Origin: Chloroflexota bacterium
Lineage (GTDB): Bacteria; Chloroflexota; Anaerolineae; Aggregatilineales; Phototrophicaceae
Length of the DNA: 50,863 nt
Direction of reading: 5' to 3'
NCBI GenBank assembly: GCA_009840575.1
Contig: VXNO01000174.1
Coordinates: 1 to 50,863, forward strand
Shown: in pieces, positions 1 to 50,863 of the stretch
Layout: the number at the start of each line of letters is the position of its first letter
Numbering within the stretch: position 1 is the first letter of the stretch
Position numbers and translations under genes: made by a program
The notes under the pieces: generated by a model
Seen by the model: the letters and a program-made list of their open reading frames with translations, nothing else
Database searches by the model: none
What the model was told of the DNA's origin: nothing

Positions 1-51
<51 letters not shown>

Positions 52-53
<2 letters not shown>

Positions 54-116
54 GAAACGGGCGAGTCACCGCCTCGCCCTACGCTAAATCTCTGTGCCTC
101 TGCGCCTCTGTGGCAA
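52..116 (-). repeat. Composite dispersed repeat copy 1 (GGGCGAG hairpin plus CACAGAG array)
   Basis: gaaacGGGCGAGtcaccgcCTCGCCCtac followed by ctctgtgcctctgcgcctctgtgg; matches copies at 13970, 17510, 27870 and 32925. Confidence 0.7.
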
Positions 117-714
117 ATGCGCGCTGCCACGCCTGCTGGATTTGCGCGCGCGTTTCAGCGATGGAGCCGTGGTTGCGAATGATGACATCCGCCGCCGCCA
201 ATTTATCAGCTTGGCTATTTTGGGCGGCGATGCGCTGCTGTGCCGCTGCTTTGGTCATGCCCCGTTGTTCAATTAAGCGCGCAAGCCGGGTCGCGGGCGG
301 CGCATCCACCACCCAGACGGCATCGACAGCCCCGCGTAGCTCGCCTTCCAACAGCTTGATGGCTTCGATGACGACGACATCAGCCTCGGCAGCGCGCGCC
401 AGGGCGGCTATGCGTTCGCGCACGGCTGGGTGGGTGATGGCTTCCAGTCGACGCAGAGCGGCTGGCTCCGCGAAGACGATATCGCCCAATTTGGAGCGGA
501 CGATTTCGCCATTCGCATCCAGGATAGTATTGCCGAATGCCTGTAGAATCGCGGCATAGGCGGGCTGCCCTTTGCCTATGACCTCATGCGCAACCTGGTC
601 GGCGTCGATCGTGAATGCGCCCAACTCTGCCAGCAGCCGCCGCGCCAGCGACTTGCCGGTGGCGATGTTGCCAGTCAAACCGATGATGAATTTACAGGGA
701 AAAGCTGCGCTCAT
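79..714 (-). CDS. coaE: Dephospho-CoA kinase
   Basis: N-terminal P-loop IIGLTGNIATGKS, DADQVAHEVIGKG and ITHPAVRERI motifs typical of CoaE; 211 aa. Confidence 0.93.
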   Translation of the reverse strand: MSAAFPCKFIIGLTGNIATGKSLARRLLAELGAFTIDADQVAHEVIGKGQPAYAAILQAFGNTILDANGEIVRSKLGDIVFAEPAALRRLEAITHPAVRERIAALARAAEADVVVIEAIKLLEGELRGAVDAVWVVDAPPATRLARLIEQRGMTKAAAQQRIAAQNSQADKLAAADVIIRNHGSIAETRAQIQQAWQRAFATEAQRHRDLA

Positions 715-970
715 TGTGGCTCCTGCCGCTGGCGATTATGGACAAGTTTAGCAGGGTATTCGCTACTGAGGCATAGAGGCGCAGAGAGTTTTACCTTGGC
801 GCGAACATACCAGCACCTATAAATAGAACATTTGTGCTATTTCATAAGTGTGCCTGAAGAGATGCTCGGGCGCGGACAGATGCCAAGCCGCTGCCGTTTT
901 CCAGCCGGAGGGCGAGTTTTGAGCATCTCTTTTAGTTTGCCCGCCCCGCGCAAGCGCAAAGGAGCCACCC

Positions 971-1573
971 ATGTCGCGCCGCTATTGGCTGGAGACCAAG
1001 ATCGACGCGCTCAACCAGATCGACCAGCACGATGGCGACGCCGCTTTGGTCAGCGATGTGCTGGAGATCCCGCTGGCGACCCTGCGCGGCTGGCTGGCGA
1101 AAGAAAGTGATTTGCGGCGCGCATATAACCTGCGGCGGCAAGGCCAGTTTGAACGGCTGAAGCGCGACCTGCAAAGCGATATGCTGCTGCGCGGCAAAGC
1201 CATCTTGTCGGAGTTGGACGCCCAACAGCTGGCAAAAGCGCCACTCAACCAACTGGCAGCCGCTTTGGGCAGCCTTGTAACCCAGGCATTGAAATTGGAG
1301 GAGGCGACACAAGCCCGTGCCGAAGACGACGAGCGCGTCATCCGAGTCGAATACTATTACGATGGTCAGGTCCAGGATGCTCCACCCTGGTCAGGCGCAA
1401 GTGATGGACAACCCCGCGCGGTTCAAAGTGGTGGCTTGCGGACGCCGCTGGGGCAAGACCGAGCTGGGCAAAACGGCGCTGCTGCGGATGGCGCTGCAAC
1501 ACCAGCGGCGCGCATGGTGGCTGGCACCTACCATATTGATGGCCAGCCAGGTTTGGCGCGACCTAAAAAATAG
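971..1573 (+). CDS. Putative terminase small subunit-like / HTH phage protein
   Basis: AAAGGAG SD 7 nt upstream of ATG; HTH-like N-terminus (AALVSDVLEIPLATLRGWLAKE); directly precedes and overlaps terL. C-terminal ~60 aa overlap terL and may not be native. Confidence 0.5.
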   Translation: MSRRYWLETKIDALNQIDQHDGDAALVSDVLEIPLATLRGWLAKESDLRRAYNLRRQGQFERLKRDLQSDMLLRGKAILSELDAQQLAKAPLNQLAAALGSLVTQALKLEEATQARAEDDERVIRVEYYYDGQVQDAPPWSGASDGQPRAVQSGGLRTPLGQDRAGQNGAAADGAATPAARMVAGTYHIDGQPGLARPKK

Positions 1574-2555
1574 CCTGCACAGCCTGACATACGCCCGCAT
1601 AAGCGAAACTGAAAAGCGCATCGATATCGCCGGCGGCGGCATGATCGCCGTGCGCAGCGCCCACCACCCTGATAGCCTGCGCGGAGAAGGGCTTGACCTG
1701 GCGGTGCTGGATGAAGCCGCGTATATGCAGCCGCGCGTCTGGCAGGAAATTGTGCGCCCCATGCTGACGACCACCCGGGGCGGCGCGCTCTTCCTCAGTA
1801 CGCCGCTAGGCAAGAATTGGTTCTATGACCTGTTTCGCATCGGCATGGACAACGCCGAAGACGAATACGCCGCCTTCCATTTCAGCACCGCCAGCAACCC
1901 GCTCATCGCCGCCGAGGAGATGGAGAGCGTCCGCCGCCGCAGTACCGAGCATATTTGGAATGTGGAATACCTGGCTCACTTCAGCGACGAGAGCGGCGCG
2001 GTCTTCCGCGGGATCCGCCAGGCGGTGCAGCCACGTCGTCAAAGCGCGCCTATCGCCGGGCACAGCTATATCGCCGGGGTCGATTGGGGGCGCAGCCATG
2101 ATTTCACCGTCATCGCCATCATTGATGCGACCGAACGGCGGCTGGTAGCGCTGGACCGCTTCAACGAGATCGGCTGGGCATTGCAGCGGGGGCGGCTGCG
2201 GGCATTGGCGCAGCGCTGGGGGGCGCAAGTCATCTGGGCGGAGAGCAACAGCATCGGCGCGCCCAATATCGAAGCCCTGCAAGCCGAAGGGCTGCCGGTG
2301 CGCGGCTTTGCCACCACCGCCAAGAGCAAATCACCGCTCATCGAGGCGCTGGCGCTGGCGCTGGAACGCCGTCAGTTGTGACTGCTGGACGACCCCGTGC
2401 TGCTGGGCGAGCTAGCCAGTTATGCGCTGGAGCGGCTGCCAGGCGGTGGTTATCGGTATAGCGCGCCGGCCGGCATGCACGACGACACGGTCATCGCGCT
2501 GGCGCTGGCTTGGCACGGCGTGATGCACAGCGGCGCTCGCTTCGACTTTGCGTGA
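1317..2555 (+). pseudogene. Phage terminase large subunit (TerL) interrupted by in-frame TGA at 2379-2381
   Basis: Walker A ACGRRWGKTELGK, Walker B LAVLDEAA, nuclease motif IAGVDWGRSHDF; after the TGA the same frame continues LLDDPVLLGELASYALERLPGGGYRYSAPAGMHDDTVIALALAWHG to TGA 2553-2555, containing the TerL nuclease HDD motif. Confidence 0.85.
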
Positions 2556-2609
2556 TGTTCAGGACAGGGCTGTGGTAAAATGCGGCGAAAGCCAGCGCAA
2601 GGACATCCT

Positions 2610-3665
2610 ATGTACAATCCCAAAGCACATCTACAGCGACTGGTCGAGACGCACGCGCCCAGCGGCTACGAAGCGCCAGTGGCGGACTTGCTGCGCGATG
2701 AGTGGGCGGCGCTCGTGGACGAATTTGAAAGCGACCGCCTGGGCAGCTTGATTGGTATCAAGCGCGGGCAGGGCGGCGGACGCAAGCTCATGCTGGCGGC
2801 GCACATGGATGAAATCGGCTTGATGGTGCGCGAGGTTGTCGATGGCTTCGTCTATGTGCATCGCATCAGCGGCATCGACCCGCGCGTGATGCTGGCGCAG
2901 CCGGTCTTGGTGCATGGGCAGCGCCTTCTGCCCGGCGTCGTCGCTACTATGCCGCCGCACATGCTGGCAGCCAGCGATAGAAAAAGTTACCCGCCCATTG
3001 ATGCGCTGGTGGTCGATTTGGGTTTGCCGGCTAGCGAAGTCGAGCAAATCGTGCAGATTGGCGACCTGGTCACCATGGACGCGCCGATGATCGACCTCAA
3101 AGGGCGGTTGGCAGCCTCCAAAGCCATGGACGACCGCGCCTGCATCGCCGTCATCACCACTTGCCTGGAACTGTTGCGCGCAATGCGGCATGAATGGGAT
3201 GTCTACGCAGCCGCCACAGTGCAAGAAGAAGTCGGCTTGCGCGGCGCGACAACAGCCGCCAACTACATCCAGCCCGATTGCGCCATCGCCCTGGATGTGG
3301 GTTTTGCCGAGCAACCGGGCGTGCAAAATGGTGCCAAGCTGGGCGGCGGACCGCAATTGGGCATCGGCGCGAACTTCCATCCCCAAATGGTCAAGCGGCT
3401 GCAAGAAGTGGCTGCTTATCACGATATCTCCTGGCAGCATGACATCATGCCGGCGCGCACCGGCACCGATGCCTGGGCCATCCAGGTCGCGCGTGAGGGC
3501 GTGCCGACGGCGCTGCTGAGCATCCCGCTGCGCAACATGCACTCGCCGGTCGAGACGCTGGACATCAAAGATATTGAACGGTGCGGTCGCCTGCTGGCGC
3601 ATTTCATCTGCGCGCTGGATGAGGGCTTTGTAGACTTCCTGTCGCTTTCCCCCGCGGCGGACTAG
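2610..3665 (+). CDS. M42 family metallopeptidase / glutamyl aminopeptidase-like
   Basis: METHAPSGYE-like N-terminus, AAHMDEIGLMV, KAMDDRACIAV, ATVQEEVGLRGA, GTDAWAIQ motifs; ORF track starts at 2580 but ATG 2610 (MYNPKAHL) is more likely. Confidence 0.9.
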   Translation: MYNPKAHLQRLVETHAPSGYEAPVADLLRDEWAALVDEFESDRLGSLIGIKRGQGGGRKLMLAAHMDEIGLMVREVVDGFVYVHRISGIDPRVMLAQPVLVHGQRLLPGVVATMPPHMLAASDRKSYPPIDALVVDLGLPASEVEQIVQIGDLVTMDAPMIDLKGRLAASKAMDDRACIAVITTCLELLRAMRHEWDVYAAATVQEEVGLRGATTAANYIQPDCAIALDVGFAEQPGVQNGAKLGGGPQLGIGANFHPQMVKRLQEVAAYHDISWQHDIMPARTGTDAWAIQVAREGVPTALLSIPLRNMHSPVETLDIKDIERCGRLLAHFICALDEGFVDFLSLSPAAD

Positions 3666-3718
3666 GGGGCTGACGGGCGAGTCATCGCCTCGCCCCTACA
3701 CGAAACTTTGCGGGTATT

Positions 3719-4876
3719 TCAGTCCCGGTACAGCGCTTTGGCTTCGGCGAAGAGCTTCTTCAGGTCGTCCAGCGGCTTGCGTTCATCGCCGCCCTGCATC
3801 AGGTAATCGCGGATGGGCGCGCCGGCGTGATCCTGGAAGTGCAGATAGCCCGGGAAACGCGGACGCAGATAAGCGCGATCCAAAGCCGGCAAGGTATTTC
3901 GAAAGTAGTTGCTACTGCGCCGATTGACCTCGTCGTCCAGCCAGGCGCTGCGATGCCCGGGTTGCCCGCCGTTGTCAAAGAAAATGCTGCGCTGGATACG
4001 CGGGCTGGCGCTAAACATGGCGTATTCCAGCGCTACCTGCGGATGCTGGCATGCGGCGGATATTGCCAAGCCCGTGCCGCCCAGCGTCGACTGGCAGCGC
4101 CCCGCCCCGCCGATAGCGACCATATCCGTGAAGACCAGGATATTCTCCGAATAGCCGGCGCGCGAATAATTGCTATAGCCATAAGCGAAAGGGCAATAGA
4201 CATAATCATCGCGCCGTGAAAGCGCCTCGTAGACCGCGATGGGGTTCATGTCAAAGATCTCGCGGGGGCAAAGAGACGCCAATTCACGCAACTGCCCCAG
4301 CGCGTGCAGGCACATGGCATCGCTGGCTGCCCACTCGTCATGCGCAAATGGCGGCTCTCCCTGCGTCGCGCAGAGCATATAGAAATTCATCAAGGTGTCG
4401 ATGGGGATGCCGGGCATGATGACCCGCCCGGCGCGCGCCAGCTCCAGCAGGTCCTCCCAGCTTTGCGGCAGTTGCAAGCCGTAGCGCGCCAGCAGATCGG
4501 GACGATAAGAAGCGACCGGCGTTGCGGCGTCGATGGCCAGCGCGCACTGGCTGCCAGCGAAGATATAGCTAGGGTGCGATTGGCCGACCGAGTTGGCGGC
4601 TTGGTCCGCCAGGAACTCGGACGGCAGGCGCTCGTTCAGCGGCATCAGTACGCCACTGTGCGCGGCATAACCTGCCCAGGGATGGTCGATGACCAGCAGG
4701 TCATAGCGCTCCGCCAAGCCCTGGATCGGCGCGTCGGCAAATTCTTGCAAAGACCGCTTGTCCCAGCTTATGTCTACCTGCGGGCGCAGCTCGCAGAATC
4801 GTTGCGCCGTTGCCACCACCGAAACATAGCCGCGCGAATGATTCCAGGTGATGCCGCGCAAATGCGTGCTCGCCAT
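3719..4876 (-). CDS. Solute-binding-protein-fold protein (ABC family 1-like) lacking an obvious signal peptide
   Basis: RGITWNHSRGYVSVVATAQRFCELRPQVDISWDKRSL..., YDLLVIDHPWAGYA; start at ATG 4876 after GGAAGAGGAAAAA; no hydrophobic leader. Confidence 0.7.
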   Translation of the reverse strand: MASTHLRGITWNHSRGYVSVVATAQRFCELRPQVDISWDKRSLQEFADAPIQGLAERYDLLVIDHPWAGYAAHSGVLMPLNERLPSEFLADQAANSVGQSHPSYIFAGSQCALAIDAATPVASYRPDLLARYGLQLPQSWEDLLELARAGRVIMPGIPIDTLMNFYMLCATQGEPPFAHDEWAASDAMCLHALGQLRELASLCPREIFDMNPIAVYEALSRRDDYVYCPFAYGYSNYSRAGYSENILVFTDMVAIGGAGRCQSTLGGTGLAISAACQHPQVALEYAMFSASPRIQRSIFFDNGGQPGHRSAWLDDEVNRRSSNYFRNTLPALDRAYLRPRFPGYLHFQDHAGAPIRDYLMQGGDERKPLDDLKKLFAEAKALYRD

Positions 4877-4951
4877 TTTTTCCTCTTCCCGTCGCTTGTT
4901 GTAAAGCGAGCATTTTAGCAGATAAGCTCTGTGCCTTTGTGGCAAAATACC

Positions 4952-5950
4952 TCAGGGCAGCTCCAGCACATCCAGCGCGAAGGGCAATTGCGGGACTGTG
5001 CCAAAGCCCAGGCTGAATTGGTTCCAATTCGTAACATAGAGGCGTCCGCGCCCGGCATCCCAGGCCACATCGCTTGCGCCACGGAAGTCGCGCGCCAGCA
5101 TATCCAGTTCGCCGTCCCGCAAGCGCGCCGCCCGATTCCAGCCCAGCAAGGCGACATAGACCTCGCCATCAGGCGCGACATCAATGCCGTCAAATCCGTA
5201 GCTCTTCGCATCAAGGTCGGCGAACAGGACTTCGGGAGCGGCGTCAGGCGCATCAATCGCTACCCGCAAGACGGCATCGTTGGCGCTGTCGGTGACCAGC
5301 AGGGCGTGGCGAAGGCGGTCATAAGCCAGGCCGGTCGGGGCAGCGCCGGGATCGTCTGGTTGCCAAAATTCGTCCAGCTTGGCCTCATGATAGCGCAAGA
5401 CGCGCGGCGGGTCGCGGTCGCTGATGTAGATGCTGCCAGCGCGGTCGAGGGCAATATCATCGGGCAGCATGACTCCGTTAATCCGACCCGGCGGGATGGC
5501 CACGACTTGCTCAAGGCTGCCCTCCGCATAGCGCCAGACGACAGCCCCCTGCGCGTCCAGCGGACTGATGCGGTCGAGGATATAGAGCGCGTCATCGGCG
5601 TAGCCCAGCCCGCTGACCGAGCCGATACGGCCGGCAGCCGTGGGGATTTCGCGCGCTGTGCCAGCGGGGTCAATCGCCCAGAGCGCGCCGGTCTTGTAAC
5701 TGCCGGTGTAGACCGTGCCATCCTGCGCCAGTGCCAGCGCGGCTGGGTAGGCTTCATCGCTGGGCAAAGCCACAAACTCGCGCACGGTCACCCCATCCGC
5801 GACAGCCTGCGGCAGGGAGCGGGGCGCGCTGCCCACAACGAACCAGGTCATGGCTACGATCAATACCGCGCCTATCAACAGGGTCAATAACAGGAAAAAG
5901 ACTGCGCGCAGGCGAGCGCGGCGGGTGGGTTGCGCCTCGGTTTCGGTCAC
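4952..5950 (-). CDS. Membrane-anchored SMP-30/gluconolactonase or NHL-type beta-propeller protein
   Basis: Single N-terminal TM (AVFFLLLTLLIGAVLIVAMTWFVV) then repeating blades (ALAQDGTVYTGSY, DRAGSIYISDRDPPRVLRY, APDGEVYVALLG). Confidence 0.7.
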   Translation of the reverse strand: MTETEAQPTRRARLRAVFFLLLTLLIGAVLIVAMTWFVVGSAPRSLPQAVADGVTVREFVALPSDEAYPAALALAQDGTVYTGSYKTGALWAIDPAGTAREIPTAAGRIGSVSGLGYADDALYILDRISPLDAQGAVVWRYAEGSLEQVVAIPPGRINGVMLPDDIALDRAGSIYISDRDPPRVLRYHEAKLDEFWQPDDPGAAPTGLAYDRLRHALLVTDSANDAVLRVAIDAPDAAPEVLFADLDAKSYGFDGIDVAPDGEVYVALLGWNRAARLRDGELDMLARDFRGASDVAWDAGRGRLYVTNWNQFSLGFGTVPQLPFALDVLELP

Positions 5951-6100
5951 GAGTCTATCGGCAATAGCAGGCAGATGCGCTTATGGTAAAGCAGTCGCGC
6001 CCAGCCGACAATAGGCGCTGCTGATTCGCCATGGCGGGACTCTCCGCAACAAGTTATTCACCACAGAGGGCGCAGAGGCTATACGTGCAATTCCGATAGA

Positions 6101-7750
6101 CTAAGCGCGCAATTCCGTGCCTGGCACTGTGATCGGTGTCCTGCCAATTGCCGGCGCGCGACCCAGTAGAACATCCGCCGCCGCCAGCGCCGCACAAGGG
6201 CGAAAACTGAAAGCGCAGACATAGCCGGCGATGTCAGGAAAGTCCGCCAGTTCGTAGGGTTCGCACAGCGCCAATACCAGCAGCCGCTCGCCCACGATTT
6301 CATGTAGCGCGCGGACGATCTGCGCTTGTCGGGAACGGTCGAAATCCATGCCCGGCAACGTATAGTTCTCGGTTACGGCGATGATAATGCCTTGCGCAGG
6401 CAGGTCGGCGCTGGTGAAATCTTCCGCAGCCATGACTCGCGCATTCGGGCAAGCCGCCTGCATCGCTTCGGCGAATACATCAAAAGCCGGCACAGTCTGG
6501 TTGGGACCGATGCCGCGCGTCTTGGTCAGCACAGCATAGGCGCTGCGGGTGGTGGAATTAACCAACGTGATGGGCGCGGACGGGTCAATGGGCAGCAGGC
6601 GCTGGCGGTCGCGGATGACGCTGATGGCGCGCCCGGCGATTTCCCGCTCTGCGGCGCGATGCTCCTGGCAGCCGACCAAGTCGCTTTCGGGCAGCGCATC
6701 GGTAGAGAAGCCCGCTTCCGTTTTCAGCCGCAAGATACGCGCGACTGCTTCATCAACCCGCGACATGGCGAGGCGACCGTCATGGACAGCCGTGATAACC
6801 GCGCCGATCAATGCGCGCTGATTCGCCAGGTATTGGCTGGCATCGTGGTCATAATGCTCTTCCGCGAGCATCATCAGGTCGACGCCGGCGTTAAATCCCT
6901 GGATGGCAGCATCAGCAGGCGCATAATTGCGCTTCATAGAGTGCATATTCATACTGTCGGAGACGACCAGCCCATCAAAGCCCAGCTCGCCGCGCAGCAA
7001 ATCGCCCAGGATAATTGGCGATAATGTGGCTGGGCGGACGGGGTCGAGCGCGCTGAAGATGATGTGCGAGGTCATGACAATTTTTGCGCCCGCCTTGATA
7101 CCAGCCGCGAATGGTGCCAGGTCAATCTCCAGCAATTCTTCGCGCGAGCGATGCACAGTCGACAAGCCGCGGTGGCTGTCCAAACGGGTATCGCCGTGCC
7201 CGGGGAAATGCTTCAAGGTAGCGACCGAGCCATTGTCCTGGAGGCCGCGCACCGCCGCAGCGGTCATCTTGGCGACCAGTGCCGGCTGCTCGCCGAAAGA
7301 ACGCATGCCGATGATGGCGTTGTAGGAGTTGGAGTTGCAGTCAGCGGCAGGACCCAGCACAACATTCAAGCCCACCGCCATGGTTTCGCGGGCGATCGTG
7401 CCATACATGCGGTAGGCGCAATCGGGGTCGTCGGTCGCGCCTAATGCCATATTGCCGGGGCCCATGGCGCTTTCAGCGGTCATGACCGACCAGGTGCCTT
7501 CCTGGTCCGCGCCCAGCAGCAGCGGGATGCCCAAACGGGTGCCGCGCGCGAAGGCTTGCAGGCGGTTGCGCAAACGCAGCGCCGCCGCCGCCGTAGGCAT
7601 ATTCTCATCGCTGATGTAGGCGCCGCCCACCAGGTGCTCGCCCATCAGGATGCGCGCTTCGTCCAGTTGGTCGCTGGCAAAAGCAAGCATGAACATCTGC
7701 CCGACCTTTTCTTCGACCGTCATGGATTGAAGTGTGGACTGGATGTTCAT
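6101..7750 (-). CDS. Glycoside hydrolase family 3 (beta-N-acetylhexosaminidase-like)
   Basis: VEEKVGQMFMLAF, LLLGADQEGTW, ATLKHFPGHGDTRLDSH, DGLVVSDSMNMHS motifs of GH3/NagZ. Confidence 0.93.
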   Translation of the reverse strand: MNIQSTLQSMTVEEKVGQMFMLAFASDQLDEARILMGEHLVGGAYISDENMPTAAAALRLRNRLQAFARGTRLGIPLLLGADQEGTWSVMTAESAMGPGNMALGATDDPDCAYRMYGTIARETMAVGLNVVLGPAADCNSNSYNAIIGMRSFGEQPALVAKMTAAAVRGLQDNGSVATLKHFPGHGDTRLDSHRGLSTVHRSREELLEIDLAPFAAGIKAGAKIVMTSHIIFSALDPVRPATLSPIILGDLLRGELGFDGLVVSDSMNMHSMKRNYAPADAAIQGFNAGVDLMMLAEEHYDHDASQYLANQRALIGAVITAVHDGRLAMSRVDEAVARILRLKTEAGFSTDALPESDLVGCQEHRAAEREIAGRAISVIRDRQRLLPIDPSAPITLVNSTTRSAYAVLTKTRGIGPNQTVPAFDVFAEAMQAACPNARVMAAEDFTSADLPAQGIIIAVTENYTLPGMDFDRSRQAQIVRALHEIVGERLLVLALCEPYELADFPDIAGYVCAFSFRPCAALAAADVLLGRAPAIGRTPITVPGTELRA

Positions 7751-7962
7751 GGCGAATCTCCTGCAAGACTATTTGCCGAAAGCAGTCGTTCCAAACTAGC
7801 TACCTGGCAAGCTATTGTACCCCGGATAAGTTGACAGGCGCAGGCGACTTTGGCAAGTGAACAAGCGCAAATTGTGGATTTTACTCAGTTAAGAATGCGG
7901 GTGGCATTTATTTTACCTTTATGTTATCAATCATTAGCAACGGCTACTCAAGGAGGACGAAA

Positions 7963-8460
7963 ATGCGAAAAATACTGATTGTGTTCTGGCTTATCGTCTG
8001 GGCTGCTCTGCCGAGCCTGGCGAAAGACAAACTGCCACCACCGCACGTAACCTCCATCTTCCTGGTAGACCTTACGGCAGCTAACTTAGGCTGGTGTATT
8101 GATATCGAATGGCGGCATGTGCCCGGAGCCGACGATTATTATATTTTCATTCGGGGCAAAAAGGGCCTCGCGCCGAGGACTTACGATGGCTCGCCGGCGA
8201 CTGAAGCCCGCTGGCAGCGGCGCATAGCATTCAACGGTGTCGAAGGGCATCAAGACAGGGTTTATATCTGTCACTTGGCTGAGCAGCAAAGGGTAAAGTT
8301 TCGCATACGGGCAGTAGATTCAAATGCTGTAGATCCTTTGAGATCCGGTATTAAGTCTGCGCCTTTTGCCCTGCGGCTGCCGAAATTCAAAAAAGCGCGA
8401 TACAGTCCACAGCATGGTGCCCCCGTCATTGAGGTATTCAAAAGCGCCGCGTCTGGTTGA
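7963..8460 (+). CDS. Secreted hypothetical protein with fibronectin type III-like domain
   Basis: AGGAGG SD before ATG 7963; signal peptide MRKILIVFWLIVWAALPSLA; WRHVPGADDYYIFIRG and KFRIRAVDSNAVDPLRSG resemble Fn3 strands. Confidence 0.55.
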   Translation: MRKILIVFWLIVWAALPSLAKDKLPPPHVTSIFLVDLTAANLGWCIDIEWRHVPGADDYYIFIRGKKGLAPRTYDGSPATEARWQRRIAFNGVEGHQDRVYICHLAEQQRVKFRIRAVDSNAVDPLRSGIKSAPFALRLPKFKKARYSPQHGAPVIEVFKSAASG

Positions 8461-8522
8461 TGCGCACAGGAGCTATTTCTAAGGATAGCCCCCGCTCACG
8501 AAACCTGGCTTTGCTGCCGGCT

Positions 8523-9407
8523 TTATTTCACCGCGCCCATGGTCAAGCCGCGCACCAGGTAGCGCTGGAAGAAGAGCGCCATGAGGAAAGGCGGCAGCAT
8601 CGTAACCACCGCCGCCGCCGACATATCTTCCCAAGCGACCTCGTACTGTCCTATGAAGAGCGTCAGCACGATGGTCAGCGGCTGGGAATCGTTTGTGCGC
8701 GTGAAGATCAGCGGGATGAGGAAATTGTTCCAGGTCGATAGCATCGCCACCAGGAAGACCGCCACCATGCCCGGGCGCGCCAGCGGCAAGATGATGCTAT
8801 AGAGCAGCCGCCAGCGATTCGCGCCGTCGACGCGCGCCGCGTCTTGGATCTCAGCGGGGATATCGCGCACAAAGGTCGTCATCATCCACACCGCCAGCGG
8901 CAGCAGCAAAGTAACGAATATCAAAATCAAGCCCAGCAAGGTGTCAATTAATCCCAGTTGCGACATGAGGAAGAAGAGCGCGATCAACGATACCCAGATG
9001 GGCAGCGGCAGCATAAACATGATGAGCAGGAAGATCAGATTCCGCCCTCGAAAACGCATGCGCGCGAAGGCATAACCCGCGCCAGTCGCCAGCAGGGTTA
9101 CGATGCCAGCCGCGCCCACGCTGATGATGATGCTGTTGCGCAAGCCCGCGCCCATCAAATCAGCCGTCGGGGAGAAGCCGCCAGCGCGAAACTTTGCGCC
9201 CTGGGTAAAAATTGTCTGGTAAGATTCGAAGGTCGGCTGGCTGGGAAACCAGATTTTGTAAGGACGGGCGTACAGCTCTTTGCGCGTCGAAATGCTGCTG
9301 ACGAAGACCCAGTAGATCGGCGCCAGCGCCCAGACCAGCACAACGGCGCAGAGGGTATAGATAAATAGCAGCCGCAGCCGCTCCTGCCCGCGCAGACCCA
9401 GCTTCAT
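8523..9407 (-). CDS. Carbohydrate ABC transporter permease (MalG-type)
   Basis: MalG-like TM pattern and EAA loop (EIQDAARVDGANRWRLLYSIILPLARPG). Confidence 0.93.
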   Translation of the reverse strand: MKLGLRGQERLRLLFIYTLCAVVLVWALAPIYWVFVSSISTRKELYARPYKIWFPSQPTFESYQTIFTQGAKFRAGGFSPTADLMGAGLRNSIIISVGAAGIVTLLATGAGYAFARMRFRGRNLIFLLIMFMLPLPIWVSLIALFFLMSQLGLIDTLLGLILIFVTLLLPLAVWMMTTFVRDIPAEIQDAARVDGANRWRLLYSIILPLARPGMVAVFLVAMLSTWNNFLIPLIFTRTNDSQPLTIVLTLFIGQYEVAWEDMSAAAVVTMLPPFLMALFFQRYLVRGLTMGAVK

Positions 9408-10366
9408 GCCTCCTGCACCCCCTGGTTGTAGACGCGCAGCACGAAGATCATGCCCACCGCCAGCGACATCAGCAGGATCAAATACGACAGCGCCGCCCCC
9501 AGCCCCACGCGCAAGTCGCGGAAGACCAGCTCATAGTTGTAGAGCATCAAAGTCTTGGTGAAGGGGTTGATCGAACCGCCCGCCGAGCTGCCCGCCGTCA
9601 AAGTCCACACGACATCAAATATCTGAAACGCGGCGATGAACTCCACCACCAGCGCGATGCCGAAGGAGGGCAACAGCAAGGGAAAAGTGATGAAACGCAC
9701 GCGACTCAAGGCATTGGCACCGTCTACCTTGGCGGCATCAAAGAGGTCGTCCGGGATGCTCTGCAAACCAGCAAGCAAGATGATGGTGGGGAAGGCATAG
9801 CGCGTCCAGGTTTGCACCACAGTCACCCAAAATATCTGGTGTTCGGGCGCGCGCAGCCACACCTGATATTCGCTGATCAGCCCAAATTGATAGAGCAAGC
9901 CATTCAACGCGCCGTATTCGCCATTGAGCAGCCAGCCCCATAAGAAGCCATTGACCACGCCAGGCAGCATCCAAGGCAATATCGTCAAGGTGCGCACCAC
10001 GCCGCGCCCAGGAAAGCGCTGATTCAAGAGCATGGCGATGCTGAAAGCCACGACCATCTCCAGCGGCAGGGTCATGATGACGACCTGGAAGCTGCGCCCG
10101 GTGACTTCCCAGAATTCGTCGTCGTTGAGCAGCTTGAGATAATTTTCCGCGCCGACAGGTTTGGGCGGGCGGCGGATGCGCAGGTTGCGGTTGGTCAGGC
10201 TCTGCCCGAAGGTATCCAGCGCGGGGTAATAGATAAAGAGCGCGATCATCAGCACGATCGGCGCGAGCACGATGACGACATAGAGCGAGTCGGATGTGGG
10301 GCGGCGCATATAAGCCCGGCCGGTTTGTTTGCCACCAGCTAACTTCAGTAAACGATTCTCACTCAT
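9404..10366 (-). CDS. Sugar ABC transporter permease (MalF-type)
   Basis: EAA loop DLFDAAKVDGANALSRVRFITFPLLLP; 4-nt overlap with the MalG-type gene. Confidence 0.93.
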   Translation of the reverse strand: MSENRLLKLAGGKQTGRAYMRRPTSDSLYVVIVLAPIVLMIALFIYYPALDTFGQSLTNRNLRIRRPPKPVGAENYLKLLNDDEFWEVTGRSFQVVIMTLPLEMVVAFSIAMLLNQRFPGRGVVRTLTILPWMLPGVVNGFLWGWLLNGEYGALNGLLYQFGLISEYQVWLRAPEHQIFWVTVVQTWTRYAFPTIILLAGLQSIPDDLFDAAKVDGANALSRVRFITFPLLLPSFGIALVVEFIAAFQIFDVVWTLTAGSSAGGSINPFTKTLMLYNYELVFRDLRVGLGAALSYLILLMSLAVGMIFVLRVYNQGVQEA

Positions 10367-12566
10367 AGAACGATTTCAGGGCTTGATCTATTTTCTCGCG
10401 ACCGGTTCTGATTTCCATATTGAGTTTCCGCAGCTTCTCCTGGGCTTCTTCGTATTCCTGCAATAGTCGTCGTTGCCGCTCAATTGTTATCACAGGGATT
10501 GGGAAATCCCGAACGAGACTGATATAGACATGCGGTTGGCCCGTGCCTTGCTGTCTTTCGTAGAGTTCGGCTTGCTTAAGTGCCATGCACATATACAGGT
10601 ATCGCGTAAGATACTTTGACTCATCCTTGCTGCGCACAACAATACAGTCCGAAGCCCAGATTGGATCATCATGCCACCAAACATAACCGGAATAAGCGCC
10701 AGACTTGCTGATGGTAAAAATTCGTCCAGAGTAGTTATATTCTCCATGTGTATATGGGACTGTGCCGCGTCCGCCAGCAATAACGGGTATGTCTCCTGGC
10801 ATGGTTGTGGCTTTTGTTATGGATGTGCCGTTTCTCAAAATTGCCACATCTTCCAACTTGACATACTGCTTGTGGCTACCCAGTTTCCAGCTTGTGTGCA
10901 AGTAAAATGTCTCTTTACTTGCGAGGTTCTGTACGGAAACTACGCTTACATCCAGGCTTTCTGGCAAAGTATTCAGCGGAATCGCTGATTCACGGAAAAA
11001 GAAAAGAGTGCTATCCAAGTCATTTATTCCTGGTATCGGCTGCCTCTTGCTGTCATAACCGTCGTTCTTAATTGTTACGCGGTAAAACCATTCTGTTTGC
11101 CCTAACCCTTTGTCAGTGAGAAATATAATTCCAGTTTTAGCGTCGGTGTATGGCGCAAAGCATCCGCGCGGCAGCCGGATTAGCATACGAATGGTTGAAT
11201 TCCGCAGTAGAAATCGCAAAAATTCCTTATGCTGACGATTTACCAGCAAACCCTCTGGGACCACAACTGCCATTGAGCCGCCTAGCTTCAAACTGTTGAA
11301 GCACTTAAGTACACAGGCTTCGTCCGCGTGTCTTACATACTGTGCGGTACCACCAACCAGGTTTAGAACTTCCTGCGTTATTCGTTGGGAAAATGGTATA
11401 TTTGACAAGACATTGTTATATTTGGCTTCGCTGTTCGTGCGCAAGCTATCTTGCTGGTTTACGCCGGAGTGTCCATCGCCGAACAAAATCATGTTCATTT
11501 TCGCGATGCGAGCCGTTGTCGTGATTTCACCGCCAAAGACAGTCTTATAGTTCAAAGTATCGAGCGCATCTATAGTGAGCCTGCATTGATGGCTTATGTG
11601 TCTGAATGTCTCCGTAAGAAACCCGCCAGTGCCACAAAATGGATCGTATACATTCTCGCCGTACTGAGGATCAAGAAGCCGCACCATAAACCTGATGATG
11701 TGACGCGGCGTGAAGTACTCTCCAAGATCGTTTTGCGTATCCGTTGTCTTCTGAATAAAGTGTTCAAAAGCCACCCCTTTAATATCTTCGTCAATGTCGC
11801 TAAGTTGAAGCGCATTAAGTGTCAGAACAATTCGTTTCAAGGTCTTTGGATTCCTAATTGCAGTGCCGGTGATAACTTCTCCACCGTAGTTTTCGCGCAG
11901 TTGCTCCATCGCAACTTTGTTTAGATACAGCAATATATCCTGTTCGCGCAAGCGGAGTAGCTGTTGCCAAATCTCGTCTTCACCTTTTTCGCTCAAGAGC
12001 TTCAAGAAAAGTATGTTGGCGAATTCGCTAAACCGCTCTATACCTGCTCGAAGCCCCTCAGCTCTCAGGTCGTCGTTTAGCTCAGCAAACAAGCGGATCA
12101 ACTCTGTGCGAGACTTGAGCACTTTCTTGGGGACAGTAAATAGCTGATTGCTTCGATTAGCTCGGAACTTTTGCAGGAGCTGGAGGTCAGGAAATTCTGT
12201 TACTTCAATGCCGTTTAAGTACAAGGGCAGACCGCTACTGACATGCAGGGATTTGACCGTCAAGCCATTACAAGCAAATACAAAATCAACACCTATCCGC
12301 TCTGCATAGTCACTTGCCTGTTTGAGCGCATCGCCCAAGTCCGAAACTGAGGCTTTTTTTGCTTCTACAATTGCGATTGGGCTCGCCCCGTCGAATAGCG
12401 TGTAGTCTGGCCGCTTCTGACCTAGCTTCTGGATACTATTAGCCGAGAGGCGAAGTTTGACCGATTCCTCAAAGAAGACATTCTTGTTTTCCTGCCCTGC
12501 TTCTAGGATCCAGCCAGTTGCCTCTAAGGAACGATCAATTTGGTAGCGAACATCGCTTTCAATCAT
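10359..12566 (-). CDS. Single-chain restriction-modification enzyme: HsdR_N-like nuclease, N6-adenine methyltransferase and one HsdS-like TRD (Type IIG-like)
   Basis: PD-(D/E)xK motif RPDYTLFDGASPIAIVEAKK; MTase motif I YDPFCGTGGFL; motif IV-like SNIPFSQ; TRD-like VKLEDVAILRNGTSITKATTMPGDIPVIAGGRG...; C-terminal coiled coil; visibly AT-richer than flanks. Confidence 0.88.
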   Translation of the reverse strand: MIESDVRYQIDRSLEATGWILEAGQENKNVFFEESVKLRLSANSIQKLGQKRPDYTLFDGASPIAIVEAKKASVSDLGDALKQASDYAERIGVDFVFACNGLTVKSLHVSSGLPLYLNGIEVTEFPDLQLLQKFRANRSNQLFTVPKKVLKSRTELIRLFAELNDDLRAEGLRAGIERFSEFANILFLKLLSEKGEDEIWQQLLRLREQDILLYLNKVAMEQLRENYGGEVITGTAIRNPKTLKRIVLTLNALQLSDIDEDIKGVAFEHFIQKTTDTQNDLGEYFTPRHIIRFMVRLLDPQYGENVYDPFCGTGGFLTETFRHISHQCRLTIDALDTLNYKTVFGGEITTTARIAKMNMILFGDGHSGVNQQDSLRTNSEAKYNNVLSNIPFSQRITQEVLNLVGGTAQYVRHADEACVLKCFNSLKLGGSMAVVVPEGLLVNRQHKEFLRFLLRNSTIRMLIRLPRGCFAPYTDAKTGIIFLTDKGLGQTEWFYRVTIKNDGYDSKRQPIPGINDLDSTLFFFRESAIPLNTLPESLDVSVVSVQNLASKETFYLHTSWKLGSHKQYVKLEDVAILRNGTSITKATTMPGDIPVIAGGRGTVPYTHGEYNYSGRIFTISKSGAYSGYVWWHDDPIWASDCIVVRSKDESKYLTRYLYMCMALKQAELYERQQGTGQPHVYISLVRDFPIPVITIERQRRLLQEYEEAQEKLRKLNMEIRTGREKIDQALKSFYE

Positions 12567-12607
12567 GGGAAGATCTCCGACAAGGCCTCGCAGTTAGGAA
12601 GCCGGAA

Positions 12608-12627
12608 GTGAGCCAACGATGGCTCAC
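12608..12627 (-). terminator. Perfect 8-bp hairpin between SBP gene and RM gene (no T-tract; attenuator or stabiliser)
   Basis: GTGAGCCA-ACGA-TGGCTCAC inverted repeat in the intergenic spacer. Confidence 0.55.
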
Positions 12628-12652
12628 CCCCAACAAACACGCAGGCAATCGC

Positions 12653-13879
12653 CTACATATACTCTTCCTTGAGCGCGTTCCACTCCTCAGCCAGCGCGTC
12701 AATCATGTCGTCGGCCGGGGTGCCCATCTGCAAGCCTTCCAGAATGACTTCGCTCACCGAAGCCGCCCAGGGACCCCACCACAAGGTGAAGCGCGGCAGC
12801 TCGTTGGTCAGCATGCTCTGCGCCACGATCTCGTCATAGCCCTGCACTGCGCCTTCTTCATTCAGCGCCGCCGCCACCGATGTGCGCGAGGGGTAAAGCC
12901 CAAATGCGCCGAAGATCGCCCGTTGGGTGCCTTCGCTGACATACCACTTGATGAACTCCCAAGCCGCTTCGGCATTTTCGCTGTCCACCGAGATGCCGAT
13001 GCCGGCCGGGAAGCTCCAGGTATTGCCGACTTCTGGCAGCACCATATATTCAACATGGGGCGCTTGCAGGGAGTTCTCGCCGTTGCCAACCACGACCGAG
13101 CCCTGCCAGCCCTGATGGAAGGTACCGACGCCGCTCCAGAAAAGCCCATGCTGGTTGATGCTGCCCGCCAGGATTTCGGGGCTGACCAACTCTTCGTCAA
13201 AGAAGGTCTTCAATAGCGCCATCGCCTCGCGCGCCTTGCTGCCTTCATCGGCGAAGACCGGGTTGAGATCATCGTCAAACATCGGGTCGCCCATGCTCAA
13301 CGCCATCAGCCACCAGGACCAGTGGATCGCGCCCATGGCAATTGGATGCTCATCAATCCCAGCATCGCGGATGGCAACCGACTGGTCATACAGCTCTGCC
13401 CAGGTGGTCGGCGGCGCGTCGAAGCCGGCTTCGGCTGTCCTGGCGCTGTTGTAATCCATCATCACCAACTGCTGATAGACGGGTATCGCCATCAGCTCGC
13501 CATCCAGCGTAAAGAAATCGACCTTTTCAAAGTCGTCAATGTCCAGGTCGCCCATCGCCACCATGTCGTTCAGCGACATCATGTTGCCAGTGGCGACAAC
13601 ATTGGACGGTGCTTCTTCGGTGATGAAGATGACATCAGCCGGGGCTTGCATGGCGGCGGCGGCAACCTGCACACGGCTGTAGAGGTCAGCCATCTGCACC
13701 GACTGAATCTCGACGGTGATGCCGCTTTCTTCCATAAAGGCATTCAGCGCTTCTTCATCAGGCGGCACGCCCCAGGAGGGCGTCAAAAACGAGATGCTGT
13801 CTTGCGCCTGCGCGGCAAAACCAAGACTGAGCAAGAGCAGCAGCATCAACAAAATAGGCACGCGTTTCATGTGTTGCAT
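12653..13879 (-). CDS. Sugar ABC transporter substrate-binding protein
   Basis: Signal peptide MQHMKRVPILLMLLLLLSLGFAAQAQ; SBP family 1 features (MMDYNSARTAEAGFDAPPTTWAELY). ORF track start 14089 is upstream of the likely start 13879. Confidence 0.92.
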   Translation of the reverse strand: MQHMKRVPILLMLLLLLSLGFAAQAQDSISFLTPSWGVPPDEEALNAFMEESGITVEIQSVQMADLYSRVQVAAAAMQAPADVIFITEEAPSNVVATGNMMSLNDMVAMGDLDIDDFEKVDFFTLDGELMAIPVYQQLVMMDYNSARTAEAGFDAPPTTWAELYDQSVAIRDAGIDEHPIAMGAIHWSWWLMALSMGDPMFDDDLNPVFADEGSKAREAMALLKTFFDEELVSPEILAGSINQHGLFWSGVGTFHQGWQGSVVVGNGENSLQAPHVEYMVLPEVGNTWSFPAGIGISVDSENAEAAWEFIKWYVSEGTQRAIFGAFGLYPSRTSVAAALNEEGAVQGYDEIVAQSMLTNELPRFTLWWGPWAASVSEVILEGLQMGTPADDMIDALAEEWNALKEEYM

Positions 13880-13967
13880 GGGTACTCCCCTTTCGTATTG
13901 ACCATGCCATTTATTATAGCCGATTCTGCGCGCAAGGCGAAATTTGCTTAGCCCCGCCCAGAGTTGA

Positions 13968-14050
13968 AACGGGCGAGTCATCGCCTCGCCCCTACATTCG
14001 TTCCTAGATTTTCGCATTACTTTATTGATTCCACTTCTGTGGTGAATTAA
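13968..14050 (-). repeat. Composite dispersed repeat copy (variant B)
   Basis: gaaacGGGCGAGtcatcgcCTCGCCCctacattcgttcctagattttcgcattactttattgattccacttctgtggtgaat; same order as 27870-27960. Confidence 0.75.
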
Positions 14051-14107
14051 TTTTTTTGAAGCGGTTGCCCTGCATGCGGCAGCCCACAAGCGCCATGACT
14101 TATAGGC

Positions 14108-14977
14108 TCAACCCTTGACCGCGCCGAAGGTCAAGCCGCTGACCAGGTTGCGCTGTACCAAGATCACGAAGATCACGGCGGGCACCATCATAATCACGCT
14201 CATGGCTGCCATGCCACGCCAATCGACGGTGAATTGCTCAGTAAAGGCGAAGAGCCCGGGCGGGAAGGTCTTGGCGGCGTTGTTGCGCGCCAGCACGCTG
14301 ACAATCTGAAATTCGTTCCAAGCCGCCAGGAAGGCGAAGATAGCCGCCGTCGACAAACCGGGCAGGGAAAGCGGCAGCTCAATGCGCCAGAATGCTGACC
14401 AGTGCCCACAGCCATCAATGTACGCCGATTCGGTGAGCTCTTGCGGGATTTGGCGAAAGAAGCCATCCATCAGCCAGGCGGTGAAAGGGATGTTGACCGC
14501 GACATAGACAAAAGCCAGCCCCAGCACGTTGTTGGTCAAGCCGACGCGATTGAATAGCAAAAAGAGTGGCAGGCTCAAGGCCACGCCCGGCACCGCCCGC
14601 GAGAGCATGATGCCCAGGAACAAGCCAGTGTGAAAACGAAAACGAAAGCGCGCGAAAGCATAGCCAGCCAAGGTGCCCAGCGAAACCGCCACGACCGTGC
14701 TGATGCCCGATGCCAGCAGCGAATTGCGCAAATAGGCTTCGACCGCCACCCGCTGCTGCACTTCCGGGTTCAGCCCAAACATATTGGCATAGGCTTCCAG
14801 GGTCAGCCGCTGGGGTATCCACACAGGCGGGAAGGTATTGATTTCTGAATTGGGGCGGAATGCCGTCATGATGATCCAAAATGCCGGCAGCGCCAAAGCC
14901 AGCAGCACGACCCAGGCGACTGCATTCCAGATGCGGTCATTGCGGCGGCGGTTGGGCCCTACGCTGCGGGTGATCAT
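14108..14977 (-). CDS. Carbohydrate ABC transporter permease (MalG-type)
   Basis: EAA loop ELTESAYIDGCGHWSAFWRIELPLSLPGL. Confidence 0.93.
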   Translation of the reverse strand: MITRSVGPNRRRNDRIWNAVAWVVLLALALPAFWIIMTAFRPNSEINTFPPVWIPQRLTLEAYANMFGLNPEVQQRVAVEAYLRNSLLASGISTVVAVSLGTLAGYAFARFRFRFHTGLFLGIMLSRAVPGVALSLPLFLLFNRVGLTNNVLGLAFVYVAVNIPFTAWLMDGFFRQIPQELTESAYIDGCGHWSAFWRIELPLSLPGLSTAAIFAFLAAWNEFQIVSVLARNNAAKTFPPGLFAFTEQFTVDWRGMAAMSVIMMVPAVIFVILVQRNLVSGLTFGAVKG

Positions 14978-15927
14978 CGCACGATCCTCGCTTTGACCAA
15001 CTGGCGGAAGAAATACAGCGTGAAGAGCACTGACAGCGACACCGTGATCCAGGCCATGGCGCTGCCCAGCCCAAACTTGGTATCTTCGATCGCCAGGCGC
15101 GTGATGTAAGTCCAGAGCATCTCGGTGCGGCGCGCGGGCCCACCATCGGTCATGATGCGCACAATATCGAAGGCGCGGGCGATGTCCAGCGACATGATCG
15201 TCAGCGCGATGTAGCTGAACGGCGCCAGCAGCGGGAAAGTGATGAAGCGGAATTTCTGCCAGCCCGACGCGCCATCAACCTCTGCCGCTTCGAAGGTTTC
15301 GGCAGGCAGGCTGAGCGTGCCCGCCAGCAAGATGATCGTCAGCACCGGGATGTTCATCCAGATCGACGCGATGATGATGCTGATCATGCCCAGCGGCACA
15401 TCCACCAGCCAGGCGATCTGCCCCTGTTCCTGGATCAAGCCGACGCTGATGAGGAAATTGTTGACCAGCCCGACATTGGCGTTGAAGAACCAGCGGAATT
15501 GCATGCCTACCAGGATAGGCGCGAACATCATCGGCACCATCAACAAGGTGCGCAGGATGCTCTGCCCCACCGTCACCCGCGCCAGCAGCTGCGAAAGCGC
15601 CAGCGAAAGCAAATAACTCAAATTTACGGTGATAGCCAGGAAGATGACTGTGTTCCAAAGCGAGCGCCAAAAGACGTCATCGTTGAGCAGTTTTTGATAA
15701 TTGCGCAGCGCTTTGCCCAGCGTGAAGTTCAAGCTATTGGGGCGCAGCAGCTCATAAGGCGTGAAGCTGACGTACAGTGAATACAGCAGGGGAAAGGCGA
15801 TGACCAACACTATGACGATGATGGCTGGCAATATCAGCAGAAAGGGGAAGAGCCCGGCGTCAATGCGATTCTGCGTGGTGCCTTGCGCCACTGCATTTTG
15901 CTGCTTGGCTTTGACTTTGGCTGCCAT
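14974..15927 (-). CDS. Sugar ABC transporter permease (MalF-type)
   Basis: EAA loop ETFEAAEVDGASGWQKFRFITFPLLAP; 4-nt overlap with downstream permease. Confidence 0.93.
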   Translation of the reverse strand: MAAKVKAKQQNAVAQGTTQNRIDAGLFPFLLILPAIIVIVLVIAFPLLYSLYVSFTPYELLRPNSLNFTLGKALRNYQKLLNDDVFWRSLWNTVIFLAITVNLSYLLSLALSQLLARVTVGQSILRTLLMVPMMFAPILVGMQFRWFFNANVGLVNNFLISVGLIQEQGQIAWLVDVPLGMISIIIASIWMNIPVLTIILLAGTLSLPAETFEAAEVDGASGWQKFRFITFPLLAPFSYIALTIMSLDIARAFDIVRIMTDGGPARRTEMLWTYITRLAIEDTKFGLGSAMAWITVSLSVLFTLYFFRQLVKARIVR

Positions 15928-16052
15928 CTAATTTGTAAAGTCCACAGGGCGACTTCGCGCAAGCCGCCCATGTTATTTGCTTTCGCAAGGCAGGGCGATC
16001 GCTGCGACCACCCTGCCTTGCCAACGAATTTCCTCAAAAGCGAGGAAGCTGT

Positions 16053-17405
16053 CTAGTAGTAGCCAGCCGATTCCATCAGTTCGCGGGTTTCTTCGGCGGC
16101 TGCATCTAGCCCGGATTGCGCGTCGATATCGCCCAGGATGATGGCTTGCAGCTGCGGATAGAAGAGGTTGGAGAAGGGAATCCACTCGGCGATAAGCGGT
16201 GGCGTTTTGAAGTCTTCGCTTACCTGGATGCGCGCCAATTCCAGCCGTTCGCGGTCGAGCGGATTCTCGGCATCAGCGGCATCAGCAATCACCCGTTCCC
16301 AGACATCATCGCGCACCGGCAAGAAGCCCAGGGTCGCTTCTTCATACGCCACCTGATGCGAGGTCAGGAACTTGATGAGCTGGGCACCGCCTTGCGGGTT
16401 GGGCGCGGTGGCCGGGATGGAGAAGGCATGAGCGCCCGCCCAGCCGCTGGGACGAACATGGTCGCCGCCAATTGACAAACCCGTGAAGCCACGCGCCAAG
16501 CCAAAGTTGCCAGCCACCGCGCAGGAATCCGCATCCTGGAAGTAGGCATACCAGCCATACCATTCCAGCTTTACGGCGACATCGTTGTTGCAGAAGTTCT
16601 GCGCGACGCCATCCCAGAGCAGGGAAGTGGTATCGGCCGGAATGATGCCATCCTGATACCAGCCGGCGATCAACTCCGCCACAGCCACGCCGATCTCGTC
16701 ATTGAAGGTCGGGTGGTAATTCTCATCGAAGAGCGCGCCGCCACTGGCAAAGAGCATTTCATAGAAGCGGCCTGTCAGCGCTTCTTCTTTGCCCGCCAGG
16801 GTATAGCCGAAGGCGCTGTGCCCGTTTTCGACGAAGAAACGCGCCTGGCGGTCAATCTGATCCAGGTTGGTCGGCACGGTCAGTTCCTCGCCCGTGTCTT
16901 CCATGTAGGCGGCGGCGATGGCTTCGTCCGAATAGAGATCGGCGCGATAGTGAATCGGGCTGATATCAGCATGGCGCGGGACGAGATATAGGTTGCCGTC
17001 GATGGTGGCGGCGTCCAGAATCGCCGGGCTGAATGCCGCCAGTTCTTCTTCGCTGAAGAAATCTTGCAGCGGGTGCAGGAAGGGCGTGTATTGGGCGACG
17101 AAACTGGTATGGTCCCAAGCCACATCGTAGTCAGCCGCGCCGGTGGCGAAGTCGACCTTGAGCTTCTGGTCGATGGCGAAGCCGTCCAGCAGGGCGATGA
17201 TTTCGACTGTCGCGCCAGTGGCTTCTTCAAATACGGCGATCGAGTCGTACATGACTTCGTATTGTCCGCCGCCGATGGCCGCCATCTTGATGGTGGTACC
17301 GGATAAGTCCATGTCCAAGCCCGCGTATTGTGGCTCATCTTGCGCTGCCGCCGGTATCAGCAGGCTGAAGGCCAGGACGAGGAAAATGAGTCTGCAAATT
17401 AACAT
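16053..17405 (-). CDS. Carbohydrate ABC transporter substrate-binding protein
   Basis: Signal peptide MLICRLIFLVLAFSLLIPAAAQDEP; YDSIAVFEEATGATVEI...; followed by two permeases. Confidence 0.92.
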   Translation of the reverse strand: MLICRLIFLVLAFSLLIPAAAQDEPQYAGLDMDLSGTTIKMAAIGGGQYEVMYDSIAVFEEATGATVEIIALLDGFAIDQKLKVDFATGAADYDVAWDHTSFVAQYTPFLHPLQDFFSEEELAAFSPAILDAATIDGNLYLVPRHADISPIHYRADLYSDEAIAAAYMEDTGEELTVPTNLDQIDRQARFFVENGHSAFGYTLAGKEEALTGRFYEMLFASGGALFDENYHPTFNDEIGVAVAELIAGWYQDGIIPADTTSLLWDGVAQNFCNNDVAVKLEWYGWYAYFQDADSCAVAGNFGLARGFTGLSIGGDHVRPSGWAGAHAFSIPATAPNPQGGAQLIKFLTSHQVAYEEATLGFLPVRDDVWERVIADAADAENPLDRERLELARIQVSEDFKTPPLIAEWIPFSNLFYPQLQAIILGDIDAQSGLDAAAEETRELMESAGYY

Positions 17406-17507
17406 TATGCCTCCTAAGCTGGGGATAATTTGCCAGCAACGAGTATAACGCAGTTTCCACCCAGCGGCAAGCAACCCAAGTATTCACCCAGGGCAATCGC
17501 ATCAAAT

Positions 17508-17632
17508 GTTTTTCACCACAGAAGAAACGAGGATACACAGAGGGCACAGAGATTTGGTGTAGGGGCGAGGCGGCGAATCGCTCGTTGCAACTCCCTAAGC
17601 CACTTCCAACAGGGCGGGAAGCAAAGTACGCG
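17508..17632 (+). repeat. Composite dispersed repeat copy (variant A) with GGGAAGCAAAGTACGCG distal block
   Basis: ttcaccacagaagaaacgaggatacacagagggcacagagatttggtgtaggggcgaggcggcgaatcgctcg ... gggaagcaaagtacgcg. Confidence 0.7.
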
Positions 17633-17782
17633 TGAATCCACAGCGCAAAGCCTTTAGTTTTCTCTTGGTGGACTCGGTGGTTAAACACATGATGCGACTC
17701 CCCCGCCAAATTAAACAGATTTACGGCGCTGCAGCATTTCGCGTTATGCTTGGATCGCGCCGTCAGCCAAAGGAAACCCGCC

Positions 17783-18901
17783 ATGAAGATCCACGATATT
17801 GAAATCCGCCTGTGCAAGCCGAGCGAGCCTGTCATGACGGATAGCGAACTACGCGATACCCAAAAGTCCGACCTGCATTTTTTGATCATCACCCTGAAAA
17901 CCGATGCCGGCATAGACGGCATCAGCATGGGCTTCGCTGGTATGGGCGCGGAGATGGCCGGCTATGTCGCTGCGCAGTCGCTTAAGCCATTCTTCTTGGG
18001 CAAAGACCCGCTCGCGCGCGAACAGCACTGGCATGACTTCCGGCGCTACGACCGCGTCTGGCATCACAGCCCCATCTACGCTTATGGACCCTTCGATATC
18101 GCCCTGTGGGATATCGCTGGCAAGCTGGCGAATATGCCGCTCTACCAATTGCTGGGGCAATACCGCGAAAAAGCGCCTACTTATGTCTCTTCAATGTTCC
18201 TGGATAGTCCGCAAGATTACGCCGACCAAGCCGCCCAGTTCAAAGCGCAAGGTTTTCATGGCTACAAGCTGCACCCGCCCAGCGACTATCACGAAGCGCT
18301 GGCTGCCTACCGCCTGTGCCGCGAGGCGGTTGGCGATGATGCGCGCTTCAAGCTGATGGCTGACCCCGTCACCGCCCATAGCTATTATGAAGAGGCGCTG
18401 CGCATGGGGCGCGAGCTGGAAAAGTTGGATTATTACTGGTTCGAAGAGCCGCTCTACGATGTCGACTTTCACAACCTGCGCAAACTGACTCGCGACCTGG
18501 ACATCCCCATCTGCGGCACAGAAGTGCTGGCTGGCTCGCACTATGCAACCGCCGAGTGTATCGCCAGCGGGGTGGTCGATATTGTGCGCAGCGATGTGGC
18601 TTGGAAAGGCGGCGTAACGGCAGTGATGAAAACGGCGCACCTGGCGGAGGCTTTTGGTATGCGCTGCGAGATCCACACCGCCATCTACCCCGCGCTGGAA
18701 ATCGTCAATCTGCATTGCGTCTGCGCCATCGCCAATTGCGAGTTCTTCGAGGCGCTGGTGCCTAGCTCACTGCTCAAGCTGGGCATCAAAAATCCGCTGC
18801 GCATCGATGACGAAGGCTATGCCCATCCGCCGAGCGGGGCGGGCACGGGCATCGAATGGGACTGGGATTTTATTGACAACGCGACTGTGGCGGTTCTGTA
18901 G
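17783..18901 (+). CDS. Enolase-superfamily (mandelate racemase/muconate lactonizing) dehydratase
   Basis: MKIHDIEIRLC; FDIALWDIAGKLANMPLYQLLG; YKLHPP; DYYWFEEPLYDVD; GTEVLAGSH. Confidence 0.9.
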   Translation: MKIHDIEIRLCKPSEPVMTDSELRDTQKSDLHFLIITLKTDAGIDGISMGFAGMGAEMAGYVAAQSLKPFFLGKDPLAREQHWHDFRRYDRVWHHSPIYAYGPFDIALWDIAGKLANMPLYQLLGQYREKAPTYVSSMFLDSPQDYADQAAQFKAQGFHGYKLHPPSDYHEALAAYRLCREAVGDDARFKLMADPVTAHSYYEEALRMGRELEKLDYYWFEEPLYDVDFHNLRKLTRDLDIPICGTEVLAGSHYATAECIASGVVDIVRSDVAWKGGVTAVMKTAHLAEAFGMRCEIHTAIYPALEIVNLHCVCAIANCEFFEALVPSSLLKLGIKNPLRIDDEGYAHPPSGAGTGIEWDWDFIDNATVAVL

Positions 18902-18953
18902 TTACGCGGGCGAGTCAGCGCCTCGCCCCTGCATTGCCCATTTTGGAGCCAGG

Positions 18954-19277
18954 CTAATCCGTATGGAAGACTTCGTCGATGGTCTTCCACCATTCGCCCT
19001 CGGCGCGGTCTTCGACTGGCTTCTGCATAGGCATACATAGCTCCCACCATTTCTGCGTGGTTTCATCGGCGGCCATGGCAGCCATATCCCCTTCGAAGTC
19101 GTCGCCATGGTATTCCATATAGGCGAAGAGCAGGTCGCCATAGCGGTAGATGGAATAATTGCGGATGTTGCACTCGGCGATTTTCTTTAAGACGCCGGCC
19201 CAGACATCGGCGTGCAGGCGAATATATTCTTCAACGTGCTCGGCGCGGATGCCGATGACTTGTCCAAAGCGCTGCAT
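18954..19277 (-). CDS. L-rhamnose mutarotase family protein
   Basis: MQRFGQVIGIRAEHVEEYIRLHADVWAGVLKKIAECNIRNYSIYRYGDLLFAYMEYHGDD...; start at internal ATG 19277. Confidence 0.88.
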   Translation of the reverse strand: MQRFGQVIGIRAEHVEEYIRLHADVWAGVLKKIAECNIRNYSIYRYGDLLFAYMEYHGDDFEGDMAAMAADETTQKWWELCMPMQKPVEDRAEGEWWKTIDEVFHTD

Positions 19278-19332
19278 GGTCGAACCTCCCTGTGCTTGAT
19301 TGAATTGAGTTTGCCATCCTTGGGCGAGGGGC

Positions 19333-19842
19333 TTATTTGGAATTGGCGAAGTTCTCCGGATGGCGGTACTTGACTGTCTGCAAATGTTCGCAATACAACG
19401 CCAGTACGCCTTCGTTCTTGTAGACCTCGTAGCTGACCTTGACCAAGCCCATCTCGGCGTATTTGGGCTCTTTGCTGAGTTGGGTGCGCACGGTGTAGAT
19501 GGTATCGCCGATGAAGACCGGCTTGATGAAGCGCAGCTTGTCATAGCCATAGCTGAAGGTATGCACATTGTTGTGCGCCATCAAGCCCAGCCCGATGCTG
19601 AAGACCATCGAGCCAGCTACCAGCCGTTTATCAAAGATGCCTTCATCACGGGCGAAAATCTCATCGGCGACATAAGGGTGCATATCCAGCACGATAGCGT
19701 TGAAGATCATGCACTCGCCCTCGGACAAGGTGCGGCGGATGCTCTTGATCTTGGCACCAATTTCGAAGTCCTCGTACATCCAGGTTTCGGTATTGAACAG
19801 GGGCAGGTCTTTGTGCATTTCGACCGGGGTATTTTCAGGCAT
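19333..19842 (-). CDS. MaoC-family dehydratase (hotdog fold), copy 1
   Basis: [31 protein letters not shown]...; [14 protein letters not shown]. Confidence 0.87.
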
Positions 19843-19853
19843 GGTTTCGCTCC

Positions 19854-20999
19854 CTAGTTGATGGCGAACTCGGACAAGATGCGCTGGGTATCTTCGCCGA
19901 TGCGTGGCGCTCCCTTGCGGCTTTTTAATATCTCGCCATTGATGCGGATGGGGCAGCGGGTGGTAGCGAGCTTGACATTTTCGTCACGGGCGACTTCTTG
20001 CACCATGTCGATGACCTTGAAGCCCTCATGCTGCAGCAGCCGTTCCCAGCTCAGCACATCAGCGCACCAGATATCGCGCGGCTCCAGGATGTCCAGCCAA
20101 TGGCGCGTGGATTGCGCCTGTAGATGCTCAACCAGGATGGCTTTGATCTCATCGCGCTGACTGAACCAGGTGGCGCTATCGGTAAATGCCAGCAGCGGCG
20201 GGCATTCCAGCAACTGTCCCAGCACGGGGATGGAGCCCATCGCCAGCGCCAGGTAGCCATCGGCGGTTGCGTAGATGCCATACGGCGCGGACAGGTAGGC
20301 ATGCGCGTTGTTGATGGCGCTGCGCTGCGGGGATTTGCCACCATCGTTGAGGTGGGTCGTCAGCACTTCAAATTGGAAGTCGAGGATGGATTCCAGCAAG
20401 CTGACCTGCACCAAGCCGCCTTCGCCAGTCAAGCCACGCCGCACCAGGCAAGCCAGGATGCCCTGCACCAGGTGCGCGCCGGTGAAGAGGTCGACCACCG
20501 CCAAGCCAAATGGGGTGGGCGGGCGGTCGGCATCGCCATTCAGCCAGACCAAGCCCGAAATGGCTTGCAGCAGCAGGTCTTGCCCGGGCTTGTAGACCCA
20601 GGGTCCGTTATGTCCGTAGCCGGTGATCTCGCCATAGACGATGCGCGGGTTGATTGCGCGCACAGTGGCGTAATCCAAGCCCAGCCGCGCCATCACGCCG
20701 GGTCGGAAGTTCTGCACCAGCACATCCGCCTGCGCGATTAATTCCTTGACGCGCGTCAAATCATCGGCGGCTTTTAAGTTGGCTGCGAAGCTCTCTTTGT
20801 TACGGTTGATGGAATGAAAGAGCGTGCTTTCGCCATCCAGCTCCAGCTCGGAGATATACAGCTGTCGGCACAGGTCGCCACCATCCGGCCGTTCCACCTT
20901 GATGACGCGCGCGCCCATATCGGCCAGTCGCAGCGCGGCCGATGGTCCCGACAGAAAGATACTGAAGTCCAATACCAACAAGCCTTCGAGTGGTCGCAT
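19854..20999 (-). CDS. CaiB/BaiF family (class III) CoA-transferase
   Basis: [71 protein letters not shown]. Confidence 0.93.
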
Positions 21000-21157
21000 G
21001 GTCGCCTGCTTTTCTTTTCGGCGCAATACCGCTGCAAAGACTATAGACAGCCAAGCGGCTTCTGTCAAAGACGTCCGTCATTTTGCGCGTTTCTATAAGT
21101 AAAAAATGAATGTGTTACAATGCGCATGAATTGGCTGGCTTTTCGCGGGAGATTCTC

Positions 21158-22003
21158 ATGTACAAAATTGATACGCACCAACACTTTTGGAACCTGGACG
21201 AGGTTGCCTATCCTTGGCTGATGCCAGCTTATGGACCTATCTACCGCACCTTCACCCCGGCTGAGCTGGAGCCACAGTTAAAAGCCGCCGGCGTCGACAA
21301 GACGGTCATCGTACAGTCGATGGACTCCTATGCCGATACCGACTCCATGTTGGCCATCGCCGAGCAGCATGACTGGGTGGCGGGCGTGGTCGGCTGGGTG
21401 CCCCTGCATGACCCAGCCGAAGCCGACAAAAAGCTGGATGAATACACCCAGAATCCGTATTTCAAAGGCATGCGCCACTTAATCCACGAAGAAGGCAACC
21501 CCGATTGGGTCTTGCATAAGCAGGTCATCGAAGGCTTGGGGCTGCTGGCGGAGCGCGAACTGACCTTTGATGTCGTGGCTGTCTTCCCCAACCACCTCAA
21601 ACATGTGCCGACGCTGGCGGATGCCGTTCCCGAATTGATGATGGTCATTGATCATCTAGCCAAGCCACCGCTGGCTGAGAGCGAGCGCAGGGAGTGGCGC
21701 GCTCAACTCGCCGCCGCGGCTGAATGCCCGAATGTCTATGCCAAAGTCTCAGGCTTGAATACCGTAACGCCCGACTTTGCCAACTGGACCTACGAAGATA
21801 TTAAGCCGCTGGTCGATTATGCCATCGAGCAATTTGGACCGCATCGTCTGATGTTTGGCAGCGATTGGCCCGTGGCGGTGCTGGCTGGCGATTACGCCAA
21901 AGTCTGGGAAGAGACCAACAAGTGCCTGGGCGATTTGACCAGCGCCGAACGCGATGCTGTGCTGGGTAAGACCGCCAACGCCTTTTATGGGCTGGATCTG
22001 TAG
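21158..22003 (+). CDS. Amidohydrolase family 2 protein (COG3618-like lactonase)
   Basis: IDTHQHFWNLDEVAYPWL; GWVPLHDP; DHLAKPPL; KVSGLNT; LMFGSDWPV. Confidence 0.92.
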   Translation: MYKIDTHQHFWNLDEVAYPWLMPAYGPIYRTFTPAELEPQLKAAGVDKTVIVQSMDSYADTDSMLAIAEQHDWVAGVVGWVPLHDPAEADKKLDEYTQNPYFKGMRHLIHEEGNPDWVLHKQVIEGLGLLAERELTFDVVAVFPNHLKHVPTLADAVPELMMVIDHLAKPPLAESERREWRAQLAAAAECPNVYAKVSGLNTVTPDFANWTYEDIKPLVDYAIEQFGPHRLMFGSDWPVAVLAGDYAKVWEETNKCLGDLTSAERDAVLGKTANAFYGLDL

Positions 22004-22018
22004 GCTGTCGCCGCGGGT

Positions 22019-22558
22019 TTAGGGTTCAGGTTCCAATTCAACGTCAGCTTCGCGCAGGCTGAGCATGCCTTCAAGGCGAGCCAGGCGCTGGTTGGCGCGG
22101 TCAACCTTGTTTTCAACAAATTGTATATCACTGCGCAAGTTCGATTCCAGGCTGTCGATGCGCTTGTTGATCGTGCCGGCTTCTTCCTTGATCTCTCTGC
22201 GCAGGGTCGTCTCAACACGGCTAATCTCATCACGCAGAGTCGTCTCTAAGCGAGTGTTGTCATCACGCAGAGTCGTCTCAAGACGGGTCATTTCAACTTC
22301 AAGCCGGTCAATGCGAGAATGTAGAGCGAGGATATCGCCTTTAAGTTCATCATGCAGCCCCCGGTTATCGCTCTTCAGGTCATCGCGCAGCGCCTTGTTC
22401 TCACGTTTCAATTCATCGCGCAGCGCCGAAACCCTATCTTCATTCCGCGTGTCCAAACGCCAATAGAAGACAAAGAGCGCGATCATGAACAGAATGGTAT
22501 CGGGATTTAGAATCGAATTTTCCACGCACAAACTCCCTGCCTCTTGCGCCTGCCACAA
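22019..22558 (-). CDS. Membrane-anchored coiled-coil protein with 11-residue repeats
   Basis: TM ILFMIALFVFYW followed by LRDELKRENKA / LRDDLKSDNRG / LHDELKGDILA / LHSRIDRLEVE / TRLETTLRDDN / TRLETTLRDEI / SRVETTLRREI. Confidence 0.65.
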   Translation of the reverse strand: MWQAQEAGSLCVENSILNPDTILFMIALFVFYWRLDTRNEDRVSALRDELKRENKALRDDLKSDNRGLHDELKGDILALHSRIDRLEVEMTRLETTLRDDNTRLETTLRDEISRVETTLRREIKEEAGTINKRIDSLESNLRSDIQFVENKVDRANQRLARLEGMLSLREADVELEPEP

Positions 22559-22599
22559 GCATAGCGCTCTTTGCTGCTTATCGCAAACCTCCCACGAAC

Positions 22600-23679
22600 T
22601 CAGGGCGCGGGGATGGGCGTCCCGCCGGCTGCGCTTGATTCGTAGGCGGCTTCGACGGTCGCCATCGTTTCAATGGCATCTTCTACCGAGGTCGGCAGGC
22701 TTTGCGCCTCGCCATCCACATAGCGCATCAAGCTGGCCATCGTGCCGATGAAAGCTTCGGGGAACCACGAGCCGCTGATTTCCAATGTGCGCCAGGTCGG
22801 CTCGTCATCACCCAGCAGCACATATTCAAAGCGGTCGGGCGCACCGTGCGGATAATTCATATTCAGCCCCGCGCGGATCTGGATAGCGCCGCGGCTGCCC
22901 TCGAACTTGATATAGGACTGCTGCTTCTGCGCGCCATAGGCATGGCTGTGGTTGGTCATCACATTCACACGCGGGTTATCGCCATAATCCATGATGATCA
23001 TGGAGCGCGAGCCGCCCCGCAGCTCGGGCGCGGAAGGATGGCTGATTGTCTTGGCGTAGACGCTGGCGGGGCTGCCACAGAAAGACCGGACCAAGTCAAC
23101 ATAATGAATGCTGTGATAGAGGATTTCCACGCGCGGCAAGGGGAAGAGGAATTGCCACAGATGCCAGGGCGTATTTATCTGCATGCGCACTTCCAGGTCG
23201 CGCAATTCGCCGATTAAACCCTGCTCGATCATATCGCGGGCGGCGATGATGAAAGGGGCGAAGCGCAATTGGAAGTTGATGGCTGCCACCAGCTCGCGTT
23301 CCCGGCAGATTTTCAGGATCTCCCGCGCTTGCGCCAGGCCGTCGCCCATGGGCTTTTGGATGAGCACGGCGCGCCCTTTGGGGACCTGCGCGAGGATTTC
23401 GGGGATGGCGCTGCCTGGCACAGCCACATCAAAGACGGCGTCGGCAGGGGCGGAGCGGACGGCTTCAGCGAGTGAATCGTAGAGGCGCGGCACAGCGAAC
23501 TTGTCCGCCATCATCCGCGCGCGCTGGCTATCGATATCAAAGCCGCCAGCCACAGAAAATCCAGCGATTTTATAGGCGGGGTAATGCGCGTCATGCACGA
23601 TGCCGCCCATGCCGATGCTGACAATGGGACGCGGCTGGCTGGGCAAACTGACGCTTTGACGAAGGGCGAAGCTGGGCAT
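22600..23679 (-). CDS. Gfo/Idh/MocA family oxidoreductase
   Basis: GMGGIVHDAHYPAYKIAGFSVAGGFDID; VLIQKPMGDGLAQAREI. Confidence 0.9.
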   Translation of the reverse strand: MPSFALRQSVSLPSQPRPIVSIGMGGIVHDAHYPAYKIAGFSVAGGFDIDSQRARMMADKFAVPRLYDSLAEAVRSAPADAVFDVAVPGSAIPEILAQVPKGRAVLIQKPMGDGLAQAREILKICRERELVAAINFQLRFAPFIIAARDMIEQGLIGELRDLEVRMQINTPWHLWQFLFPLPRVEILYHSIHYVDLVRSFCGSPASVYAKTISHPSAPELRGGSRSMIIMDYGDNPRVNVMTNHSHAYGAQKQQSYIKFEGSRGAIQIRAGLNMNYPHGAPDRFEYVLLGDDEPTWRTLEISGSWFPEAFIGTMASLMRYVDGEAQSLPTSVEDAIETMATVEAAYESSAAGGTPIPAP

Positions 23680-23774
23680 AAATCACTATCCTGGCTGCTA
23701 AGGCGGATTAGCTTGGGCGGGCCTCATGGTCCGAAAAGAATAGAAACTGGCTCACTGCGCTGGCGGTTGGCTGC

Positions 23775-24224
23775 CTACTCGGCGGCGCGGCGCTGCACGA
23801 GATACAAATGCTGGCAGGCGAGCACGATCTTGCCATGCTGGTTGTGCACGGCGACCTGTTCGACGACATAGCCATGGTCGGGGCGCTTGGGATAATCGCG
23901 CTTTTCGCTGATGGTAGCGGTGACTGTGATAGTATCGCCGATGTGCACAGGGCGGATGAAACGCACGCGGTCATAACCATAAGAAAATGCGACCGGATTG
24001 ATCTCATTGGCGGTCATGCCGATGGCTACGCACAAAATCAAGGTGCCATGCGCGATGCGCTGTTTGAACTCCTGCGTCTTGACCCATTCGGCATCCATGT
24101 GGTGCGGGAAGAAATCGCCCGTCTGCCCGGCGTGCAAGACAATATCGGCTTCGGTGATGGTGCGCCCGAAAGACTGGCGCGATGAACCAATTTCATAGTC
24201 TTCAAAATAGCTGGTTCGTATCAT
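23775..24224 (-). CDS. MaoC-family dehydratase, copy 2
   Basis: [56 protein letters not shown]. Confidence 0.9.
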
Positions 24225-24372
24225 GGTGAGGTTTCTCGCTGGTTTTCATTTTACGCGCTGGCAACAAGGCTATATTACCACACCGTTCGCCCAGCCCGCA
24301 CCTAGGGCAATCACAGCTATGTACTTGTGGTGGCTGTAACCTGCCTGTCGCCTGTGTTACAGTAGGCGCATC

Positions 24373-25584
24373 ATGCGCAGACGCTCTTCTACCCTGGCTG
24401 GTCCCGCGCGGGTATCGCCCTACAGCCACACTGAATCCTTGCCGCTCTGGCGTCGCGGTTGTGGCTGTATCTGTTTGCTGGCGGCCATCGCGCTGAGCAT
24501 CGCCGCTGCCTTTCTGGTCATCACCGCGCCAGACGCCGTCAGCACAGCCGCGCCCCCCCAAGCTGTCGAGGCAGACTCGCCCACCGTCAGTATGCCGCCA
24601 GCGACGCGCATCGCAGCGTCCGCCGGTGGTTTATCCTTGCCAGCGACAGGAGCTGCCTTGCCGACAATCAGCCCGCGGCAAACTACGAACTTGCTGGCAA
24701 CGCCGCCTTTGTCACGCGCTGATTCCCGCGCCGACAGCTTGCTTTATGAGCCCTTCACCATCATCCCCAACCGCTCGCGCACGCAGATGACCACCTATGT
24801 CGCGCGGCAGGGCGATACCATCGCCGCCATCGCCGGGCGCTACGGCTTGACCAGCGAGACAATCGCCTGGTGCAACGATCATCGCTTGGCGCAGTGGCTG
24901 CGGCCCGGCGATGTGGTAACTATCCCGCCGGCCGACGGCGCTTGCCACACGGTCTTGCGCACGCAGGGCTTGGATATCGCCGATATCGCCGCGCAATACG
25001 GCATCGACGACCCCTATGCCATCATCGAAGCCCCCGCCAACAACCTGGCCGCCGTCAGCCCCGACTTCCTCGCGCCCAGCAATACCTTCCTTTTTATTCC
25101 TGGCGGCGTAGGCCCCGTCATCACCTGGGATGCGCCCGTCGAGCAGGACAGCGCCGGCAATGTCGTGGCTTTCGACCCCGGCAGCCCGTTCAGTTGTGGC
25201 GCGCGCAGTGGCGGTGGCGCGTATTGGACGAACCCGCTGCCCAATGGCACCTTCGTGCGTGGATTTTATGCCGGGCACAGCGGCATCGATATCGCGGCGG
25301 CGCCCGGCACGCCTATCTATGCCGCCAACAGCGGGCCTGTGCTGTACGCCGGCTGGAACAACTGGGGTTATGGCAATACCGTCGTCATCGGCCATGGACC
25401 GTATTCCACGCTCTATGGCCACATGAGCAGCCGCAATGTTGGCTGCGGACAGACTGTGGTGGACGGGCAAGTCATCGGCTTTGTGGGCAGCACGGGCAAT
25501 TCGTCGGGACCACACCTGCACTTCGAGATCCGCTATTTGAACCAGCCCGCCGACCCCTCGGCGACGATTGGCATCGGCTGGTGA
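24373..25584 (+). CDS. LysM-domain M23 family peptidoglycan endopeptidase
   Basis: TM anchor, LysM TYVARQGDTIAAIAGRYGLTSETIAWCN, M23 motifs GHSGIDIA and GPHLHFEIR. Confidence 0.93.
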   Translation: MRRRSSTLAGPARVSPYSHTESLPLWRRGCGCICLLAAIALSIAAAFLVITAPDAVSTAAPPQAVEADSPTVSMPPATRIAASAGGLSLPATGAALPTISPRQTTNLLATPPLSRADSRADSLLYEPFTIIPNRSRTQMTTYVARQGDTIAAIAGRYGLTSETIAWCNDHRLAQWLRPGDVVTIPPADGACHTVLRTQGLDIADIAAQYGIDDPYAIIEAPANNLAAVSPDFLAPSNTFLFIPGGVGPVITWDAPVEQDSAGNVVAFDPGSPFSCGARSGGGAYWTNPLPNGTFVRGFYAGHSGIDIAAAPGTPIYAANSGPVLYAGWNNWGYGNTVVIGHGPYSTLYGHMSSRNVGCGQTVVDGQVIGFVGSTGNSSGPHLHFEIRYLNQPADPSATIGIGW

Positions 25585-26072
25585 GCGGCTTCCACACTAT
25601 CGAAGCGGCGTACATGGCGCTGCAAACTGGCGCGGATGCCCAACTGCGCGCCGAAGCGGTCGTCTACCTGGGCGAGCAGCGCTACGCCCCCGCCGTACCG
25701 ACTATGATTAAGCTGCTGCGCGAAGCCGACCCTGGCACGCAATACCTGGCTGCCAAGGCCCTGGGGCAGATCGGCGATGAAGCCGAAGCCGCTGTGCCGG
25801 CGCTGCTGGAGGCGCTGCGCGGAGACGATATGTTCTTGCGGGCGGGCGTTACCGGCGCGCTCATCAAAATCGGCTATCCCGCTGTGCCCGGGCTGATAGC
25901 CGCGTTATTTGATGACAGCAACGCCGTCAAACGGGCGGCTTGCAAGGCGCTGGGCAAGATCGGCAATCCGCGCGCCGTGCCCGCCTTGACCAACGCCCTG
26001 CAAGATGCCAACGCTGGCGTGCGCCGCCTCGCCCAAGAAGCCCTGGAGCGCATCGAAAGCCACGAACATTAA
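25581..26072 (+). CDS. HEAT-repeat / PBS-lyase-type repeat protein
   Basis: GTG start 25581 overlaps the M23 stop (GTGA); repeats YLAAKALGQIGDEAEAAVPALLEAL, AACKALGKIGNPRAVPALTNAL. The ORF track start at 24870 is a frame-shadow extension. Confidence 0.82.
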   Translation: MSGFHTIEAAYMALQTGADAQLRAEAVVYLGEQRYAPAVPTMIKLLREADPGTQYLAAKALGQIGDEAEAAVPALLEALRGDDMFLRAGVTGALIKIGYPAVPGLIAALFDDSNAVKRAACKALGKIGNPRAVPALTNALQDANAGVRRLAQEALERIESHEH

Positions 26073-26099
26073 GAGACCAGGTAGACCATAGAGAGCGAC

Positions 26100-26906
26100 A
26101 TGTTTTCAAGGGCTGAGATCGAGCAATTCCGCAGTGAAGGCTGGCTGGCCGCGCATGATTTTTGGAACGAGCGGGAAGTAGCCGCCATGCGCGCCGAGCT
26201 GGAGCGGCTGAAAAGTCGTGGGCTGCTGCGCAATGTCGCGACAGCCGGCGATGGGGTGACGCCCGCCAGCGAGCAGGTCAATTTGCAGCTTTGCCCGATG
26301 TTCCCGCATAGCGCCCTCTTCCGCGCCATGCCCTTCGCCGATAAAGCCACCGCCGCCGTCCAGCAGTTGATCGGCGACCCTGTCGTACTGCATCTGGATC
26401 AAGTCTTCCTCAAGCCGGGGCGGCAAGGCAGCGGCACCAACTGGCATCAAGACAATGCCTATTTCCAAATTGATGATCCCTTAAAAGGCACGGCGATGTG
26501 GACAGCTGTGCACGCGGCGACCATCGCGAACGGCACTATCCATGTCATCCCGGGCAGCTTCCGCACCGTTTATCCACACAGCCGCGACCCCTATAGCGAC
26601 CATCACATCCGCTGTTATCCGCCCGAAGATGACGCGCTGGCGATCGAGCTGCCGGCCGGCGGCGTGGCCTTCTTCGCTTATGGTGTGGCGCATTGCACCC
26701 TGGCGAATAAGACTGACGCGGAACGGGCTGGAGTGGCGCTGCATTTCATCAACGGCGGGCAAGATGCAACCGCCAAGAGCGGCTTCCCGCTGGGCAAGCG
26801 ACCGTATCTCACTGGCGCAGCAGCCAGCGGCGGACTGAATGAACACGGCGCGCTTATTGCGGGCAGTTGGGAACGCGAGGTCTCGGCGGCGCTGGCGCAA
26901 TTCTAA
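26100..26906 (+). CDS. Phytanoyl-CoA dioxygenase (PhyH) family protein
   Basis: NWHQDNAYFQID (HxD iron ligands), TIHVIPGSF. Confidence 0.9.
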   Translation: MFSRAEIEQFRSEGWLAAHDFWNEREVAAMRAELERLKSRGLLRNVATAGDGVTPASEQVNLQLCPMFPHSALFRAMPFADKATAAVQQLIGDPVVLHLDQVFLKPGRQGSGTNWHQDNAYFQIDDPLKGTAMWTAVHAATIANGTIHVIPGSFRTVYPHSRDPYSDHHIRCYPPEDDALAIELPAGGVAFFAYGVAHCTLANKTDAERAGVALHFINGGQDATAKSGFPLGKRPYLTGAAASGGLNEHGALIAGSWEREVSAALAQF

Positions 26907-26912
26907 GGCGCG

Positions 26913-27740
26913 CTAGGCTCCATATTCCGTTTTTCCCAGCAATATCTGCCGCAAACGAAACATATCGGTGCGCGAGGTCAAGTCCAGGCTGATTGGCGTA
27001 ACCGATACCAAGCCCTCGTGCAGCAGCGCATAGACATCGCTGTCGGGTTTAGCCAGGTCGGGGTCGGCATGATAGCGATAGCCCAGCTTGGCGGGGTCGC
27101 TCAAGGTCAGCCGCTCAGGGCGGGTAGGGAAATACACGCGCCGCCGAGACAGCCGCGTCAGCCGCCAGTCGGTGCTTTCTGTCGCGCGCCAGGGCACATC
27201 AATCTTCAGCACATCGACATCATCGGGCAGCCCCGAATGGTCGATCAGCCAATCACCAAAGCGCCGCGTCCAGGTCGCTGCCAGGCTGAAATCGACTTCG
27301 CTGCTGTGCGTCAGATGCAGGTCGGTGCTCGTCTGTAGGCTGACGGCGAGGGAGCGGATGCCGAGGCTCGCGCCTTCGAGCGCCGCGCCGACTGTGCCAG
27401 AGATCGTAACGCCGTTGCCAGTATTCTCACCATAATTGATGCCGCTGACCAACAGCGCCGGGTGTTGCCGCTCGGATAACTCGAGCACGGCATGCTGCAC
27501 TGCCTGGGCCGGCGTGCCATCAACCGCGTAGGCGATGCAATCACCAAAGTCGGCGGGCGGGCTGTAGGGGAAGATGCTCCCCTTGCTGTAATGTGGCATG
27601 CTGCGCCCCATGCCCGATTGTTGTTCGCGCGGAGCCGCCACCAACAGCCGTCCACAGCCGCGGAATGCCGCCACAGCCGCCCATAAACCCGGCGAGTCGA
27701 TGCCGTCGTCGTTGGTGAATAGAATTAGCGGCTGCTTCAT
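26913..27740 (-). CDS. surE: 5'/3'-nucleotidase SurE
   Basis: ILFTNDDGIDSPGLWAA; PREQQSGMGRS; SGINYGENTGNGVTISGTVGAALEG. Confidence 0.95.
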   Translation of the reverse strand: MKQPLILFTNDDGIDSPGLWAAVAAFRGCGRLLVAAPREQQSGMGRSMPHYSKGSIFPYSPPADFGDCIAYAVDGTPAQAVQHAVLELSERQHPALLVSGINYGENTGNGVTISGTVGAALEGASLGIRSLAVSLQTSTDLHLTHSSEVDFSLAATWTRRFGDWLIDHSGLPDDVDVLKIDVPWRATESTDWRLTRLSRRRVYFPTRPERLTLSDPAKLGYRYHADPDLAKPDSDVYALLHEGLVSVTPISLDLTSRTDMFRLRQILLGKTEYGA

Positions 27741-27867
27741 TGCGTATCCCGCAAGCTATGCAAGGTCTGGCGACAGGCTAGGTGTCAATGCTCAAGTTTA
27801 CACCAGCACAGCGTTAAGGGACAGTCAGACTTGGGGAACTAGGCAGGGGAATTGTGTCAAACAAAAT

Positions 27868-28030
27868 TTGCCACAGAGACACAGAAGTAGAATCAAGAAA
27901 GTAATGCGAAAGTCCAGGAATGAATGTAGGGGCGAGCCTTGGGTCGCTCGCCGTTTTCTGTGGTGACTCGCCCGTTTCAACCCCCCTCGCCTCGCCCCCG
28001 GCAAGCCAGGGGGAAGCAAAGTACGCGCGC
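27868..28030 (+). repeat. Composite dispersed repeat copy (variant B) with GGGAAGCAAAGTACGCG distal block
   Basis: ccacagagacacagaagtagaatcaagaaagtaatgcgaaagtccaggaatgaatgtaggggcgag ... gggaagcaaagtacgcg. Confidence 0.75.
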
Positions 28031-28094
28031 CGTGTCGATTTTGAAAATGCTGTAAAATGAGGCATATCAGCGCTGGCTTTTCGATGGTTCGCTT

Positions 28095-30744
28095 GTGGAC
28101 GACATCGCCTATCACGACATATTTTGCATCTACCACCCGGATGACATCGTCTTCGTGCGGCGGCTGGCGGCGCAGATGCGGGCGAGCGGCATCGACTGCT
28201 GGTTTGATGACAGCGATTTCGGCAAGCTCTCCGCAGAAAGCGCGCAGCTTAAAGCGGGTCTCCTGCAATCCTACACGGTGGCGATCGTGCTATCGCAGCC
28301 CAGCGCCGAGAGCCAGCTCTGCAACGAGCTTATCCAGCACGCCGTTACCCACCGCAAGCGCATCATCACCTTAATCCGCGATGACAATATCAGCGTCGAA
28401 GTGCATCCAGCCATCATCAGCAACACCTACCTGTACTTCCGTGAGCAGGACAATTTGGTCGAGCAGATTGAGAAGCTGCGTCCGCGCTTGGCAGTCGATG
28501 GCGACCTGCGGCTGCATACGGAGCTGTTGGTAGCGGCTGAGCGCTGGCGAGTGAGCGGTCGCAACCATGAACACCTGCTGCCGGCAGATCGCTGGGAAGA
28601 GGCGCGCCGCTGGCTGGCGGGGGCGAACAAGCGCCAGCCCAAACCATCGCAACTGCAAGTCGAGTTCATTCACAGCAGCCGCCGAGGCCGCAGCAGTGGC
28701 TTGGGCAAGCGGACTGGCTCGTGGGCGCGCCGGTTGATGCTGCTCTTGGCGGCGCTGATAGTGGTCGCTCTTGGCGCAATTCTGCTGCAAGGTATCGCTG
28801 GAGCAATCTCCGCCAGGCAAGCGGATGGCATTCAGACCCAAGCCGCCCAGACGCAAATCGCGCTTGGCGACGGCAGCGAGGGCGCAATCGGGCTGATCGA
28901 CCAACTGGCGGCGACCAGCGCGCGCATCAGCGAATCAGTCGGCGCAACCGCCAGCGCCGCCACAGTCGCCGCGATTGAATCCCGAGCCACTGGCCAAGCC
29001 CGCGCCACGATTGCCCGCGCCACCCAAGCCCACCTGCCCATGCGCCATAGCGATGGCAGACGCCTGTTGGACGCAGCACAGCAAGCGCTGCAAGCAAACG
29101 ACCTGGAACTGGCGCTCGCCTTGACCTGGGCGGCGAAGGCAGCGCTGGACGAGCCCGGCTCGGCGCACAGGCTGCTGCGGCTGATAATGGCTGATCTGGA
29201 GCGCGTCAAATTGGATGATGGCGCTGAGCTTGGCGATTCTACAGCCGCGCAGATTTTGCCCGACGCCTTGCTCGGCAGCCGCATCGCCGCCGGGAGTCTG
29301 CTGCTGGTGAGAGAAGACGGCATACACTGGCGACGGCAGCGAGGGCGCAATCGGGCTGATCGACCAACTGGCGGCGACCAGCGCGCGCATCAGCGAATCA
29401 GTCGGCGCAACCGCCAGCGCCGCCACAGTCGCCGCGATTGAATCCCGAGCCACTGGCCAAGCCCGCGCCACGATTGCCCGCGCCACCCAAGCCCACCTGC
29501 CCATGCGCCATAGCGATGGCAGACGCCTGTTGGACGCAGCACAGCAAGCGCTGCAAGCAAACGACCTGGAACTGGCGCTCGCCTTGACCTGGGCGGCGAA
29601 GGCAGCGCTGGACGAGCCCGGCTCGGCGCACAGGCTGCTGCGGCTGATAATGGCTGATCTGGAGCGCGTCAAATTGGATGATGGCGCTGAGCTTGGCGAT
29701 TCTACAGCCGCGCAGATTTTGCCCGACGCCTTGCTCGGCAGCCGCATCGCCGCCGGGAGTCTGCTGCTGGTGAGAGAAGACGGCATACACATGCGACCGC
29801 TTGACGATGGCCGCGCAGACAGAAAATTGCCAGCGGGACTGTGGGCAAGCGCCGGCAACATCCTGGCGCTGCACGATAGCGAAACCGCGACAATCTATGC
29901 GGACGGCGAAGCCTTGCGCAGTTGGAGCGCGCCACTCAATACCCTGCAAGCCGTCTACCCCGCGGCGGACGGCAGCGCAATGGTGGCTGTTGATGACAGA
30001 ATCATGTGGCTGCTGCATAGCGAATCGCCCGAGCCACGAGCGCTGGGCTGGGGCGAAGCTGGCTTGGCGCGCGCTGTTGTATTCGCGGCGGACGGGCGAC
30101 GCTTCCTGAGCTTGCATGACGAAGTGGCGCTGCTGTGGAATGCGCGAGATGGCTCAACCCTGGCGGCATTTCCGCTAGGGCTGGCTACCGAGGCTCAGGC
30201 GGCTTTCCATGCCGATGCCTTGGTCGTTTTTGTGCTGCTGGATGAGGGTTTAGCCACCTTGACCAGGCTGTCGCTGGAAGATTATTCGGCGCAGCGGCAA
30301 TTGTTGGTCGATGTGCGGCTGGGCATGCTGGCGGATGATGGCGCATCACTGGCGCTGGCGAAGGCAGACGGCAGCATCATCAGCTTCGATACCAGCGATG
30401 TGGGCTTGCAGCGGCGCATGGCGGGTGAGGCGCTGGCTGCGAGCAAAGTGGCGGTCTTGCCCGGCGCGGGGCGGCTGCTGGCGGCGGTTGGCAACGACTT
30501 GCTCATGTGGCACAGCGCGTCGGGCGAGCTTGAAGCGCGCCTCTCGCATGACTTGCCGGTCGTGGGTTTCAGCTACAGCCAAGATGCCCGACATTTTCTC
30601 ACCCGTGATAGTGACGATGTCTTGCGGCTGTGGACTTTGGAGAGCATTGATTCGCTGCTGGGGCGCATCGAAAGCGAATTCTCGCCGCGGCAATTGACTT
30701 GCGCCGAGCGCGAGCGATTCAACGCGCGCCCGCTGTGCTTGTGA
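28095..30744 (+). pseudogene. TIR domain - TM - helical - beta-propeller protein disrupted by 463-bp tandem duplication
   Basis: TIR HDIFCIYHPDDIVFVRRLAAQMRASGIDCWFDD...SQLCNELIQHA; TM LMLLLAALIVVALGAILL; WD40-type linker DLELALALTWAAKAALDEPGSAHRLLRLI; blades LFRAVVFAADGRRF-like (LARAVVFAADGRRFLSLHDEVALLW). The duplication splits it into 28095..29441 and 29503..30744. Confidence 0.85.
28865..29790 (+). repeat. Exact direct tandem duplication, 2 x 463 bp (28865-29327 and 29328-29790)
   Basis: Both copies run tggcgacggcagcgagggcgcaatcggg ... gagagaagacggcatacac with no differences seen by eye. Confidence 0.95.
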
Positions 30745-30749
30745 GCGGC

Positions 30750-31883
30750 ATGAAGCGCATCCTCTATACATCCTGGTATACCGGGTTGGGCGGCGGCGAG
30801 ACTGACTTGCTCACGCTGGCGGGGGCGCTGGATAGCAATCGCTATGAACCCCAGCTGCTCCTGCCGGCTGATGGCAAACTCAGCAAACGGTGGCGGGCGG
30901 CGGGCTGGGGCGCGCATGACCTGCCCTATCGCGGCGCATCGACCTGGTTTGTGCCGGCGCTATGGGCGCGTTTCCCGGTCGCGCGGCGCATGCAGGACTT
31001 GCTGGCGGAGCAGCAAATCGACCTGGCGCATTGCGATTATCACACCCTGCCCTTCATCGCGGCGGCAGCGCGGCGACTGGATTTGCCGGTGCTGTGGACG
31101 GTCTGGGGCTGGTGGTTCAAGCCCAAAGCCTGGCAGCGGGCGTTCTTTCGCTCCCTGCCGGCGGTAGCGCGCAGTCGCGCTATCCGTGACGGTTTCCTGG
31201 GCTCCCCGCCTTTTATGCCCAGCGAACAACTGCCCGTCATCTACGCGGGCGTCGATAGCGAGCGCTTTCGCCCCGGACTGGATAGAGACTTGCGGCGCGA
31301 GATGGGCATCGCTGACGATGCGCTCGTGGTGGCAATGGTGGCGCGCTTCCAGCCGGTCAAGGGGCATCATATTTTTCAGGCGCTGGCGGAAAAAGTCCTG
31401 ACTGCGCTGCCAAGGACGCGCTTCATTGTGGCTGGCGATGATGTCTTTGGCGTGGCAGCCGACCAACGCTATCGTAAAAATATCCTGGAGCGCGCTGCGG
31501 AGCATCCGACTCTGCGCGATTCTTTGCAATACATCGGCTTCCGCGCGGATATCGAGGCGGTGTATGCGGCGGCTGATGTATACGTCTGCGCTTCCGACTT
31601 CGAGAGTTATGGCATCGCCAACCTGGAAGCGATGGCTTGCGGGCTGCCGGTCGTCAGCACGCGGCGCGGCGGACCCGCGGAGACGATCCTGCATGGCGAG
31701 ACTGGCTACCTGGTCGATGCGGGCGATGTTGATGCGCTTGCGGATGGCGTGTTGCGCTTGCTGCGGGATGCTGGCTTGCGCGCGCGGATGGGCGCGGCGG
31801 GCAGACGACGCTTGCGCGAGAGTTTCTCGATTGCGGCGGCGGCGGATGCCCACATGCGGCTGTATGACCGTTTGCTGCGCTAG
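30750..31883 (+). CDS. Glycosyltransferase family 4 (GT-B)
   Basis: LYTSWYTGLGGGETDLLTL; VAMVARFQPVKGHHIFQALAEKV; DFESYGIANLEAMACGLPVVSTRRGGPAETI; a GTG at 30741 overlapping the upstream stop is an alternative start. Confidence 0.92.
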   Translation: MKRILYTSWYTGLGGGETDLLTLAGALDSNRYEPQLLLPADGKLSKRWRAAGWGAHDLPYRGASTWFVPALWARFPVARRMQDLLAEQQIDLAHCDYHTLPFIAAAARRLDLPVLWTVWGWWFKPKAWQRAFFRSLPAVARSRAIRDGFLGSPPFMPSEQLPVIYAGVDSERFRPGLDRDLRREMGIADDALVVAMVARFQPVKGHHIFQALAEKVLTALPRTRFIVAGDDVFGVAADQRYRKNILERAAEHPTLRDSLQYIGFRADIEAVYAAADVYVCASDFESYGIANLEAMACGLPVVSTRRGGPAETILHGETGYLVDAGDVDALADGVLRLLRDAGLRARMGAAGRRRLRESFSIAAAADAHMRLYDRLLR

Positions 31884-32833
31884 TTGATGATGGCGTCTCC
31901 AAAGAATTTCGCTAACGTATCGCCCAGCGTGTTATCGCGCAGGTAGGCGATGTGATCGCCGGCGAAAGGGGTTGGCGTGATGCCAAAGCGACTAACCAGC
32001 GCATTGTCGGGCACGGTGTTAGGCACAGCCAAGAGCTCCAGCAGGCTGGTACTGACCGGCGAGCCGGGCAGCAGCCTTTGCATCGCAGCCACCACCGGAC
32101 GCAGCAGCCGCGCCGGCACAGGCACCAACAGCCGCAAACTGCCGGTGGCATCCAGCACGCGGCGCTCGATCTCGCCCAGGCTCAAGACCTCGGGGCCGCC
32201 CAGCGCCAGCTCCTCGCCGACTGTCGAATCATCCGCCAGGCAGCGGGTCGCCGCTTCGACGACATCATGCGCCGCGACGGGCTGGAACTCGGCTTTGCCG
32301 CCGTCGATAAGCGGGAAGACCAGCGGCGTTATTTTCAGCAGGCGCGCGAAAGAGTTGAAGAACTCGTCTTGCGCGCCGAAGATCGCCGATGGGCGCAGCG
32401 CCGTCCAAGCCAAGGTCGAGGCAGCCACCGCTTCCTGGGCGCGCCCCTTGCTGGCCAAGAAGCGATAGGGCAAGTCGGCTTTTGCGCCATTCTGGCTGAT
32501 ATTGATAAAGCGCTGCACGCCAGCCGCTTCCGCCGCGCGCAGCACATTCACCGTGCCTTCATAATTGACAGCTTCATAGGTCTGCCCGCCTTTTTCGAGC
32601 GCGATGGCGACAGTATGAATCACCACGCGCGCGTCACGCAGAGCGGGCTCAAGGCTATCGGCGCGGGTAATATCGCCCGGCACAATCTCGATTTGCTCGG
32701 CAACGTCGCCCAGGCGAATCTTGGCTTTGGCGGCGTTGCGTACCAAGGCGCGCACGGGATGCCCATCGGCGACCAGCCGTTTTACAAGCAGATTGCCCAA
32801 AAAGCCGGCTGCGCCAGTTACCAAAATGGTCAT
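31880..32833 (-). CDS. NAD(P)-binding SDR-like / NmrA-family (complex I NDUFA9-like) protein
   Basis: MTILVTGAAGFLGNLLVKRLVADGHPVRALVRN; INISQNGA. Confidence 0.88.
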   Translation of the reverse strand: MTILVTGAAGFLGNLLVKRLVADGHPVRALVRNAAKAKIRLGDVAEQIEIVPGDITRADSLEPALRDARVVIHTVAIALEKGGQTYEAVNYEGTVNVLRAAEAAGVQRFINISQNGAKADLPYRFLASKGRAQEAVAASTLAWTALRPSAIFGAQDEFFNSFARLLKITPLVFPLIDGGKAEFQPVAAHDVVEAATRCLADDSTVGEELALGGPEVLSLGEIERRVLDATGSLRLLVPVPARLLRPVVAAMQRLLPGSPVSTSLLELLAVPNTVPDNALVSRFGITPTPFAGDHIAYLRDNTLGDTLAKFFGDAIIN

Positions 32834-32921
32834 GGGTTGTGCCTTTCCATATAGGCTACGCTGCATGAGTAGTAGTATAACCGCATTCGCTGCACAGTTG
32901 CCCAAGGCAATGGCGACAAGT

Positions 32922-33005
32922 TACTCGCCACAGAGGAAACGAGGGTACACAGAGGCACAGAGGTTTGGCGTAGGGGCGAGTCGGCGAGTCGCCCGCTTCA
33001 GCTCT
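32922..33005 (+). repeat. Composite dispersed repeat copy (variant A)
   Basis: ctcgccacagaggaaacgagggtacacagaggcacagaggtttggcgtaggggcgagtcggcgagtcgcccgcttc. Confidence 0.75.
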
Positions 33006-33074
33006 GCGGCAAAGGGCTTTTATGTTCTAAGATATAGCAGCTTTCGGCTACACTTAGAAAGGGCAGCCCCAGCC

Positions 33075-34112
33075 ATGCCCAGTAGTACGCGCGTCTTGCG
33101 GGTTGATGCGCAGCAGCCCGACCCAGCCGTCATCGCGCAGGCAGCCGCCGTCATCCGCGCCGGTGGCTTGGTGGCTTTCCCCACGGAGACGGTCTATGGC
33201 TTGGGCGCGAATGCCTGGGATGCCGCCGCCGTGGCACGCATCTTCCGCGCCAAAAGCCGCCCCGCCAGCGACCCGCTCATCGTGCATATCGCCGAGCTGG
33301 CGCAACTGCCAGCCGTCGCCCGGGATCTGCCGGCTGTGGCGTCGCGGCTTTGTGGGCATTTCTTTCCCGGCGCGCTGACGCTGGTGCTGCGCAAGTCGCC
33401 ACGCATCCCTGAGAACCTCAGCGCTGGCTTGGATACAGTCGCCCTGCGCATGCCCGACCATGCTGTGGCGCGCGCTTTGATCAAAGCAGTTGGCGCCCCA
33501 ATCGCCGCGCCCAGCGCCAATACCTTCTCGCGCCCCAGCCCGACCAGCGCCGCGCATGTACTGGAAGACCTGGCGGGCAAAGTCGACCTGCTGCTGGATG
33601 GCGGCGCCACGCGCATCGGCGTCGAATCGACCATTCTAAGCTTGGTGGATGAACCGCCGCGCCTGCTGCGACCGGGCGGCATCTCGCTGGAGGCAATAAG
33701 AGCGCTGCTGCCCAATATCCAATACGCGCCGCAATTTGCCGCCGAAAAAGACACCGTGCCAGCGCCGGGCAGTTTGCTAAAACATTATTCGCCACGCGCG
33801 CGCCTGCTGCTTTTCCGTGGCGATGATTCCGCCGTATACACAGCCATGCGCGCCGAAATCACCCGGCACAGCCAGGTCGGCTTGCTGCTGCGCCAACGCG
33901 ATGCCGAGCAATTCCATGACCTGGACATCCAAATCGAAAGCCTGGGCAGCAACAGCCAACAGGCGGCGGAACGGCTCTTCGCCGCTTTGCGCGCGCTGGA
34001 CAAGGCTGGCGTGGCGGTCATCCTGGCGCGAACCCCCGAAGAGCGCGGGCTGGGGCTGGCGCTGCGTGACCGGCTGCTGCGGGCGGCTGTCGGCGCAGTT
34101 GCAGAAGTATAG
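33075..34112 (+). CDS. L-threonylcarbamoyladenylate synthase (Sua5/YwlC family)
   Basis: GGLVAFPTETVYGLGANAWD, KSRPASDPLIVHI, IAAPSANTFSRPSPT, LKHYSPRARL Sua5-domain motif. Confidence 0.93.
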   Translation: MPSSTRVLRVDAQQPDPAVIAQAAAVIRAGGLVAFPTETVYGLGANAWDAAAVARIFRAKSRPASDPLIVHIAELAQLPAVARDLPAVASRLCGHFFPGALTLVLRKSPRIPENLSAGLDTVALRMPDHAVARALIKAVGAPIAAPSANTFSRPSPTSAAHVLEDLAGKVDLLLDGGATRIGVESTILSLVDEPPRLLRPGGISLEAIRALLPNIQYAPQFAAEKDTVPAPGSLLKHYSPRARLLLFRGDDSAVYTAMRAEITRHSQVGLLLRQRDAEQFHDLDIQIESLGSNSQQAAERLFAALRALDKAGVAVILARTPEERGLGLALRDRLLRAAVGAVAEV

Positions 34113-34124
34113 CGCGAGGCAACG

Positions 34125-35023
34125 ATGAAGAAGTGGCTGATCGGACTGTTGGCGCGTTGGATGACGCCCCGTTTGCGCTACATTTGGCACAATCCGGAGC
34201 TATGGCGCTATGCCCAGGCGCGCGGATGGCATGTTACCCAGTCCATTTTTATCATCCTATCCCCGATACTGGCGCGCTGGACGATGTTTATCGCAGCACA
34301 ACCGGCATGGCTGGCATCGACTGGCGCGAAAACGAACAGTTGCAACTGGCGCGTGATGTTTTTCCGCGCTATGCAGAGGAATTCCGCGCATTCAACGATA
34401 GCCTGCTGGCAGAAACACGATTCGCGGGGAATAAGCCTGAATTCGTTGGTTATGACCCATATGTATATCACTGTATGATTCGGCACTTCCAGCCGAGTCG
34501 CATTGTCGAGGTTGGCGCTGGCTATTCGACAGTGGTCGCGTCCCATGCAGCGCGCCTCAATGGCGACGCAAACATTACCGCGATCGAGCCCTATCCCAAT
34601 GCCTACTTGGCCTCTATCGCAGACAAAGTTCAAGTAGTCAGACAGATGGCGCAAGCTGTCGACCTTGATTTCTTTCGCCAGTTGGAAAGCCGAGGCATCC
34701 TCTTTATCGATAGCTCGCATGTCGTCAAGACGGGCAGCGATGTCTGTTACTTGGTATTGGAAGCGCTGCAGATCCTGCAGAGTGGCGTCTTGGTGCATTT
34801 TCACGACATATTTTTGCCATCTGACTATCCTCGCCATTGGCTGACGGAGCGTCGCGTGTTTTGGAATGAACAGTACCTGGTACAAGCCTGGCTGGCGCAC
34901 AATCAACGCGCGAAGATCCGCTTTGCCAATCGCTATATGGCGGCGCGCCACCAAGATCTGTTGACCGAGGCTTTCCCGCACGAGGAACGTCAAGGTGGCG
35001 GCAGCTTGTGGGTACAGGTTTGA
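34125..35023 (+). pseudogene. Class I SAM-dependent methyltransferase with apparent 1-nt frameshift near 34237-34239
   Basis: Frame a gives MKKWLIGLLARWMTPRLRYIWHNPELWRYAQARGWHVT; frame b continues VHFYHPIPDTGALDDVYR...IVEVGAGYSTVVASHAARLNGD; one added C at ccc 34237-34239 reads GWHVTPVHFYHPIPDT. Confidence 0.75.
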
Positions 35024-35047
35024 GACGGGCTTTGCTTGCGCGGACTA

Positions 35048-35056
35048 TGCTATAAT
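35048..35056 (+). promoter_or_regulatory. Extended -10 promoter element upstream of asnS
   Basis: TGcTATAAT ~40 nt upstream of the putative start. Confidence 0.5.
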
Positions 35057-35096
35057 CCGCGCTGACAATTCGCCAAAGCGCGGAAGGACAGACAAA

Positions 35097-36434
35097 TTGA
35101 GCCAGCTCATTCGCATCCAGGATATCGCCGCCTATGATGGGCGTGAGGTCACCGTGCGGGGCTGGGTCTACAGCCGCACCGGCAAGGGCCGCTTGCAATT
35201 CATCCTGCTGCGCGATGGCAGCGGGCAGGCGCAGTGCGTGGCGTTCAAACGTGAGATGCCGCCCGAAGATTTTGAGCTGGCGCGGGGCTTGACACAAGAG
35301 TCTGCCGTCATCATTCACGGCACAGTCCGGGCGGATGAGCGCGCGCCCGGCTTCCCCGGCGGCTATGAAATCGGCATCCGCTCGCTGGAAGTTGCGCAGC
35401 TGGCGCAGGAATACCCCATCAGCCCCAAAGAGCATGGTACCGAGTTCCTGATGAACCACCGTCACTTGTGGCTGCGCAGCAATCGGCAGTGGGCGATATT
35501 GCGGGTGCGCGCCACCATCATCAAAGCCATGCGCGACTGGCTGGATAACGAAGGCTTCTTGTTGGTCGATACGCCTATCATCACACCTGCGGCTGGCGAA
35601 GAGACCACAACCCTCTTTGAGCTCGACTACTTTGGCGAGGCGGCTTTCCTGGCGCAGACTGGGCAACTCTACAACGAAGCCAACATCGCCGCTTTTGGCA
35701 AGGTCTATTGTTTTGGTCCGACCTTCCGCGCCGAGAAATCAAAGACGCGCCGCCACTTGATCGAATTCTGGATGCTGGAGCCAGAGATCGCCTTCTGCTC
35801 GCTGGAAGAGCTGATGGACATCGAAGAGGGCATGGTAGCGTATGTGGTGGAGCAAGTCTTGGCGCAGCGCCAGCAAGAACTGGAAATCATCGGGCGCGAC
35901 CTGGACAAGCTGCGCGCTATACAAAGGCCTTTCGCGCGCATCAGCTATGATGAAGCGGTCGAGCGCTTGCAGGCATTGCGCGGCCAGACTGATGACCCGG
36001 CGCGCCAAGCCGAGCTAGAAATCGCCTGGGGCGAAGATTTTGGCAGCCCGCATGAGACGGTGCTGGCGGGCTTATTCGACAAGCCGGTCTTTGTCTATCA
36101 CTACCCCACCGCTGTGAAAGCCTTCTATATGACGCCAGTGGCGGGACGCCCCGAAGTCTGCCGCAGCGTTGATCTGCTCGCCCCTGAGGGCTATGGCGAG
36201 ATCATCGGCGGCAGCGAGCGCATCCACGACCACGACCTGCTGGCAGCGAATATCGACAAGATGGGCTTGGGGCGCGAGGCCTATGCCTGGTACCTTGACC
36301 TGCGCAAGTTCGGCACCGTCCCGCACGCCGGCTTCGGCATCGGCATCGAGCGCACGGTTGCATGGATCTGTGGATTGAGCCATGTGCGCGAGACGATACC
36401 CTATGCCCGCCTGCTCAACCGCAAGTATCCTTAA
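35097..36434 (+). CDS. asnS: Asparagine--tRNA ligase
   Basis: [70 protein letters not shown] start 35097 preceded by GGAAGGA; ORF track starts at 34995. Confidence 0.9.
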
Positions 36435-37801
36435 ACAGCAGGCAGCGCCGCCCGCAAAGCCTCAGCCAGGTTGCGCGCTTCGATTAACTCGATGCCGCTG
36501 GACAGCTCTGTCTTGCGCCGTAGCCTGGGCAGCAGCGCCCGTTTGAAGCCGATTTTCTGCGCTTCGGATAAGCGCGCCGCCAACTGACCGACCTGCCGCA
36601 GCTCGCCACCTAGCCCCACCTCGCCCACGACAGCCAGATCGGCAGGCAAGGGACGGTCGTGATAACTGGAGGCGATCGCCAATGCCAGCGCCAGGTCCGC
36701 GGCTGGCTCGGTGATTTTTAAGCCGCCGATGACATTGACGAAGATATCCTGCTCCCAGAGCTTCAATTTCAGGCGCTTGCTGAGCACGGCGCTGAGCAAG
36801 AGCAGGCGATTGCTGTCGAAGCCATTGGCGGTGCGACGCGGATTGCTGAAAGGCGACGGGCTTGTCAAGGCTTGCACTTCCACCAGCAGCGGGCGCGTGC
36901 CTTCCAGCGTGATAGCAATCGCCGAGCCAGAGACGGTGACCAGGCGCTCTTCGATGAAGGCTTCGGATGGATTGTGCACTTCGACCAAGCCGCTGCCGCG
37001 CATTTCAAATACGCCGATTTCGCTGGTCGCGCCGAAGCGGTTCTTGACGCCGCGCAGCAGTCGGTAATGCTGGAAAGGATCGCCCTCCAGGTAGAGCACC
37101 GCATCGACGATATGCTCCAGCACGCGCGGACCAGCGATGCTGCCGTCTTTGGTTACATGCCCCACCAGCATGATGCTGATGCCGCTGGACTTCGCCAGTT
37201 GCTGCAGCTCGCCCGCGCATTGCCGCACCTGGGCGGGCAAACCGGGCAGCGAATTGGAGTCGGCGTGGCGCGTCGTCTGGATAGAATCGACCACCAGCAA
37301 GCGCGGCCGCAGCTCCTGTGTCTGCGCGATGATATTCGCCAGGCCGGTCTCTGGCAGCAGGTATAGCGACTGCGCAGCCAAGCCGAGTCGGTCGGCGCGG
37401 CGTTTGAGCTGGCGGACGCTTTCTTCGCCACTGACATAAAGCGCCTTGTCGCCACTTTTCGCCATCGCTGCCGATAGCTGCAGGGCAAGTGTAGATTTGC
37501 CGATGCCGGGCTCGCCGCCCAGCAAGATTATGCTGCCCGGCACCAAGCCGCCGCCCAGCACGCGGTTGAACTCGGCGATGGGCAATTGGATGCGCGGCTC
37601 GGCGCTCGGGTCAATCTCAGCCAGGCGCTGGGGCTGCCTTTGCGAGGCAGGCGCGGCAATGGAAGCTGCCGAAGCGGTGGAGCGCTGCTCAACCACTTCT
37701 TGGAAAGTGTTGAATTCACCGCATTGCGGGCAGATTTTGAAGTAGCCAGCGCTACGCCGCCCGCACTGGCTGCAAATGTAGGTGGTTCGCTGCTTTGCCA
37801 T
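36431..37801 (-). CDS. radA: DNA repair protein RadA
   Basis: N-terminal zinc finger [26 protein letters not shown], Walker [27 protein letters not shown] (RadA KNRFG). Confidence 0.96.
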
Positions 37802-38101
37802 TTTGCGCTAAGGAATGACGACTTGGTCACAAGCGGACAGGCTGCCCGCGGCGAAGAAGGCTTCTATGGGAGCGATATGGATTCAATATGACCTCCCAAA
37901 CCGGCTATGCGCAAGTTGGCGCTACAAGATTGCCAGCCTGCCACAGACTGCGATGACGCTTATGCTGAATCAGTATAGTATGAATAGCCCTCTGCTGTCA
38001 GCTATGCGAAGGGTGATTTTTTTGAACACCACAGTTGTAACGATGTCGTAAGCATTCTGCGTCATGCTGTGATGAAATGCCTGCTCAGAAAGAGAGACGA
38101 T

Positions 38102-39271
38102 ATGCTCAAGCAAATGCCTCCGCGCGCTTTTTCCCTGCTTTGCTCCCTTGTCTTGATTGTCGCTGTCGGCAGCGGCTCCCTGCTGGCCCATGCCCAAGCC
38201 GATGACAACTGCGCGCCGCGCAACCTGCGCACCAGCAATTGGCGCACCGACTTCTGCAATCATATAGTCGACTACAACGAAATCCTGGTTGGCAACCCGA
38301 CCAAAGATGGCATCCCGGCGCTCACCGACCCGCGCATGGAAACAATCGCGGATGCCAGCGCCTGGCTGGTCGATCGCTCACCGGTGATTGCGCTGGAGAT
38401 TGAGGGCGATGCGCGCGCCTACCCGCTGGCGGTTCTGATGTGGCACGAAATCGCCAATGACCAGATCGGCGGCTTGCCCGTGGCGGTTACCTTCTGCCCC
38501 CTGTGCAATAGCGCCATCGCTTTCGACCGGCGCGTGGACGAGGCTGTCCTCGACTTCGGCGTGAGCGGCTTGCTGCGCAATAGCGACCTGGTCATGTACG
38601 ACCGGCAGACCGAAAGTTGGTGGCAGCAATTGACTGGCGAAGGGCTGGCTGGGGACTATGCCGGCGTCTTGCTGGATATTGTGCCAGCGCAGGTGATTAG
38701 CTTTGGCGCTTTTGCCGAGCGGCATGCGGATGGGCTGGTGCTTTCGCGGGCAACGGGTTACGCCCGCCAATATGGCATGAATCCCTATCGCGGCTACGAC
38801 AGCCGCACGAGCCGCCCCTTCTTGTTCGATGGCGAAATTGATACGCGCCTGCCCAGCCCAGTCGATCATGTGCTGGCAGCAATAATTGATGACACCGCAG
38901 TTGCCTATCCCTTCTCGATTCTGCGGGAAGCGGGCGTCATCAACGATGTCTTGGGGGAGATGCCGCTGGTGGCATTCTATCAAGGCGGCGTTGCCAGCGC
39001 CCTGGGCGATGCCGTCATCGACAATGCGCGCGACATCGGCACGGCAAGCCTGTATCACGCGCAGGTGGATGGACTGATACTGGAGTTCGCGCGGGGCGAG
39101 AGCGGCGGCTTCGTGGATGCGCAGACAGGCTCAAGCTGGAATGCCTTTGGCGAGGCGATTGATGGCGAACTGGCTGGCGCGCAACTGGAATGGATAAACG
39201 CCTTCCCGCATTTCTGGTTCGCCTGGGCGGCCTTTTATCCCGATACGTTGGTGTATGGGATGGATGGATGA
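38102..39271 (+). CDS. DUF3179 domain-containing secreted protein
   Basis: Signal peptide; ALEIEGDARAYPLAVLMWHEIANDQIGGLPVAVTFCPLCNSAIAFDR; SWWQQLTGEGLAGDYAG. Confidence 0.9.
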   Translation: MLKQMPPRAFSLLCSLVLIVAVGSGSLLAHAQADDNCAPRNLRTSNWRTDFCNHIVDYNEILVGNPTKDGIPALTDPRMETIADASAWLVDRSPVIALEIEGDARAYPLAVLMWHEIANDQIGGLPVAVTFCPLCNSAIAFDRRVDEAVLDFGVSGLLRNSDLVMYDRQTESWWQQLTGEGLAGDYAGVLLDIVPAQVISFGAFAERHADGLVLSRATGYARQYGMNPYRGYDSRTSRPFLFDGEIDTRLPSPVDHVLAAIIDDTAVAYPFSILREAGVINDVLGEMPLVAFYQGGVASALGDAVIDNARDIGTASLYHAQVDGLILEFARGESGGFVDAQTGSSWNAFGEAIDGELAGAQLEWINAFPHFWFAWAAFYPDTLVYGMDG

Positions 39272-39314
39272 CGGCGCTTTTCACCCCCTCAACCCCCAGA
39301 GGGGGCTATAGCAG

Positions 39315-40085
39315 CTACAGAATCTGATCCAGGAACTCTTGCGTGCGCGGATGATGAGAGATTTCGTCGCTGAAGAAGTTCTCTGGCGGACCCTGCTCGA
39401 CGATGCGCCCCATATCCATGAAGATGACGCGGTCGGCGACTTCCCGCGCGAATCCCATCTCGTGCGTAACCACCAACATCGTCATGCCGGTGCGCGCTAG
39501 CTCTTTCATAACATCCAGCACTTCTTTGATCATCTCAGGGTCTAGCGCCGAGGTCGGCTCGTCAAAGAGCATGATCTTCGGCTCCATAGCCAGGGCGCGG
39601 GCGATGGCGACGCGCTGCTGCTGGCCGCCGGAGAGTTGCCCGGGGTACTTATAGGCTTGCTCGGGGATGCCGACCCGCTCCAGCAATTCCATCGCCCGGT
39701 GTTCGGCTTTGTCGCGTGCCCAGTGCCGCACTTTCATCGGCGCAAGCGTGATATTGTCCATCACCGTCAAATGCGGGAAGAGGTTAAATTGCTGGAAGAC
39801 CATGCCGGTCTCGCGGCGGATCTCGGCGATATTCTGCACATCGTGGCTTAACTCAATGCCATCGACGATGATTGTGCCATCCTGGTGCTCTTCCAGCCGA
39901 TTGATGCAGCGGATGAAAGTGGACTTGCCCGAGCCAGAGGGTCCGATGATAACCAGCACTTCCTGCGGCATCACTTCTAGCGATATATTGCGCAAGACAT
40001 GAAATTCGCCGAACCACTTGTTCATATCGCGGCAGATGATGATTGGGTCGTCGCCCGCCATGACTTGCTTGCTGTCCGCTTCCAT
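39315..40085 (-). CDS. Amino acid ABC transporter ATP-binding protein (GlnQ/AapP-type)
   Basis: [58 protein letters not shown]. Confidence 0.96.
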
Positions 40086-40115
40086 TGTGTGCCTCCGCTT
40101 TGCTGATTGCGCGCG

Positions 40116-43100
40116 CTAGAGATATTCCGCTCGTACCGCGCCCGAGCCAGTCGCTTCTACCTTGCGGCTGATGTAGGACATAAGGTAGCTGAAGACAAAG
40201 AATATAATCGCGACATACAGGAAGGTCTCTTGACGCCGCTGCAAGTATTCGGGCTGCGCGACCACCCGTTGGGCGATGCCCAGGATCTCCGCCAAGCCCA
40301 CGATGTAGACCAGCGAGGTGTCTTTGAAGAGCGAGATAAATTGCCCGACCAGCGCCGGGATGACCGCCCGCAGCGCCTGTGGCAGCAAGATATGCAGGGT
40401 CGTCTGCCAGGTGGACAAGCCAATCGCCTGCGCCGCTTCCATCTGCCCGCGCCCGATGGACTGCAAGCCACCGCGCACATTTTCCGCCAGGTAGGCCGCG
40501 CTGAACATGGTGATGCCCACCCAGGCGCGCACCGCCCCTTCGATTGTCGCCAAGGTGGGGTCAATCAGCGGCACCAGCAACGTCGCCATGAAGAGCACCG
40601 TGATGAGTGGTACACCGCGCACCGCTTCAATGTAGAGGATGCAAGCTGTCTTGACGACCGGCAAAGAGCTGCGCCGCCCCAGCGCCAAAGCCACGCCGAT
40701 AGGGAAGGATGCGCCCACGCCCAATATCGTCAGCTGCATGGTCAGCATCAAGCCGCCCCACAGCCGCTTGTCCGATAAAGGCAGCAGGTCAGCCGCGGAG
40801 GTTTGCAGTATGCCCTGCGCTTCCAGCCCGGTGACCAGGCTCGGCACGAGCACGAGCGCCGCCAGCCAAAGCAGAAAGACAAGCGCCAAGCCCAACTGCG
40901 GGGAGCTGCCCAGCCCCCTCAGCAAGCCGCCGGCTGGCCGCTTGCGACTCTTGTACGCGCCTTGTCCAAGCTCGCCGCGTCTGAATTCATAAGCGCCCAC
41001 CGCCAGCCAAACAATGAAGAGCGCGCTTGATGCGCGGTCCAGCAATGTCCAGGTTTGCAACCACAGGAAGGTCAAGAGCAGCAAGCCAATGATGATGCGG
41101 TTGGAGTTCCACTGCAGCGCGCCGCCGAAGAACATCCAGCCCATCCAAAGCGCAAATGCCAGCGCCGCCAGCAAACTCGCCATGCCCTCGCCAGCCAGCG
41201 TGTTTGTATCAAGAACTGTAAAAAAGATAGCCAGCCAGCCGAGCAGATAACCAGCGCGCTTAACTGACAGGGGCAGATGGCTGCGCAGCAACTCGCCGAG
41301 ATGCCCCGCCAGCAAGCCCAGCGCCACCAGCCCCAGCCATAGCCCCAAAGACGAAAGCGGTTCTGTCACCCAGCCGGGCCAGACCAGGTTGATGATATGC
41401 CCGCCGAGCAGTGGCAAAAAGAAGCCGCCCGCCAGCAGCGCCGCCCCCGCCAAGCCGCCGCGGTACAGCAAGCCGATAAAGCGCATCGCCAGCAGCCACA
41501 GCAAACCCGCCAAGCCGCCGCCCAGCGCCGCGCCAGACAAACCGCCCACGCCCGATGCCATCACATACATCACAAGCGGGAAAGCCGCCCAGCTATACAG
41601 CAGCGGCCGATTCAAAGAGCCTTCCGCGTCTTCGCCCGGGTAATTGCGGATGAGCCAGGCTTCGCAGCGCCGCGCCAGTTCGACGAGGCCAAATGCCGCC
41701 GCCAACTGCAACGCGACGCGGGCGACTTCCGAAAGGCCGCCGCCAGCCACTATCGCGAAGTAAGCCAGCAAGACCAAGAGCGGCGCTAGCGCCCAAGCCA
41801 ACACAACCAGCCGATTTAGGGGCTCGTCAAATGCGCTCTGTTTGCCGAGCAGATGCGCCATGATGCGCCCAAATACAAAGCCCCAGACGACCGTGATGAA
41901 GAAGGGCAGCAGCGCCTCGACCTGCCGAAAGAATGAGGGGATAAAATGGATGAGGAAGGTCGGGAAATCACGCAAGCCGCGGAATTGATTGTCAATCAGC
42001 GCCACATAGGGGATGTTGCTGCCGTCAACCTGCGGGCGCGCTGCCGTTACCACCAGCGCATCGTCATTGACGCGCACATAACGCGATTCAGTGGGGCTGA
42101 GCGTGCGCTCGATGATGGGATGAATGCCGTAAGCAGCCAGGATGGCGCTGCCCCTGTGCCCCTCGGCGGCATTTTTGCTGAAGATGTACCAGCCGTCGCG
42201 CGGGATGGTGAATGTAACCTGGTCGCCTGCAGCGCTCAGCACGCCGTCCGCCAGCGTCTCCAGACTGCGCGCGTCGCGGATGGCGACCTGCATGGGCGTT
42301 TGCCCCAGCTGATAAAGCTCCAGCACGGATTGTGGCGTCAGCAGGCGCACGAACATGTCACGCAAGAAGGCGGCTTCGCGCGCTGACGGATTGATCAGTT
42401 TTTCTTCATCATCGCGCTGGGCGGGTTTGCCGATGAGGTCTTCGGACAAATGCAGGACCAAAAGCTCACCCAGCTCTTCCAGTTGCTCGCTGGCGAGCGT
42501 GGCGCTGGTCAAGGCGGCGAAACTGTCATGCAAATAGATGGGCAGCGCGCGGCTCACCGACAGATTCCTGATGCCGTCCTCCAGTGGCACGGCTGCGTCC
42601 AGGATGGCATCGACGTTTGGCTCGGTTGTACGGGCTGCCTCTTTGAGCCTGACCAGCCACCAGCGCAATTTTTCGATTGCCACATCGCCCTGGGTCAGCT
42701 CCGCGCCCATGCCAGCCACGAACTTGTGGGTCGAAGCCAGCATGTCGTTGGTGCGCATGAAGGTGCGGATATTGAGACGGGTGCGTTCTTCCAGCGTCTC
42801 GGTCAGCTCGCGACTTAGCATGCTGTCGAAGGTCTCGCCAACCGCATGCTGCTGTTCGATGCGGTTATTAGCGGCATTCGCCAAGGCATTGGTCCCCCGG
42901 TCGGAGAAGCCAGACAAGTCACGTAGGGTTTCTATATCGGCAACTTCGTCCAGCGCCAGGCTGACGGACACGGTTTCACCGGCCGCGGCGATGAAAGCCA
43001 GGCTGCGCTGGGGCGTCAATGTGGAGGCGCGGTCAATGATATCCACATTGCCCGCCGTAAAGTAGGATTTGGGCTGGCTGACGCCCCCGTCAATGAGCGG

Positions 43101-43508
43101 CGGCAATATCGACACCGCCACAATGACCGTCAGAGCCAGCGGCGTCAGCAAGCGCGCAGCCACCTGCCCCCAAGCCGCCAGGCTGATGCCAGTCAAAAAA
43201 GCCGCCAGCAGCACGACAATTGCCAGCCGCCATTCGTAGATACTCTCGAAGGATTCCATCATCAGCAGGCGCTGGTTGTTGATGATGGCAAACCAGTTGC
43301 CGCTTCTCACCGTCCAACCGAGGAAGCTGACCGTCAGCGCCACAATCAACAGCGCAACCAGCACGCTGACGATGGTATCACTCGGCGAGCCGAAGAGGTT
43401 TTGACGCAGCCAGCCGAGGATCCCCACTTCGGCGCGAGACGGCGGCTGTGGCGGCTCCTCGGCATGGAAGATAATAGTCTTGCTGGCGTCAACTGTAGGG
43501 TCTGTCAT
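40116..43508 (-). CDS. Amino acid ABC transporter permease (AapM-like) with very large internal insertion
   Basis: N-terminal TM region and C-terminal permease core (LWGGLMLTMQLTILGVGASFPIGVALALGRRS..., EAA loop GQMEAAQAIGLSTWQTTLHILLPQALRAVIPA); 1130 aa. Confidence 0.88.
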   Translation of the reverse strand: MTDPTVDASKTIIFHAEEPPQPPSRAEVGILGWLRQNLFGSPSDTIVSVLVALLIVALTVSFLGWTVRSGNWFAIINNQRLLMMESFESIYEWRLAIVVLLAAFLTGISLAAWGQVAARLLTPLALTVIVAVSILPPLIDGGVSQPKSYFTAGNVDIIDRASTLTPQRSLAFIAAAGETVSVSLALDEVADIETLRDLSGFSDRGTNALANAANNRIEQQHAVGETFDSMLSRELTETLEERTRLNIRTFMRTNDMLASTHKFVAGMGAELTQGDVAIEKLRWWLVRLKEAARTTEPNVDAILDAAVPLEDGIRNLSVSRALPIYLHDSFAALTSATLASEQLEELGELLVLHLSEDLIGKPAQRDDEEKLINPSAREAAFLRDMFVRLLTPQSVLELYQLGQTPMQVAIRDARSLETLADGVLSAAGDQVTFTIPRDGWYIFSKNAAEGHRGSAILAAYGIHPIIERTLSPTESRYVRVNDDALVVTAARPQVDGSNIPYVALIDNQFRGLRDFPTFLIHFIPSFFRQVEALLPFFITVVWGFVFGRIMAHLLGKQSAFDEPLNRLVVLAWALAPLLVLLAYFAIVAGGGLSEVARVALQLAAAFGLVELARRCEAWLIRNYPGEDAEGSLNRPLLYSWAAFPLVMYVMASGVGGLSGAALGGGLAGLLWLLAMRFIGLLYRGGLAGAALLAGGFFLPLLGGHIINLVWPGWVTEPLSSLGLWLGLVALGLLAGHLGELLRSHLPLSVKRAGYLLGWLAIFFTVLDTNTLAGEGMASLLAALAFALWMGWMFFGGALQWNSNRIIIGLLLLTFLWLQTWTLLDRASSALFIVWLAVGAYEFRRGELGQGAYKSRKRPAGGLLRGLGSSPQLGLALVFLLWLAALVLVPSLVTGLEAQGILQTSAADLLPLSDKRLWGGLMLTMQLTILGVGASFPIGVALALGRRSSLPVVKTACILYIEAVRGVPLITVLFMATLLVPLIDPTLATIEGAVRAWVGITMFSAAYLAENVRGGLQSIGRGQMEAAQAIGLSTWQTTLHILLPQALRAVIPALVGQFISLFKDTSLVYIVGLAEILGIAQRVVAQPEYLQRRQETFLYVAIIFFVFSYLMSYISRKVEATGSGAVRAEYL

Positions 43509-43511
43509 CGT

Positions 43512-45026
43512 CTACCTCGAAACAATTTCGAAGCGCTGATTGACCAGGTTCATCACCAAAGAAATCGCCAGGCTGATAACGAGGTAGGCCAGCAGCACCA
43601 TCAAGATGCCGGTCACGGATTGCCCGCTCTGGTTGATGATGGTGTTCGTCACCTGGAAGATATCCGTATACGATACGGCGATCGCCAGGCTGGAGTTCTT
43701 CGACAGGTTCAGGTACTGGTTGCCTAGCGGCGGGATGATGACGCGCAATGCCTGGGGCAGCACGATGCGCCGCAGCATGTCGCCTTGTGAAATGCCCAAA
43801 GCCCGCGATGCTTCCAGCTGGCCTTTGGGCACGGCTTGGATGCCAGCGCGCACGATCTCGGCGATGAAGGCGGAGGTATAGATGACCAAGCCCAAGAAAA
43901 CCGCCAGGTAGGCCGGCGAGATTTCGATGCCGGTTTCGACATTGCGACCGCGGCGGTCCAGCGTGGGCGGACGGTAGAGCAGGGGCTGGCGAGTATATTC
44001 CAGTTCCTGATCGATCGTCAGCAGCCCGGACTCAAAAGCGTCATCGTACTCCATATCAACGATGGCATCGTGGTCTTCGTTATAGACCTGGATGACTGAG
44101 GGCGTCGGCAGCATGCCAACGATCAGCCAGCCCAACAGCGTAAAACCGGCCACGCTAATCACAATGGCGCTGGTGCGCGGAGTAGGCCGCCCGGTCGAAT
44201 CGGTGATGAAGTGGAGGTAACGCCAAAGCGCCGCCGCCACGAGGATGCCAATCACCACAAAGACCATCCACACGCCAAACAGCGCTGATGGAAGCAGCTC
44301 GAAGAGAGCCACGCCCTTGATGCTGATGTAGATGGCGGGCAGCAACTCGACCGGTGTGCCGCTGCTGACCAGTTCGATGCCCAGCAGATTGACCAGGATG
44401 ATGATGGCGACGCCGCCTTCGCGCGCCAATATGCGCCAGGATTTGCGCCGCAAGCTGCCGCTGAGACGCCAAATGCCAACCAAAACGACCAGCGAAAGGG
44501 CATATTGCAGCAGGGGCAGCGAGCGTATGCCTTCTTGTGGCAGCTCGATCGATTCTTGCTGCGGCGGCAGGGCGAAAAGAACCACAAAATACCAGGTGAA
44601 TATCTGCAAGAGCACCGGCGTATTGCGCAGCACTTCGACATAAACGCGCGAGATGCTGCGCACCAGGAAGTTGTTATTCAGCAGCAGCACGCCCACCAAC
44701 ATGCCCAGGATGGTCGTCGCCACCAGCCCCACTGACACAACGCGCAGGGTATTGATAAAGCCGACGCGAAAGGCGTCAACATAGCGGTCGTTGGAGGAAT
44801 AACTGCCCGAGTCAGCGATATTGAAGCCGGCGCGGTTTTGGAGAAATTCAAAATTGGGGCTTTGGTTGGTCGCGTCCAAAGCGGAATTGATGCGCAGAGC
44901 CAGGTCGTTGAATACGATGACCACGACCAGGACAAACACGATCTGGGCGATGCCTTGCAAGATGCGCCCGTCGCGCAAGAGCGCAGGCAAGATCTTGACG
45001 CCTTGTGGGGGGGGTACATTTTCCAT
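43512..45026 (-). CDS. Amino acid ABC transporter permease (AapQ-like)
   Basis: LRNTPVLLQIFTWYFVVLFALP; GQLEASRALGISQGDMLRRIVLPQALRVIIPPLGNQYLNLSKNSSLA. Confidence 0.93.
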   Translation of the reverse strand: MENVPPPQGVKILPALLRDGRILQGIAQIVFVLVVVIVFNDLALRINSALDATNQSPNFEFLQNRAGFNIADSGSYSSNDRYVDAFRVGFINTLRVVSVGLVATTILGMLVGVLLLNNNFLVRSISRVYVEVLRNTPVLLQIFTWYFVVLFALPPQQESIELPQEGIRSLPLLQYALSLVVLVGIWRLSGSLRRKSWRILAREGGVAIIILVNLLGIELVSSGTPVELLPAIYISIKGVALFELLPSALFGVWMVFVVIGILVAAALWRYLHFITDSTGRPTPRTSAIVISVAGFTLLGWLIVGMLPTPSVIQVYNEDHDAIVDMEYDDAFESGLLTIDQELEYTRQPLLYRPPTLDRRGRNVETGIEISPAYLAVFLGLVIYTSAFIAEIVRAGIQAVPKGQLEASRALGISQGDMLRRIVLPQALRVIIPPLGNQYLNLSKNSSLAIAVSYTDIFQVTNTIINQSGQSVTGILMVLLAYLVISLAISLVMNLVNQRFEIVSR

Positions 45027-45218
45027 CGGCGCACTCAGACCAGTATGCTGCGTGGGCAGAGATTAACCAGATTGGCTGGACATTTCGCAGCGCTTCGCCA
45101 GCCCCAACAAGCACAAACAAAACCAGAAACTTCACTTAAGAAAATAAAGCTGTCACAGGGGCATATCGCTGGAAAGGCGACATGCCCCGTGGTCAAACTT
45201 GACGAAAACCGTTTCGAT

Positions 45219-46259
45219 CTAACGGAAGGGAGAGGCGTAGAGCAAGCCGCCGTCCGTCCACAGCGCGTTGACGCCACGATCCAAACCAAAGATCGTGTCC
45301 TTGCCCAGGTGGCGCTCGAAGACCTCGCCATAATTGCCGATTTGGCTGATGACATCAACCATAAAGCCATCGTTGATGCCGAAGTATTCGCCGGCGACAT
45401 TATCGCCCAAGCCCAGCAAGCGCCCGATGCCAGCATCTTCGCTGTCCATGTAATCGCCGACGTTCATGCTGTTGATGCCCAGCTCTTCGGCAGTCATCAT
45501 GCCCCAGACCGTCCAGCGGACGATATCAGCGAAGGTCGCGTCGCTCTGCGGGCTGACCGGCCCAAGCGGCTCCTTGCTGATTACTTCGGGCAGGATCAGA
45601 TGCGCGGCGGGATCGGTAGAAGTCGCCTTGCGAGAGACGAGGCTGCTCACATCGCTGGTGAAGGCATCGCAAGCGCCCGCTTCATAGGCATCCATGATCG
45701 CGTCGAAATCCTGGAAAGTGCTCAGTTCCCAATCGGCGCCCAAGGCGTTCTCCGTGTCGGTGATGTTGAGCTCGGTGGTCGTGCCGGCCGTGGCACACAT
45801 GGTGATGCTCTCTTCGCCGAGTTCAGCAAGGTTGGTGATGCCGAGATCAACCTTGACCATAATGCCCTGCCCGTCATAAAAGGTGGTGGGGCCGAAAGTG
45901 GCACCCCATTCAGTATCGCGGCTGAGCGTCCAGGTGGTGTTGCGGACGAGCAAGTCAATCTCGCCGCCCGCCATCGCCGTCGGTCGTTCCGCAGCCGTCA
46001 AGGGGCGGAAGCCCACAGCGTCCGCATCGCCCAGCACAGCGGCAGCCACAGCGCGGCAGAAATCGACATCAAAGCCAACAAAGTCGCCGGCATCGTTCTG
46101 CGTGCCAAAGCCCGGCAGCACTGTGTTGACACCACAGAGCAGTTCGCCGCGTTCCATGATGCGCTCAACGATGTGCCCATCGTCTTGCGCCATAGCCAGC
46201 CCGCTGCCCAGCGCCAGCAAGCTGATGACGACAAGCGCGAATACAATATAGCGTTTCAT
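45219..46259 (-). CDS. Amino acid ABC transporter substrate-binding protein (AapJ-like)
   Basis: Signal peptide MKRYIVFALVVISLLALGSGLAMAQ; RGELLCGVNTVLPGFGTQNDAGDFVGFDVDFCRAVAAAVLGD. Confidence 0.94.
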   Translation of the reverse strand: MKRYIVFALVVISLLALGSGLAMAQDDGHIVERIMERGELLCGVNTVLPGFGTQNDAGDFVGFDVDFCRAVAAAVLGDADAVGFRPLTAAERPTAMAGGEIDLLVRNTTWTLSRDTEWGATFGPTTFYDGQGIMVKVDLGITNLAELGEESITMCATAGTTTELNITDTENALGADWELSTFQDFDAIMDAYEAGACDAFTSDVSSLVSRKATSTDPAAHLILPEVISKEPLGPVSPQSDATFADIVRWTVWGMMTAEELGINSMNVGDYMDSEDAGIGRLLGLGDNVAGEYFGINDGFMVDVISQIGNYGEVFERHLGKDTIFGLDRGVNALWTDGGLLYASPFR

Positions 46260-46369
46260 TCCTTCACTCTCCTTTAGCTGTTGATAATGTACGAACCGAG
46301 CCAGATGAATCCATGCACAGCTCACAACTCCATTATAGCCAGAATCAGTCTATAGTTGTCAAGCGATTC

Positions 46370-46412
46370 AAAAAAAGACCGGACTGACAAGACATGGCTG
46401 TCAGAACGGTCT
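46370..46412 (-). terminator. Rho-independent terminator downstream of the selW-like gene
   Basis: Minus strand AGACCG-TT-CTGACA-loop-TGTCAG-TC-CGGTCT followed by T-tract (plus strand caaaaaagaccg...cggtct). Confidence 0.85.
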
Positions 46413-46437
46413 CTGTGCTGTGTCCTGCCGCTTGTGT

Positions 46438-46731
46438 TTAGCTGGCGGCCATCTCTACATCGGCGGGGCGGATTTTCTCCAAGGCTGCGCCTATCGCGGC
46501 GCGGATTTCACCCGGCTCGGCATGGCGTCCGACTTCTTTCTTGCAAAAGACGCGCTCGCCATTGACCCAAACATCAAATACGCCGCCGCTGCCCGGCACC
46601 AATTTCCAGCTGCTGATGTAATACTCGATCTCGCGCTCGTTCAAGATTTCGTCCGTCAAACTGACGGCTTGGGGTTGGTGCCCTCAAGCGGCGCAGTATT
46701 CGACGACGATGTCCATGATCCCATTTTGCAT
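46438..46731 (-). CDS. SelW/Rdx (SelT/SelW/SelH) family selenoprotein, TGA at 46684-46686 read as selenocysteine
   Basis: MQNGIMDIVVEYCAA(U)GHQPQAVSLTDEILNEREIEYYISSWKLVPGSGGVFDVWVNGERVFCKKEVGRHAEPGEIRAAIGAALEKIRPADVEMAAS; CxxU at the canonical redox position; AGGAGAG SD upstream of ATG 46731. ORF track only shows the truncated 46438..46659. Confidence 0.87.
46653..46667 (-). promoter_or_regulatory. Putative bacterial SECIS hairpin
   Basis: CCGTC-AGTTT-GACGG; 21 nt between TGA and loop; G in first two loop positions. Confidence 0.75.
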
Positions 46732-46898
46732 GACACACTCTCCTTCATAGCAACTCGTTTCTTTCGACACTTTGAATGTAGCACAGTGTGGCTGGATTTA
46801 CAAGCGCGGAGGGCAAAGTGAGCGCCGAGCCGATTGTCTACCCTGCAGTCCTATACTAAAATTAGTTTCTTGACTTATTTTCCAGAAAGGGCTTGTAT

Positions 46899-47681
46899 AT
46901 GAAGCTGAAGTCGCATTGGCTATTACCCATCCCTGCGCTTCGCTGCTGCCTGGCGCTTGCGCTGCTGTTCATCACCAGCATATCCGCGCTGGCGCAGTTT
47001 GATACGCTGTCTGACGAGGATCGGTGCTTCTTGGGGCAGACCGAGTTTTGTCCTGGCGCGCCGGAAGCGGAAGAGGAAACTGAGGAAAAAGCTGAGAATC
47101 AGGAAAGCGCCGAAAAAGAAACCGTCAGCGTTGAGCGCGAGCTCAGGTCAAATTGCCCCGACCTCCTCGCCGGTGTGGTTGTCTCCGGCTATAGTGCACA
47201 GACATTCTGCCAGATCGTGAGCGTTGCCGGCCTCGGGCGGATTGATGAACTCCCCGATGACATTATCATCGCCGTCGATGTTTGGGGTTTTGTACCGCCA
47301 GGCGTCGAAGTTTGCTTCCTGCAAAATGGCAGCCTGGCGTTCCTCGACGCTGATTACTCGCCACGCGAATTGCGCGATATGGAAGCCTACCAGCGCGATG
47401 GCATGACCTGCGGCACGATCAACAAGCATGGCACAGTCGTACTGTTTGCTGCTTCTCAGCCGAGCAGCGAAGACGTCGCGGTGGGAGATTGCCAGATTAA
47501 GGTGACGGGCTCGCTCTACTTGCGTGCGGAACCAGCCGGCGAGATCCTCGATATTGTCTGGCTCCATTCGGAAGTGCCGGTACTGGCAACGAATGGCAAG
47601 TGGTTCAAGGTCACATTTGAAGGGCAGACCGGCTACGTCACCCGCAGATACCACCGGGTTCTGCGTGGCAACTGCGGCTAA
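46899..47681 (+). CDS. Secreted hypothetical protein with C-terminal bacterial SH3-like domain
   Basis: Signal peptide CLALALLFITSISALAQ; acidic linker; CQIKVTGSLYLRAEPAGEILDIVWLHSEVPVLATNGKWFKVTFEGQTGYVTRRY. Confidence 0.75.
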   Translation: MKLKSHWLLPIPALRCCLALALLFITSISALAQFDTLSDEDRCFLGQTEFCPGAPEAEEETEEKAENQESAEKETVSVERELRSNCPDLLAGVVVSGYSAQTFCQIVSVAGLGRIDELPDDIIIAVDVWGFVPPGVEVCFLQNGSLAFLDADYSPRELRDMEAYQRDGMTCGTINKHGTVVLFAASQPSSEDVAVGDCQIKVTGSLYLRAEPAGEILDIVWLHSEVPVLATNGKWFKVTFEGQTGYVTRRYHRVLRGNCG

Positions 47682-47698
47682 GCCTGCCCTGCGCGATA

Positions 47699-47724
47699 CC
47701 CCGCCCGGTCGCTGCCAGGCGGGG
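47699..47724. terminator. Hairpin between convergent genes (probable terminator)
   Basis: CCCCGCC-cggtcgctgcca-GGCGGGG just after the SH3-protein stop and before the leuS stop. Confidence 0.6.
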
Positions 47725-47742
47725 CTAGCATTGTAATTTGAA

Positions 47743-50514
47743 TCAGACCACGATATTCACTTTCGGGTCTGTGCCATTGCGGCCCGGGATATAGACGACG
47801 CGGCGCGGCGCATTTCCGGCCAGGCTGCGCTGGGCGGCTGCGCTGGCTAAAGCCAGTTGCTCCGCCTGCGCCCGTTCAATATCCACCGCGACATGAATGG
47901 TTTGGCGCGGCTTGCCATTAATCATCACCACCAGGTCGACAACGTCTTCCCGCGCCAGCTCGGCATCATATTGGGGCCAGGCTTGGGTGTGCACGCTGTA
48001 TTCCCAGCCCAGCTGCGACCATAACTCCTCAGCCAGGTGCGGGGCAAAGGGCGCCAGCAGGCGGATGGCGGCATTGATGACCTCGCGCCAGGTTTCCGCG
48101 CCGATATGCTGCTGCCGCAGGGCGTCTTTCAGCGCATTTTTGAACTTCATCTGTTCGGCGATGGCGGTGTTGAAGCTGAAGTTTTCCAAGCCGCGGTCGA
48201 CCACAGCGATGCACTGATGCAGCTTGCGGGCGATATCGCGCTCGGCCGCCGCATCGCCAGCGCAGTCAGGCGCGCCAGCCAGGGCGATATCCCAGATGTC
48301 ATGCAGCCAGCCCTGCGGACCCTTGATGTTGTTCTCGTTCCAGGGGCCGCCCTTCTGCCAGTCGAAATTGAACATCAGGTAGCAGCGCACCACATCCGCG
48401 CCAAAACGCCTGACCAATTCGTCGGGATTAACCACATTGCCCTTGCTCTTGGACATGCGCTGGATTTCCAGGTGCTGGCGCAGTTGGTTGATGTTGTTCG
48501 CGCCCGGTATATCGGGGATGATGATCTCGGCATCGGGCGCGACTTCGACAAAGTGAATGATGCCGGCCATTTCAACCTGCAAGGTGGCTTCCACGCGGTT
48601 GACCAGCTCGCCAAAGATGCCATCAAAGCCATCTGGCACGGCATTCCAATCGACCACTTCGACCCGCTGCGCCAGCATGTGTTCGCCGTCGCGCCTGCCG
48701 CTGCACAAGACAAAATCGCCCTGGCGCTCGCCACCCAGCACTTGCCCCTGGTTACGTAGCAAGGTCATGGGTTCGTCAAATGCGCCGGCTGGGTCGCGGC
48801 CATTTCGGCGCATGGCGGCGGCGGCTTCGTCATAGATGCCGATATCACGCAGCGCCTTGTTGAAGAAGCGCGTATACAGCAGGTGCATCACCGCGTGTTC
48901 CGCGCCACCCGTATACACATCGACCGGCAGCCAATAAGCGGCTTCTTCAGCATCAAAAGGCGCGTCATCTTTATGCGGCGACAGATAGCGCAACTGATAC
49001 CAGCTCGAGCACATGAAGGTATCCAACGTGTCGGTTTCGCGTCGCGTGTTCTCGTCGACTTTGAAGAATGGCTCGTGATAGGTCAGCGGGCTGCGCCCCG
49101 TCGGCACAAAGTCGACATCGCTGGGCAGCTCGACCGGCAGCTCCGCATCGGGCACGGGCAGGATGTCATCGCCAGAATAGAGCATGGGGATGGGGCAGCC
49201 CCAATAGCGCTGACGGCTGATGAGCCAATCGTGCAGGCGATAGTTGACCGATTCTTGCCCCTTGCCGGTCGCTTCCAGCCAGTCGATAACGCGGTTGATA
49301 GCTGGGTTGGCGCGCCCCTTGGCGCTGTCGCTGAGGCTGCCGTCCATGGCGTCGGAATTGACCATCGCGCCGGTACCTGAGTAGGCTTCGCGCATGGCGG
49401 CGCTTGTGAGCGGCTCGTCCATGTCTTCGGGCTGGATGACGACTCGGATGGGCAGGTCGTAGGCGCGGGCGAATTCAAAGTCGCGCTGGTCGTGAGCGGG
49501 CACCGCCATAATCGCGCCGGTGCCATAGGTAACCATAACATAATCGGCGATCCAAATGGGGATGCGCTCGTCATTGACCGGGTTGATGGCGTAGGCACCA
49601 GTGAAGACGCCGGTCTTCTCCCGATGTTCCATCATGCGCTCGACTTCGGTCTCGGCGGCGATCTCGTCGATGTAATGCTCGACCGCGGCGCGCTGTTCCG
49701 ACGTGGTAATGATATCGACCAGCTCATGCTCGGGTGCCAGCACCATGAAGGTCGCGCCCCAGAGCGTATCCGGGCGGGTGGTATAAATCTCGATGGAGTG
49801 TTCCCCGACGGCGGTATAGAAGGTCGCGCGCGCGCCTTCGCTGCGACCGATCCAGTTGGTCTGCATGATTTTGATGGGATTGGGCCAATCCATGCCAGCG
49901 AAGCTCAGCAGCTCATCGGCGTATTTTGTGATAGCGAAGAACCACTGCTCCATCATCTTGTGCACGACTGGCTGCCCGGTGCGCTCGTCCTTGCCATCGA
50001 TGACTTGCTCGTTTGCCAGCACGGTCTGCATTGATTCCGACCAGTTGACCAGCGCCGAGCCGCGATAAGCCAAGCCATGTTCGTAGAACTTCTTGAAGAA
50101 CCACTCCGACCATTTGTAATACTCAGGCGTGCAGGAGATGGCTTCGCGTTGCCAGTCGAACATCGCGCCCATGCTGCGCATCTGCTCACGCATGTGTTCG
50201 ATGTTGGCGTAGGTCCACTTCCAGGGGTGGATGTTGCGTGCGATGGCGGCATTTTCAGCGGGCAGCCCAAAAGCATCGAAACCCATGGGGAAGAGCACAT
50301 TGTAGCCACGCATGCGCATCCAGCGGGCGCGGGCGTCCGAGGGCGTCATGGCGAACCAGTGTCCGATATGCAATTCGCCGGATGGATACGGCAGCATGGT
50401 CATGGCGTAGTGCTTGGGTTTGCTCCAGTCGACGCGGGCGCGGTAGAGCTGGCTTTCTTCCCACTTGCGCTGCCATTTGACTTCGATTTCGTGTGGTTGA
50501 TAAGTTTTGGACAT
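47743..50514 (-). CDS. leuS: Leucine--tRNA ligase
   Basis: LPYPSGELHIGHW (HIGH), RMSKSKGNVVNPDE (KMSKS-like), editing domain TTRPDTLWGATFMVLAPEH. Confidence 0.97.
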   Translation of the reverse strand: MSKTYQPHEIEVKWQRKWEESQLYRARVDWSKPKHYAMTMLPYPSGELHIGHWFAMTPSDARARWMRMRGYNVLFPMGFDAFGLPAENAAIARNIHPWKWTYANIEHMREQMRSMGAMFDWQREAISCTPEYYKWSEWFFKKFYEHGLAYRGSALVNWSESMQTVLANEQVIDGKDERTGQPVVHKMMEQWFFAITKYADELLSFAGMDWPNPIKIMQTNWIGRSEGARATFYTAVGEHSIEIYTTRPDTLWGATFMVLAPEHELVDIITTSEQRAAVEHYIDEIAAETEVERMMEHREKTGVFTGAYAINPVNDERIPIWIADYVMVTYGTGAIMAVPAHDQRDFEFARAYDLPIRVVIQPEDMDEPLTSAAMREAYSGTGAMVNSDAMDGSLSDSAKGRANPAINRVIDWLEATGKGQESVNYRLHDWLISRQRYWGCPIPMLYSGDDILPVPDAELPVELPSDVDFVPTGRSPLTYHEPFFKVDENTRRETDTLDTFMCSSWYQLRYLSPHKDDAPFDAEEAAYWLPVDVYTGGAEHAVMHLLYTRFFNKALRDIGIYDEAAAAMRRNGRDPAGAFDEPMTLLRNQGQVLGGERQGDFVLCSGRRDGEHMLAQRVEVVDWNAVPDGFDGIFGELVNRVEATLQVEMAGIIHFVEVAPDAEIIIPDIPGANNINQLRQHLEIQRMSKSKGNVVNPDELVRRFGADVVRCYLMFNFDWQKGGPWNENNIKGPQGWLHDIWDIALAGAPDCAGDAAAERDIARKLHQCIAVVDRGLENFSFNTAIAEQMKFKNALKDALRQQHIGAETWREVINAAIRLLAPFAPHLAEELWSQLGWEYSVHTQAWPQYDAELAREDVVDLVVMINGKPRQTIHVAVDIERAQAEQLALASAAAQRSLAGNAPRRVVYIPGRNGTDPKVNIVV

Positions 50515-50863
50515 CGCTTCTCTCTATTCCTCTTGCAGCTTATATGGACAGTCGGGCAGCGCTAGCTCGCTATGGCTTGCTGCTCAGGTGAATTGCCTGG
50601 TTGTATGGAGAGGGAAGGGGCAGGGGCGCGGAGCCTAGATAAGGAAAGAGCGGGCCACCCCGAAACCCGTTAAAACTTTGCTTTCCATGTCGGCTTGCCT
50701 CCGGCGCATTGACGGGCAATGTAACATAGGCGGCGCGGCTTTGTAAAGGGGCTTGTTACGGATTGCCTTGTGTAATCATAAGCAATTATTTGCAAATCAA
50801 TAAAACTGTAGGTAGTGGTGGCGCGATAAGTGATATGAGATGAAAATGCTCCCTATGATACAA

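Follow-up and report, generated by a model that had tools for sequence, protein, structure and literature searches.

A SelW-like gene with a conserved in-frame TGA and a covarying bSECIS-type hairpin in an Anaerolineae-type Chloroflexota genome

The selW-like gene, its product and its surroundings

We examined a stretch of 50,863 nucleotides (the window) from the 3.46-Mb draft genome of an Anaerolineae-type Chloroflexota bacterium (190 contigs, estimated to be 94.7% complete). The following features lie in and around a short minus-strand gene near one end of the window.

46438..46731, minus: selW-like (Rdx) gene of 97 codons and a TAA, in which codon 16 is a TGA predicted to encode selenocysteine (Sec); the ATG, TGA and length are conserved in relatives
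46738..46744, minus: Shine-Dalgarno-like stretch AGGAGAG, read from the sequence; similar stretches precede the ATG in relatives
46693..46695, minus: TGC codon for Cys13, the other redox residue of the CxxU motif
46684..46686, minus: in-frame TGA (codon 16), second position of C-A-A-U, predicted to be read as Sec
46653..46667, minus: bSECIS-type hairpin CCGUCA-GUU-UGACGG, loop 46661-46659, opening with G
46370..46411, minus: likely intrinsic terminator after the selW-like gene, a long hairpin followed by seven T (−19.9 kcal/mol, z −4.0)
39315-46325, minus: amino-acid-type ABC transporter genes (SBP_bac_3, two permeases and an ATPase), downstream on the same strand
46893..47681, plus: divergent reading frame with a below-cutoff SH3_3 match, upstream of the selW-like gene, with leuS beyond

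The gene runs from an ATG at 46731 to a TAA at 46438 and, with TGA as U, gives a product of 97 residues (MQNGIMDIVVEYCAAUGHQPQAVSLTDEILNE...EMAAS). The initial annotation had described the AGGAGAG stretch, this ATG, the TGA at codon 16 and a continuation in the same frame, all of which we found in the sequence, the frame ending at the TAA; it was also right that the open reading frame (ORF) track holds nothing here except a 73-amino-acid minus-strand ORF. Without read-through, the called ORF comprises codons 25 to 97 only, from a TTG at 46659, so that ORF calling that ends at TGA splits the gene, and a short real gene is missed. In close relatives the position of the ATG is conserved, and a Shine-Dalgarno-like stretch precedes it.

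The assignment to the Rdx family, made beforehand from the sequence, passed the profile searches. The read-through protein matches Pfam Rdx (PF10262) with 54 bits over residues 8 to 80 (cutoff, 22.6) and the NCBIfam model TIGR02174, "CXXU_selWTH," with 43 bits (cutoff, 34.2); models that recognize the read-through protein thus already exist in both collections. The top NCBIfam score, 70.4 bits, is that of the equivalog NF041051 (SelTWH_Campy), and since it stays below the cutoff of 88, the protein does not fall into that narrower group. The part after the TGA scores 30.9 bits against Pfam Rdx by itself, and the gain to 54 bits upon read-through shows that the domain includes the 15 codons preceding the TGA. 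This comparison bears directly on the idea that the real product is the 73-residue protein from the downstream TTG, with the upstream part not cotranslated. Such a product is what a caller ending at TGA lists, but both strand 1 and the CxxU motif would be missing from it. Codons 8 to 15 lie within the Pfam domain, the upstream ATG and the ribosome-binding stretch are conserved, and the TTG lies inside the hairpin. We therefore rejected this idea and give it a very small probability.

In a structure model of moderate confidence (mean pLDDT, 66), the motif C13-A-A-U16 of the selW-like protein sits between strand 1 (E6-13) and helix 1 (H19-30). With this model as the query, Foldseek recovered a thioredoxin-like Rdx fold: solved SelW-related structures rank first (top matches 2fa8, 3dex, 2ojl, 2obk and 2p0g, with TM values of 0.6 to 0.78), and mouse SelW (2npb) is also among the matches. 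The Rdx family is considered to consist of thiol-based oxidoreductases of as yet undefined precise function (PMC10650576). The product of the window gene is probably a small thiol/selenol oxidoreductase.

Inspection of the sequence, together with folding, revealed the likely terminator at 46370..46411; a simple promoter/terminator scan, which requires an uninterrupted stem, did not list it and returned nothing useful for the selW-like gene. Because the terminator separates the gene from the transporter, the selW-like gene is probably transcribed alone. In many of the relatives, too, the selW-like gene is flanked by leuS on one side and by permease and solute-binding genes on the other, which fits vertical descent, and we draw no functional link from it. 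One of the permeases (40116-43508, minus strand; 1,130 amino acids) matches BPD_transp_1 at residues 935 to 1114 only; its long N-terminal part is rich in hydrophobic stretches and has no Pfam match at the threshold used.

Conservation of the TGA and of the hairpin that follows it

The public genome set yielded 31 relatives, mostly titled as Anaerolineae or Chloroflexi/Chloroflexota metagenome-assembled genomes. In 30 of these the alignment begins at the ATG, and every one carries TGA as codon 16; the match of the 31st, from Promineifilum, begins further in and has the TGA too. Among 200 genomes of the class, 85 contain matches to the selW-like protein. Taking together the public relatives, the window locus and the class matches—a few of which may be one genome present in two collections—the aligned codon 16 position is TGA in 113 of 117 homologous places and a Cys codon in the other 4, so that Sec and Cys exchange among the homologues, and the first Cys of the motif is kept in every TGA form (113/113). 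The claim that TGA, rather than TGC or TGT, occupies the second Rdx Cys position (C-A-A-U) is thereby borne out.

The same data bear on the possibility that an ordinary Rdx gene of the Cys type acquired the TGA through a random nonsense mutation or a sequencing error. Rdx proteins with Cys are common, and the window is a single contig of a 190-contig draft; yet the TGA recurs in those 113 places in many genomes and families, in independent assemblies, and both the protein on either side of it and the hairpin are conserved. We accordingly rejected this possibility, whose probability we put at close to nil, in agreement with the initial annotation, which had argued against a random nonsense mutation from the position, the motif and the conservation on both sides. 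A scan of the window for frames bounded by TAA/TAG that contain one in-frame TGA close to a Cys/Ser/Thr/Gly-type motif also returned ten others; judged by eye, these look like shadow frames.

The nucleotides after the TGA, where the initial annotation had pointed for a SECIS element, contain a bSECIS-type hairpin with strong covariation. It starts 17 nt after the TGA and has a 6-bp stem and a 3-nt loop, with 22 nt from the UGA to the loop. The published bSECIS model asks for (i) a loop of 3 to 9 nt, (ii) a stem of 4 to 16 bp, (iii) a G in the first two loop positions, (iv) a distance of 16 to 37 nt from the UGA and (v) a minimum free energy of at most −7.5 kcal/mol (PMC13188914), and the hairpin agrees with every one of these constraints, with G as the first loop base and −7.8 kcal/mol. 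By itself it folds better than shuffled sequences (z −3.4); the whole 48-nt stretch reaches −12.0 kcal/mol, which is no better than shuffles (z −1.05). A search of the window with the Rfam gathering thresholds gave no matches, which is a weak test for so short a hairpin.

Across 101 distinct sequences, 95% of the pair cells hold standard pairs, and every sequence has G as the first base of the loop. Versions of the hairpin shifted on the same axis are 83% and 72% paired, and all other 6-bp hairpins scanned in the 48 nt reach at most 70%, so that the observed hairpin is the best. When the alignment is reduced to 61 nonredundant rows, pairing is 93.7%, compared to 85.9% with the partners shuffled, and none of 5,000 shuffles was as high. 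In 20 diverse rows, 96.7% of the cells are paired, compared to 80.9% in shuffles, although these rows were hand-chosen for diversity and the all-row figure (95%) is the fairer number; here, five of the six pairs show compensatory changes on both sides, and sliding the partner lowers pairing to between 21 and 52.5%. In 13% of the sequences the A-U pair that closes the loop is disrupted, and the loop may be 5 nt long there. In codons 21 to 28, which lie over the hairpin, synonymous sites are nearly frozen among close relatives (0.98, compared to a gene mean of 0.64), and an equally frozen six-codon stretch arose in 5 of 100,000 codon-position permutations (5e-5). The alignment offers a clear example of covariation in a short bacterial SECIS element.

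Selenocysteine machinery and the decoding of codon 16

The initial annotation had made its reading depend on selA, selB, selD and selC, and all four are present in the source genome: selA with 549.7 bits, selB with 341 bits in a 706-amino-acid frame, selD with 386.4 bits and tRNA-Sec with 65.6 bits against the Rfam tRNA-Sec model. A second match above the cutoff of that model (49.9 bits) is a tRNA-Ser, and the Rfam score by itself is therefore insufficient for a tRNA-Sec call; ARAGORN also classifies the 65.6-bit gene as tRNA-Sec, with anticodon TCA (UCA). The selD gene (locus L018, C65:24255-25190) has one internal TGA of its own, in the context NCAGU, and the SelD of this genome is probably itself a selenoprotein.

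Could the TGA encode another amino acid, either by reassignment or by near-cognate read-through as Trp or Cys? Read-through alone would likewise conserve the frame, but the neighboring genes are long open frames under table 11, and the Sec pathway of the genome is complete, with a tRNA-Sec among its components; furthermore, the TGA stands at the redox Cys position, alternates with Cys codons only and is followed by a bSECIS-type hairpin. We rejected such decoding, which we regard as very improbable.

We instead hold with high confidence that the minus-strand frame 46731..46438 is a SelW-like (Rdx family) selenoprotein gene whose UGA at codon 16 is decoded as Sec by means of SelB and the hairpin. 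By analogy with the established bacterial mechanism, Sec would be made by SelA on tRNA-Sec (selC), with selenophosphate supplied by SelD; SelB would deliver the charged tRNA-Sec to the UGA at codon 16 because it would bind the hairpin that starts 17 nt after it; and translation would continue past the UGA to the TAA. The gene, its motif, its conservation, the covariation of the hairpin and the complete insertion machinery were all computed directly, and the predicted Sec insertion at codon 16 is very well supported by the conservation of the TGA, the covariation, the machinery and a Cys form without the hairpin in a relative, the genome G146.

Cys forms and comparison with known selenoproteins

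G146 is 95% complete and belongs to the same taxonomic family as the source genome. It has no SelA match and no SelB over the cutoff, and its best match to the tRNA-Sec model is a tRNA-Ser; its selW-like homologue has TGT at the position in question and two of the six hairpin pairs left. In the protein tree, which rests on 87 columns for 113 rows and resolves the place of the Cys rows in part, the G146 form adjoins the clade of the window gene (93/85) on a long branch with few columns, a position that fits, and does not prove, a change from Sec to Cys. In G083 and G107, two other relatives that lack SelA, the selW-like protein finds no match.

SelA exceeds the cutoff in 173 of the 200 sampled genomes of the class. 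At an E value of ≤0.001, 81 of the 82 genomes with a TGA form have a SelA match, compared to 101 of the 118 others (Fisher p = 8e-4, from counts made by hand and with kinship ignored). The TGA-form genome without SelA (G132) is 86% complete, and two more (G047 and G002) have weak or partial SelA matches; most simply, these cases reflect incomplete assemblies.

SelW-like CxxU proteins are among the listed bacterial selenoprotein families (PMC9312934), and in an ocean survey they are the family with the most selenoprotein sequences (PMC2398784). A 2006 survey had already described Cys homologues of SelW-like proteins as rare or absent in organisms that use Sec and, in its Table 2, credits the Chloroflexi with only three selenoproteins in three families (PMC1794560). 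The window gene shares with the bacterial SelW-like selenoproteins the domain (pfam10262, Rdx), the size, the CxxU motif and a UGA directly followed by a bSECIS-type hairpin, with no difference in kind; the window copy comes from an Anaerolineae-type Chloroflexota lineage. With eukaryotic SELENOW it shares CxxU, the thioredoxin-like fold and a GxF[DE]V-type motif (GGVFDV in the window protein; consensus from PMC10650576), whereas the SECIS element of SELENOW lies in the 3′ untranslated region and that of the window gene is part of the coding sequence, directly behind the UGA. The 14-3-3 protein, a partner of mammalian SELENOW, belongs to the eukaryotic setting (PMC10650576). It is well supported that the window gene belongs to an already known, common bacterial selenoprotein family, to which it is an unsurprising addition; the useful detail is its spread in the Chloroflexota, the strength of the covariation and the occurrence of a Cys form in a relative free of the machinery. 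A limited literature search returned no description of these three points, which is not proof of absence.

For these Chloroflexota we lean slightly toward a scenario in which the Sec form is ancestral and almost the only form, with one very conserved minimal bSECIS element (CCGUCA-GUU-UGACGG type) across the class, and gave way to a Cys form, while the hairpin decayed, in the lineage of G146, from which the whole Sec machinery was lost. If this is true, the family would offer an unusually clean set for the study of Sec-to-Cys replacement and of coevolution between SelB and the hairpin. Within a single taxonomic family, the Sec form and the Cys form match the presence and the absence of the machinery, providing a testable natural experiment on Sec retention in a class that is large and mostly uncultured and has SelA in most sampled genomes. 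Three further Cys-form homologues (L124, L130 and L132) come from genomes with SelA; in L132, a GC-rich, hairpin-like stretch occupies the position of the hairpin, which may be due to chance.
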